Assembly: GCA_003116995.1 (NCBI GenBank)
Contig: BDSL01000046.1
Coordinates: 558,001-622,000, forward strand
Length of the DNA: 64,000 bases
Source of the DNA: Yamagishiella unicocca
Taxonomy: Eukaryota; Chlorophyta; Chlorophyceae; Chlamydomonadales; Volvocaceae
Reading direction: 5' to 3'
Below, piece by piece: positions 1 to 64,000 of this stretch. A model generated the notes under the pieces. It saw nothing but the letters and a program-made list of their open reading frames with translations, did no database searches and was not told the origin of the DNA. The translations under genes were made by a program, and so were the position numbers. Positions within the stretch are counted from its first letter, which is position 1, and each line of letters begins with the position of its first letter.

Positions 1-2207
1 CCCAGAATGTCAAAGCGTTCGGGAGCGCCTCGCCCCGACCGCAGCTCGCCACTCTTGCGCGCTCTCGATGCAGTGTCGCTGTGAAAGCGCAGATTAAGCT
101 GTACACCAATCCTGGGTCCCGCGGCAAGATTACCGAATGGTGCGCAAACAGCGACGACGTGCGGTCTTTCGCGCTCCGCACTTGATCACCTGCAGTCTCG
201 CGAATAACACAGGCCATCCTTCGTGTAACAATTTGATCTTCATCTCTGGCACAACAGGTACCTGGCAGAGCTGAATGTCCCTCACGAGCTCGTCTCCGTG
301 GACATGCGACGCGGCGAGCACAAGACTCCGTCGTTCTTGGCAATCAACCCATTTGGCAAGGTATTCGGCCTAAGCAGATGGAAACACCAACTGTCCGGGG
401 ACGGGGATGGATGCGTAGACGCGACGCCGCGCCGGGAACGCCACAGCTGGTGCCAAAATGGCGCTGGGCGTGAAGGGGTCTTGCCACCCCACTGCGGCAG
501 TGAAGCAATGTTTCCATGCCGACAGAAACCTACTCCATATCCCCGTAGCCCGTTGGTTGGGTTGTGACGGGTTGTCCTTAAATCGACGCTTCGACTATTC
601 GCCGCACCGCATCTGTATCCTTCCCTCGCCTGGCTCACACCCTTGCTGTTAACGCAATCAGCCGGACTGACCCCCCGACCCCGCCTCTCAGGTCCCCGCC
701 ATGACGGACGGCGACCTGCCCCTGTTCGAGAGCGGCGCCATCCTGCTGCACCTTGCCAACAAGTACGGCAAGCTGGGCAGTGACGAGCTGGGTACGGCGG
801 CGCAGTGGACGCTGTTCGCCAACTCGACGCTCTCCGAGGCTTTCTTCAACGACCGCCAGAGGTGCGCGGGGTGGCGGCATTGAGGGCGGCTTGAGGGCGG
901 CGCTGGGATGAACCTCGTGGGATTTGGGACCCCGAGTATAGAGCCCGGCCTTTACGGCCGGGAGCACATGTATGGCGTGCCTATAGGGCATTGGGCTGCA
1001 AGGAAGCTGGCGTGGGGGGGAGGGGCGGGGTGCGGATGGCGAACAGGATGCGCTGCCGTGGGTTCCCCGACCTAGTGCAGCCCAGCTGACAGCGCACCGA
1101 ACTACCGATACCGGCGCCGTGCGAAGTTGGGCCGCCGTGCTTGTTCGGCGATGGCCGCGCGACGCGCCCGCCCTGCCTCCCGGCCGTCGCTAGCTGGGTG
1201 GGACAAGCCGACAACTCCGTCGCTCCCCTGCCGCCGCCTCGCATTCTCCCGCACCCGAACATGCGTCCACCCGGAACATGCTCATTACCTCTCAGGGCCA
1301 CCCAGATGCCAGTCATGCTGCGAACCCTGGACGAGCTGCTTTCCAAGAAGCCCTTCTTGACCGGTGAGATCCCCGCCTTGAAGGGGGGAGGGGAACACAC
1401 TGGCGCTGCATCCACCAGCCCCTTGCTCTGTGTTGATTGTCGAGTTGCGTTGCTCGTCACGTTGTTTTGCGCGCCGCTCTGGGGGGATGACCCCCGCTCG
1501 CGTACTGAGCTGAAGGCCTGCCCCTGGCCCCCTCTACCCCCGCCTCCCCACCACCACCACCACCGCCATCAGGAGACCAGTTCAGCGTCAGCGACATCGC
1601 CGTGGGGTCGTACCTGCTGTACCTGCCGCTGTTCTTCCCGGATCTGGATCTGACGCAGTACCCAGCTGTGTGGACGTACATGCAGAAGATCTCGGACCGG
1701 CCCACGTGCCCTGCGCCGTACAAGGAGGCCATGACGGGTAGGCCGAGCAGCCGGGGCGGGTGTGCGGCCCTGGGTTTCGCTGTTGGCTCAGCACACTGCA
1801 CACCTGGTGACGGGCCAGTGCGCAGGAGGCCTAGGCAGCCTCCGCTCCCCGATTAAATGCCGCAGCTTAGGCCCGTGGGGCTGCAGCGGCCATGACGCTG
1901 ACTGCCACAGCAGTGCAACCTCCTCGACCTCCTCGCGCACGACTCTGCTCAGAGCATCACCCGTTGGCGCCCTCAACGCCGGAGCTCCCGCCGGATGTCG
2001 ACCCTGCGCCGTACGTTCGTGATCCATGTCCATCCTTGCTTTCCACCGCGCCGTTGATTGTTTCGGCAGCGTTTTTTGTTTGTCCTAATCGCCGATGCCA
2101 TTCCCTTGGGCCGAACCCCCGGCGCAGGTGCTATGGAGGCGGCCGCCCAGCGCCAGGGCGCCGGCGGAGCGGGCGGCATGATGTCCAAGCTGTTCGGCAA
2201 GCGCTGA
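1..2207 (+). CDS. Glutathione S-transferase-like protein (5' end off window)
   Basis: Six exons can be joined in phase: <1-139, 258-360, 692-861, 1296-1363, 1573-1737 and 2128-2207, stop TGA 2205-2207. About 240 residues are visible. The first exon is open to the window edge and begins with a basic, Ser/Ala-rich stretch like a plastid transit peptide, so the start codon is probably upstream. The thioredoxin-fold N-domain begins IKLYTNPGSRGKI and contains the glutathione-binding signature NPFGKVPAM followed by LFESGAILLHLA. The C-domain is helical, with YPAVWTYMQKISDRP near its end, and the tail is Gly/Ala-rich ending KLFGKR. GSTs conjugate or reduce substrates with glutathione. The SRG serine is the candidate catalytic residue (inference). 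Substrate and class (zeta/beta-like) cannot be fixed from sequence alone. Confidence 0.88.
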
Positions 2208-3285
2208 CGGGTGACAAAGTCATGGACTCGAGGGGGGATTCTCGGTCCTGACGAGGGCTTGGGTGTCTACGCCGCGATGCAGCCCTGAACACGTATCAGT
2301 TGTTACAGCGGGCTCCAAAAGGTGGAGCCATCGGAAAGGTGGTGCGGGGCCGACGTGCAGCCCGCGCCGCTCGAAGAGACGTGGGGACGGAAGTTTTTGG
2401 CTTGCGTGGTCCACATGCAATCTCGATAAAAGGGCTGGCTGCGGACGGTGTTGGAGCGGCTGCAAACCCATGTTTGGAAGCGGCGTTGCAAGAGAAGCAG
2501 CCGCGTCGTCACTTGTCGCTTGCTGGCGCAGACACACCCGCGGCGCTACGTGCCCGTACTTCGGACTACGCCCTGCCTTGTTCCGTTACTGGCGCCGTCA
2601 TCCTCCGAAGCCCTTGCTCCCGCGACTCCCTCGTACTTCAAAGCTCACCCTCGAGGCCTTTTGCGGTGTTTTTGCACCTTGCGCACAAACGAACGAGCAA
2701 GTAAGCATACATTGAGTGAGTTTGCAATATCAGCAAATGATCGGGTCCTGCGTGCATGCGTTGGTGGCACGCGCATGTTCGGTTAGCGGCGCTCGGGCGT
2801 GACATGCCGGCGGCATTGCGGCTGCAGGCGAAAGGGGTGGTTGCTCTACGTAATAACCACATGTAATAAGCGAGGACACGACCTGTGTCACATGTCCTGG
2901 TGCGCGATACACCTCGCGTAAATACAGCCTAATCGCGGACACATGTGTAGGAGTTACGAGCTACGCCGCACTTAGTTCAATCCTCGCAGCTATCGGAGGC
3001 GTGACGAGGAGACCCGGTACAAGGCATAGGAAACGGAGGGCAGCCATCGGAGGGGGGGGCATAAAACAGCCTGCTCGTGCAAAACACATGTCCACATAAG
3101 CTAATAGAGCGTATATGTGTTGGGTGTCACGACAGCACAGCTAATGTGCCCAGCAACGGGGCGCCGACTACAACACAGCCGATTCACACCGCGGTACCAA
3201 GACCAACTCCAACATCCCGCAGCTATGCAAGCCGCTGCACCGCACTTGATTCGATACCCGGCGCGCGAACTGAGTATGTTATATG
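2208..3285. other. Convergent intergenic region / 3' UTRs
   Basis: Region between the stop of the GST-like gene and the 3' end of the NDUFAF5-like gene. A TGTAA motif at 2862-2866 is the best polyadenylation signal for the GST-like transcript. Long open frames here (for example 3077-3709 plus) have no recognisable domain and I do not call them genes. A partial match to the dispersed intronic repeat lies near 3010-3045 (the motif GGCATAGGAAACGGAGG). Confidence 0.5.
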
Positions 3286-3296
3286 TTACAGTTACA
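3286..3296 (-). terminator. Polyadenylation signals for NDUFAF5-like gene
   Basis: Two adjacent TTACA pentamers on the plus strand read TGTAA twice on the minus strand, about 350 nt downstream of the NDUFAF5-like stop codon. TGTAA is the standard poly(A) signal of volvocalean algae. Confidence 0.6.
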
Positions 3297-3641
3297 ACGA
3301 CAACACCCGGAACGTCGCAGCAGTCGCCCGCGCACGCCTAGCGACGTGCCAGTCACCGGCACCCACCCAAGGTTCCATTGCCGGGACGACCTGGCCAAAA
3401 CGCGAAAACCGTCCATTCTCCAGCACCGCAGCTGCAGCGACCTGCGCACCGACTGCACACAAAGAAGGCTCCCAGTGCAAACCCGCCCCTTGCGGCAGCC
3501 GCCGTCCCCAATACCCACCTAGGCACCCTCCGGCACCCTTCGGCACCTTGCAGAACCCGTCCCCGTCGTACGGCGCGGGTCCCACTGGTACGGACGCACG
3601 CGTTTATTTTTTGGTCCCCGTCGTACGGTCGCTGCAAGCGG

Positions 3642-6600
3642 CTACTTCTCCGGGGGGCCGCCTCCTGGCGCAGCACCTGCTGGTTTCGTGCTCGTGGGCG
3701 GCGGGGTGAGGATCTCTCCGTCCGCAGTGCCGCCCACCGCCGAGCCGTCCTTGACCAGCCCGTCAGCCAGATCCTGCGCGTTGGTTTCGGAGGCCGGAGC
3801 GAGAAAGCAGCCCAGGAACTTGATCGTCAGGCCAAGGGGGGGGTTGAGGTTACTGGGTTTGGTCGCTCCTCCCACAATGCGGCGGATACGGACCCTTGGG
3901 TCGCCCGGGGGGGCGAGGGGGGGCGCCTCCAATTCAGCCGCACCCACCTGGAAGGACACGGTGGCGGAGCCGCGCTGTGCGGCCTTGGGCTGGTGGTCTG
4001 CGGGCGCCCAGCCGGTCATGAAGATCACCTGGCGGGGTCCGAGGTGGGGGTGGAGGTGGAGGGTGGGTGTAAAAAAAACCGTTTTACGCAACGGGTGGGG
4101 GGTGGGGGGTGGGGGGTTGGGATTTGGGGGGGTGGGTTTGGGGGGTGGGTTTGGGGGTTTGGGTTTGGGGTTGGGGTTAGGGTGGGGTTTGGGGTGGGGG
4201 TTGGGGGTGGAGGGGAACGCGGGCCACCGAGGGCCCAGCCAGGCGCTGGTGCCGCCCCCCCCCCCCGCGGAGCCACACACCTCGTATGTCGCCCCTACGC
4301 CGCTGCCGTCCTCGCTCCCGAACATGGACTGGTACACGGCAGCCGCCTGCGCGACGTGCGAGGACGAGGGCGCTATCACCACACGACAACACAAGAGCTG
4401 CCGAAGGGGCAGCAAGTGCACCGGGCCAAGAACAACAGCGGCGGTGGGTGGGTGCTAGGAGTCAGACAGGCTGCAGCGCGTCCAGGCGGCAAACACGTGG
4501 GCCTGCGACAGCCCCAGCGCTCAGCTGGCAAAGCAGCTGGCGCAACGTGGCGTGTAGGTAGGGAGGCGGGCTGGGGTGTGGAAGGGGCGAGTGCCAACGT
4601 GCTCCTGCTGGTGCTGACACTCGGCGTGATGTGTGGCGCCGCCGCGGGGGTAGCTCAGCGGGGGGGGGGTCTCACCGCGAGGGCGGAGTCCCGGGACAGC
4701 GTGCGGCGGCGCTGCACTGCGGCGTTGCTCTCGCCCATGGCCTGAGGGCGCAAGGAAAAGGTGCGGCAGAGGGGGTGAGCGAGGGAGAGAGGGAGGGGAG
4801 GGAAGGAAGGGGGGGGAGGGGGGAGGTTGCGAACTGAGGAGCAGGGAGGAGGCTCTCCTGGCTCCTTTCCATCAAACTCCCCGCGCAACCCACGTGTTTC
4901 CTCTCCACTTTCCCCGCCCCCGCCCTGCCGCACCCGCAGGTGCTGCACCAGCTCCAGGGGGGTGGGGTAGCCGATGCGGAAGCGGTCCACATCCACAGCG
5001 GGCAGCCGCAGGTCGGCGCGGGTGAGCAGGTTGCCGGCGTCCCGGACCTGAGGACCCGGGGGCGGGGGGGGGGTTGAGGGGGGATGAGAGGAAACCCGGA
5101 GACCAGGTGAGGTTTGTGTGCAGAGGGGCAAGGTGGGGATAAGGCCTAGAGCGTAAAACGGTGAATTGGCAATGGAGGGGAGAAGGGTATCCTAGCTGGA
5201 GAAACTTTGAAATGAACACGGGTTGGAGGCTGCATGCGAGTCGCAGCTGGCGATCGGATGGGATTCGGTTGTGGATTGGTTGTGGATCGGTTGGGCTGCG
5301 GCGGCAGCCAGCCACCCGCCACATCCTATCAGTCAGCCAACCAGCCGGGCGCCCCCCCCTCCCCCGCCCCCACCTGCGCCAGGGGCGACACGACTGCTGA
5401 TACGCCGCCCTCTCGCTCCATTTGCGCCAGCGCACAGGAGATGCGCAGCTCCTGGGGAGACCGGGGGAGGGGCGGGCGCGGGGGCAGTCCAGGGAGGGCG
5501 CAGGGTCACCCGGGGGCGGGGGCGTGAGGTGTGTGAGAGGGGATGACCCGGGGGCCGGAACTGAACAGGAAGACCGATTAGGAAACGATTGGCACACACG
5601 TTTGGAGGTGCATGCTGGGGAAGCATGCTGGAGGACTTGGTTTAGCGAAAAGGGATCCGGAGGTCGTGCGTCGGGGGCGTGAGGTGGGGGCAGCGACGAG
5701 CCGTGGCTGGGCGCAGGTGGGGGCAGAGAGGCTGATGTGCCCGGGTGGGTGTCGACGCGAAGTGGGGTCCATGCGAACCCCAACGATTGCTCCTGACTGA
5801 CTGACTGATTGATTGATTGACTGACTGGCTGACTGACTGGACGCGCCAAAGCGCTGGTCGATCGCATGGGGCGATCCGGTCGTAACGGCCAACACGCGTT
5901 TCCACACCACCCGTCGCGCGCCCCCACACCCCGGGGTTGGTCTTTACCCCCTCCCCCCGCACCCCAACCCCCGACCTGCAGCGTCTCCCCGCCCAGCAGC
6001 GCCGACAGGAAGAGGCCGTCCGGCACCAAGGCGATACGGCACTGAGCCATAGCGCCCTGGGGGGGGGCGGAGGAGGGGGAGGAGGCGGAGGAGGGGGAGG
6101 GCGCGGAGGGGGCGCAGGAAGGCGGATTGAGGGGCCGGGAGTGACTTAAACCGGGGCTGCGGGGAGGGGGGAGCTGTAGAAAGAAAGGGAACAGCGGCTA
6201 GCACCCGGGCGGCGGGGCAATCGAAATGCGCTCCGGGGAATACCGCTATGCCGCTCTGCGTCCGAGGAGGAGGAGGAGGACCCACGGGCGCTAGGACCCG
6301 TCCCTCCGCACAGCCACAAGCCGCGCTTCGACCTCCCTGCCCCTCTTCCCTTCGCGCTCCCGTCCTCATCACCATACCCCACACGTAACCACAAGCCCGC
6401 CCCACCCCGCCCAGCCGCGCGGCTGGGCGGCAGTACTGTGACGGCACGTGTAGCTGTCAGCCCCAGACTGACGGGCTACCAACTGTTCCGCGCCGACCCG
6501 TGGGTCGCTCTCCTTCCGGGCGTTCCGCGGTACCGCCACAGCTCGATGCGGCCCGCCCCCGCGCCCAGAAGCCACGAGCCCCGGCCCCGCCCGCAGACCC

Positions 6601-9374
6601 GCCCCCGCGCCTGGCCCCCCCCTGGTCCCCGCCCCTGGCCCTGGCCCCCCCCTGGTCCCCGCCCCTGGCCCTGGCCCCCGCCCCGGTTTCATCTCATGGT
6701 TTTCCTCCCCACCCTCCGGATGCACCAGCACCGGACCCGGGAACCCCGGACCCCGACACAAGGCAGTGGCGGCACCAGCAGCAGCAGCAGCGGCAGCAGC
6801 AGGAGCAGCAGCAGCTTAGATAGGCTCACCGGCAGGTCGTTGGCCCAGTGCAGCCCCAGGCAGCTGATGATCACTAGGGGGACCGGGGGGGGGATACAAG
6901 GCGAGAAACGGGGGTGGGTGTGAGAGAAGGCATGGGGGTTGCAAAATAACCCGGTTACATGCGGGGGGGGGAACAGGGAGTCGTGCTCACTCAGCTCCAC
7001 ACTCGACCAGTCGCGCAGAGTGAACCCAGCACGACTGCCGCCAGCGCAGCCGCAGCGGCGACCCGCAGGCTTCGCGCCACCGTGTGTTGTGTGTTACAGT
7101 GTATGAGGACACCCGCCTGCAGCCGAGCTGCCAGCGTGCCTGCCCCGACGCGAGGGGGTGGTGCCGCCCGCCTCTTCCCGGCAGCACCGACTGGCCTTGG
7201 GCCCCTTTCCCCCCTTCCCCGCTCCCCGTCCGCCCCTCCCTCCTCGGGCATCCACGGGTCTTCCTAAAACCCTCCCCCTCCGGACTCACAGTCCACGCTC
7301 CGGGGCCTCAGCGGCAGGTGCTCCTCGTCGCCCCGCACGCACAGCAGCCGGGGCCACGGCTTGGCGCCAGGTCGGCTGCGGGCCGCGACCTCCTCCCGCT
7401 GGGGGGCAGGCAGTGCAGGTAGGGGGCGGGGGGCCAGGTGACGCGGGGTGGGGGCCAGAAGGACAGCGGAGGCTCGTGTAGCACGTCGTTGTAACCGCAG
7501 GGCACAGACAGGGCAATGAGTCCTGTTGGAAAAAAGCGAGTGGAGGATCCCGGTACGCCTTGCAGGGTATTCCGCGCACCCCCCCGGCCGCACCTTGACC
7601 CGGTCCAACATGTCCTGGCTGGGGTCCACCACCACCACCCGCTCGATGCCCGCCCGCCCCCCCGCCAGCTGGTGCAGCACCGGGATGGCTGCGAGGCGGC
7701 GAGGGGGGAAAAGAGGAGGGGGCGGGAGGCCGGGTCGGACGGCAGATCAGCAACCGGCAATGACAGCTTTTCCAGCAGAGCATTGAACCCTGGTGGTGGG
7801 GGGGACGGCAGTGGACCTGGGGTTTGAGAAGGATCCCGCAGGTCGGCACTGTTGACCGGGGCCACCCGCCTTCCCACAGACCCACCCACTCCCCCTCAGA
7901 CCCTCCCACTCCCCCCCGACCCTCCCACTCCCCCCCGACCCTCCCACTCCCCCCCGACCCACCCACTCCCCCCCGACCCACCCGCTCCGCCCAGCACCAC
8001 TGCCGTGGGGAAGGTGCGGCGGCAGTCCTCTAGCCGGTCCAGCAGCCGCTCACTGACCGCCGCCAGCAGCGGGTCGTCCGCCTCCAGCAGCGCGGAGGAG
8101 CGGTTGCGGTGGAGCACCTTGAGCTGGCTGGGGGCCGGCCGGGGAGGGAGCAGTGGGGAGTCAGGGTTTTTAGGGTTTTAAGGGTTTTAGGGTTTTAAGG
8201 GTTAGGATCGAGGAATCCCCGCGTGGTGAGGTTTAGCTTCGGAGGCAGAAGCAGGATGTAAGCTGGGGTCCTTACACCTCCAGCCTTGGCCTTTCCATGC
8301 TTACACAGGAGGGCGAGCCCAGCTACGGCGCGATGCGACATCCGGATCCACGATCCAGAGCATTCAGGTTCAGGATCTCAAACTACGCGCCCACGCACTG
8401 ACCTCACTGACTTGCTTATCCACTCACCGGTCAAACACCTCCATCGGAGTGCCGAGGCCCTCGTCCCGGAAGCCCGACCGGACAGGCCGCGGCGGACCCG
8501 GCGGCGGCGGCGTACGGCGGCCTTCCTCGGCGCCCGCCACACCGCCGCCCTGGCCGGTCCCGTGCAGCAACCTCGCCCCTGAGGGCGTCATCCAGGACGG
8601 CAGCGCCGCCGCTGCCTCCCCTCCTGCTGCCGCCGCCAGGACATGGCGGTGGTGGTTGTGGTGGTTATGGTGGTTGTGGTGGTTGTGATGGCGGCCCAGC
8701 AGGGTCCATGTGTGCTGGTGGAGAAGGTGGCGGTGGCCGTGACGGCGGTAGCCGTCGTCAGATGGAATCCGCGCGGGCCCCGGACAGCCGCCACCGCCAG
8801 CAGCAGCTGAGGCAGCCAGTTGGTTGGCGCTGTGGGCTGTGGGTTCAATGGAGCAACTGGTCAGAGCGGCAGGAGGAGTGAGGGCAACACCCCCGCCGCC
8901 GCCACCGCCACTTCTACCGCTGCTGCTACTGCCACCTCCGTTTCCGCGTCCACCCGGGGCGCTGCCTGAGCAGGCAGCAGCCGTACCGCCAGCGGTGCTG
9001 CAGGGGGGCCCGCTGGGGCAGCTGCAGTCGAGGGAGCGGTGAGGGGAGCAGTGGCGCTGGAGCCGCAGCCAGGCGGAGGACCAACCCAGTGTCCCCGAGC
9101 CGCTGAGCAGTTCCCCGCCAGGTAGCGTTGCGCTGGCTGTGCAGGCGACGCAGCCGCTGGTGGCGCCTGACGCGGCCGGATGCGGAGAGCATGATCCATG
9201 CAGCGCTGGTGCAACTGGCGAAGGCGAACCGACCGTGCCCGACCCTGCTGCAGCGCGCGCGTCGCAGCTGTTGAGCAAGCATAGGCCGAGCCCGAGGCTC
9301 TGGCCGAGGCTAAGAGTACTATCAGCCGTTGCAGCACCCAGAGCCGCTAGGCGGCTGACAAGCGGTGCCCGCAT
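3642..9374 (-). CDS. NDUFAF5-like mitochondrial methyltransferase-fold protein
   Basis: Twelve exons join in phase (minus strand): 9374-8428, 8127-7982, 7688-7594, 7398-7290, 6873-6830, 6056-5976, 5451-5374, 5047-4934, 4741-4676, 4346-4281, 4028-3948, 3773-3642 (stop TAG); 652 residues. The ATG at 9374 is the first Met of the open frame and starts a mitochondrial-type presequence (MRAPLVSRLAALG). Residues 50-300 are low-complexity, with a His/Asn repeat encoded near 8645-8695, so the protein is nearly twice the usual length. From about 310 on it follows the plant NDUFAF5 family: VFDRQLKVLHRNR, RRTFPTAVVLGG, VVVVDPSQDML, GDEEHLPL, ISCLGLHWANDLP, ALVPDGLFLSALLGGETL, RDAGNLLTRADL, AMGESNAAVQRRRTLSRDS, AVYQSMFG and IFMTGWAP. 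In animals the homologue hydroxylates an arginine of complex I subunit NDUFS7. The classical SAM motif I is degenerate (VLGG), as in plant members. Confidence 0.93.
4096..4216 (+). repeat. G-rich tract in intron 10 of NDUFAF5-like gene
   Basis: About 120 nt of runs of three to seven G separated by T, TT or TTT on the plus strand, including degenerate telomere-like TTTGGGG and TTAGGG units. The gene is on the minus strand, so its transcript carries the C-rich complement. Sequence of this kind can form G-quadruplexes on the plus strand (inference). Confidence 0.7.
5583..5650 (+). repeat. Dispersed intronic repeat copy (partial)
   Basis: Contains ACACGTTTGGAGGTGCATGC followed by a duplicated GCATGCTGG and GGACTTGG, matching the core of the repeat family seen at 10456, 12936, 20953, 26275 and 39440. 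It lies in an intron of the NDUFAF5-like gene. Confidence 0.55.
5795..5840 (+). repeat. TGAC/TGAT tetranucleotide microsatellite
   Basis: Imperfect run of TGAC and TGAT units in an intron of the NDUFAF5-like gene. Confidence 0.8.
6598..6682 (+). repeat. Short C/G-rich minisatellite
   Basis: Tandem copies of a unit built from GCCCCTGGCCCTGGCCCC and CCCTGGTCCC in the intron between exons 5 and 6 of the NDUFAF5-like gene. A CAG-type triplet run follows at about 6775-6815, inside the same intron. Confidence 0.7.
7879..7985 (+). repeat. 20-bp minisatellite abutting a splice donor
   Basis: About five copies of a roughly 20-nt unit (GACCCTCCCACTCCCCCC type). On the minus strand the array starts directly at the donor of exon 2 of the NDUFAF5-like gene, so the intron begins inside a repeat unit. 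Confidence 0.75.
8162..8206 (+). repeat. Interstitial telomere-type repeats (degenerate TTTTAGGG)
   Basis: Five imperfect copies of the algal telomere unit, alternating TTTTAGGG and TTTTAAGGG, in intron 1 of the NDUFAF5-like gene. This is much more degenerate than the array at 17215-17268. Confidence 0.8.
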
Positions 9375-9776
9375 GGCGCCAAACGTGTGATCAGCCGAGG
9401 TCCTCAAGCTCGTGATGCAACGACGTGCTTCCTTCAGCGCTGCCTCTGCCTATATGTAGATCAAGGATGTGCCATGCGCCTCAATTGCTGTGAATCACCC
9501 ACAGAGGCTACCTGCACAGTTAGCATGTAACTATCTTGTGCGGCAAGGACAGCGGTACCTAGGATGCCACAATGAATGTATAGACACGTTACTGGAGTAA
9601 CATCTATGAACACATGCCAGAGCACGGCGTTTCTGATCATCAAGGAGTGCGCCCATCCCGCATTGTCGATGATAAACGCGGTTGGCATCAAAGAGAAGAT
9701 GCCCAAACACACATTATAGCGTACGATGCACTTCCATAAGCATCCTTGGGGCCAGTAGCCGGTAGGGCTCGTTGCG
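9375..9776. promoter_or_regulatory. Divergent promoter region between NDUFAF5-like and DUF185 genes
   Basis: About 400 bp separate the two start codons, which face away from each other, so both promoters and 5' UTRs must lie here. Base composition is visibly less GC-rich than the flanking exons. No clear TATA box could be assigned with confidence. Any sharing of regulatory sites is inference. Confidence 0.6.
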
Positions 9777-12700
9777 ATGAATAGGCTCCTCAGCGTGTCT
9801 CACCATCCGGCTATAGTCCGCGCTTTCCAGCAGAGCTCTGTGAACTCGTCTGGATCGCTAGGCGGTACCACTTCGTTCTCCGCTCTCGGCTCGTTAGTTT
9901 CCGGCAACTGGTTCAGCACAGCGGCAGCAGCGCCTCGGAACGACGTTGCCGACGACGACGCGCGGCAAAGCGCCAGCGGATTAGAATCAGCTTCAACCTC
10001 GCACGTCTCCTCGGGAGCAGAGCGGCCAGCGGCAGCGCCCGGGGACGCAGCCGCGGTCGCTGCCGCCGCGCCGTCGGTACCATCGCCATCCTCCGGCGCG
10101 TTAGCGCCACCCCCACCACCCTCTGGCCACCCAGCTAGCTCTCCTCAGAGGAGCGATCACGATGTATCCCCTCCAGCCGGAAGCTATTGGGACCCAGGCC
10201 ACACCGCAGCCCAGCCGCAGCTGCTGCAGGTGGTGCCGACCCCCGAGGGGGCTCCGCGCGACAAGCTGCTTCTGCGCGACTTCATCCAGAACTCCCTCTA
10301 TCACCCGGTAGGCCGGCGGGGTGGGACCTGATACTGCTGCTACCGCTGCTGGGTGTGAAATGTGGGCTGCGCGTGCGGTGCTGCGGGGCGGCAGGACCTG
10401 TCGGGCGCGCCATCCCTGGCGGCGGCACGGGCGGCGCACCGTGGTGGCGGGGGTTGGTGGGTTTCGAGGGAGACCCGTGGATGCCCGAAAAAACCGTTTA
10501 AAACAGGCGTTTTGATATGCATGCTGGAGAACTGGGTCGGTGCGAGTGGGCGAGAGGGTGGGAGGTGAGGGCGCTGCTGCATGGTTCCGGAGCCGTGGAG
10601 CGGCGGCGCGGCTCAGCTGCTGCGGAGGGTCGCGGTGTGCGGCTGGGTCGTCCGCCCCCCCTCAGGCATCACCTACACCGGGGTGCCGCGAGGTGTTGGC
10701 ACGGTCGCGGGAGCGGAGGGCACCGTCGCAGCCCCGGAAGGAGGGGGGCAGGCAGCGTGGGCGGAGGGGGGTCGGGAGGCCGCAGCCACTGGCGGCCCGG
10801 TGTTGGGCGGAAGCCCACAGTGCCAGAAGCGGCAGTCGCAGCGGTGGTAGCGGCAGCAACGAGCACTGTGGCATTGAGGCAGCGGGAGAGGGGAGAAGGG
10901 AGTCATTGACGAGGTCGGAGAGGCGTGCAGGCCCACTGTAGCGCCCCCGTCGTGCGCCTGCACCCCTGGCGGGGGATGGGCGTCGTCAGGAGCCAGGTGC
11001 TGCTCACAGGGGCTGCGCTGCTTCGGCCGGCGGGAGTCAGTGAACCCTCAGCCGCGGCTCTTGTGTATGCATGTCGTATGCAAAAGGAGCCCCAAACCCC
11101 CGTTCGATGCTTCACTCGGGCTTCATTGCGTAGGATGCCGGGTGCGGTTGCGTGATGTGGTGCTCTTTGGCTGCCTCCCGCCCGCTCCCCGCCGCAGACG
11201 CTGGGGTACTTCAACGCCCCCACGCCGCCCGTGGGCAGCATGGGCAACCCAATCAACTACTGGCGCATCTACTGCCGCGACGAGTTCAACATCATGGTCA
11301 AGAAGAAGTACCAGGAGCTGGAGGTGGGGGGGGGGAGGGCGGGGGGTGGTTGCGAAAAAGAGCCGGGTACTCGACGTGGGAAGTGTAGCTGGCGCATCGG
11401 CTTCGGACACCTCGTCGCGTGCGCATGCTGGTGCGCTGAGATTGACCCCCCCAACGGGGAACCTGTGAAAACGACGCATTGGCGGCCGATTAAGGGAAAA
11501 GGAATAGACGGTAAAGTGCGGTAGCGTGTGAAGCGTACAACGGATTACCGTGGTAGTGAATGGGGACGTGAAGGAGCTGGAGGGGCGGAGGAGGGTGCGG
11601 CGGGGGAGAGCAGCATCGGGCGCTGCTGGCTGCGGGAAAAGGGCGGTTATTAGAGACTGGGGCCATGGCTGTGGCTGCGCTGCAAAGCCAGCGCACGCAT
11701 GGATGCGCCGCGTCAAGGTGTCAGGCCGACCGCTGCCTCACATCTCCCTCCTGCCGGCGCCTCCCCCCCTCTGCCCCCACGCCCCGCCCTCAGACGTCCT
11801 TCTTGACCCCGGCCGAGCTGTTCAGCCCCTGGTACGGCGCCTGCATAGCTCGGCACATGGTGGAGCATCGGAGGTAGGCCGGGGGGAGGAGGGAACCCAT
11901 GGGTCGGCACCGGAAATGAAGCCAATGAGGAAAATAAAGCCAATGAGGAAAATAAAGCCAATGAGGAAACCTTTGGGACACTCGCATGGAATTGCATGCT
12001 GGAGAATGGGGAGGGGGGGGGCGAAGGAGCGAAAGCAGGCTTATGGGGGAAAGGAAAAGAGGGAAGGAGCGGTGGAGGCAGCCACCCCACCGCTGGGTGA
12101 ACACCACTCTGGTCCCCCCGTCCAGTCCTAGTGCCGCAGAGCCTTGACCACAGCGGCTGCGAGGATTGGTTGTTCTATGCGATGACGATACAACATGTAG
12201 ACCTTGTCGATTAGCGCTTGGACCCGACACCGAACAGCAAGTAAAATAATCCGTCCTACGAGTTGGATGTGCTGGCCATGACAGGAGTGCCAGGTTTGCT
12301 TCACGCCCTCCCCTCTCCCCCCCCCTCACGCGCCTCCTCGCGCTCCTGGTTAGGCACCACCTGGCCATGGAGGGGCAGCCGCTGCATATCGTGGAGGTGG
12401 GCGGAGGCAACGGCACACTGGCCCGGGACATCCTGGTGAGTGCTCGGGGGGAGGTCAGAGGGTTCTCGGTAGGGCTCCATGTGGGTGTTGTAGCTCGGGC
12501 AGGGACCACGCCCGCTGCCTCTGGCAAGCCAGATCGCGGAAGCAGCCAAGCAGGCTTCGTCCTGCGACCGCGAGCGCTGTCAGTGGCGCTGTCGATGCGC
12601 ACGTCCTTGAGCACCCCTGCGTGACTCCCCCCTACTCGAACCCCGCCCCGCCCCTTGACCCGGCCCCTGACCCGGCCCCTGACGTTCGGCCCCTCAGGAC

Positions 12701-14274
12701 TGGCTCCGAGACAACCGACCGCAGGACTACCGCCAGACGTCGTACACGTGCCTGGAGATCTCCACCAGCCTGGCGGCGCGGCAGTACGACAAGGTGGTAC
12801 GGCAGGGCGACCACGGCGGCCACTTCCACCTGCGGCGCGGCAGCGGTCTGGACCCCGCCACCTGGGGCCCCGAGCGGCGCTGGGAGCACACCTTCGTCCT
12901 CATGATGGAGGTGCTCGACAACCTGCCGCACGACAGGTGGGTTTCGAGGGAGACCCGTGGATGCCCGAAAAAACCCGTTTAGAACAGGCGTTTTGAGATG
13001 CATGCTGGAGAACTGGGTTGAGGAAACGAAAGACAGAGGTCGTATGTCGACCTTCGGCGGCTAAGGTGCATCGGCGGCGGCTGCATCAGCTGCATAGACT
13101 AAGAGAAGCGAGGACCCCGCGTGACGCAAGGAAACGTGTCGCGGAACCGGTTTGTTTGGGTGGGCGGATGGGGGTTGAACCCTAAAAACCCGTAGATAGG
13201 CACTTGGAGGGTCAGGGTTGTGGTGACGGAATCACCTGCGCTGGTGGTTAGTGGACGTGGTGAGACAGCTGGCGGTGAGCTGAGGACATTATTGCTGAGG
13301 GCCTTATTGCTGAGGAGTTTCGTGTTGGTTTAGAGGCGGATGGGCGGGGGCGCTCTCATGCAAGGCTGCTGCTCCTCTTCCGACGTCACTCACCACACCA
13401 CCATTCACCACCACCAACAACAACAACAACAAACCCACCACCAATAAGCACAAACCCGCCGCCACCATCACCACTGCCACCACTGCCACCACTGCCACCA
13501 CTGCCGCCAATGCGGCCAATGCGGCCAATGCGGCCACTGCCACCACTGCCACCACTGCCACCACTGCCGCCACTGCCACCCCCGCCACCACCGCCACTAC
13601 CAGGGTGTTCCGGCGGCGCTCCAATGACCCCTGGCAGCAAGCCGTCGTGCGACCGGCGGCGGCTGCAGCAGCGGCTGGGGACCCAGGCGCGGCTCCCGGT
13701 CCCGGTCCCGGTCCCTCCCTGGAGGCGGGTCCCTGGCAGGAGGTAGCCGAGCCGCTGAGCGACCCACTGCTGGGCCGCACGCTGGCGGCGGTGTACCAGG
13801 CACCCAGCCGCGAGCAGCAGCTGGACGCGCGATTCAACGCGGTGCTAGACTTCATACTGGCCAGGGGTGAGGCAGGCCCTTGGGAGGGAGGGGAGAGGGA
13901 ACTGGGCGGCTGGGCGACTAGACGGGGAAGCCAGCAGGGCACCGCCTTTTCCTGCACCCTTTACACCTGCCCGCATCACCACCACCATCACTACCACCTC
14001 CCGGGGGGACACGGTCCCGCTCGCTCCCCTGCCTCTCCCGCCGCCCAGACGCCCAGCCCACCAGCCGGGACGAGGTGCTCTGGCTGCCAACCGCCTGCGC
14101 GGCCTTCCTGGAGCTGCTGCACAGCGTGCGACCCAACCACTCGCTCATCGCGGCGGACTTCGACAAGCTGCCGGACGTGAAGCTGCCGGGGCGCAACGCG
14201 CCGCTGGTGGCGCAGAAGGTGCGGCCCGGGGGGGGGCCCTCGGGCACGGGGAGGGGGAGGGGCCGGGCGGTATG

Positions 14275-14307
<33 letters not shown>

Positions 14308-17300
14308 TTTATAAATGCTGAGCTGAGCCGCGAAGGAGACGGAGCGCAAAGAGACCAAGAAAGGAGGCAAGGCGAGGCGTCAATAGTTACCGAAAGAAGC
14401 CCAGAGTGTGTCCACGAGCAGCCAAAATTCCGATTATGTAGACGCTGTCCGCGCAGCGCTCCGGTAACCAGAAGGACGGTGGCGGGCGGCTGAGCTCCAG
14501 TAGCGACCCAAACAACCGACGCCGCACTGCTGCGGCGTAGGCTTGGCGCGAAGCTCCGACAACGACTAAGCCTAAGTACCTAGTAACCTATCCTAGTGCG
14601 CAAAGCAGGGGTGTATGTAACAACTTCGCGTGCAATGCCAGTAACAGACAGAGTGCCCAGCACAGGAATCCCAGCCCATGCCAAATGCGAGGAAACTGAC
14701 CTGGGAAGGAGAGGAAGAAGGACCAGGCGAAGCAGCAGAAGGTTAGCGTTAGGTTGAAGAGCGAAGGAGACATGCGGGGCGGATGAAAAGGCAGGGACAC
14801 ACGTGAACGCGCCGCGGCTACGGAAAAGTGGTGTAGTAAGGCATTGTTAGTAAAAGAAATGAGGATAAACGTGAAGAAGTGGTATAAGTGCATGCAATGC
14901 AGCGTGCAGTACAGCGACCTGACGCTGTGTGATGCGGTGTGGTGCGGTAAGGTGCTGAATGATGCGGTGATGCGATGGGGCCGGCGGGCGGGCTCGCAGA
15001 GAGCACCCCACCACGCCGGGTGTCCCAAGTGGGTCGGCGCATAGATCCCACCGGGGGAAGGAGGGAGACGGGTGCATGCACATGCCGTGGGGGAGGTCGG
15101 CCAGGCGGTATCAGGGCGGGCGCAGCCGAGGCTTGCGGGTCCCGTGGTGAGTGTCATCTACCGCTGGGGGGTGCGTGTGTTGGTGGGCGGGCACTGGCAC
15201 GGTGGCGGGCGGGGAAGGGCCCGGTAATAGTAGTCGTAGTCATAGGAGTAGACGGTGACGTAGTAGACAAGTAGACGTAGTTGTAGTCGGAGACGTAGAT
15301 AGCAAGTAGACGTAGTAGTAGTCGGAGGCGTAGTAGGAGTCATAGTACTAAGGGGGTAGCAGGCGGGGCAAGGGGGGGGGTGCTAACCGGGGGGGCCCGC
15401 AGCCGGAAGCGGGGCCGACAGATGACGGACGGCGAGGCGGATCCGGACGGACAAGGCGATGTTGGGATGGCGGCGGTGCAGCCAGTAGGCGGTGGGGTGC
15501 CGGGCGCAAAGGTCATCACTGGCAGCGAGCAGGCGGTGTAGCGGGTAGCCGTTGGCAGCGAGGGCGAGTATGACACGCGCTACCTCCTGGACGAAATTGT
15601 CGACATCTAGGATGATGAACCGAAGGCGTTGAAACTGGCTCGTAAAGATGTTGCGCTTGGCTGCTTCGTTGACGTTGGACGACATGTGGACGAAGCGGCT
15701 GAGGCGGACACTCATGAAGGCGGGCTGCTCCCGCTTGTCATACAGCCGTGTGGTGAAGCGGCTGCACTGGCGGCCACCCACGGTGATGGGCTGGTGGACT
15801 AAGAGGATGTCAAGGAAGGGGAACTGGTCCGCGGGCAGGTGGGGGTGGTGTTGGGCCGGGATGTCAAGGACGTCGGGGTAGAGGCCATGCAAGCCCGAGG
15901 GGTGCTGATACGCCAGCGGCAAGAACTGGACGAGGAGGGGGTTGTTGAGGGCGGCGAGGTCGTCCAGAAAACGCTTGGTGAAGCGGAAGTGCTCGAGGAT
16001 AGCACGGCCCGCGGCGTCCACGTGGTGGTATTGCAGCAGGAATTGGTATTCGAACCAGCCCAGGAAGAGGTTAGCGATGAACGGAGCCGGTGGGATGCCC
16101 ATGGGGATGCCACAGACTTGTTGAACGAGGTACGCTCCGAAATGCACGAAGGCGGTGTCCAGGATGGTCCCGAAGAATGCGAGGAGGTCAGCGGAAGATA
16201 GATAGCGGATGGTGCTGTCGGCATGGGCCACCACGCGTTGGGCAGGTGCACGATCGCTCCAGAGGACTTGGTGGGAAGGCAGGGAGTGGTCGTCCCCGGG
16301 TGGTGCGGCTCTGGTAGTAATCTGGATGCTGCGAGCGCCCACGTGTTGATAGCAGGCCGTAGTCAAGGCGTGGAAGGTGTCCCGTAGCAGCTGGTGGGGG
16401 ATGTTGGTGTAGAGGCGAGTGAAGTCATGCATTTGGGGTGCCGTGAAGCCAGGGGAGTCGACGTCGAACTGCTGCGCATTGTACTGGTGAAGCATCTGGA
16501 TGACGTCAGCCGAGTTGAGGCAGAACCAGGGGGCGAAGCCATCGGGCAGGGTTGCACGCCAGAGGTCTTCGAACGTCTGGGAGAGCAGGGCGCAAACCTT
16601 GACGGCGAGGCGGCCGGTGAGGGAGGAGGGGCAGTTGTGGGAACAGCTGAGGAACCGCATCGTGCGGGGCGTCTTGTGCATCTTGACAGTGCCGCTGTAG
16701 TAGGCATCCGGGGCGTCGGGCGGGTAGACGAGGTCCAGGTGGGCGACGGCGGCATTGGCGGCGGCAAGGCCCGCATTGCGGTCAGCGATGGAGCGGGGTT
16801 GGTAGTATTGCGGATTGGAAGTGAGGTCGGCCATGACCGTGGCGGCGTAGAACTTGGGGCAGATGAGCTGGAAGGTGGCCGCACTCTTGTCCGTGACTGA
16901 GATGACGAAGGTGCGCTGGAGGTGGCCGAGCGTAGTCATATCGCCATCGGAGAGGATCATCCAGCGGAAGCCGTCGATGGGGGAGGCGATCAGGTGGTGC
17001 CGTAGGAGGTCGACGAACATGTTGGCCCAGTCGCTGAGAGCTCCAGGGGTCAGATGGGCGGCGGTTTCACGGGTGCGCGCATACCGGTGTGCAGCGGCCT
17101 GGACGGCCTCCAGCACGGCGGAACGGGGCGGGGACGGACGGTGGGCGCGGTAGCGAGCGCCGGCCCGCCAGAACCACAGGAGGCGGTCCGTTAGCACGGC
17201 GGTGGAGGGGTCCGTAGGGTTTTAGGGTTTTAGGGTTTTAGGGTTTTAGGGTTTTAGGGTTTTAGGGTCATGACGTGCGTCGAGCCCTGCGGGATCATAT

Positions 17301-19158
17301 CCGGGTGAGTGGGGCACGAACACGGCGCCGCCTGGATGCGGGCGAAGCGCTCCGGGGTTATATGGCGGGCGGTGGAGGCGGTGTTGGCGAAGAGGACGTA
17401 CAGCGGGTCACCTTTGGTCCAGTGGACGAGGGGGACGTCGGGGAGGCCGTCGGGGACGGTGGCGAGGAGCGCAGGGTGTCGAAGGAGGTGGCCGAGAGAG
17501 GGGCCGGGCAGCCACTGGCGGAGCGGGTGGGGCAACCAAAGCTTCTCCTTGAAGTTGGGTAGGGGCCGGCGGTGAGCAGTGGCGTCGGCGGTGAGGCTGG
17601 CGCTGAAGAGGCGGAGGAGGTCAGAGGCACAGGCGGCCGAAAGGCTGAGTACGTCGGGGGAGTAGAAGGTGAGGTGCGCATACAAGGCGTGGACCGTGCG
17701 GATGGCGAAGTTGAGCTCGGCGGCGGCGAGGGCGCCATGGGTCTGCTCCCAGCGGTGGCCGAGGAAGCGAAGTCGGCGGAGGGCGTCCCGGTAAGCATAG
17801 CGACGGCGGCGTAGGGCGGCGTGGGGAGGGAAGTCGGCTGACAGAGCAACGGCGGGATTGAAGGCAGCGGGGTCGGCAGCGATGAAGCGGACCTCAAACG
17901 CGGTGTTGAGGCCCCGGGGGTGGAGAGGCGGGCATGTACCGATCCGCTGAACCCATACCATCTCGCGAGCCTCCCCAATGGCGCGGAAGGTGTCGGCCGT
18001 GTAGGGGGCGGGCACGGTCTCGAGGGGGAGAATAACCAGGCTGTCCAGACCCTGAGCCCAAAGGTGACGGGTGAAGCGGGGGGCAGTGAGGCCGCGCGGT
18101 ATCTTGTACGTGGCGGCCCGAACATGAGTCTGCAGCCGGCCGAGGGAACTGAGCTGGGTGCTGCCGACGTAGCACCCAAGGTGGGGCGCGTCAAGGAAGA
18201 AGGCGACGTAGATGACATGGTGGTGGCGGAGCGGTTGGACGTGGAGCGCGGCGTGGGCCGCGGCTGACAGGAAGCGGGCGCGGGTGTTAAGCAGCGAGGT
18301 CACGAGAGCGTTGGGCGTGGGGTTGCTGGGGCTGAGGAGGCCGGATACACGGCGCACGAGCGGCGCCTGCGGCCCAAGGGCCTGATGAGTCCCGAGCCCG
18401 AGCGCCGCGTCGGTGACGCAGGCGTTGAGCTCCGCGGCCCGCTCGGCGAAGCCAGCGTGCTCCTGAAGTAACCTGTGGGCCATGCGAGTGCACCTAGCAC
18501 GCGCCTACGCTAAGCCCGCCGTGAGTCAAACCTGAGTGTCCAAGGAAGAAAACGATGACTGCGCTGAGCTGAACTGGGGGACGAGCGGCTTGGGAGACTC
18601 TAAATGTGAGGCTATGGGCTGAAATGGCTGATAGCTGTCCGCTGAGCGGGCTGAACTAACTCAGACCGCGCCCAGGAGCTGCCCCAGGGAAGCCCAAGTG
18701 CATAGTTGTGTGTTTTATAAATGCTGAGCTGAGCCGCGAAGGAGACGGAGCGCAAAGAGACCAAGAAAGGAGGCAAGGCGAGGCGTCAATAGTTACCGAA
18801 AGAAGCCCAGAGTGTGTCCACGAGCAGCCAAAATTCCGATTATGTAGACGCTGTCCGCGCAGCGCTCCGGTAACCAGAAGGACGGTGGCGGGCGGCTGAG
18901 CTCCAGTAGCGACCCAAACAACCGACGCCGCACTGCTGCGGCGTAGGCTTGGCGCGAAGCTCCGACAACGACTAAGCCTAAGTACCTAGTAACCTATCCT
19001 AGTGCGCAAAGCAGGGGTGTATGTAACAACTTCGCGTGCAATGCCAGTAACAGACAGAGTGCCCAGCACAGGAATCCCAGCCCATGCCAAATGCGAGGAA
19101 ACTGACCTGGGAAGGAGAGGAAGAAGGACCAGGCGAAGCAGCAGAAGGTTAGCGTTAG

Positions 19159-19196
<38 letters not shown>

Positions 19197-20751
19197 GTGT
19201 ATGTGTATGTGTAGAGCTAAGCCGTGATGAACGTCCACGGAAAGCGGTGTGCACCGTATGTGTGTGGAGAGGCGGCGCGGGAGTGGCACGGGCATGATGG
19301 CCGAAGTAATGGGCGTGTGACAGCTAAGCGCCCCCATGCATAAGCACCCCCCCCCCCGGCCTGCTGTCCCGCCGCCAGGTCGGCGGCCGCAACATCGACC
19401 ACGACACCCTCTTCGTGCCCTGGGGCACCGCCGACATCTTCTTCCCCACAGACTTTGACGCGCTCTGCGCCCTCTACCGGGCAACGGCGGAGCACGTGTG
19501 GGGCCGCGGCGGGGCGGGCGGGGCAGCGGAGGGTGCGGCCGCTGCGGCGGCGGGCGAGCAGGCGGGCGAGCAGGCGGGGGAGCAGGCGGGGGAGCAGGCG
19601 GGGGAGCAGGCGGGGGTGCAGGCGGGCGAGCAGGCGCCGGGTGGCGCCTCCGACCTGGGTGACATCAACGCGGAGCACTTCCGGCAGGGCGCCGTCATCA
19701 AGCGCTACCGAGAGATGTTCAACACGGCCACCATCTGCTCCTTCAACCCCATGGTGGACGACTTTGTCAACGCGAGGTGGGGCCCCCGGGGGGGTAGAGA
19801 GGGAACCCCGGGGAGGGGGTAGAGAGGAAGCCCTGGGGGTAGAGAGGAAAACCCTGGAAACCCGGGCTCCAGGGTTCAAGCGAGGGAGCTGGTCGGCCGA
19901 ATGGGTGGGGCTTGTCGGCAGGAGTCGGTGTCCCGGGTATGAGCGCCGCAACTTGTGGACCTGTCTCCATACGTGCCCCCCCCTCGGCCCCTCTGCCCCC
20001 CCCCCGTCCCCCCTCCCCCGCCAGGTTCTTCTTCGGGGATTCCAAGAACCGCTACCCGCCCGGCCAGCGGCCCGTGACGCTGCAGGTACGGCGCAGGGGA
20101 GGGAAGGCTGGACGCGGCTTCAGCCGACAAGTTGTCTTGGGGTGGTGCACCAGCATGGGTCAGCGCCCTGCCTTCACGGCCCCGACGTGTGCGGCTGCTC
20201 GCCTGTTGCCTACGCCTACCAGTAACAGCATAACGCCGTACCAGCCTGAGTGTCAACTGCCAAGTGCTGTCCACCACACTACCATATATACCGGTAGTGT
20301 CGGATGCAGCTCACGGTGCCTCCACCATGTCGGTTCAAGGATCACGTCATCCGAACAACGCTGACCCCCCCCTCCTTCCCCCCTCCCCCCATTTGCCGAC
20401 CAGGTCAAGGCCCGCATGCCGAACCCTCTGCCTTCCCTTGGGTCGGGCATCAAATCGCACATCCCAGCGGCGCCTGCGTCCAAGGTGCGGTCGCGCACCC
20501 AGCGGCAGCAGCAACAACAACAGCAGCAGCAGCCCCAGCAGCAGGAGCCGGTGCTCGGTGGCAGGCGGCAGCGGGGAGGCGCCGGCAGCGGGGGAAGCGG
20601 CAGCGGGGGCAGCGGCGGCGGCAGCGGGGGCAGCGGCAGCGGCAGCGGGGGCAGCGGCGGCAGCGGGGGAGGTAGCGGCGGCGGGCGGGGGGGTAGCGGC
20701 GGCGGCGGCGGCGGCGGCAGCGGCGGCAGGGGGAGAGGACCCGGAGGATGA
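9777..20751 (+). CDS. DUF185/MidA-family (NDUFAF7-like) SAM-dependent methyltransferase
   Basis: Ten exons join in phase: 9777-10307, 11198-11323, 11794-11873, 12354-12435, 12698-12936, 13604-13866, 14049-14218, 19379-19776, 20025-20085, 20404-20751 (stop TGA); 765 residues. The N-terminus (MNRLLSVSHHPAIVRAFQQS) looks mitochondrial, followed by about 130 low-complexity residues. The catalytic fold then starts at RDFIQNSLYHP and GYFNAPTPPVGSMGNPINYW, with the SAM-binding motif EVGGGNGTLARDIL (about 258-271), TCLEIS, MMEVLDNLPHD, ADFDKLPDVKLPGRNAPLVA, VPWGTADIFFPTDF and the C-terminal SFNPMVDDF. Family members methylate protein arginines; NDUFAF7 acts on complex I subunit NDUFS2. The EVGGGNGT form resembles the plant/fungal DUF185 branch, so strict orthology to NDUFAF7 is uncertain. 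Exon 8 carries an in-frame AGEQ repeat, and the C-terminus is Gln-rich then Gly/Ser-rich. Intron 7 holds a retroelement. Confidence 0.9.
10456..10537 (+). repeat. Dispersed intronic repeat, copy A
   Basis: Near-identical over about 82 nt to 12936-13018: starts GGTGGGTTTCGAGGGAGACC, passes through GTGGATGCCCGAAAAAA and ends TGCATGCTGGAGAACTGGGT. It lies in intron 1 of the DUF185 gene. Confidence 0.9.
11385..12006 (+). repeat. Two short partial copies of the dispersed intronic repeat
   Basis: Fragments at about 11385-11435 (TAGCTGGCGCATCGGCTTCG with GCATGCTGG) and about 11975-12006 (GACACTCGCATGG with GCATGCTGGAGAA) match the repeat core. Both are intronic in the DUF185 gene. Between them, at 11919-11968, lies an AATGAGGAAAATAAAGCC tandem of about three units. 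Confidence 0.55.
12936..13018 (+). repeat. Dispersed intronic repeat, copy B, starting at a splice donor
   Basis: Second copy of the 82-nt unit. Its first base is the last base of exon 5 of the DUF185 gene, so the GT donor of intron 5 is the second and third base of the repeat. Confidence 0.9.
13380..13600 (+). repeat. CAC/CACTGC-rich low-complexity tract
   Basis: Runs of CACCAC, CAACAA and about ten ACTGCCACC-type 9-nt units, interrupted by GCGGCCAAT units, immediately upstream of the acceptor of exon 6 of the DUF185 gene. Confidence 0.8.
14271..14306 (+). repeat. (GT)n microsatellite, left flank of retroelement
   Basis: Run of GT dinucleotides in intron 7 of the DUF185 gene that runs directly into the left terminal repeat of the Penelope-like element. 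On the element's own strand this is (CA)n following its 3' end. Confidence 0.95.
14301..14754 (-). repeat. Terminal direct repeat (pLTR), 3' copy
   Basis: Matches 18707-19160 at a constant offset of 4406 nt with no difference found by eye. Boundaries are where the match ends: GT tract on one side, GTTAGCGTTAGGT on the other. It contains no hammerhead ribozyme core that I could recognise. Confidence 0.95.
15383..17212 (-). CDS. Penelope-like reverse transcriptase ORF
   Basis: Open frame of about 610 codons ending at TAG 15383-15385. It is open from a TAA inside the telomere-type array, and no ATG precedes the conserved part; the frame could start at GTG 17197 or at the first ATG (about 16994). 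RT motifs typical of Penelope-like elements are present: FTRLYTNIPH (motif A, around residue 258 from the GTG), CGIPMGIPPAPFIANLF (motif B region, about 362-378) and KRFLDDL in the place of YxDD (about 406-412). All catalytic aspartates are present and no internal stop interrupts the frame. It is needed for target-primed reverse transcription of the element (family knowledge). Confidence 0.92.
   Translation of the reverse strand, partial: DPSTAVLTDRLLWFWRAGARYRAHRPSPPRSAVLEAVQAAAHRYARTRETAAHLTPGALSDWANMFVDLLRHHLIASPIDGFRWMILSDGDMTTLGHLQRTFVISVTDKSAATFQLICPKFYAATVMADLTSNPQYYQPRSIADRNAGLAAANAAVAHLDLVYPPDAPDAYYSGTVKMHKTPRTMRFLSCSHNCPSSLTGRLAVKVCALLSQTFEDLWRATLPDGFAPWFCLNSADVIQMLHQYNAQQFDVDSPGFTAPQMHDFTRLYTNIPHQLLRDTFHALTTACYQHVGARSIQITTRAAPPGDDHSLPSHQVLWSDRAPAQRVVAHADSTIRYLSSADLLAFFGTILDTAFVHFGAYLVQQVCGIPMGIPPAPFIANLFLGWFEYQFLLQYHHVDAAGRAILEHFRFTKRFLDDLAALNNPLLVQFLPLAYQHPSGLHGLYPDVLDIPAQHHPHLPADQFPFLDILLVHQPITVGGRQCSRFTTRLYDKREQPAFMSVRLSRFVHMSSNVNEAAKRNIFTSQFQRLRFIILDVDNFVQEVARVILALAANGYPLHRLLAASDDLCARHPTAYWLHRRHPNIALSVRIRLAVRHLSAPLPAAGPPG
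17215..17268 (+). repeat. Telomere-type (TTTTAGGG) array inside the retroelement
   Basis: Six perfect tandem copies plus a partial one of TTTTAGGG, the canonical Chlamydomonas telomere unit. The array sits exactly between the two ORFs. On the coding strand it reads CCCTAAAA and supplies the last codons and stop (M-T-L-K-P-stop) of the GIY-YIG ORF. Confidence 0.95.
17254..18483 (-). CDS. GIY-YIG endonuclease ORF of the Penelope-like element
   Basis: ATG at 18483, 409 codons, stop TAA inside the telomere-type array. The nuclease signature is spread over residues 89-195: VIYVAFF (VIY at 90-92), CYVGST (YVG at 105-107), R116, H120, EAREMVW (E171/E174) and GLN (N193). These correspond to the GIY, YIG, Arg, Glu and Asn positions of GIY-YIG nucleases, so the domain looks active. 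A CSCPTH...TH cluster (Cys, Cys, His, His) just before the array could be the zinc-binding motif described for these elements (inference). The frame differs from that of the RT ORF, so the two are either separate proteins or joined by splicing or frameshifting. Confidence 0.85.
   Translation of the reverse strand: MAHRLLQEHAGFAERAAELNACVTDAALGLGTHQALGPQAPLVRRVSGLLSPSNPTPNALVTSLLNTRARFLSAAAHAALHVQPLRHHHVIYVAFFLDAPHLGCYVGSTQLSSLGRLQTHVRAATYKIPRGLTAPRFTRHLWAQGLDSLVILPLETVPAPYTADTFRAIGEAREMVWVQRIGTCPPLHPRGLNTAFEVRFIAADPAAFNPAVALSADFPPHAALRRRRYAYRDALRRLRFLGHRWEQTHGALAAAELNFAIRTVHALYAHLTFYSPDVLSLSAACASDLLRLFSASLTADATAHRRPLPNFKEKLWLPHPLRQWLPGPSLGHLLRHPALLATVPDGLPDVPLVHWTKGDPLYVLFANTASTARHITPERFARIQAAPCSCPTHPDMIPQGSTHVMTLKP
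18484..18706 (-). other. Leader between 5' terminal repeat and GIY-YIG ORF
   Basis: About 220 bp of non-coding element sequence rich in GCTGAGC/GCTGAAC motifs. No further ORF. Likely 5' UTR or promoter of the element, by position only. Confidence 0.5.
18707..19160 (-). repeat. Terminal direct repeat (pLTR), 5' copy
   Basis: Identical by eye to 14301-14754. It ends at GTTAGCGTTAGGT, where it passes into the (GT)n tract. Confidence 0.95.
19159..19212 (+). repeat. (GT)n/(GTAT) microsatellite, right flank of retroelement
   Basis: GT dinucleotide run continuing as GTATGT units, at the other end of the element. With 14271-14306 it shows that the element lies inside a microsatellite. A target-site duplication cannot be defined in such sequence. 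Confidence 0.95.
20488..20751 (+). repeat. Coding CAG and GGC/AGC repeats in the DUF185 C-terminus
   Basis: CAG/CAA triplets encode a poly-Gln stretch, followed by about 170 nt of GGC/AGC/GGG codons encoding Gly/Ser repeats up to the stop codon. Both are in the frame of exon 10. Confidence 0.85.
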
Positions 20752-20952
20752 GGAGGGCGCGGAGGCTGAATGCACTGCTGCTGCGTGGTTTGGGGTTTCG
20801 GAGCTAGCGATCGGGTGTCGTGCATTGACGTGCAACAGCGGCGTGAAACCGAGGGCTGGGTGTGGGAACTGTCGTACGACGGGCTCGGAGGGGAGAGTCG
20901 CGGCTGCGGGCGGGCAGGGGGGGCCGCTGTGTCAGGGGCGGCGGCGGGAAGA

Positions 20953-21175
20953 CCCTGTTACACGACATAGGAGACGGGGGACAGAAACTAGCGGGCGAGT
21001 AGTTTTGGGTCACGCGTTGGAGTGCGCACGCCGGAGGACTTGGGTTGCCTATTGGAAACCTGTGGACGCGGCCCGTCGACGTCGTGGTTGGCAATAAGAG
21101 CCAAGCTACCGGCCCAAAACACTGGCCCACTTCGCGCGATCATTTGGGGCGTACATGGGAGACCTTGGATTGTGG
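20953..21175 (+). repeat. Dispersed intronic repeat, long copy
   Basis: Aligns with 39440-39635 from TTACACGACATAGG through CGCGTTGGAGTGCGCACGCC, ACTTGGGTTGCCT and GCGGCCCGTCGACG to TTGGGGCGTACATG. This copy is intergenic, downstream of the DUF185 gene. Confidence 0.8.
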
Positions 21176-21232
21176 GCTGGACATGGTGGGGTGAGACGTG
21201 ACAGAGCCCAGACCGGTCCCAGCCCACAGCCC

Positions 21233-21296
21233 ACACATACAGTTACCACCACATACAGTTACCACCACATACAGTTACCACCACATACAGTTACTG
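21233..21296 (+). repeat. 16-bp tandem repeat
   Basis: Four copies of a unit of the form ACATACAGTTACCACC, the last one slightly diverged. Confidence 0.9.
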
Positions 21297-23333
21297 TTAC
21301 CGTGGGATGAGATACTGGGTATACCTGGACCGGCAAGCGTCCGTTCCCGGCGTGTGGCTCGGAGCCGCGCCGCCCTGGCTGCTGAGGGACCGCAGCGGCG
21401 ACACCAACAACAGCGCCCCAAGCCGAAAAACAGCAAGCGTTTGAGTAGGCAGTTCGCATGTCCCGAAGCCCGCAGCGGTTCAGCGACGTCCGTCGTCGCG
21501 CAGCATGCGGGAGGGGGAGCAGCAGCAGGCCAGGACACGTGTGAGGCAGCGAAACGGATGTAGAGAGGCCAAAGCAACCTGAGATTCCCAGGCGGCGCGG
21601 TGGTGGAGACTGAACCGAAGCTCGGTCCGCCGGATATGCCTAGCCGGGTACGGCAGGTGATGGTTGTTGTAACGGTTACAGGTGGCAAGGCTCAAACTTT
21701 CGGATCGTGACTGCGGGCCTGGCGGACTGCGGGGGCAACGATTGGGAAAGGACGTGGCGGCAGAGACGGGGTGATAGCGACAAGGGGCAGAAACGGGGTG
21801 ATAGCGACAAGGGGGCAGGAACAAAGAGGGTTGGCAGTGCGCGGAGTCCGTGCGAAACGGATCCCCATGGGTGTCTGAGGGGGGGTGCAACAACGAACCG
21901 GTGCCTTGATGGGGGCGGGGCGTATGAGGCGAAACCGTAGGCCAGCACTGAAAGGCGGGGCCTGTTAGGGCCTTTACCCAAACCGGTTGTGGCCAAATCG
22001 CTGATTGCTTGCGCATAGGTGGCCGCTGCCTGCGACTACCAGATGCGGCTCGTCTTGCGCGGTGCGGTACTACACCGTTACAACTCAACCGCGTGTATGT
22101 GGTATGGTGCAGGGGGCAGACGCAGGGGCGGCAGCTCATGTCGTTGGAAGGACGCCGCCCCTGCTTGGTGCGCTCACGGGGTTGGCGAGTAGGTTCGCCC
22201 AGGTCCGCTGCTGTCAAGCGCGGTTCGACTCTTGGGAGCAGCGCCCCCCCCCCGAGCGGCCTCCTTGCGACCGCTCGCAGCTGCTGTCGCTGCCGCTGCG
22301 ACCAGTGCCGCGCGACTGATGCCCGGAAGCGACACTCAACAAGTACTAGTAACCAACGAGCCGTCGGGAACGCTCCGGAGGTCGTAGGTTTACAATGCCG
22401 CCCGGACAGACGTGCGACCGCGGGTCATAAATCGTGCAGTAAGCATAGCATGAGGGGATGCCTAACGGCTTGCGACGAACGGGTCAGGACGGATCCGCAT
22501 GGTAGCGGTGGTTTGCAGCCCCGTAACCACACGCGAGTGATGCCACGCCACGTCCCCAAGGGGGGGGGTGTCGCCGCATCGCAACACCGCGAGGCCACCG
22601 ATTGCTGAGCCCATGCCAGGGACATGCTGGCCGCAGAGGGCTGCGGATGACTGCAGAGAGCTGCAGGCGGAGGCCATGCACAACCAGCATGCGAATGGTG
22701 CCGACCGGCATGCCCAGACACAGCCAAAGGGTCTATAGCCGCGTCCGCTTCTGTTCCTGGTCTGGCGTTCCCGCTCCTTCCCGCTGCATATCCGACCTGC
22801 GGCACTGCAGTCCCTTTGCCGGCCGGTTATAATTTGTGCTAAATATATAGCATTGTAGATTATGGCGCCCTAGTTAAGCCTTGGAGGGATGCGATTTGCA
22901 CAAAGCCGGTTGTGCGTGTGGCACCATTCCTCGTCGAGAGGCGAGGCGACGCATCCGATGGCCTGGGCGGCCATACTAAGAAGTCGGTGGGAGTAAATGC
23001 GAATCATCATAAACAAATACTGGCATGAATGTTGTGCTAAGAAACGCGAGGCGACAGGCTGCAAGTTGCGGTGCCAACTGACACGACGGGCAGTTGACAG
23101 CGACTGTCGCTAGGTCGGAAGCGACTTCGGGTCACGTCGAGGCAGCCCGGTCAAGTCAGAATGCGGTCCCTGAATAGAATACCTTCGCTTGGAACCCGAA
23201 CCAAACACGTACACTTCCCCAGAGGCAAGACGAGGCAACCATCAACCAAGCCGCGACGCCAACTTCCGCCAAGCACCTTCCCGCCGTTGGTAGCAGCTTC
23301 ATTCCTGCCACGACTTTCTTCAATATAATTTCA

Positions 23334-26300
23334 ATGGCTCGCGATTGCCTCATGCTGCGGAGGTCCCGGAGTCGCCGCTCGTGGGCCGCGATGACCCTCC
23401 TTGCCTTTGCAGCAGCAGCCTCGGCACTCCAAGCGGCCGCTCAGGGCTCCCCTCCTCGGGTTACCATCTTCAACGACGTGCCGGCACACTTCGAGGTGCG
23501 CCCCGCAACCACAGCCCCGCGCGCGCCTGCGCCTGCAGCACGTAATGTGACGCGCGGCGCGCGACTCTGCGGAACCCTTCTCAACGCCTGCCAAGCCCCG
23601 CCACCCCCTCACCCCTTCCCCGCCCTCCTCGCCAACAGGTGCTCGCGGGCGCAGTGTACACGATCCGCACCTACATGGGGGTGGAGCCTCAGATCGTGTG
23701 GCTCACCCACGCATCCATCAAGAGCGGCAACACCGTCACCGAGGGCGCACAGGCGAAGCGGCGGCAGCGCCCCCCACCGTTCGGCCTCCTGCCATGGCTG
23801 GGCGACTCGAGCAACCACTCCAGCTGGTAAGAAGCCCAGCCTCCCTCTCGGTCTCGCACCACCTCCCTTCCGGCCCTCTCGGTCTCGCACCGCCTCCCTT
23901 CCGGCCCTCGCGGCACTGAAACACAACCTAGAAGGGCCCCCATCTGGGTGGCTTCCTCGGCCTCCGCACACTCATGTGCCTGCCGTCGCTGTGTCAGTCG
24001 ATGCGGCGCCCCCCTTGTCAGACTGCCAAATTTCCATGGAGTTTTCGCTGCTCAAAGGTTAACTAACTGCCGCGCAGGCACCACTTCCAGCTCAACACGG
24101 CCGACAGCGCGCCGTCCGCGGATGATCAGATGCGTTCGGAACTGTCCTGGGGCGGCACCGACTACCTAATTTGCATCTCCCCGGAACTGGACAAGGAGCA
24201 GGTAGCGTGGGGTGTGTGCAGGCAGTGGGGGGGGTAGGTCTGAAGTCCACTCACCCACGGACAGACCCGCCCGATTGCGCCTCCCCACTCCTCGGCTGTA
24301 CTGTCGTTACGTCGTTATGTCGTTGGCCGTTAAAGTCGTTGTGGCATTGCGTCGTTACGTCACCATGTCGTTTTGTCGGTACATCGGCATAGTCTTTTCC
24401 CTCCTGGCAGACCGCCTGCCATTTTTGTTTCCCTTCCGCAAGCCTCCCTTGCACCGCCTCTCCTTCCGCCTCTCCTTCCGCCGCTGACGGCAGCAACCCG
24501 GCACGCCCTCGTGCGGCTGCACCCACCCGCCCTGAAGGCATGCAAGGCCGCCGCCCGAGTCCTGAACGCCAAGGTCATCGTGGCCCTGGCACACCGTGCC
24601 GACATGATCTCCCGGGGCGCCAGGTACCTGGCCGACCCCCCGGCACCCACCCACGTGCTCGCGCTGGCGCCGCACGTGGCCAAGGCAGTCAGGTGGGTGC
24701 AGGGCCGGCCCCTATGGTGGCTCCAGGGAGGGGTATGCGGCTGCGCACAACGGACGGTCTCAGGGTGTCCATGTTGGGTGGCGGGGGTTTCGACACCGGT
24801 TTTAGGATAAGAGACAGATGGTGGGGAATGGTGGTTTGGTCCGAATGCTGGTAAACATAGGAAGGAGCTTCAGCTGCTAGCTAGCACCACTTTATGGCGC
24901 TTCCACCACTGCTACTTCTAACAAACGCATAAGAGGCGGCCGCTACCGATACAGCTAGCGGCACCTAGCGTCTTTCAGTCATGTGTGTTGACGCCCGAAT
25001 CGTCCCATGGTTTCAACTGCGTGCAGCAAGCGCCTGAGCAGCATGGTGCCAGTCAGCTGGGCGTCGCTCGTGGCGGCCTACGCCCCGCCCGCGCCGTGCA
25101 CCAGCCGGGCCTGCCTCAGAGGCTTCACGGTGCAGGCAAGTGGCGCCTCTGGCTGCCGCGACCTGCCTACCGCGCTCACGAGAGAAAGCTCCTTTGACCG
25201 CCTCCCCTTGGGAAGCGAGGCTCCCACGAGCATCACGTACACTTGACATACGCTGGGACTCTACATGCGAAGTCCCGGCACCCTGCTGGTGTCCACCGCT
25301 TGCTGGCAGGTGCAAAACACGCGCCCCAGCCATCTCCACCTGCCACGTCATGCGGTGTGCGGTGCGCCCACCGCGGCATACCCAGCCGGCAGCCCTCTGC
25401 GCGGCGGCTGCCACCCGACAGGCGACACTGACACCGCCCCTGCCTCCCTCCGTTCCCCCGCTCGCATGCACCACACGGCCTCACCCTCCCCACGTCCGCA
25501 GGGCACCTTGCGCAAGTGGGCTTCCAAGTCCGGCTCCGGCCTCATACGCAACTTCAGCGGGCTGTGGCACCAGATGCAGCAGAGTGGAGGCGGCGGCTTC
25601 AACCTCACGGTACTGGGCAAGGGCCTCCGAAAGGACCTGGAGATCCCCCCAGAGCTGGACAGCAGGGTGGAGTTCCTCAGCGGCCTGCCGTATCCGGTGA
25701 GCCGCCTCGGAGCGATTCCTGCAAAGTGCGCTGAGCGTGCGGCGCCCGGGGGCGGCAAGCCTGTGCACGTGTCTGGGACTCTGGCCAGCATTGGCCTTGG
25801 CCATTTCGCCGCTACCCCGCCTCTCCCCCCCCCCCCGATCAAGGGCTTCCTCGTACACGGGCTTTCCTCACATCTCCCGCCCCCCAAGATGCTGGTCAGC
25901 TTCTTAGGCAAGGGAATCAACGTTGTGCTATGTCCGCCATCGCTCCCCGCGCCTTGCTGCGGCTTTCCGCCAGGCGTTCTGGCAGACCATCCACACCAGC
26001 TACGCTCTGGTGCCCGCCTTCGGCAACAACCAGGTGGGCTGGGAGCTGAAGTGTGCGGGGCAGGTCCCATGCTAAATGACAGCATGCACGTAGATAGGCA
26101 GTTGCAATAACGGTTACAGTGGGGCCCAGACCTTAAAGTAGAGCCATCGGGCGCATTGGCCCAGGCAGTGTTGCGTAGGGGCAAAACGAGGGGGAAGCAG
26201 CGCCGTTGGGTGGTGCGGCAGCTGCTAGCAGGTTACAGCTCTGGTGGGTTGCGAAGGAAACCCGCTACGGCTCTGGTGGTGGCCTAAAGGCCGGTTGTAC

Positions 26301-27416
26301 GACATAGGTATAATAGCTGGCGTATTGTCTTCGGACACATAGTTGTGGGTGCATGCTAGAGCACTTCGTGCTGACTACAGCTCTGGGGGAGGAGACCATG
26401 TCCTGGCTTCCGGGGGAGGCCACTGGCTAGCCAGCCGGCTATCTATTAGCGCAGGCGCCGTGCTTCCCAAGTGCCATACATGGGACATACGGTCATAGCG
26501 GCTGGTCTGTACACATTGGGTGGGCCTGTGCAGCGATATGGTATTTGGCACGCCAGAGCAATCATCCTGCATGGTTCGCGTCCCCCCCCTCCGCATGCGC
26601 GCGCGTTCCGAAGTATGAAGGCTATGCACCAACTACATTACACCAGTCGAGTTACCGGTTCTTTACTTGTAACCCCCCTCCGCCCGCAGTACCTTACTTC
26701 ACGAATCAGCTCAACCGTCCTGGCGTCGCTCACCACGTGCGTGCCTATGATCGCCACGAGGGAGATACTGGATGTGTACTCATTCTTCAGGTGCGGGCTT
26801 TGAGAGGCAACCCTTAGGTCGCAGTGAAAAGTAAGACCGGTGCGGGGGGGGGGTTAACACAGTTGTGTAATGGTAACTGTTCCCGTCTGCCCCAGAGGCT
26901 AAGGTACAGCCAGTGGGCGCGTTGTGTGTTCATCCAAAAACAACGAGAAAGACGCAGCAGGCGAAATGTGTGGTTTGTGGGGGTGGCATAAAGACCGCGT
27001 ATATGACATATGTGTGGGGGGGTACCATCTTGCGGCGGTTGCCTGCAGGCCAGTCGAGGGCGTGAGGGGCCAGGGCCGTCAGGGATGCACGAGTGGTGTG
27101 ACCCGGTCGCTGCAGCAGTCGCATCACACGCGCCCTCATCGCCGCCGCACAGCAACCGTCTCGTGTCGAACTGCCGCTCCTCCTCCCCTCCCTGCGCGGG
27201 CACCTCATCACCCCCAGCGAGGAGCACGTGTTTCTGCAGCAGCCCGGCGAGACCGAGGTGGGCGCCATGCTTCGGATCATCGCCATGGACGAGCCGGCCA
27301 TCTTCGCCAGGAGGCAGGCGCTGTGCCAGCTGCGGCAGGCGCTAGGGGGCCAGGCGGTGCAGGTGCTGCGGGGGGCGCTGGACGCGGCGGAGAAGGCCGC
27401 AACAGGCCGCAACTAA
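23334..27416 (+). CDS. Secretory-pathway glycosyltransferase-like protein
   Basis: Nine exons join in phase: 23334-23495, 23639-23826, 24078-24211, 24494-24692, 25027-25135, 25502-25696, 25974-26033, 26690-26790, 27119-27416 (stop TAA); 481 residues. The start gives an Arg-rich N-terminus followed by a hydrophobic segment (MTLLAFAAAASALQAAA), that is a signal peptide or type II anchor. The body has two-lobed features of GT-B type enzymes: TIFNDVPAHFE and YTIRTYMGVEPQIVWLTHAS near the N-terminus, and a C-terminal HTSYALVPAFGNNQYLTSRISSTVLASLTTCVPMIATREI (residues about 337-376), resembling the nucleotide-sugar-binding lobe. The intron after 25135 has a GC donor (GCAAGT). The glycosyltransferase call is a resemblance judgement and substrate is unknown. 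Exon 9 boundaries are the least certain. Confidence 0.75.
26275..26375 (+). repeat. Dispersed intronic repeat copy
   Basis: Contains ACGACATAGGTATAATAGC, TGTCTTCGGACACATAG and GTGCATGCTAGAGCACTT, matching the family. It lies in intron 7 of the glycosyltransferase-like gene, preceded at about 26226 by a GGTGGGTTGCGAAGGAAACC variant of the 10456/12936 start. Confidence 0.7.
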
Positions 27417-29124
27417 CTCGTGATGGGGCGCTGGATAGGTGGGGAAGATGAAGAGGCCACGTTCCAGTGGGTGTGACCTGGACACGGATATAGCATGTAT
27501 ATTTTTATGCAGGGATTAAGAGCGATGGCAAGAATCCTCATCGCAGATTGAGGGGGCTTCTCGAGCGAACTCATATGTGGCGCCGGAGACTTGCTGGTTC
27601 GTCTCCAGGGCAGCGATGGGTGCAGGGGGATTAGTACGAGGAGGAACACAGCAGTATGGGGCCCACAGCTGAGGCCAGCGAGCAGCGCGGAAGGGGTCCA
27701 CCATCTACCGGTGTTACGGCAGCTCTTGCACGCTATGTATATTCTTTGGGCTGCAGACTGGTTTCGTCTGCAGCTGTGAAAGCTGCTACTGCGCAGCTGG
27801 CTGCGTTAGTTAGTCGAGGTGCCTGCTGAGACCGCACCCAGCTAGGCCGTCACGCCGTTTATGCCGTACGACGACTACGGCAAGAAAGCGTCAAATATTC
27901 GCACCGTACACTCCAACACGAATACTCACAACCGCTCATTCACACTCTCACTTGTCTCTGAACCGTCCATGCGATCCGTGGCGTAGTTGGACGCCGCCGC
28001 ACTTGTGCGGAACCTGTAACTTGTAAGGTTGTAACCTAACGGCGGCTACCGGAGGGGGCCCCAATGCGGTTGGAACCCCAGCGACAAAGCGCCTTTCACG
28101 AACCAAAAGCAAATACACTTCCGCTCACGTTGCCTCTGGCCTGATAACGAAGGGTCAGAAATGTCTCACGTGCAGCCCGATCAGTCCCATCAAAGGCCGT
28201 GTCCAACACAGGATGAACATCAGTCGTAACAACACCAGCCCCACGGTATGCGAACCGAGGCACGCGTGCGCCGACAGAGGTATGCCGCACAATCAGCCTG
28301 TTTCAGGCAGCTTGGCGCAGGCCTCGAGCACACCCGACCGGCGCCTGGGCGAAATGCGTGGCGCCACACGAAGCTCCCCCAGCGCCGTGTCAACAGAAGG
28401 AACACATACATACATACTATCATACATACACACACACCGGGCCTCCGCACCCAAACTTGCATCGCGCCACCATGATGGCCCTACGCGCCACACCCGCCCC
28501 GCCAACCCAGCTGGCACCGCACCGCACTGCACCGTAGCGCCGCACCCGATCACCACGCGGCGGCCCCCCTCGCTGCATTTGCAACCCTCTGCCCGGCCTG
28601 CTCCCCTCCCAGCGCGCGCCGAAGACGGCCAACGAGCTCCCAGCTGCCGGGCCTACTCAGCCCGCAGCAACCCTCCGCCACCCCTCCCTCCCTGCCTCCC
28701 GACGCTTGGACATGGAGCGCTTGCCTCAGCCGCAGCGGGGGTTCGGCGGGAGGAGGCCTTCCCGTCACAGCCTCAAGGAACCACGTCACGGGTCCGCAGC
28801 CAACCCTTCCCGGTCTCATGCTGCAAGCACGCCTCGTCGCGGCCTTTGAGCTCTGCAAGCCCTGACACCGGCGCCTTCGCCGCTGCCCAGGCGCACCTCC
28901 TCAGCCGCCCCTGCACACGCGGATGCTCGCTAAGCCCACGGTTCGCAAAACTCTCGCCCTCAATCCTTTGCTTGATGCCCACAGCTCTGACGTTCCAGTC
29001 AGCAAAAGCGCCTCGCGCCTGCGTCCTCGCAACAGCTGCGCAACAGTGTCACCCGGGCAAATGGGAGGCCACCTCCACCTCCACCACCGCCGCCGCCGCG
29101 CCCCAGCCCCAGCCCCATCCTCGC
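27417..29124. other. Convergent intergenic region / 3' UTRs
   Basis: Lies between the stop codons of the glycosyltransferase-like gene (plus) and the OPR-RAP gene (minus). Three TGTAA pentamers at 28015-28034 are good poly(A) signals for the plus-strand gene. A CATA/CACA microsatellite occupies about 28400-28437. A 519-codon plus-strand open frame starting at 28213 runs antisense through the RAP exon and is not accepted as a gene. Confidence 0.55.
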
Positions 29125-32100
29125 TCACACCCCCACCCGCTCCACCTCCTCGCGACCGTCCTTGCCGCCGCCGTCGCGGAGCCCCTGCTTCCCCACCTCC
29201 TCCTCCCCACTGCCCGACCCGCTCATTGCCGACACCAACATCTCGCCCTCCTCGCCATCGCTGTCTCTCCAATCCACGGCAGGCGCCCTGGCGGCCTCGG
29301 CCTCCTCCGGCCCCTCGTCCAGCTCCGACATCAGCTCATTGATTTTGGACCGCAGGTACATCCGCTGCCTCACCATATCATTGCCCAGCGCCTGCCAGTC
29401 CTGCCAGTGGATGTGGACCTGCTCGAAGCCGCGCGCGCGCAGCAGCGCGCAGCGCAGGCGGGTGCTGCCGGCGAGCGACCTGGGGTGGGTGCGCAGAAAG
29501 TGCTGCGGGCCGTCCGCCTCGAAGGCGAGCTTGCGGCCGCGGAAGGTCACCACCGTGTCCACGGAAAAGAGCTGGTCGGGTGTCTTGATCTCCATAGCCG
29601 GCTGGAGCCTCATGGACTCCAGGGTTCTGCGCGGGTTTCGAGCGTTAGGCGGGGGGGCGGGGCCGAAGGAAAGAGAGAGGTACGGTGTCAGAAATGGACG
29701 GATCCCGTCCTCTTTCATTTTTGTGTTTTTCGCGCCGGGAAGCAGTCTCCGATGTCAGTCTCACGAAGATAAGGCCCGTCTCGCTGCGCTCGGCCGCCAC
29801 CTTTCCGTACAATGATCGTATCCCGACAGGCTCGGGGCGTTCGAGCGTTCTTATGTCGCCCTGCACCGCCCCGTGCCTCTAACCCGCATGCACGTTTCCC
29901 CACCCTCTATGCCATGCTGCTTCCCGCCGTGGTGGTGGTGGTGGACTCACTTGAAGACGTTTGACTGGAAGTCGGAGATGTTCCAGTCCTTGGCCAGCTC
30001 CAGGAAGTTTGACCGGCCCGCTTGGAGCACAGCCGGCGGCAGCAGAGACACCACCTCCGAGCCCCCCGGGACCAACTCCTGTAGGGTGGGGGGAAGAGCG
30101 GAGCAGTGGGTCGGTTGCGGCCCGGTTTGTTTCGAGTGCTGCATCGCGCCAGGTGCCCCGGGGGAGTGTCAGGTGCCCCGGGGGAGTGTCAGAGCGGTGA
30201 GGACAGCCGTCCAGCCACCTCAGCCTCACCTACATGCGTTCGTTCAACGCCGCCGCTCCTCCCTCCCTCCCCCCTTCCCTTCCTCCTTTCCTCCCTCCCT
30301 TCCTCCTTCCCTCCCTCCTTGTCTCCCTCCCTCCCTCATAACAGCACACACATCGGCCCGCACGCCGCGATTCCTAGCCCCTGATGCGACCTTAATCCCA
30401 CCCTCACCCCGCACCCCTTCGCCCTCTCACCTGAAGCCACATGCAGCAGTGGAACAGCTGCGTGCTGCCCCGCGCCCCCAGGCCGTCCGGGTCCCTCTCC
30501 CCCGCGTCCACGAACAGGTGCGCCAGCAGCCCCAGGTCCCGGTGGTCCAGCACCGCCAGCGACCAGCAGATGTTGGTGAGGCTCTTGTCGCTGATCATGC
30601 GCGGCCCCGCGCCGCGCACCAGCTCGCACACCAGCTGGTACAGCTCCGGGTCCGAGTGGCCCGTGTAGGCGCACGCAAGCATCACCAGCGCCAGCTGGTT
30701 GCAGGCGCCGGGGTTGCGTGTCGCCGCTGCCACCACCACACGCGCGGCGCGGTAAAAGAGCGTCTCATCGTAGTGGCTGGCGCTGCCCAGGGCCCACAGC
30801 ACGTTGCCCAGCGAGAGGGAAATGTCGGTTGGCTTGGCGCCGCTGTTGCACATCCCCAGGCCCGCGATCGCGAGCGCGTCGTACATGTCCCGGTCGTACT
30901 GTCGTACGGCGGTGAAGGCCCAAGCGGTGTGGGAGATGCACTGCGGCGTGACCTTGCCGTCGCTCAGGCGGGGCGTCAACACGGCCGCCGCGCGGCTGAA
31001 AAGCTCGCTGTCGTTGTGGCCCAGTGTGGCCATGGACCAGAGGAAGACGGTGAGGTAGCGGCTGTCGAGGCCAGCTAGGCGGGGAAGAACGGAGGCCGTG
31101 AGGGTGGGCAGGAGCTGCGGCGGCAGCTGCTCCATCATGGCGTCAGCGGCCGCCGACGCCGCCGCCGAGGCCTGCATCTGCATGTGCGCCATGCCGGCAG
31201 AGGTGGCGGCACAGGAGAGCTGGTCCCCGGCGGCTTCCGCGTCGGGCGCTTCTGTGTCAGAGGGCAGGTCCAGGTCCATGACTGCCGCCATGGCGGCGCG
31301 CGCAGACGGCGTGAAGGCAACCACAGGGTCGCGCCCGCTCAGCCCGACGCCGTCGCCAGGAGGCGCCTTTGTCCGATCGCGCCAGCTGAGCCTCACTGCG
31401 TTGGCGCTGCCGTCGCCGCCCTCACTAGACGTCCTCGTCGCGCCGCCCGCCGGTGCCTCGCCCTCGGGCCCCCTCGCGCCCTGAAACTCAACGCCACGGC
31501 TGTCTCCGGCAGCACCCGAATCGGCCCCCAAATGAAGCGCCGCTGGAAATGCCGCTGCCGCGGCACCCGTCAGTCCAACTCCCGCACGGCTGTCCCCGGT
31601 ATCACCCGCGACAACTCCCGTAGCCGCTGCCGCCGCTGCCGCGGCAGTTGCGCCACCCCCGGCTTCGTGAAACTTCGACAGCGGGTCGACGAAGCCCGCC
31701 CGCACCCGGGCCGCGAGGGACGAGGAGATGGCGTTGGACGCGGGGGTGGTGCTCCCGCCGCCGCTGCGCGCCTTTCCGGCGCCGGCAAAGGTGTTCCCCA
31801 CGACCAAGCGCGCCAGCGCCCAGCACAGCAGCGCGAGGTTGCGCGCGTCCAGCTGCCGCACCTCCGGCATCATCTCGCGCGCGATGGCAGCCAGCAGCTG
31901 CGCGTCCCACACATGCAGGGTGGCGTACGCCCACAGCACCTGCACCACGCCGGAGTGCGTGAAGCCCGACAGGGTCAGCTGCACGGCGGGTCCGGCTGCG
32001 GCAAAGAGCGCCGGCTGCGGCATGCCGGCTCGCGCGTACGCCCACAAGATGTTGGACAGATCCTGGGGGCAGAAGTCCGCGATGCGCTGCACTGCCACCT

Positions 32101-34039
32101 TGGCCAGGGCGTGCATGAGGGCCTCGTGGGTGGGGTGCGTGCGGTGCTGGCGCGCAGCCACGAAGGCGTAGGCCATGTTGGAGATGTCGTAGGGGCCGAA
32201 GTTCTGCAGCGACTCCAGCGAGCACTCCGCCAGGCGCCGCCACGCAAGCCGGTCAGTGCAGCCGAGACGTGCCAGCGCCCACGCCGCGTTGACCAGTCCC
32301 TGCGGCACAGCCTGCGCCAGCAGCCCCCCCGCCTCCTCCTCCTTCGGCGGACCAGGGACCGCCGCAGCGGCACTCGTCGCCTGGGCCTGCGCCTTGGTCT
32401 GGGCGGGAGCTGGGTCACCGTCAGCATCTGCGTCCACACTGGCGGTGCCTGTGGCGCTGGTGGCTGTGGAGCTCGAACCGCCGCGCAGTGATGGTTCGGT
32501 GCCGCCGGAACGCGGGAAGCAGATCAGCTGCTTGCTGGGGCCGGCGGCGGCTGTGCCGTCGTCAGGCTGCGGCTGCTGCTGCCCCGGCGCTGCTGCCGAG
32601 CCGGGTGTGTCGCCGCCGAACAGCGCCGCGCGCATCTGGGTCCACGTGCCCGGCTCCGGCACGTGGCCCAGCTTTGCCCACACCCACAGCGCATTGCACA
32701 GCTCGCGGGTGCCGCAGCTGGCGATGTGGCGCACTAGCATGGCGTCCAGCTGGGTGAGGAGCTGCCGCGTGGCCGCCTGGCGCGCGGGCAGCTGCACGTC
32801 GGACGCCTTGGCGAGACGGTTGAGGCTGCAGCTGACGTGGCAGTGGTTGAACTGGTCGCCGTAGCGCTGAACGTGCGCTTGCAGCTCCGGGATTGTTGTG
32901 ACGTTGCGCAAGATGCCGGTGAGTTTGTGAGGGTGGATGGCGTTTGGCGTCAAAGGCAGACGCGGCCGCGCCCAGCCGTCGCCCGGGTGGCTCCGCTGGT
33001 GCTGGCTGCCGGCGCGTTGGTCGTTCCGCGAATGCGGCGCGGCCGGGCGGCGCCCGGCCAGCGGCCCTTTTACGGCAGGCTCAGCGGCTCCTCGGGACAT
33101 GGCCGGCCGGTTATGTGACGTCTCGGGACCTGGCTTGCTGCCGCCGGTAGCGGCAGTGATGGTGGCAGCGGGGCGGCCGTGCTGGTCAAGGGTCCCTGGC
33201 TGGGGCTCCAGATCGCTCCCACCATCACGCACAGGCGACTGCTTTCCATAGCGCGCCGGCGCGCTAGCCTTGCGGTCCTGGTGCTGACTGCGAGTTGCCG
33301 GAGGCGGGCCTGACTGCATGTCGGCGGCCGGACGCTGACCTGCAGGGTTGTCTGATCCCTCCGCTTGCCTCGCTTTTCGTGCCCTCACTTCTTTCGGCCG
33401 CTGACCATGCTCCTCGCGGGCGTCAGCCACAGCTTGATGCACTGCCGCGAGACGTTCCTCCCGCGAAACAACCGGCGCCGCGGCGCCATCGCTGTCATCG
33501 GGTGATAGGCTGAAGTGCACGTTGAAGTCGAGATCATCATCGGTGCCAGTTTTCGCGTTAACCGCTCTGCCATGAAATCGGGTCGCGTCGGGGCGCTCAA
33601 CACGAACTGAACCCGATGCGACTGCGCCAACTGAGCGCCCTCGTTGGGATGCCGGAACCCTAGCCACATGCACACCATTTTGCCTATTTAGGCCAATTGC
33701 ACGGTCTCCATGTGCCAAAATACCCAATTCCTTTCCAGAAGCGTGGCTGCGGGCTCGTCCCTGGCTGCCCGCCGCTGCACAGCGGCTCCTCGCTCTAAAA
33801 GCCCGGCCACCCTGCTGCACCAGAGCGCGCCATGGTGAATGGCGGATCAGCGCGCCAAGTCGGCCCTACGCACGAGATAGGCCGTGTGAGGAACAATCGT
33901 GGAGCATCTGAAACGCAGCCCTCGCAGTCACCAAAATTACCTCATTGCAACTACTCGTAGAGCATCCGCCGACCGGAACATGTAAGCATCCATAACGACA
34001 TAAGCTTGCCGCAGAAGCCTGTCCCGCTAGGCCTGACAT
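29125..34039 (-). CDS. OPR-RAP organellar RNA-binding protein
   Basis: Model (minus strand): 34039-33941, 33814-30431, 30078-29951, 29626-29125 (stop TGA); about 1370 residues. The large exon has no in-frame ATG near its 5' end, so I add a short first exon (MSGLAGQASAASL..., with an in-frame stop just upstream) that gives a transit-peptide-like start; this exon is inferred. Residues about 35-320 are disordered and low-complexity. The middle carries degenerate helical repeats of octotricopeptide/FASTK type, e.g. ELCNALWVWAKLGHVP, GLVNAAWALARLG, DISNMAYAFVAARQ, DLSNILWAYARAGMP, GVVQVLWAYATL, NLALLCWALARL, TNICWSLAVLDHRD. The last exon encodes a RAP domain: VVTFRGRKLAFEADGPQHFL, RARGFEQVHIHWQDW. 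OPR proteins bind specific chloroplast or mitochondrial transcripts and govern their stability, processing or translation. The RNA target cannot be read from the sequence. Confidence 0.88.
30150..30340 (+). repeat. 21-nt duplication and CT-rich tract in OPR-RAP intron
   Basis: Two tandem copies of AGGTGCCCCGGGGGAGTGTC at about 30150-30191, followed by a CCCT/TTCC-rich run at about 30258-30338, all inside the intron between the OPR exon and the next exon. Confidence 0.75.
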
Positions 34040-36407
34040 GTCCGAATCCACCTATAATCTCTACTCCTCTGTTCAAGAGGTTCAAAGAATCAGATAAAGT
34101 ACTAGATACCTCAGGTTCAGTCGTTCAGACTTGCAGCAGATAAACTTTCTGCCGTACGCTTGTTGATAGCATAGCGGCACAAAGGGAATAGCCCGTTTGC
34201 CCGCACATTTCGCAGATGCTGGCGCTGGCTTGACAATGCAGAATTGTATAAGAGCCCCTTCTATTGGCAGCGTTATGTGCATTCGGGGCGTCGCCCCCAA
34301 CAGATGCGTACCGTATTAACCTTGGTAGAACATCCCTGCTGATCCGTTGTGAATGCGCCTTTTCCAACGTTGCACAGAGTCATCGCCCAGTTGCGCTGAA
34401 CACTGGTTGTGCTCTTCGTGCTGGTTCTGATGGGCATCCGTGATAGGCAACAGATTCTTGAGGAGTTGCACATGCAGGAGGCTGCGAGTTTACCCTATTG
34501 CACCGAAAGATGCAGCGTATGCGCTCGATCGGCAGGACGCCACGACAGGCATCTGTCAACTAACAAAACATAACATCCGTGCATGCTTTAGGCAAACACC
34601 ATATAACATGCATTATCAGACCATAAAAAAAGTCCGCTTGTAAGCCGGATCACCAAGCGCCCCGACGACGCCAATGGGTTGGCATAGGAAGCCAGCGCCA
34701 CGGAGCCACAACTGCTGTTGGGTTCTCTTTAAGCCCTAAGTCACAAATGCCCGCAAGCGTGGGGACAAACCGCAGTGTTTGCGTCCTAGTATAGTCAAAC
34801 GGCATTCGACAGGCAGACTATCAGCCAGCTCTCCTCAGTCCCCCAAGTCTCTACCTGCCGTTGCCACAGTGTGCACGATCCACTAACCCAGACATAGCCA
34901 CCATGGGTGTAGGTTTGGAACAGCCTTGCCTGGGCTACTTGCGCCACTGTCATACAGCCATACATAGCTGGAGCACCGGGAACTCCCTCGACGCAACCAG
35001 AACTCCTACACGCCGAAGACGCATTTGCAGCCGGCCGACGCGCCTAGAGGTCCGCAAGCAGCAAGCACGCCCTGGACCTGCCCCTGCGCACACACCACTC
35101 GACCTGCACGAGCTGCAGCCACTGACAACACCAAGCAGCATGCGTCGCACCTGGTAGCGGCCCAACAAACGAAACCCTTAACAGGCGGATGCGCCCGCAA
35201 CGCGCATGTGCAGTGACCGCTTCCCTCCCCCCTCCCCTCCTGCCTCCCAAACCACCGTCCACACACACTCGTTCTCCCAGCCTGAAGACCAGGCACACGC
35301 GAAATCCAACGTGCACACCACCACGCGCGCAACACCTGCAGTCTGGTATGCCGTACATGAAGCACATTCCCATGTAAACATGATCATTCTTAGTGAAACA
35401 CGCCCACGGCAGCAGACGACACGACACAACACGTAGACAGGGGCGGCCGACGCAGCAAGGCAGCGCCCAAACGAAGGCAAACATAAGTCGTGGCCCGCCC
35501 TCGAGCCGTAAACGCGGCCGCACGACTCTACAGATACCCCTCCGTGGCTCTCCTCCAGAACCCTCCCAAGCAGTTGCTGGAGGCCTAGGGGAGGGGGCCC
35601 TGCTCGCATGGCCTATGCGGGGCCCTGCTCGCATGCCTATGCGGGACCCTCTCATGCCGCCCTTAACGTTAATATGCGCTATCTGGCTCTTTCACTTGTT
35701 CCGCGGTAATCCTGCAGGATGGACACCTACCTCACCGCGCGGCAGCCAGGCGGGACGCGGCTTGCACCCACAGTTCGGGCCGCCACAACAGACAACTCGC
35801 ACGGCGTCACACATGGCTACTCAAAACTCTGCCTGCTTTGGGCGTATCCTTACGAGCTCGCCCAACTGCCCTCTCTCCGAGGCGGCGTTTCTAGGCGGCA
35901 ACCATGCTACGGCTTTCTCGACAGCAGCTAAATCGCGTCCCGCCAATCAGCCACCCCACCCGTGTGACCTTTCACGCCCGTCTGGGACGGCTGTCTACAG
36001 CTCTCTACGGCTGGTCCCCGAGCGCCATCCGCAACAGGCCGCTCGATGCGCGAGCCGGGTGCGCAGTCCGTCTCCCCCGCCATGCTTTGATCGATTGGCC
36101 GCCCTTTCCAACCGTTGCCATCGCCATGACAACGTGGCGCATGAGTCGTTCAGCATTGCGCGAAAAACGAATTGAAGAGGCTTCTCATAACGTGCTGGAT
36201 GGACCGTCCAAGATCACGTGCGCGCCAACACACGCGCAGCCTACCATGCCATACCATTTCAGCCGATGCATAAGGAACGAGGTCCGTATAAGTAGTGCCA
36301 AGCCACCATCCCTACCTTGACCCCGGGCCACCGGCAGTGCCGCCCACGTTCTGCTGAGCGGCTGCGGCTCTGGCGCCCGCGCACCCACTACTGCCCACAC
36401 CACGTCC
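34040..36407. other. Intergenic region
   Basis: Upstream of the OPR-RAP gene and downstream of the kinase gene. The part nearest the OPR-RAP start (34040-34900) is visibly less GC-rich and presumably contains its promoter. A short duplication of GGGGCCCTGCTCGCATG with CCTATGCGGG lies at 35596-35644. Open frames such as 35393-36175 show no domain and no convincing splice context. Confidence 0.45.
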
Positions 36408-39400
36408 TCACGCCCTCAAGCCCGTAGATCCGGAGCTGCCCGTCAGCTGCTTCAGGCTCTCCAGCTGCTGGCGCAACAGCTTCACTAGGACCGACGCGCT
36501 GGGTCGCAGGTTCGGGTCCCCCGACCAGCAGCACATGGCGAGGTTCCTGCGTGAGCAATGGTAATGCCGGATTTCCCCCGGGGTGGACGGTGAGGCGCAC
36601 GTGAGCCAAAAGAACGCGCATGAGGACTAGTGCGGCAAAGCGGGTGCGTGGGGAACGCGACGTCAGCTGTGTCCCAAGCCACGTGTTAACAGCGCAGATG
36701 GAAAATGAGATGACAACAGGCATGTCGTACAGCAATGGGCATCTGCCGGCCGCATGGTACTGCGGACGTGAGCTGTACGGTGCCCGCCGCCTCCCGCAAC
36801 CCTGACACGCCAACCCACGGTTCTACGCTACCCCATATCCTAACACAACACCGGCCTGCCTGGCCGGCTGCTTGTGTGCGGCACCTACTTGTATGCCGCC
36901 AGCGTCGTGTCCGGGAAAGCAGGGCGCTTGCCGTGATACACGGCCTTCATCAGCGCCCGACTGCCGTACTCGTTGTCACTGTACGGCGTCTTGCCGGTCA
37001 TGAGCTCCCACATCAGCATGCCTAAGGGTGGGAGGGAGGCGGACGCGTCACCAGGGCCAGGTGTTTTAGGAAATGGCCCTGCTCCCGTCTTCCCAATATC
37101 ATCAGCTCGCATTGCTGCACGAGTGTTCGGCCGGGGGGGTGGGTTGTCAAGCAACGTTCGCGCGTCGCAGTGTCATGGGCGGCGACTCCTCTCACACGGA
37201 CAGCACCCGATTCGTGTACGGAGGCGACGCTGAGGTGACGCGCAACGCCACCTCCAGCAGGCGCCCGGCCCGCCGAGCTGATGCCGCCGATGATGGCACT
37301 GCGCGCTTCGCAGAGGCCGCCACCCCCGAGGCACGACCACCACCAGGTGGAGCTCGCGCCTAACAGCGACTGCCGGCACAGTGCGCAGCCGGCTAGGGGG
37401 AGAGCAGAACCGCTCGCCGGCACGCACCGAATGCGTAGATGTCGATGCTGGCGTCGACGGGCCTCCCCGCCACGAACAGCTCCGGAGCCATATACTGCAG
37501 CGTGCCGCAGGCCTCGTCCGGCAGCACCGCCGGCCGCCCGGGCAGCAGCCCATCCTTCAGGATTGCGGCGTAGCTGCACGACGACAGCGGCAGGCGCATG
37601 GGTGGCCGCGGATAAGGTCAAGGGAGGGGGCTTAGACTTGTATGCAAGCTTGGAATGCGGAGCCGGGACCAGACGCACATCGACATGGAGCTCCATCTTT
37701 ACGTGCATGGCGGTACTGCATGCGTGTGGTGTGGCTCCCCCAGCCGTCGCTCTTCCCGAATTCCCCTGGACCCGGCCCCACCCGAAGTCTCCGAGCTTGC
37801 ATACGAAGCCGCGCGGGTCTCTCGGGCTGGATCGCAGCAGCACGTTGCCCGGCTTGAGGTCGCAGTGCGCCAGCTTGGCGGTGTGCAAGTGGCGCAGAGC
37901 CAGAGCGATCTCCAGCAGGCACATGTACACGAACTGTGGGAGGGAGAGGGAGCGCGGGGGGGGAAGGAAGACAGCATCAGCGGACGAGTCCATGCCGGCA
38001 GGCAGCGACAGCACGTACGGCCCAAGGATACCCTTGCTACAGCGGCGGTGTTCCGCATCCTCCTACATGTGCCCGGCCCCCGGGGCCCCGGACGGACGTG
38101 GCCGCCCAGCAAGTTGACGCAGCCTCCTTCCCTCCCTTCAGCCCAGCACGCGAGGTGAGGTGTGCCCTTCCCCAACGCAGCGCACGCAGCGCACCTCCAT
38201 GTTGGACTTGCTGTCCGTGGCCGTGAAGGTGCCGCGCTTGAGCGCGTGGATGAGCGAGCCCTGCGAGGCGATGTGGGTGCGCGAGTCAGCCCCCGCACCA
38301 GACGACATAGCCGAAGAGCAGAGTAATAAACAATCGGAGGGCGTTTGAGACGCTCGCAACCGCCTCCTCCATCGCAGCACCGCACCGCAACAACACGCGG
38401 CTCACCCAACGCCCCTCCCTCTGGCCCAGTCCCTTCCGCTTGGCACCGAGCAACCCGAGCGCGATGCCCCACCCCCACCCCCGCCCTCCCACCCAAGCAC
38501 CCCACGTGCGCGCCTCCGCCCCACCCGGTCTCCAACCAGGCTTCCCGTGGGGTCGAAACACTCGGTTCCTCCGACACCCACCATATCACAATACTCCATG
38601 ACCAGCGCAGAGCACAGCGGCGGCGGCGGCGAGCCGGGCGGCGCCAGCGCCATGTACTCCGCCTGCCCCATCAGCCAGCAGCGATTGAGCGATGCGTCCT
38701 GCATGAGCACCACATTGACCCAGTGGCAGTACCCCTGCACGATGTTCGGGTGCGACAGCGATGACGTCACGCCCAGCTCCAGCGCGTTCCGCAGCAAGTC
38801 GCGCTGGCGCTTGGTCATCTGCGCCGCGGTCTTGGACAAGCTCCGCCGCGCTGGCGCGTTCTGCGAGCCTCCTTCCTTGGACGCTCCGTTCGGGCTGGCC
38901 TGATCCTTGGCGCTGCCGTTGGCGGGAGTGGTCTGCGGCGAGGCAGTAGCGCTGCCCTTGGCGGCGCTGGAGCCGGCGGCTTCGGCCGCCGCCGCCGCGA
39001 GCACCTCGGGCCCGGCGCTGGAGCCGTCGGGGTTGAGGTTGCCGGCGGGACCGTCCTCCGTGGCGATGGTGTCTGGGTCCGTGTCGTCCGGGTTTTCAAA
39101 CAGCTTGACGGCAACCTCCAGCCCGAGGTGCAGGTAGCCTTGGAACACGAGGCCGCTGCCGCCGCGCCCGAGTACCTTGCCCAGCTTGAGGACAGAGAGC
39201 TCCTCGGCCTCCTCAGCCCTGCAGCGCGAATGAAGCGGTGGCGGCCGCGGGGTAGGGGGCAGAGAGTAAACCGTTGAACCGGAGGAGGAGTGATCGGGGA
39301 CACAGGGGGCGCGTGTATGGAGAAAGCCGTGTATCCTCGAGCGTGGGTCGATGGGGTTATGTTGTTGGGCGCGAGGGGGCTGCGTGCCCAGCCATGGGGC

Positions 39401-42400
39401 GCGGGGAAGGTGGGATTGGCGAGGAGACCAGGTTAAGACCAGGTTACACGACATAGGAAAAGCGGAAAGTAGCCGGCAAAACGCTTCCGGACACGCGTTT
39501 GAGTGTGCATGCCGAGAACTTGGGTTACCTGTCGGGAAATGTGTGGATGCGGCCCGTCGACGGCGTGTTAGCGGAAAAGAAACAAACTAGTTTGCGTTAG
39601 CGTTTGGGGCGCATATGAGAGAGCTTGGAGACGCGGGAAGGGAGGCCCCAATGCGACAACCCCGCATGCGCCGGCACTGCGTAAAACATGTTTTACATCA
39701 ACGAGACCCCCCATGCAGGTCGGTTCCTACCCATGCCGCCGCTGCACACACACACCCTTGCGCCATCTCGACCACGCATCCCGTCGGCTCTGCTTGGCCC
39801 TTCGAAGCTTATCCCACCCCCTCCACAACCACCACATGTGAGGCCCACGCGGCTTTCCTAGCTACGCACCTGAAGGCCTGCAGCGCGTTGATCGTGTCCT
39901 TGAACGACGACACCAGCATGCCCATGTGCGTGCGTGTGTCACCAGCAAAGGCGCCACCCACTGCCGTGCTGAGAACCGTCGCCTGCGACTCCTGCAACGC
40001 CAGGACCCCGGGCGACAGCACCTTGCTGCCGCCTGCGACGTCCACGGAAGACACCAGCGTGTTACCCCCGCGCGGCGGGTCAACGAACGGCAGCGCGTCC
40101 GGCACGTGACTGGGCGATGCCGTCAGCCCTGCCGGCAGCTGAGGGTAGCGGCCACGAGGGCCGCCCTGCGCGTTCGCGCCCGCTGAAGCCGGCGCCGCGC
40201 CGGCGCCGTCGGCGGCAGCGGGCACCGCGGGGTCGTCGCTGGTCGCGCCGCTGCCGCAGGGGCTGCTGCCGCGCACGTCTGTGATGGTGCTCGCGCCAGG
40301 CTGCGACGCCATGGAGCCACTCGGGCCGTCCTTGCCGCCGATGCCGGCACCGAGGGCCGCGAGCGCGGAGCTGCTCATCCGCGCGTCGGGGCTGCCGGCG
40401 GCGGTCCCCGGCGGCGCCACGCTGCGTCCCGACGCGCACTTCCCCTGCAGCAGCGCCCACTCGTCCGCCAGGTTGCCGTGCATGAGCTTCTGCTGCAGCA
40501 GCGGCGCCAACACGCGCGACGCCAGCAGCTGTGCCTGCGACAGCAGCTCGTTCAGCAGCTCCATCGGCAGGCGCATGGCTATGGCCACGTAGAGCACCAG
40601 CTGAGTCGGCTCGCCCTCCTTGAGTGGCGCCGGAGCAATGACCAACGCATTCGGCGGGGCGCCTTGGCACGTGGACAGCAAGTACAGGTCGCGCTTGGGG
40701 CAGCCCACTTGCTGCATGTGTGACGCGCAGTCGTGCACAATGGTGCCGGTGGGTGGGAGGTTGGCCAGCAGGGTGTGGCGTAGTCCCAAGGCGCGAGCCT
40801 GCGGCGACGTGCAGTGCAGTGACGGGGCGAGGTGGGCGGGGGCGCGATTGGGGTCCGGGACCAGGATGGCCAGGAGGCGATACAGCGAGAAGAGGGGCAA
40901 ACCGGCAGGCAGGTAACCCGGAATGACGCCCTTCGCAGCTCGTCCGACACGCTGGCCCCAAGCTGGGTGGCGCCGCTCAGCGCACCCCCAAGGTGTGCAC
41001 TGCGGGCCCCTCCCGTCCCATCACCCCGCCACCCTGATATCACCGCCCGCCGCCCCCGCTCGCCCACCTGCACCAAGCCGGCCTGCCACAACAGTCCCCC
41101 CTGAGAGCCGTGGGGCGCCGCCGCGCTTTCTTGCGAGGAGGAGGCCGCCCCGTTGACCCGCTGCGCTGGGTGGCCCGTAGGCGCACCGGAGCTACTGCCG
41201 CAAGCCTTACTGCGTGGGGATGTCATGTTGGTCGGGTGCCCGCCGTTGGAAGCCCCCACGTTGCCTTGGGCCTCCATGGGCGTGTTGGACCTGTTTTCCC
41301 AAGGGCAGGCAGAATGGACGGAAGGAAAGCAAGGGGCTGCCAGTTGGGGTCGTGAGGTAGGGGGGGTGGGCGATCCGTGGGTTGTAAGGGAGGCAGTGCC
41401 CGTCGGAATGGTAAAATACGAGGGAGACGCAATGGCAAATGCTTGCCGCTCAGGCTAGGTGTCCCAGCCCTCGAGGCTGATAGCCGCTCCATGCCGGGCT
41501 GCCAGTCGGTGGGACGCCTCAAGGACGCGACTTGACCTCATCCGTCGCCGCTACCGTACACCCGCCTTCCCGGCCGCCTACCGTACCTTTGAAGACGAGA
41601 GCGGTTTAGGTGTGATTGGGCTTGAGCCATCCCAGAGCCAGAGCCGTAGGGCTCGCCCATGCTTAGCATGGACCGGGACCCATTCGTGCCCTGCGTGCTG
41701 CCGTCCGCCCGACTGCCGCTGCGCTCTTCGAAGAAGATGGCGCGCCCGCCCGTGCCGAAGGCGATGCCGCTGGTGCCAGCCGCGCCAGCAGTTGCCCCAG
41801 CAGCGCCTGTCCCGGGTGGCGCAGCCAGCATGGCCAGGTTGGCCGCCACCATCACGCGCGTCGTCAGCTGCAGCACCTGCTCCGTGCCCGCGGTAACCAC
41901 AGTCACGACCTGCTGCAAGTTCTGGGCCTCGTAGACACCAGCCAGGATCTCAGCGACCTGGGGGGTGGCATAAAAACGGGATACACATGGGTAGGATAAC
42001 TGGCGCAATGTCTTCGGAAACGGACCTGGGGAAGAGGGAATGAAGCGCGAAACCCGAGACGACGTCTGAAACTATTTAGTTAGTTGCGGAGGTGGTACTT
42101 TTGGGGTGATGGACCGATGGTTAAAACGGGATACACATGGGTAGGATAACTGGCGCAATGTCTTCGGAAACGGACCTGGGGAAGAGGGAATGAAGCGCGA
42201 AACCCGAGACGACGTCTGAAACTATTTAGTTAGTTGCGGAGGTGGTACTTTTGGGGTGATGGACCGATGGTTAAGATAGCACCGCTCGGAAGCCTAGCAT
42301 GGAGCTTCCATGGCGGGCGGGGAATGGATGTGTGTACGACCGCATAATGTGTCCTGAGCGGCAGTAGCTGACAGGCCCACGTCATACATACCCGTCTGAA

Positions 42401-44101
42401 ACTTGCAGTTCCGTGCGGAATTGGCTAAAAAGTGGCCATCACTTAGCCAACCTTCAGCCAATCTGGTTGCGGCGACAGTGCAGGCACACATTCCGCGTGT
42501 CTCAAGGGCAAAGCAAGCGCACTGAGCCTTTCAGCTGCCAACGGCAACACGTTGGGCAGCTGCACAAGGCCCCAGAAAGTTATACTGTCAGCTCGGTCGC
42601 CCAAGATGTGAAACTAATGCGGCTGCGCCTTGTCCGCGAGCACCCGTTCCTTGCCCGTACCGCGACCTGCCACCCACCGGTTCCGCCAGGAAGAGGGACT
42701 CGAGCGACCCGCACTTCACTTAGTGCAATGCAGGCGACACCGATGACACGCACCCAATAGCCAGCCCGACAATTTCCGTATTTTGAAATGAACGCAACCA
42801 ACGGCCAGCCAGGACGCATGTTCATCAACGGGATCCAGAACGCACCTGTTGCGCCAACTGCAAATCCTGGCCCACAAGCAGCACCGATAGAAGAAGACCC
42901 ATAGTACGCATGGACTGCTCGTCGCACGACATGAGGGGGGACGCAGAGGCGGGGGATGGAGGGCCCTGTGCCGTGCTGCGCTGTTGCTGCGCCTGTGAAT
43001 TCTCCCGGCTGTTGGCTGCTGGCGCGCTAAAGGCGAGGGTGATTGCGCCCACGACGGCCTTGTCGAACATGAGCGGCAAGGCGCAGAAACCCGACAAGCC
43101 CTGCGTGTCGTACATCGTCTGCCAGTCGTGGGGGGGCTGATTGGCTTCCTGGGACGCGTGAACTGGGTCAGAGAATGAGTACAACAGCGGAGCCTGTGGA
43201 CGATAGGGAAGATAGGAACAGCTATGTCAGCACAGAGGGCTAAGTGAAAGACGTTGTGCCCGTGACATTGCTGCGTTCTTCAGCGAAGGGGGACCCCGAA
43301 CATAGCGTCAGGGGAACATTGCAGACACGAGCTGATCACGTCACATGGCCGCCAGGACATCCGGAAGAGAAACGTATACCCCGTCGCGCACCTGCAGCAG
43401 CTGCAGCACCTGCACGCTGTTGTAGCGCAGGCCGGGCCCCGCGTTCGGAGCCAGGTGCGCAGCAGGTGCGACAGCTTGTAGCGCAGGTAGCTGTGAACCA
43501 GCGGGAGATATCGCTGCGTGTTCTGCGTCTTTCCCAGTCGCATGAACCACTGTAAAGCGGTCATGAGCGCCATCTAGAATCGACACGGAGCAGTAGGCTG
43601 CACCAGACACAGTGCTGAGCCGGTTTGCTGCAGAAGAAACTCTTTCGTACCAGTTTCCAGACAAGCTGGCCAGCGCAGCATTAAGAATGTTTAGCTGTAT
43701 TAGGAATGAGGCATGCGGCGCGTGTTAGGTAAGGAAAGAGGTTTATCCCGGTATTTAAAGGTCGAACCAGCATATTACAAGCATATACATACTGGGGAGC
43801 AAAGCTTTGGATGGGGTGTCCGAACCCCTGGTAATGTGAGTTAATGAGCTGGGAACCTTACTTGGCACGCGGCGCTAGAGTTGTCCGGAGTCGTCGAGGT
43901 GACAGCACTCAGCGAGGTCGTGTTCCCCAGAAACAAATTGGCTGCAGTCTTAATGGTTGCATTGCTTGGCAGTTCGCTAAACTCCTGCGCTTTTCCATTC
44001 TTTCCGATAATGACTTGGTCCGAAGCAGCGCCATATGTCTGCGATCGTCCTTGTACCACCACGCCATCTCCACCACCACCAAAGCAGCAAGCAAACACCA
44101 T
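36408..44101 (-). CDS. GAF-like sensor / TKL-type protein kinase
   Basis: Twelve exons join in phase (minus): 44101-43862, 43694-43392, 43193-42846, 41957-41587, 41290-41068, 40930-39870, 39218-38582, 38260-38195, 37933-37782, 37573-37428, 37021-36889, 36546-36408 (stop TGA); 1272 residues. The ATG follows an in-frame TAG. Residues about 81-300 look like a GAF domain (LNILNAALASLSGNWYERV, YCSVSILDG, GLSGFCALPLMFDKAVVGAI), and a second GAF-like stretch spans about 298-680. The kinase domain is near complete: glycine loop GRGGSG (866-871), VAVK Lys887, catalytic loop HCDLKPGN (1106-1113), DFG (1132-1134), GTLQYMAPE (1157-1165), DIYAFGMLMWELMTGKTPY and CWSGDPNLRPS. The usual HRD arginine is Cys1107, making it a non-RD kinase. 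Low-complexity insertions follow the VAVK strand and precede the kinase. It probably phosphorylates Ser/Thr in response to a small ligand or redox cue (inference); substrate is unknown. Confidence 0.88.
39440..39635 (+). repeat. Dispersed intronic repeat, long copy
   Basis: Begins AGGTTACACGACATAGGA, continues CTTCCGGACACGCGTTTGAG, GTGCATGCCGAGAACTTGGG, GCGGCCCGTCGACGGCG and ends TTGGGGCGCATATGAGAGAG. It aligns over its whole length with 20953-21175 and lies in the intron between kinase-gene exons 39870 and 39218. Confidence 0.85.
41973..42272 (+). repeat. Perfect 150-bp tandem duplication
   Basis: Two head-to-tail copies (41973-42122 and 42123-42272) with no difference found. Each unit contains TAGGATAACTGGCGCAATGT and CTTCGGAAACGGACCTGGGG, which resembles part of the dispersed repeat family. 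It lies in the kinase-gene intron 42845-41958. Confidence 0.95.
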
Positions 44102-46744
44102 CTGCGCCTCCCTGCTGGGCGGCTGTCGGAACGGCAGTAAGACCCTTGCGGACTAATGTGTCCCCGAGTTTGTTAGGGTATACATATGCGCCATCGTAAG
44201 CGCAGGGCACAAGAGAGTGCAGGAACTGATAGCAGCAAAGATGGCTAAGATACTAGCAATGTTGAGTTAATGCTGACGGCGAAGGCAACGTCTAAAAGCT
44301 GGAGATGTATTATGTATATATTAAACGCAAGCTTACTGTTCTCCCTTTGGGTGTACAGAAGGGCCACTAAAACAGAAGAACCACTTAATGGGGCCACAGC
44401 GTACATCTATGCAGTACAATGTATCATTGGTATGATTGCCAAGGCTCGGTACGCTTAACTGCTAACAAGTATTATCCTTTTGTAACCCTATCATTGGCCC
44501 AAGGGCAATGCTTCACACTTCAGTGTCAACCATACAGTGTTCGAGACTAAAAGTTTCCGTCTCGGCGCTGTCCCTTGCCCACCCATAGCGTATGATGCCA
44601 TATAGTTCATAGCTCGGCCTCCGTGACAAATGGCTTGGTCCCATACTACTTGAAGGCAATTGCTGTTGTTGACGCTAGTGCGGGTCTGTACGGCAAAGGC
44701 ATGCGACTCCCGTTTCTGGTACTATTTAGGGTACTAGTAAATTACCTTCAAACTCGGGCTACAGGTGCTGATGGGTCGATGAGCGTTACTTGTGGTCAGA
44801 CTCTTGTGGCACGTCCTGACGTTCGAGTCCAGTGACGTGATTGCCGAGGGTCTTCAGGGAAATACTTGCGTTCAGAACGTAGAAGCGAATGCCAAGAGTG
44901 TGTACGGGTAACTGTAACTCGTGACGTCGGGTGCCGCTTCAATAATCAAAGGGGTGGTCGGGCTCCTGGGTGGGGATGGCGAGGGGCTGAAGCGGCCATT
45001 AGTACCGGTTTGCTTCGTTTCCGCGCGTCGATGCGCAGCTGATGAGCGCGTTGGTGCAGTTGCCCAATAGATGCACCTACATACACACGCATACATCCAT
45101 ATGTTATGGCACAAGGTGGCTGGAATGCAGTCCGACATGGTCCGACACGGTCCGACCTCCCACAATCCCCTGCACCACCTGCACATTTCACAGACGCCCT
45201 TACATCCTCAATTATATGGGTACCGTTGGCACTGGCTCATTCACCGTACTCGGGAGTCGCCGTCCCAGTGCCCCGACACAGTTCCAAGTGAAATTATTCC
45301 TACTCAAACTACACCAAGACGGCTCCCTGGTTCAAGATTTTAACTTGACATCTACCGCATAAGCCGTTTGGGTCTAGCCCGGGTCTAGGCATAGAAGCCC
45401 TACAACCATCCTGGTTGCGTTTTACCTCGTACACGCAGTATCCACGCAGTATACGAGGATACTTGCTACAAATCGTTGCGCCGATACATAACAGTGGGGA
45501 CTAGGGGAGGTAACCTCCCGTAACGGGTGGGGGAGGTAACGGGAGGTACACGGATCTTAGGACCACCTGGTTTGCACCCTTCCGCACTGACAGGCGCAGT
45601 CCAGTGCCTATACCGCCAAGTAATCGCACCGCCGCACCAGGCACTGTCGCAGTCCGCACCAGTTGCACCGCGGGAATCAGTTATGTGAGCATGGTCAGTG
45701 CAGCATATGCTGTGAGGCGCAAAACATCTGATAGGCTTCTGTGGATAAGCGCTTGTCCCAAACTGGAAAATCACCGCAGTCGCAGATCGGCACAGCGCCA
45801 AGGCCTGCCGGCATGGACTTGGGGAGGAGTAGAAGCAGGCCCATGGTGAGCGACGTGGTGAGGGCATGTGGAGGTAGACCGTGCGCTGCAGTGCTCCGCG
45901 GCGCTTCCGCAAGTGGAAGGGCAACGGACAAGGCGGACCGAGCGGCCCAACAACTTTGCTAGGCATGTTCCGTTGCAGCCTACCAAAAAAAACTTCCTTT
46001 GGTGTCCTAGACGGGAGATGCGTCACGTCGGGGGATGAAGCCCCTGTTTTGGTGGTTAATGGTGGCCGCATGCACGGTGCAAAGGCCCCCTGTGTGCGTC
46101 GGACATCGAGTCCCGCCGTGTCCGACACGCACGGGAACCCGTTGCATCGTGCATGCGGCCACGATGTCCACGATGGCACAATAGAGGAAGCAATCGGCCG
46201 TCAGGGTTATTCGGTTATACCGGTAAGGCACGGTATGGCATGCAATGGAATGCCATGTTGCTCGAGGCGCTCGAGAGTGCTCTGTGCAATGAGGTGCAAT
46301 CCCTGTTTGGTTTCCGAACACGATTAGGCGAAGTACAGGAAATGCGGTCGCGAAGCAGCATACATAGCATGTTTGCGCAACTAGCCTACTAGGGCCTACT
46401 TCGAGTTGCGTCGCCATGAGGCGTGGTTTGCGTGGTTGCGGCCATGGACACGAGATCGGCCGTGGGTTCCTTCAACATGAAAGCGAGAAAAGTACGCTTC
46501 CATTCGGTGACAAGGCTGCACGCCACGGCAAGGGGAATGTAGCTGTCTATCGCCTGTGTACACCGTTTGAGCAGAATAATGTGGATGTATGACCACGGAA
46601 GAGAAATTCAAGGGCCCCGAGAAGTGAGACGACCTCCCTATACAAATTCGTATAAGCCAACCATACCAGGAGTAACGCAAACGATGGCCACTATGCCTCC
46701 TGGGAAATAACAGATAGATAGATGGGCCCCCTCTCGCAAGGGGT

Positions 46745-46860
46745 CTCGGTATGCCCTCCCCTTGTCGGTATGCCCTCCCCTTGTCCGTTGCAAGGGGTCT
46801 CGGTATGCCCTCCCCTTGTCCTGGGCTCCCCCGGGCTTGCGGGCGCGGTAACATTTTACT
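46745..46860 (+). repeat. 18-nt tandem repeat followed by dispersed motif copy 1
   Basis: Three copies of GGTATGCCCTCCCCTTGT, two preceded by GCAAGGGGTCTC, then GTCCTGGGCTCCCCCGGG with CTTGCGGGCGCGGTAACAT, the first copy of the motif also found at 47905 and 49063. Confidence 0.8.
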
Positions 46861-47892
46861 GCATATAGGTACCTACGTGCGATGCGATCGCGCGGTCGTC
46901 CTGCAGGTGCGAGTCTCCTTTACTGTTGCAAGGAGGTAGGACTAGGTAGCAAAGTGCAGGATTACAGCAGGCGGGAAGCTGCTCCGCACGCGATCCATAT
47001 CTGAAGCCTGAAGCCATAAATTACACTGAATTACATAACCAGGCTAGCTGTGCGCGGCATTGCGACTCCCTAGTACCCGTGCGTGTTGGTTCTAAAGCTC
47101 GCTGCACACGTACACGCTACTGCTACTTGACGGCTAAAATTCCTGTGGCATCTTTTATAATCATTAACAAGGTTGGCCCCCCCCTTGCTCGCTCGCTTTG
47201 GTCCTTCCTTGCCATTATCCGCCGGATCAGGCCGGATTCGTAGCCGAAGTTTTGCAACCGGCCATCGGTGCAATTTAAAGAACCCTTACTAATGTGCGAT
47301 CGTCATGTTTGGCCTAGACGCCGAGAGCATTGAGTCGGCAGGCCACGAGGCCACCGTTACAGGGAGGGAAGACGAGTAGTGCCAAGCCGATTAGCGGGGC
47401 GGCAGAGACAGAGGGGCTGTGTTGGGGGCCAGACGGTGTATCGTCGCCAAGGCCGACTTAGCGTTATTCTCGATACGTAAGTACAGAGGACAAGAACAGG
47501 TCAGTCCACAACTCGTCCACAACTCCCAAATATTTACACGTAAGAGGGCGGGTTTCGTTGTGCCGGGCATACTGCTCTTTTCGTTCCTATTCACAGGCTG
47601 TTGCTATTTTACCGGGCTGCTCCAGGCTGCTCTCCGCTTCAGTCATCGCCTCCGTTTCCGTTAATTCCACTTCTTAATACGACCATCATACACTTTTACA
47701 GCTAGCGTCTCCTTCCAGCCGCCTTACTTCGCTCACTGCTTAGTCGCTTTCGTAGCGCCGTACTTTGGCTACAGTCAACGTTGCCATCACCTTCACACTG
47801 CGACTCAGCAGTGCCTCCGCTCCGTCGACTTGCCGCCCCTCTCCTCTGGACCACGCACCATCTTCATCGCCCTTGTTTTGTCGGCCGAGGAT

Positions 47893-47960
47893 TCGCGGAT
47901 TATCCTCTTATCCTGGGGTCGCCCGGGCTTGCGGACAATATAACATCTTGACGACGAGGG
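47893..47960 (+). repeat. Dispersed motif copy 2
   Basis: TATCCTGGGGTCGCCCGGGC followed by TTGCGGACAATATAACATC, the closest match to the consensus of the three copies. Confidence 0.65.
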
Positions 47961-49052
47961 GGATACTGCATCCAGTTGTACATGGCAGTGTACTACGTGA
48001 TAGTGCATGGAGATGCTTACATAAACAGTAACACCTTAGGGTCGGTAACGATCGCCACCTCCCCCCACCACACAGCCTGGAATATGAGTGAAGCTCAGGG
48101 GAAGCAGACCACTGTTGCGCAGACTGTGTACGGCGATTCAGAAGGCAGTCCTTGGACCTGGAGGTAGGCTGAGGTAGGAGAGCAGGTTGATGTCGTTAGT
48201 AAGAGGGAGCTGAACGCTGGCAGTATTTTGCACACGCAAAGCAATGACTCGGCGACGACTGGGTCAACTTACGTTTGCGCACGTTTGCGCCACCACCTAG
48301 GGAGGTGGAAGGGGATGGAAGCAAAGCAGATGCGTGTGAAGATGTGCCAGAGCACACAATGGATGGGTACGCCCACGCATGTGGTGTACGCCAGTTCATT
48401 GCGCAGCGATTGCGCTATGAAACGCTGGAAAATGCGCAGTACTGTACCTACTGTCAGCCATATCGTCGCATCCTGTCGCACCCCTCCAGCTCATTCCTCT
48501 CTCTCTTCATCCATCCCTGGCATCCTTACCATCCCCAACAAGAGACCTAGCGCTTTGTCGGTCATAACAGGTTGATGTGGTCCCTGGAAACATTTCCAAG
48601 GAGAGCCAGTCCGTCTTCTCATCCACCTGGTCGTATGCGTCGAAGTGTGGCCCCAGCGCGTGTGCCATGGCCTCCGCAACACTGACAGGATTGCTGCGGT
48701 CTTCAGACAGCTTGCCGACCCTCTCTCAGAATATATCCGTATTGACAATGTAGGGACCCCATCCTTTTTCCGGCTTCAAGGAGAAAACCCCTTGTCTTTA
48801 AGGCAGACACGTCATGACGTCGTTAGGACAGCTGCTAAAGGAGAAAACCCAGAAGCCATCAGCCTGCCATCGTTGTCAGCCGTCACCTGTCGTCACTTTT
48901 TATGCTTTACACGTCGAAATACGTCCCCTCATTTTGCGGTTTTACATACGTCCAATCGTCTTCTGTATCCTCATCGCAATTATCTCCCAACCGTTATTTG
49001 ATTAATTGTGCCCTTGGGGGCGTCTGCAGGGTCCAGCCCCGGCTCTCGTATC

Positions 49053-49125
49053 GTGAGGCCCCTCTCTTCTTGTCCTGGGTTCGGCTGGGGCTTGAGGACA
49101 CTGTAACGTCTTGTTGTACCTGGAG
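49053..49125 (+). repeat. Dispersed motif copy 3
   Basis: TGTCCTGGGTTCGGCTGGGG followed by CTTGAGGACACTGTAACGTC, a more diverged copy of the motif at 46805 and 47905. Confidence 0.55.
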
Positions 49126-52079
49126 TCTACCGGCATTACAGGGACCCAAAAAATGATGTGTCCTGCTCGTATGCGCAGACGAACCAGGAGGCTGATGGAT
49201 CGGCAACCAATGCTTTGAATAAGTAAGCATAATACAGTAATGTAATAATACGTCACCGCATATCAAGTGCGTATCAAGCACCAGCAGTCTTCACGGGCTC
49301 GCCCGTACGGGCTGCTGACCTGTAGCGCCTCTAGCTCCAAAGCACATTCTGAGTTGGCAACGGCGGCATGCCGACACGGCGCACTGCAACCACCGCACTG
49401 CAGCATTTTAAAGCACTGCGCATCAAAGTGGTGTTGATACCGGTAGTCCGCGGGGTACAGTCGCTTGAGATGCCTCTTCAGCAAGTTAGCTGGACGAAGT
49501 CGTGGTTTGACCCGCACCGCAGCAACTAAAATGTTGCACTTACGGCACGGCACATGTTGAGGAACTCATTGGGCGCGACTTGCGTTGCGGTCGGTGGAGC
49601 ATTCAAACCTGCCAAACCATGCTCAGCAAAGTGCTCGTCGCGATTAAATTGACCAGCACCGCAGCAACCACAGAGACGGAGCCACCGACGGAGCGACGGA
49701 CAGCAGCAAACCTACGGGGCCCTGCGGTGCGCTGCACGCCGCGGCCCCGCCAAAACAATTGCCATGCCCCTCTACCCCCTGCCAACTGAGCCGTATTGAC
49801 TAGTGAGCCCTCTGGCTCCTGGTGACGGAGGGTGACGGTGTTGTTGAACGGACCCAGCCACTCCGGCAGCCACGTTTTGTGTTTCGGAATTGCCTCGGGC
49901 TGCAGGACTCAGCGCCTTGATTAACTGTGCGCAGCAAGGACGCTACATGGTGGCCCATGGTGCACAAAAGTTCCTCGAGCGCGGGTTGAGCGGACAGGAG
50001 CGGACGGTATGCGTGGTAAACGACCGGGCTCGAGACGATGAAGAAACGAACGTGGGCCTCGCCATCAGCCACATCAAAGCTCGTGGCTCCAAGTTGTGGC
50101 AGTCGCGGTGCGTGACGGTGGGAGGGGGGACCGATGGGCGAACTTTATGGCATGAATTATGGCTGCACCCTGTTGTGGCCTGTTCGTAGTTGCTTCCTCG
50201 TTCCTGCGGGCTGCCCCTCCTGCACGTGCGAGGACGCAACCCCAATCGCAACTGACGGCACGCCCTGAAGCACAAGCCGAGTCGACGAGGGTCGACGGCG
50301 GTGTCGCGTGCCCTAGGAAGCCAGCAGTGGCCAGCAGCCGCGACCATTGCTATAGGACCACGCTGCTGTCCCAGGCGCATATTGCGCGCTAAAAATATAC
50401 GTCACCGCTGTGGTGGGGAGGCCGCCGGTGACATGTACCGGTTTTAGAAAGGAAATACCGGACGTACTCGGATGCGCCCTAATGCGCAAGCACCCTGCTT
50501 CCAGCTTTCAAAGCAGCCAGCAACGAAGCAGGCCATGCCGCATGGACGCGTATGGACGGCATTCATCGACGATGGGATATCGAGGAGGCGGCGTGAATAT
50601 GTAGGGCAGTGCGCGCGAAGACCGACGCGTACCGGCAGACAATCGAACGCGCAGAGCATGATCGCCGACTGCTTTAGCGAACGCACCCTAGCCACGACCC
50701 TCGTTATGTCGCACTATGTGTTTTTCAGAAACAAACATGTCCTACCCTTCTTTGCCTGTTCATTTCGCGCTTGCAAACCTTATTATCAGACCTTTCTTTG
50801 CAGGTTTTGGGTGGGGAGTTATGAAGCGAGCCAAGCGGCAGGACGGGGGCGGCTTGGGGGCATTGTACCGGAATAGACACTTTGCTGAAAACCTTACATA
50901 ACTGGACGTATCTCGGCTATTGTGCCATAGCGTGCAGACACCCGAACCCGGACATTATGACCTCTGTAACGCCCTACAGCTTGAAAGCTGCGGCTGTGCG
51001 CCATGTGGCAGTCATACGCACGCCGTCTCATGACGCTTTCTTAAGGTTTCTGGGTACCAGCCACGGGTGTTTGGAGTGTCTTGGGGCGTATAGGAGCAAC
51101 GATGAGGTTAGCTTCAAGACTTTATACGAGCTCAACTTCACGGCGGACGGCGCCATTTCGGAAACTTACGGTACGAGTAGCTGTTTGCTGACTGTAATCC
51201 GTTAATTTCAAACCTGCATAACTCAGAAAGGCAAGACCGGTTCACTCCCATAACGTTTACATTGCGCACAAATATGTTCAAAAGTTGACCGCCCTTGGTT
51301 GGATCTGGCTTGAAGAAGTGAGGTTGTCCAAACGCAACAGGCAATACTGTGCATAACCTGATCAATTCGTCTATAAGATATCTCCTTTAGCAATAGAATA
51401 ACGCAGAAACCTAAAGTTGTGCGCCATTTGTTTGGGGGGGGGGGGCACAAGTATTTAAGTAGAAACAGTTGCCATGTATTAATTTAGGGTGGAAATACGC
51501 TAAAGCTGATTACTGTCCGTCGTGTTGTGTGCCTATGTCAGAGGTGGGGTACTGTATACGACCAACCGCTGATATGGATTCGCCCGTTCGCTCCGAGACA
51601 TATCGTGTAGCTGGCACGGATGCGAGTATTTATGTATGTGACAACTCTGCTGTTTTCAGACTATCTGAAGGTATCAGCGGCATTCGTCGGCCAGGGCCAA
51701 CAGTACTCACTTCCAGGTAGGTCCTCATTCGGTACCTTGTGATTTCTCCCAGAGCTCTGCTACCTAACCTCCATATCAACATGCAAGTATTTGGTAGCTC
51801 GATGACTTAGCGGTTACGCTTTGCCGTGTTCGTCAACATCCCGTGCCGCCAGCTGTTCCGAATGTGCCCGCTCGTATTGCCTAGGCGCCCTTAGCTTGTG
51901 CTGATGTACCCTTGCCGTTAGGTTGAATTCGACCTAGTTTACGGACGCTATGCAGCGGGCGTTGTTATAAAAACGCTCGGCTCGGTCTGCTGACTTTTTA
52001 ACGAAGCGCCGTTATCTTCCAGACAGGATTTCCGCGGCAATTGCCCCTGCAATCCTCCAAGATTTGAACAACTGTCACC

Positions 52080-55000
52080 ATGAACAAGGCGGATGTCGAG
52101 TCTGGGGGTCAACCGGCCGACTTGGGAACTTTCCCGGGTGCCGACGTGGCCTCGAAGATCGCTGCGGCCGTGGACAGCGCACCGTAAGTGCACAGCTGAG
52201 TGCCCAGAACCATAACAGTGCTGAATCATGGCAGTGTGTTGTGGCGCGCACGTAAGCTTGGCCGTGTCGGTATCCAAAACCGAATGCTTGCCGGTGCTTG
52301 CAGGGTGGTCGTATTCGGCAAGGAGCACTGCCCATTCTGTATCGAAGTCCGACGATTGTTTTTGGAGATTGGGGTTCAGGTAAGGCGGTGATTGGGCAAG
52401 CTGCCAACTGCCACTGGAGGCCGCGGCTAACGTCTGCACCATTGCTGCTCCAGACACTCGACTTCAATCTTGACACGATGGCGGACGGCAGCGAAGTTTG
52501 GAGCACGCTGAAGAAGCAGCACAGCCCACAGGCGACTGTTCCCTACGTGTTCGTAAACAAGGTGCGCACGCGTGTTGGAATCGCTTTTTAATAAAAGGGT
52601 TGCAAGTGTTACCGAAGTGTGCAGAAACGGGTGAGAGCTGAGTCACCGGCTTCCGAGCCGTCGCACCCGACATTACCCAGATGTGCGCGTCTCTCGACTC
52701 CTCGGATGGGCTCTCAGCATTGCGACGCAGTTCTTTTGGCACGCATGCGGCCCTCGTAGGTGATGATCGGCGGGTGCGACTCCACCAAGCGCCTGCAGGC
52801 GGATGGTGAGCTCAACAAGATGCTTGCCGCCGCTGGCGTGAAGGTTATCTTGTCGGCGCCTACCAACATCGGGCCTCGCCTAACCAGGTCGGTGATGTAC
52901 GGCTTCCACACCAACCGCTTTCGCCGGACCTGCTCAGGATCAGACCACACGTCGTTTGGGCATCCATTGGCAACCCAACCACTCAGTCGCATCGACCTTA
53001 CCGTGTGCACTCCTCTCCCGCACCCACACCCGCTCCAGGTGCGGCGTCCTGGAGAAGGGCCACCCGGCTGGCGGCACCTTGTTCCATTTTCCGGAGGTCG
53101 TCGACAACCGTGTTGTCCGCCTGAACGGATTCTGGGTGAGTCCTCCGGCATGAAGTAAGGGTTGTCCAAAAACCTTGCGGTATTTCACGCGCGACGCTCA
53201 TGAAGTTCAACGACATATAACCACCATTTTGGCCCGGTCCCCACGTCCCCGCGCCTCTGCAGACGTTCGTGATCTGTCTGCTGTGCGCCATCTTCTACAA
53301 GGAGCGGGCCGCGCACTGGGTGATGGGCGGCCTGATGATTGAGGTGGGTGAGACGATCTGTGGCATAGGCTCCTTCCACGGACCCTGATCCGCGGCGCTG
53401 CGAGCCCGAGCAGCTCGCCGAGTTGATGAGATGTGATGTTAAAAATTATAGACAATGGAATGAGTGATTTGTCGGTGTGCGCGGAAAGCTCTTCCCAGCG
53501 CATCCGTGTGTGGGTCGCGGCGACTGATGCCCGTCGTTTAACCGATTTTGCCGCGTAAATGACGAATGACTTCGAATGACAAAGACGCAAGGGCGTATGG
53601 AGAGCAGCATTTATATCCTGAAGCCAAGCACATATCCATAAGGGATTGGCCCATATTGGCCAGGGATTTGCCCAATCGCCGCAATGGCGTCTTCCAAGAC
53701 CTCGCCTGCTGCTGCTTCCCACCTCCAACCGCAGTACGTGGCGCGTCTGCTGGGTGGCAGCAATGCCTCTGCGCTGGGCTCCTTGTCGAGCGTCGTCACT
53801 GCGCTCGCCGACATGTTTGGATCCAAGCCCAACTTCGTGGGAGGTGAGACATGCCGTCGATTGATGCGTAAGAGACACGTCGCACCGCACGACATGCGCA
53901 CCGCACTGCCGTGCCCAAATGCGCGAGTTGGCTTGGTTGAGAGCAAGAAGCTCCGAGAACAGCAAGGAGCCACAACATAGTGAGTTTGCAGTGGGCTCCA
54001 AACTAAAAGGCAAAACCACCGGGCACATCGCCGGACATTGAAGGAGGCGAAAGGGACAGAAACCCGGCCGCACCGCACCAATGGCAAACCACCAAGACAC
54101 CAGTCAACAGTCCAGAGGCAGAAACAGCAGAGCCATCATCCAGGGGGAATGTGCACTGTAGGTTCCCCTGACGGAAACCGAGCACCAACACACCACGCAG
54201 ACCGGCAAACTTTGAACCAGTGGAGCGCCGCCACGATACAACCAGAACAACAGACCGCCTCTCATACCAGAAAAAGCAAACTCCAAGCAAGGCACGCCCA
54301 CCGGGGACGAGGAAAACACGAAGCAAGAGAACAACTCTGCCACCACACAGCAGCGGCTGATCACGAAGCAACACCTATGTCGCCTGGCCTCTCGCACACA
54401 AGGCGACCGGCAACCATCCGCAGAACGGGGTGCCGAGCCCCCACAGCGGCCCAACGGGGAAGCCCAAACGCCGCAAAACCCTGAAGAAGGGTCCAAAACT
54501 CCACTACCCCACGGCAGATGGCATGATCCGGGAGATGAATACAGCCCCTGACCTCTTCAAAGCAGTGGCCATAGCGTGTGGTGTACTGGCAAGGAAAAGG
54601 AGCGTGAAGCAACAGCACTTCATCGCTCTGTTGCACTCGGACTGTGTGCGACGGCCTTCGGGATTCTTGCCGCATTCTTGCCGCGGCTTGCTTTGCTACA
54701 GGAATCCTGTGCGTTGGTGCTGGTCAGCCATCGCTCATGACCGGATGTTGTGCTCGCGGTTTTTATGCAGGCCCTCCGAAGCAGTTCGCTACGCTGTGTG
54801 GTTCCATGTTCAGCACCCTGGCGTTCTTCTTCTTCCTTGTGTACAAGCACGAGTTCAAGGTATGGTAACGTGCCAGCGCAAGGCAAGGCCAACGGAGGCA
54901 CACATGATGTGCACATCCTAAGCAATCGTTTCTACGGCTGTTGGCCGGTACGGCGGTTAACATAGTGCGTCTGCGTTTGGCAATTCCTTGTGGACGGCAC

Positions 55001-58000
55001 TTCCAGTGCAACGTGAACGTCCAAAGTAGGTGGCGTCTAAATACACCGGTTTGCGGGCAGGCCCCGAACCTTATAGAACATGGGATGTACGAATATCGGA
55101 CATAAGCATAACAGACCGTTGCCTGTCTTAAACCCAGTTGAACATCCATAGGTACGTAGCGGGCCTTGCGTGTTACATCCAGCGTCCGGCAATATGTTGA
55201 GCCCCAGCTAAGAACGATTCGTGAGATGCGTCTTCCCCTACTCTGCTCAACACCACAGCTCATCTACGTCGGCCTGGCCTTCACTTGCGCCCTGGGTGCG
55301 GCGGCGCTGCTTGAGTGTGCGATCAATTTCTGCCTTGGCTGCTGGATGTTCGGTCTGATGATCCGCTTTGGCCTGGTCAACGACCGCGTGTATCAGACCT
55401 TCATCAACACGAAGGCTGAGGTACGTGACCAGAGGTTGTCGCCCACGGCTCAGTTGTAGTAGTGTTTGTATTGGTCCCCTATATCAAGCACCATACTTCG
55501 TGGGATTCTGTGATACAGGCTTATGACTTTCCATGGTCCTTTTAAGGGCATCGCAATTTGCATTTCCCCCCGCGTGGTGCATCTTCCGGGGCCTTACACG
55601 TCCAGGTAACTAACGCAAACATGCCAATGTGGCCTCGTGTGCTTCAACTCCCCGCCACGCCGCCAGACCGAGTACACGTACGACGAGATGAACAAGCGGC
55701 TGAATGAGGGCACACCTCAGGTCCTGGTAAAGCGCTTCAGCGACGACCACCCTCTGCTAGTGGACTACAAGTACAAGACCAAGACGGACGACATGACGCG
55801 AGAGGACTTCCACCCCATCAAGCACGTCAAGCTGACCCACTTTGTCATGCACCTCAGCTTCGTCGGGCTGGCGTGTGCCTGGAAGGCCGCGGACCCGTTG
55901 TCGATGGGCCTGAGCCTTCCCGCCGCGGTGTGGTACGCCATTGGCATCGCCAGCGCCATCTGCTACGGCATTGGCGTCGTGCTGTACGGGCTGAAGATGA
56001 TCATGTACCCGAAGAAGGTCTGCAAGGAGCTCGCGCATAACATCTACGGCAGCTGCTTTGCTCTTCCGTGGGTGAGTGGCGTCCGTGACAGGACGCATGT
56101 GTGTTCCCCGTTCCTTGCGCAGTGGTTTACCTGTTACAGTGGGGCCCTGGGCCGTGCGAGCTTCTTACCCGTGAAACGGTCACCTCGTCTTCTGCAGGTT
56201 GTCCTCATCTTGTTCGCTTACCTGGAGAACGAGCGCGATCCCGCCTTCGCTAAGGTCCTGTTCTGGATTGGCGCCCCCATATCGCTCCTGCTGTCAATCA
56301 TCTGGGTACGTTTAGCTGGCGTGCGTTTGCATTCAAGCTTGGGACTTGTCCGGTCCGTGTGGATTGGCGTCCCGCCATAGCATTGCTTCGCGCGCGTTTT
56401 CTGCACGCTTTGTGTGCGTCGGATTGCGTTGCATGATGAGCCCATGGCTTTGGAATAAACCGACACAGCGTAGCCCTTTGCGTATTCATACGTGTCTGGC
56501 GAGACCAACGCCCCATGCTTTTGATTAGCGCTAACATCCTGGTGCCCGGATGCCTGACATGCAGGTGGCTGGCTGGATTGCGCTCAAGAAGGTGGGGATG
56601 CGTCCACGGGAAGTCTAGGTGTCCGCCAGGGCGTCTGGTGCTCTGAACAGCTGTCTGTATGTTTGTATTCCATGCTCACGCGGGCCAGGCCATGCTCAGG
56701 CGGGCCGGGCCGTCTGCAGGCAATCTATGTCTGCTGAACCTCCTCGGTCGTTGGCCGAACCCCGACTCACAGGAGCTGGAGCATGTGAACGCGTCGTGGC
56801 TGATGATGCCAGTTGGCAACTTTGTGGCCGCCGCCGTTGGCCCCTTGCTCGACTCCGCTTACCGTGACGCGATGCAGCTGTGGTGAGACGCCGCTAGCCA
56901 TGCCTTGGTGCGCTTACGCGCCCGTTGCCAACGGCACGTCGCCTGACCATGTATCCATTGCACCTGCCCAGGTTTGCTTTCGCGCTCCTCTTCTGGATGG
57001 CGCTTTTCGTACTCACCTTGTACAAGTCGTTCGTCATGCCAGACTATGGTGCGTGTCGCCTTGCCGCGCGATTGTTATCCGCATTTACGCCATGCCTCAC
57101 CGAACATGTCCCAATTTGTGGGCACTGCGCTCATGACCCGCAAGGGTCTAACCGGAGTCGGCGTCGTCTGAACCGCAAGTCCGTTGATACGTTGGCCGCA
57201 GCGCTTTTTGCGTCTGCGTATATCCCATGCGCATCTATCTCCTCGCCACAACCAAACCACGGTGACCAGGATCCCGAGCTCCATCACGGTTTGCGCCGTT
57301 TCGCCTGACCGACTGACCACTTCGTCATGCCCGGTGCTCGACGGCCCCATCTGCGATCTTGCGTGTGCAGACGACCGCCTGCGCCCCATGCTCGCGGGCT
57401 GGGTGGCCGCCCCTGCCATCGGCGCCATCGCCTACATGTCCTGCTACGGTCCCGAGGCCTCCGCCATCACCGTCATGGTCAAACGCCTTGGATACGGCTT
57501 CAACGACTTCATCTTCATCAACATGTACTGGATGGCGATCGCCATTGCGCTGGTGCTCGCAGTCTGCTTCTGGAGGTACGCGTTAGGATCGGTGTTCGGG
57601 TGCATGGATGCCCCTTCAGATGCGGGAGGTCACCTGCTATCCGATAGCAGATCACGGCAGATCGTATAAAGCCATCGCTACCTTGCTATGCACATGACTT
57701 CAGCGCGTTGAACACGGTACCCACACTTCCCCGTTACCCAATGACAATCACCCGCACCCCGAAATACACACCCACAGGCCCTACTTCGGCCGCCTCCGCT
57801 TCGACATGTCGTACTGGGCTGCTGGCTTCCCCACCGCGGCCTTGTGCATGTGCTCCATCTACTACAACGTCCTCAAGCCGGGTGATTTGTCGGTGAGATT
57901 GCGCGTCCTGTTGCCTCACGATTGGCACTGCCCTTGGCTACCCAGCCCCGTCGGGTCTATCCAGGCCCGCCCTAACGATGGATGTGAACCCGCAGGAGGC

Positions 58001-59775
58001 CATCGCATACACGACCCTGTTCGTCACTAGCTGGATCCACTCCATCCTGCTGCTGCAGACCGTCGGCGGTATCCTGCGCCGCCAGGTGTGTGTTGCGCGC
58101 TGACTGCTTGCCGCGAGCCGCATGTCTGGAAGGACAGGATGCAGACCATGTTTTGGTAACTTTGTGTACCACAGTTTTTGCTTCCTAGTAGCTTCGCAGT
58201 ACTCGTCTCAATACACGGTCCACGTGTGTCCGCAGCCGCAGCTCCTTAACGAATCACGTGACAGTTTTTCCGTAGTGAGGCGATGCGCCCGATTGTTCTC
58301 CCTTCCTACGTTCTGGAGGCCGGGTACATCTTATGACGTATCGCTGCGCTGTCGACACTGGCCCGCAGGTGTTTGTCCCCGACTACAAGTGGGGCCCCCT
58401 GAGCTTCATGCGTCTGACGCACGAGGCATTGCGCGGCCTCCTGCCCAAGCTTCTCAGCGAGGCCAAGGACTGTGGCACCAGCGAGACGGTCCTGGCATCA
58501 CTGCGGTGAGCTGCGCTGCGTTGCCAGGGTGACCAGAGGGCTTGTCGGCGGGGAAGGCGCATGCGGCCTGCCTTGGTCTCTCGAGTGCGCTGACAGGGTT
58601 TGGAGTCGCAGTGACTGCTTGCGGAATTGCCGCGTTGGGTTAAATTCCAATCCCATCAGTTGGCATTTCACCCCGCTGCCCGTTGTAAATGTGCTTGCCT
58701 GTTTGCTTTGTTGCAGTGACACATGGGCAGCCATTTCGCTGGTGCATCTGGAGCATGGAAGGCACGAGGACACGGTCATCTTCAAAGCGTACAACGAGTT
58801 CTTCCCGAATGTGACGCACGAGGCCGACGTGCAGCACCGGGAGCTGGAGGAAGCAGAGCACAAGTGCGTTGTCAGGATATATTGGGTGGATATCCTATTC
58901 GACGGATCCGAATGCTTCCAGGATCCGAATTGTTTACACGTGCGGATGTTAGCGAAGTATGAGATTTGAGGCGAGCTGGTTTCTGAGCTGTATCGGTGTC
59001 AGTTTTGCTCGATCAATTCGGATTTTGCCTCCCTCTTAACCGCAGGGTAAGCCACCTGCTGGCCGCCGCTGGTGGCTCCGTGTCCGGTGCTGTCGCTGCC
59101 GAGATCACCGACGCGGTCGACCAGTACGCCTCGGCCATCTCCACACACCTGCGCTGGGAGGAGGACCACTTGCAGAACATGCCGCGAAAGTACATCCCGA
59201 TCGCGATGGCCAAGGAGATCGTCCGGGAGGTGAGCAGTCATTTTTCATCATCTGTGGCGATGTGCCCGATGGCTCTCCCATTTGGTCTGTGGAACCCCAC
59301 TGTAACCGTTCCAACAATCTGTGGGGTAGGACGGAGGGCAGGCACGCATCATGAATCCTACCCCACTTGCTGACCCTCCTGGTGGAAGTTCTTGGTCAGC
59401 CCGTCAGGTCAGGTGCGCGCGCTTGGCAGCCTGTTACTCATAACATGTATGCAGCTTACCTTATTGTACTGCCCACCTACTCCTATTTTGAACCCTGTCG
59501 CGCCCTTCCGTCACCACCATGCGCTTCAGTGCTGGGCCGCTACCCCCGCCGAGACCTGGCACACGCTGCTGCCAATCCTGGTCGAGTCGATGCCCATGCT
59601 GCACCAGCGCGTCCGCTTCCTCAAGACGCTGCTGTGGGCCATGCCGGAGCGCTGCCACCTGTTCGGCCTCATCCTGGCCAGAAGCACCGACGCCGTGAAC
59701 TGGCGCCGCATCTCCGCCGAGCTCCCCGAGATCATTCCGCGTGGCGTCAACATGCTGTGGGAGCGCTACTTCTAG
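52080..59775 (+). CDS. Glutaredoxin-DUF4395-SLAC1/TDT-hemerythrin fusion protein
   Basis: 21 exons, all phase-consistent: 52080-52183, 52304-52379, 52454-52561, 52760-52887, 53039-53135, 53263-53343, 53735-53843, 54771-54859, 55259-55420, 55667-56071, 56198-56305, 56565-56591, 56773-56882, 56972-57048, 57371-57575, 57778-57892, 57996-58085, 58369-58505, 58717-58863, 59046-59229, 59530-59775 (TAG); 934 residues. Residues 35-115 are a dithiol glutaredoxin (CPFC 44-47, TVP 88-90, GGCDS 100-104). About 155-318 match DUF4395, with four hydrophobic segments and FCLGC (288-292). About 345-697 resemble the SLAC1/TDT (TehA/Ssu1) anion-channel or exporter family, e.g. HVNASWLMMPVGNFVAAAVG. About 698-860 are a hemerythrin HHE domain: HLEHGRHE (753-760), H783/E787 and HLRWEEDH (826-833). 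Inferred role: redox- and iron/O2/NO-responsive membrane transport of an anion such as sulfite, nitrate, chloride or malate. Cellular membrane unknown; no obvious targeting peptide. Confidence 0.92.
54000..54560 (+). other. Compositionally odd A/C-rich island in an intron
   Basis: Within the 927-nt intron 53844-54770 the plus strand becomes strongly A/C-rich and T-poor from about 54000 to 54560, unlike neighbouring introns. A plus-strand frame (54038-54484) encodes a His/Gln/Thr-rich polypeptide without a recognised domain. It may be the remnant of a transposable element. Confidence 0.4.
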
Positions 59776-60701
59776 GTGTACAATTGGAAGCCATAGGCAG
59801 CGCCAGCGGCCGAAATCGTAGCGGGGGCTGTCAGTGGGTGCATGTGATTTGCTGGTGAGACAGACCACAAGCGGCCGTGTCGCACCGATCGAGAACCGTC
59901 GGCAACATACAGGCCGTGGCCTTGCACAGTAACCAACGTACATACTGCGTGCACGTTGGGCGTGAATAAAGCAATAAATGCGAGCCGCTGGAATTGTCGC
60001 CCTACTTCAGATCCATACAGATCCACGAGATGACGCAATTTTGTCCTATCTTGAGCCCGGGGGCTTGACGGTAGCATCTGTAGTATGGGGCTTATCCGCT
60101 TTCAAAATCGGTTCCTTGGCTCAACGCGGACTGGTTTTCGCATGGCTCGGGGCTGATTGTTGACAAAGGTGTCGGGCGCACGCGTACTGCATTGCGAATG
60201 TTATTGACGGCTTCAAAGGGACAATGGCGGGGGGACATATCCTGAATATCATTCGTTTCATGGCCGAGCAACTGAAGACCGGGCTGCCACCACCTGTGGA
60301 GCGCATGCCTAATCCGTTTACCTCCTTCCCTCTTCACACTAGCTTGTTTGTGGTGCAGTTGTCGAGACATATGCTGGTAATCAACGCTAATAATACGCTA
60401 ATAATACGTACGGACACATGCTCTTCGTACCACTTGAAGTATTGATGTAACCTCTTCTCTTCCTGTGTCGCAAAAGTCGCCGATTGAGCCTACTTTGAAT
60501 AACCATGACTGCAGTCTTGTACGTACCATCCGTATACGCCCTGCGCAATCACACTGTACCGAGAATACCTCTCGCCAATTTGGCCCCTGCCTTCCTTCCG
60601 ATGTCAGTAACATCCGGAACACACCGTGCTCGGCCCGCGCACCTTGGCGCGTGCAGCCGAATATCCTCTATGCGCCCACCACATAAATCTTTCCACCGCT
60701 T
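59776..60701. other. Convergent intergenic region / 3' UTRs
   Basis: About 930 bp between the stop codons of the fusion gene (plus) and the UncI-like gene (minus). A TGTAA at 60446-60450 may end the plus-strand transcript. No other feature seen. Confidence 0.5.
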
Positions 60702-63686
60702 TCACCGTTGCGGACTCGTCGTAGTCGACGACGACTGCTGCTTGCCCGCGCCTTCTTCCCCCGCTGCTGCTTCCGCCTCCGCCGCTAGTATCAGCCCCGC
60801 CAGAGGCATCTTCTCCGCCTCCACACCCTCCGGCAACACATCAGTGGGCATCCGCAGGATGCGGCGCTTCGGCCGGCCCAACATGTCCAGCTCGTCCTCT
60901 ATGGCTTCAACACGAGGCCGGGTGTCCGTCGCGTCCACATAGGTCTGCGATTAAGGGAAAAGCGCCGCACGTTAGGCCTGAGGGCATGCGCACGTGGCAT
61001 GGCAGCAGGATAGGCACGAGCAGCGAAGGACGACGAGTGACTTCACGACTGCTGCCGACGGAATTGCTGCAGCCGGAGGAGCTGATGGCAGGACGGCCAT
61101 CAGCGCATTCTCCTTATCTAAAGCATCCTCGTCTCCGATCTTCTCCATGTCCAGCTGTTCCGACCCAAAACCATGCGAAAACGTAGGTCGTTTGTGTTAC
61201 AGAGGCACGGGCCGCCTGAGGGCGGATACGCAACGCCGAATGGCTGCGCATTATCCACCACCACCACTACCACTACCACCACCACTTCGCTGCATCATGA
61301 CGACACCGCAACTTCGTGGTGTCCAACACCAGCTCCATGGGTTCGCCGCCCGAAGGGCTGTACGACGGGTACCCATACGTACAGCATCACCACTTCGCTA
61401 GGAAGCATGTTGTTGGCATCGGCTCAGGGCGCGCTGACATGGGATGGCAGGTCGCTGACGCACTGACGAAACGACGCATGGCACTGAAGGGGCCTCAACA
61501 GGGCTCGTTCCCTGCCCTCGTCCTTGCGCCTGGGTGACAAGGATTTCACCCTATTACCCCGTACCTTCCCGCTAGCCGCACGGAAGGAGTAATACCGGGA
61601 GGGTTCAGGGCTTGCCTCCGCATAACTCGCCCCTTGTCGAATTCCTTCCCCCATATCCCACTTTGCAACACCATTCGATGGCTTTCCCATAAGGTCATAC
61701 TACATTCTGAGGCTCAACCTTTTTCTCCCGGTTACATTCCTAGGAACGCTCAGCCTCGTCATCGGGCTGTGCCAAGGGTATGGAGGGTGCCAATCGACTA
61801 ATGGTTAAAGCATTTTTACTAAGCTGACATACCAGTAAGGGCAGGTGGCAAGGTGCACCATTGCCACCACCGATCCCCGTCATGCGCCGACCCCGTCCTC
61901 ACCTTTGGGGTGAGCTCGTCCACCAGCTTAATCAGCAGCGCCAACTTGTAGGAAAGGAAGCCGCCCAGCAGGCAGCCCTGGTGCAGCAGATCCACAGATG
62001 CCTCCGGCCCGGCGATGCGGTTGTAGGCCGCGGCCAGGCCCACCATTCCCACCAGCACCAGCAGCCGCGGCTGCAACGCCTGGCGGTAGGCGCAGCCCAG
62101 CTTGGCTACCCGCCGTAAAAGCGTGCTCTCAATCTGCGGCGGTTAGGGGGCCGGCTTCTGCATTGCTGGCGTGTGCGAGCGGCGGCCCGAGCCAGGTTGG
62201 CCAGCCATGTTGGCTGGCTGGACAGCTCACACCAGCTGCATTCCGGCTCACCCACTGAAGTGCAGCGGCGCGGCGTTGTTCTCCTTGATTACCGTCAAGT
62301 TTCCTCCCGACAAGAGCGTCGTGCCTAATGCCTTCCCCCGTGGCGTCAGTAAGTGCCGTTCGCCGCCTCGGTCGCGCTGACCCACACGCATTCTCCCCTC
62401 CCCCCTGTCCGCCCTCCCTGCCTGCCGCCCCACCTGATCCGCCACCACCATGGGCACGATCGTGTTCCCGGTGTAGCTGTCCACGTCCCGGAACAACAGC
62501 GTCAGGTACGCGTAGCTGGCGGCACTGCCGAGGAGGGCGCACAAAGCGGCCTGGCGGACGGAGGTGAGCAATGGAGCAGAAAACGATAAACGGGTCACTT
62601 TTGACATGCGTTTGGCAAAGGTAATAATTTAATCGTCATTGCAAGCCTGTTCCCTGCGAAATCCTCCACATGGACCGACAAAGCCAAGCGCTTTCCTCGT
62701 TCCTAACGTCCTGTCACCCGTCGAGTCCCTGGTTACGACGCCAGCCTTACCAATATGCCATCTTCCTTTCCTGATGCAAGTCGCCAGGACCCATTGAACC
62801 CAGCTGCATATGCTACGCATAGCCCAAGTGTGCACTGGCCCCTCCCACTGCCATGCCTCACAACGGACGGCCTCGCTCCAGCCTCTCGCAGTGCTGTTCT
62901 GCTGCATGCTGCTGCGCCACTGCCCACCCACCTGGCCGTCAACGGTCACCAGGAGGTATGCCGCTACCACAGCTCCGCATTTACGTGTGTTGTCTTTGAG
63001 CTGGTCCTTAAGGCCCTGGTACTCCTGCACATCCAAGGGGCCCGTGGGAAAAGCCAGGATGGCGGGACGCGGACCAACACGAGCGGAGCGGTGCTGGGCT
63101 CATGCCTGCTCGTGCGAGGGACCCCATTTTCCAGAGTACCAAGACTGGAGCTGACAGGAGCCAGTAGGACAACGCCAAAACGAATTGACCACGAGACAAG
63201 ATATACTGTTGTAATAGAAGAATCCTAGATGATATGCACAGCGCTACACTGAAAACCATTCCCAGTCGGAAGCTCGGAACGTCACCCGCATCCCATGGAG
63301 GCTGGCGGCGACTTACCTTCATGTATTCCTCGTCAGGACGACGTGATTGAAGATAATCATCTCCAGCGGCAGCCCTGCAAATGACAGGATCTATCTCGCA
63401 TTGGGAACCGGCAAGCTTACGCGCCGCACGCAAGGCTGTCGGTGTGCAATCCTCCCTTACTGTGGGCGGCGGCTGCGCTGGCGCATTGAAGCACCTCGGC
63501 ATGCTGATCGTAGTACAGGGCACGCCGGTCGGCCAGAAGTAGAGGGCGTGCACGACGCCCTGCGCAATTGCGATTGTAAAAGTGGCCCTTCAACCAAGCG
63601 CCAACATGAAGGACTTCACGAATTATCCAACGCACATAATTGACGCACCTCTGTTGCACGCTTGCCATCTTGAAAGCACTGGACAT
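60702..63686 (-). CDS. UncI/Atp1-like (CGL160-type) plastid membrane protein
   Basis: Seven exons join in phase (minus): 63686-63649, 63559-63461, 63374-63317, 63024-62950, 62550-62434, 62133-61903, 60944-60702 (stop TGA); 286 residues. The ATG follows an in-frame TGA. Residues 1-48 are Arg/Ser/Ala/Cys-rich without acidic residues (e.g. ASCTPSTSGRPACPVLRSAC), a plastid transit peptide. Then come EYQGLKDQLKDNTRKCG, a membrane pair (GAVVAAYLLAALCALLG, AASYAYLTLLFRDVDSYTG), a loop (TLLRRVAKLGCAYRQAL) and two more membrane segments (LLVLVGMVGLAAAYN, GCLLGGFLSYKLALLIKLVD). The tail is acidic/Ala-rich. This architecture resembles UncI/Atp1-type proteins such as CGL160, which help assemble the CF-o rotor ring of chloroplast ATP synthase. 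The family call is by resemblance and is moderate. Intron 61902-60945 is the longest (958 nt). Confidence 0.72.
61255..61300 (+). repeat. CAC/CACTAC microsatellite in intron
   Basis: CCACCACCACCACTACCACT type triplet run within the long intron of the UncI-like gene. A plus-strand open frame across 61316-61537 (ending VADALTKRRM...) is unidentified. Confidence 0.7.
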
Positions 63687-64000
63687 TTTGGGTCAGATAA
63701 GGAGACGCACGGGCCACAACATGCAATTGTTTCACCTGGGACTTCACAAGAAAGCAGCGGAATTCGGACCCACACGGTTGATCACTGGCAGCTAGGAGTT
63801 GGCGCTGGCCAGAGGGTTATTGTACGGCACGTACTATGCAATTGAAGAGGAGGGAGAAAACATACTCTCGCGACATTAGCAGCAATACTGATATTAAGAC
63901 ACAAACACGCCTAACATCTCATCCTTCCATAACAACAACCACTGAAGGAACCTGACTTTACTGGATGCCATTCTTTTTAGTATAAGTTCTGAAACCCCGT
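63687..64000 (-). promoter_or_regulatory. Upstream region of the UncI-like gene
   Basis: About 310 bp, AT-richer toward the window end, upstream of the start codon at 63686. It presumably holds the promoter and 5' UTR. No specific motif could be assigned. Confidence 0.4.

Follow-up and report, generated by a model that had tools for sequence, protein, structure and literature searches.

A glutaredoxin–DUF4395–SLAC1–hemerythrin fusion family in algae, a candidate anion channel with proposed thiol and di-iron inputs

A gene in the analysed window, a stretch of 64,000 nucleotides of Yamagishiella unicocca DNA, encodes a protein that joins a glutaredoxin, a DUF4395 membrane module, a SLAC1/TDT channel module and a hemerythrin module. 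This four-module architecture is that of a family and not a single-gene oddity of Y. unicocca: fusion relatives occur in other algae, and 15 of the 26 relatives, among them a complete MMETSP transcript, contain all four Pfam domains. We tentatively favour reading the product as a SLAC1/TehA-type anion channel with two cytosolic inputs, a glutaredoxin–DUF4395 thiol unit and a di-iron domain, and hold this to be a serious possibility rather than a probable one.

The gene and its modules

The gene model contains 20 introns, all with GT-AG borders, and a coding length of 2,805 nt. Re-derivation of its exons, phases and length reproduced the single phase-consistent gene proposed in the initial annotation. 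An alternative acceptor of exon 13 at 56689, giving a product of 962 aa, was dropped for 56773; the relatives in alignment A1 lack the 28 added residues, and the length of 934 aa is therefore taken as right. The Pfam and NCBIfam scoring, the relative searches and alignment A1 were run with the 962-aa version, whose numbering is higher by 28 after residue 498. Conservation counts given here leave gaps aside.

Table 1 Features of the fusion gene (positions in the window)
Feature	Position	Strand	Description
Whole gene	52080..59775	+	21 exons, 934 aa plus stop; full-length relatives
Glutaredoxin module	52304..52887	+	Exons 2-4; Pfam residues 36-98
CPFC active site	52329-52340	+	Within the glutaredoxin module
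DUF4395 membrane module	53100..55366	+	Residues 160-300, exons 5-9; PF14340 81 bits
CLGC motif, C289 and C292	55331..55342	+	Both Cys in 27/27 family rows
SLAC1/TDT anion-channel module	55823..58034	+	Residues 371-680, exons 10-17; ten membrane helices
Pore-gate phenylalanine F646	57827..57829	+	Aligned to TehA F262 and SLAH3 F517
Hemerythrin HHE module	58399..59175	+	Residues 708-835, exons 18-20; PF01814 28.7 bits
C-terminal tail	59530..59772	+	Residues 854-934; fifth conserved part, no Pfam family

Among the best 8,000 candidates scored, the nearest relative is from Gonium pectorale, and its 73% identity over 100% of the query argues that the fusion is more than chance. An artefactual model joining two or more adjacent genes is extremely improbable. 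The support for a single mRNA comes from relatives and not from Y. unicocca transcripts, but these relatives have full-length, unbroken frames on transcript-sized contigs: P0007 (944 aa) is an MMETSP transcript marked complete, and P0003 (947 aa, 67% identical) is unbroken on a contig of 3,747 bases, compared with 7.7 kb of genomic DNA in Y. unicocca. The two proteins thus answer, for the relatives though not for Y. unicocca itself, the concern that the modules might be carried by separate mRNAs. No second gene copy was seen among the best candidates scored in the own genome, where the full-length search gave 20 matches, all within this gene, and the PF03595 search led to one place.

All four modules named in the initial annotation score above the curated Pfam cut-offs and none was rejected by the domain search: SLAC1 with 103.1 bits (cut-off 27.9), DUF4395 with 81 (24.5), Glutaredoxin with 31.7 (22.9) and Hemerythrin with 28.7 (25.3), the last just 3.4 bits above its cut-off. 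At E 1, Pfam lists only these four families for the product, with no GST domain. Scores lie below the cut-offs for the NCBIfam TehA model NF008032 (52.2 bits, cut-off 342), the tdt subfamily model TIGR00816 (49.5, 237.25) and the GRX_euk equivalog TIGR02180 (59.6, 87.25).

The glutaredoxin module shows the features of PF00462, namely the profile, the fold, the first active-site cysteine and the TVP and GG motifs. The second active-site position is cysteine in 14 of the 18 filled rows and serine in the other four (P0005, P0006, P0010 and P0023). The designation as a dithiol glutaredoxin thus holds for the Y. unicocca gene and fails for these relatives, and a dithiol cycle is therefore not required across the fusion family. 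The adjoining DUF4395 module has four predicted membrane helices, judged by hydropathy, charge pattern and the helices predicted for relatives. Its CLGC cysteines are conserved throughout the family, as had been claimed, and are also present in 14/14 rows of a second alignment, which comprises 13 stand-alone proteins and a diatom protein. In the fold search with the DUF4395-containing part, the listed rows were all taken up by glutaredoxin structures.

The channel module has the ten-helix fold of PF03595 and is predicted to conduct anions through a SLAC1/TehA fold. The position of F646 is occupied by phenylalanine in 26 of 27 family rows; the gate phenylalanines F450 of AtSLAC1 and F262 of TehA are equivalent (PMC10645844).

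The hemerythrin module contains the full di-iron ligand set H-HxxxE-H-HxxxE, composed of H715, H756, E760, H783, H826 and E830. H715 is kept in 26 of 27 rows and each of the other five in 25 of 26, P0011 being the exception. In the Gonium relative, the corresponding region is modelled as four long helices (707-728, 734-769, 775-797 and 805-831). Iron binding by this module is predicted from sequence; compared with the PDB by sequence, the module gave no match at E 10, and the rows listed in the fold search belong to other domains. The C-terminal tail, with no Pfam match at E 0.1, contains 15 invariant columns in a six-sequence alignment and is helical in the Gonium model. It adds a fifth conserved part to the four-module description.

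A candidate channel with proposed cytosolic inputs

In the favoured arrangement, four helices of DUF4395 and ten of the SLAC1 module would lie in the membrane, and the cytosolic side would carry the glutaredoxin, the loop joining DUF4395 to the channel, the hemerythrin domain and the tail. The charge pattern of the sequence fits this placement of the soluble parts; counting against the reading of sidedness, two adjacent channel loops carry nearly equal charge, 1.33 for the one taken as outside and 1.59 for the one taken as inside. The first input would be the glutathione redox state, which the glutaredoxin would sense and hand on to the CLGC cysteines of the adjoining DUF4395. The second would come from the di-iron site, whose iron content or oxidation state could signal O2, peroxide, NO or iron. 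A change in cytosolic oxygen, iron or thiol state would then probably lead to the release of anions, be it nitrate, chloride or an organic anion such as malate. The single reading frame, the module order and the conservation of the ligands, the cysteines and the gate phenylalanine rest on sequence or on a model. These features are consistent with control of the channel by thiol and di-iron state, and we infer the exchange between glutaredoxin and CLGC, an effect of either input on the gate and the nature of the transported anion.

The di-iron ligands are common to this module and to BTS/HRZ and FBXL5 (motif in the available part of PMC12022348), which are ubiquitin-ligase proteins. The FBXL5 hemerythrin domain is described as unfolding at low iron, upon which the protein is degraded (available part of PMC6381054). 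By analogy, the fusion protein could be a constitutive anion or C4-dicarboxylate exporter whose extra domains set its stability or amount, as iron does for FBXL5. Mae1 raised malate export according to the accessible text of PMC6765260, whose authors assign it to the SLAC1 clade. This agrees with such an exporter, but the Pfam matches of the product include no degradation domain, and we consider this reading rather unlikely.

Alternatively, an oxyanion such as nitrite, sulfite, tellurite or selenite could pass through the pore and be reduced or detoxified by glutaredoxin/GSH and the di-iron site. The names of TehA entries refer to tellurite resistance, SLAC channels are described as releasing nitrate and chloride (available part of PMC3509319), and the SLAC1 motif is reported in the yeast sulfite pump Ssu1 (accessible text of PMC6765260). 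In YtfE, too, one polypeptide carries both a hemerythrin-like domain and a conserved pair of cysteines, but YtfE is a soluble two-domain enzyme in which, according to the part of PMC9052748 available, the partner is ScdA_N (DUF542), and its cysteine pair sits in that different domain. Moreover, the NCBIfam scores for TehA and tdt fall well short of the required values. Coupled transport and chemistry is quite improbable, lower in our estimate than control of protein amount.

Distribution of the family and of DUF4395

The fusion family is divided into three well-supported groups, each containing four-domain proteins. The relative searches scored only the best 8,000 candidates (7,999 in one of them), ranked by words in common. 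Alignment A8 holds 46 of 51 proteins (without P0009, P0016, P0039, P0040 and P0048), and the DUF4395 tree 49 of 52, with P0016, P0039 and P0048 left out for having no match of 90 residues. Among viral contigs, 63 pattern matches included no relative.

DUF4395 also occurs outside the fusion. Stand-alone proteins share the P-x-x-F-A and C-x-x-C motifs and, by eye, the four membrane helices, and differ in being only about 150 aa long. For four of the 13 included here, relatives sit in bacterial genomes, and all 13 are taken as bacterial on this ground. The diatom Seminavis robusta has a protein, P0035, with the same order of glutaredoxin and DUF4395 with CLGC; it differs in its length of 264 aa and has no channel or hemerythrin match. 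This was the only case of glutaredoxin–DUF4395 without the channel among the best 8,000 protein candidates scored. That this two-domain Seminavis form is derived by loss, as against ancestral, was not upheld (p-AU 0.173).

The initial annotation had associated DUF4395 with thioredoxin-fold proteins in bacteria. This was not borne out in the neighbourhoods of its closest bacterial relatives, for which 80 loci were used out of 543 confirmed, from at least 588 matched. At these loci, no ORF matched the algal glutaredoxin, SLAC1, hemerythrin or tail profiles at E 1e-3. A coarse search for thioredoxin/glutaredoxin motifs picked up three ORFs, none of them convincing; the nearest was at a distance of 3.2 kb. 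On plasmids, neither the DUF4395 module nor the hemerythrin-tail part found a match as query. The DUF4395 module of a distant relative found one Tsukamurella DUF4395 (E 2e-3), with no glutaredoxin, SLAC1 or hemerythrin among the neighbours listed.

Since DUF4395 occurs alone in bacteria, and with glutaredoxin only in Seminavis, it may have a role other than gating. The glutaredoxin–DUF4395 part could instead serve thiols or metal and owe its fusion with the channel to location alone, with glutathione keeping the di-iron site in a reduced or loaded state, or with a membrane thiol reaction of its own. Both occurrences agree with this, as does a plant hemerythrin-like di-iron centre that is reduced by glutathione, at a very slow rate in the accessible text of PMC12022348. 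The four-domain proteins in each of the three groups favour joint function instead, and we regard a mere service role as unlikely.

Relation to known proteins and possible significance

The plant channels SLAC1, SLAH1 and SLAH3 show 17-21% identity to the algal channel among the matches listed and are controlled by phosphorylation, which opens SLAC1 by way of its cytosolic parts; to our knowledge, plant SLAC1/SLAH channels are without glutaredoxin, DUF4395 and hemerythrin. Haemophilus influenzae TehA, 314 residues long in the PDB entries, is a channel without further domains. The channel tree, built from 25 of the 27 family rows (without P0025 and P0026) with only two plant rows and without Mae1 or Ssu1, places the 25 fusion rows on one side with a support of 81/97, which is not strong. 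Holding the fusion rows together with the plant rows (p-AU 0.335) or with the bacterial TDT rows (p-AU 0.31) was rejected in neither case, and a sister relationship of the channel part to plant SLAC/SLAH was not upheld.

If the favoured inputs do act on the pore, a single protein would tie the release of anions to the state of oxygen, iron and glutathione, and the fusion channel would use chemical inputs where plant SLAC1 uses phosphorylation. In its widest form, this reading would make the family an old eukaryotic anion-channel class, present in green algae and two further groups and directly opened or closed by glutathione redox and by di-iron sensing of oxygen or iron; DUF4395 would be a new membrane-edge CxGC thiol switch beside the pore, and the channel part would belong to the chlorophyte SLAC-like relatives sought by a 2012 survey. 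So extended, it is possible but doubtful. In its available part, that survey of SLAC ancestry reports only TDT groups nearer Mae1 in algae and leaves closer relatives of the SLAC ancestor in Chlorophyta still to be identified (PMC3509319), and the fusion family supplies chlorophyte SLAC-fold proteins relevant to it. The TDT proteins that the survey records for C. reinhardtii may be members of the fusion family.

In the literature searched, DUF4395 appeared in two of the papers listed, with a single mention in each, and no functional account was found; the fusion supplies both a partner and a pair of residues through which its function can be tested. Likewise, no description of the four-module architecture was found among the matches listed, in agreement with the initial annotation. 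Two described protein types have part of it. In GSTH proteins, one chain comprises a thioredoxin-fold domain, a hemerythrin domain and some 100 residues without annotation, with GST in place of glutaredoxin, and four moss GSTHs are nucleo-cytoplasmic, as described in the available part of PMC4138524. The algal TlpA selenoprotein is likewise thioredoxin-like with hemerythrin; compared by description only, it has no channel and no DUF4395 named in the accessible text of PMC7539508. Database entries for some members of the fusion family are already named after component domains, among them 'Glutaredoxin-C6' and 'tellurite resistance protein TehA-like permease/glutaredoxin/hemerythrin-like domain-containing'.

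Domain organization and structure of the fusion gene

The four-domain fusion is real, conserved and unusual, and it is not categorically new because its channel, glutaredoxin (Grx) and hemerythrin parts are members of established families. The initial annotation had proposed that four modules are joined in one product, and our Pfam search places all four above their cut-offs. At E 1, Pfam returned nothing for the window protein beyond Glutaredoxin, DUF4395, SLAC1 and Hemerythrin, and by the criteria applied each named module is assigned to a known family. The protein scores below the NCBIfam thresholds for TehA, tdt and GRX_euk, and the names TehA and standard glutaredoxin are therefore unsuitable. 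At E 0.1, the C-terminal 81 residues have no match in Pfam. In this tail, six aligned family members share 15 invariant columns, and we count it as a fifth part of the fusion protein.

Features of the fusion gene, the window and the Y. unicocca genome
Feature	Position	Strand	Details
Fusion gene	52080-59775	+	21 exons, 20 GT-AG introns, 934 residues
Glutaredoxin	residues 36-98		Pfam, over cut-off
DUF4395	residues 160-300		Pfam, over cut-off
SLAC1	residues 371-680 (934-aa numbering)		Pfam, over cut-off
Hemerythrin	residues 708-835		Pfam, over cut-off
Alternative exon 13 segment	56689-56772		in frame, no stop
Two long reading frames	15383-18504	-	no Pfam match
Open frame, 1,153 residues	30404-33865	-	FAST_1 (PF06743), 43.4 bits vs 27.4
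Frame with a glycine-loop-like stretch	38402-39586	-	no Pfam match for this frame alone
Hemerythrin-like exon L105	contig C47, 84193-84408
Hemerythrin-like exon L104	contig C47, 94590-94775

The exon model and the product length claimed initially were reproduced with acceptor 56773 for exon 13, using the alignment of relatives as a guide. Acceptor 56689 was rejected: it yields 962 residues, with a 28-residue insert that is absent from all 21 relatives in alignment A1 and is gone when 56773 is used. As an alternative in-frame acceptor, it would add these residues to the channel part. The GC content is 0.841 at third codon positions of the fusion gene and 0.565 in its introns. Among the best candidates scored in the 133-Mb assembly, 20 matches to the whole protein were found, all within the fusion gene. 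A second copy in the genome is unlikely rather than excluded, because the genome search scores best candidates only. The same genome has two hemerythrin-like exons about 10 kb apart, and the family tail profile found nothing below E 0.5 in the surrounding sequence (about 3.2 kb each).

Occurrence of the fusion in relatives

Searches of 5.8 billion proteins yielded 26 distinct relatives, 15 of which carry all four domains in precomputed Pfam annotation. In the remaining 11, one or two domains are not annotated, which is partly explained by truncated sequences or scores slightly too low; hemerythrin in relative P0022 reaches 24.6 against a cut-off of 25.3. Organisms named as carriers are Gonium pectorale, Tetrabaena socialis, Chlamydomonas schloesseri, C. 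incerta, Edaphochlamys debaryana and Chlamydomonas sp. UWO 241 (two proteins). The two UWO 241 proteins, P0008 and P0009, are close fusion copies within one alga; P0009 carries extra inserted stretches, which may be gene-model errors.

The proposal of a single gene rather than separate mRNAs is borne out in the relatives. P0007 is a transcript from MMETSP flagged as complete, and P0003, P0010, P0014, P0023, P0024 and P0025 have long uninterrupted frames of 924 to 1,020 residues (longest contig 3.4 to 5.0 kb). Judged from these sequences, the fusion is one protein in the relatives, not a set of neighbouring genes. An unrooted tree of 27 proteins resolves three groups, each supported at 100/100, with four-domain proteins in every group and all named green algae within one.

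Conserved residues, sidedness and a predicted mechanism

Conservation was counted over 27 rows. The pore-gate residue F646 is Phe in 26/27 (Leu in P0025). Among the predicted di-iron ligands, H715 is kept in 26/27 rows and H756, E760, H783, H826 and E830 each in 25/26, the exception always being P0011. This natural variant (1,090 aa) has lost four of the six ligands in both alignments, while the last two are apparently lost in the 27-row alignment and kept in A1. It also contains a second Grx inside the hemerythrin domain, 67% identical to its first.

In the Grx, C44 (18/18 rows) and C102 (22/22) are invariant, and C47 is Cys in 14/18 rows and Ser in P0005, P0006, P0010 and P0023. In DUF4395, C289 and C292 of the CLGC motif are present in 27/27 rows and C244 in 24/26. 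Each of the remaining 16 cysteine positions is Cys in 15 rows or fewer; the conserved thiols are therefore confined to Grx and DUF4395. This pattern suggests that the partner of the Grx would be the CLGC pair, not an intra-channel switch.

Membrane sidedness was assessed as mean K+R per loop, with helix ends set by hand from averaged hydropathy. In DUF4395, the loops taken as inside average 2.65 (ahead of helix 1) and 2.62 (joining helices 2 and 3); those taken as outside average 0.46 and 0.81. The linker between the two membrane parts reaches 11.15. In the channel, inside values are 4.04, 1.59, 3.19, 2.07 and, after the last helix, 2.74; outside values are 0.67, 1.33, 0.70, 0.68 and 0.74. The signal is weak at one loop pair because 1.59 (inside) and 1.33 (outside) are close. 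The pattern agrees with cytosolic termini, as described for SLAC-like channels in a figure legend of PMC3509319, and would place Grx, the CLGC edge, hemerythrin and the tail on one side.

The cytosolic places acting in plant SLAC1 control would here be occupied by the Grx-DUF4395 unit and the putative di-iron domain. According to passages of PMC12022348, plant BTS and BTSL2 have hemerythrin-like domains that share this ligand motif; these domains bind di-iron centres, are reactive towards O2 and peroxide, and are reduced very slowly by glutathione. From this arrangement and chemistry we tentatively predict an anion channel that takes two inputs, glutathione-thiol and di-iron, a reading to which we give somewhat less than even weight.

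Comparison with known systems and other features

Among described fusions, two come closest. One is the hemerythrin GST class, whose members combine GST and hemerythrin with some 100 residues that lack annotation (passages of PMC4138524); the other is a TlpA selenoprotein of algae that includes a hemerythrin domain (a passage of PMC7539508). Passages of PMC9937507 report hemerythrin GSTs in three bryophytes and one lycophyte, and their absence from the examined angiosperms, K. nitens, C. reinhardtii and C. merolae. Among the papers listed by full-text searches, which cover few subscription papers, none describes the four-domain architecture; existing database entries name some family members by their domains.

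Against solved structures, the family profile scores best with SLAH3 (116 bits; TehA 3m72, 104). We put little weight on this because the C. reinhardtii TDT proteins of a 2012 survey may belong to the fusion family, because Mae1 itself is placed in the SLAC1 family elsewhere (passages of PMC6765260), and because the channel tree, with two plant, one TehA and seven actinobacterial comparison rows, is compatible with more than one placement. Passages of that survey (PMC3509319) report two TDT groups in algae, both nearer to Mae1 than to SLAC, and state that closer relatives of the SLAC ancestor were yet to be identified in Chlorophyta.

In the full-text literature searched, DUF4395 is named in two listed papers, a single time in each. 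Its cysteine pair shows no variation across 14 aligned rows, comprising 13 stand-alone proteins and one protein from the diatom Seminavis robusta, which has Grx-DUF4395 alone. The DUF4395 tree separates fusion-type sequences, fragments and Seminavis from the 13 stand-alone proteins (99/97). Close relatives of four of the stand-alone proteins are bacterial stand-alone genes of about 150 residues, whose hosts are mostly Actinomycetota and Chloroflexota; 11/12 such genomes have one match and 1/12 has two. Stand-alone DUF4395 is common among bacteria (at least 543 stretches). At 80 bacterial loci, the algal Grx, SLAC1, hemerythrin and tail profiles detected no neighbour. The widest ORF cluster there, with the gene itself and overlapping frames excluded, spans 10/80 loci at scattered distances.

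Elsewhere in the window, the two long minus-strand frames resemble, by eye, the reverse transcriptase and a GIY-YIG part of a Penelope-like element. The frame with the glycine-loop-like stretch resembles a protein kinase by eye, and the FAST_1-containing frame perhaps encodes an organelle RNA-binding protein.
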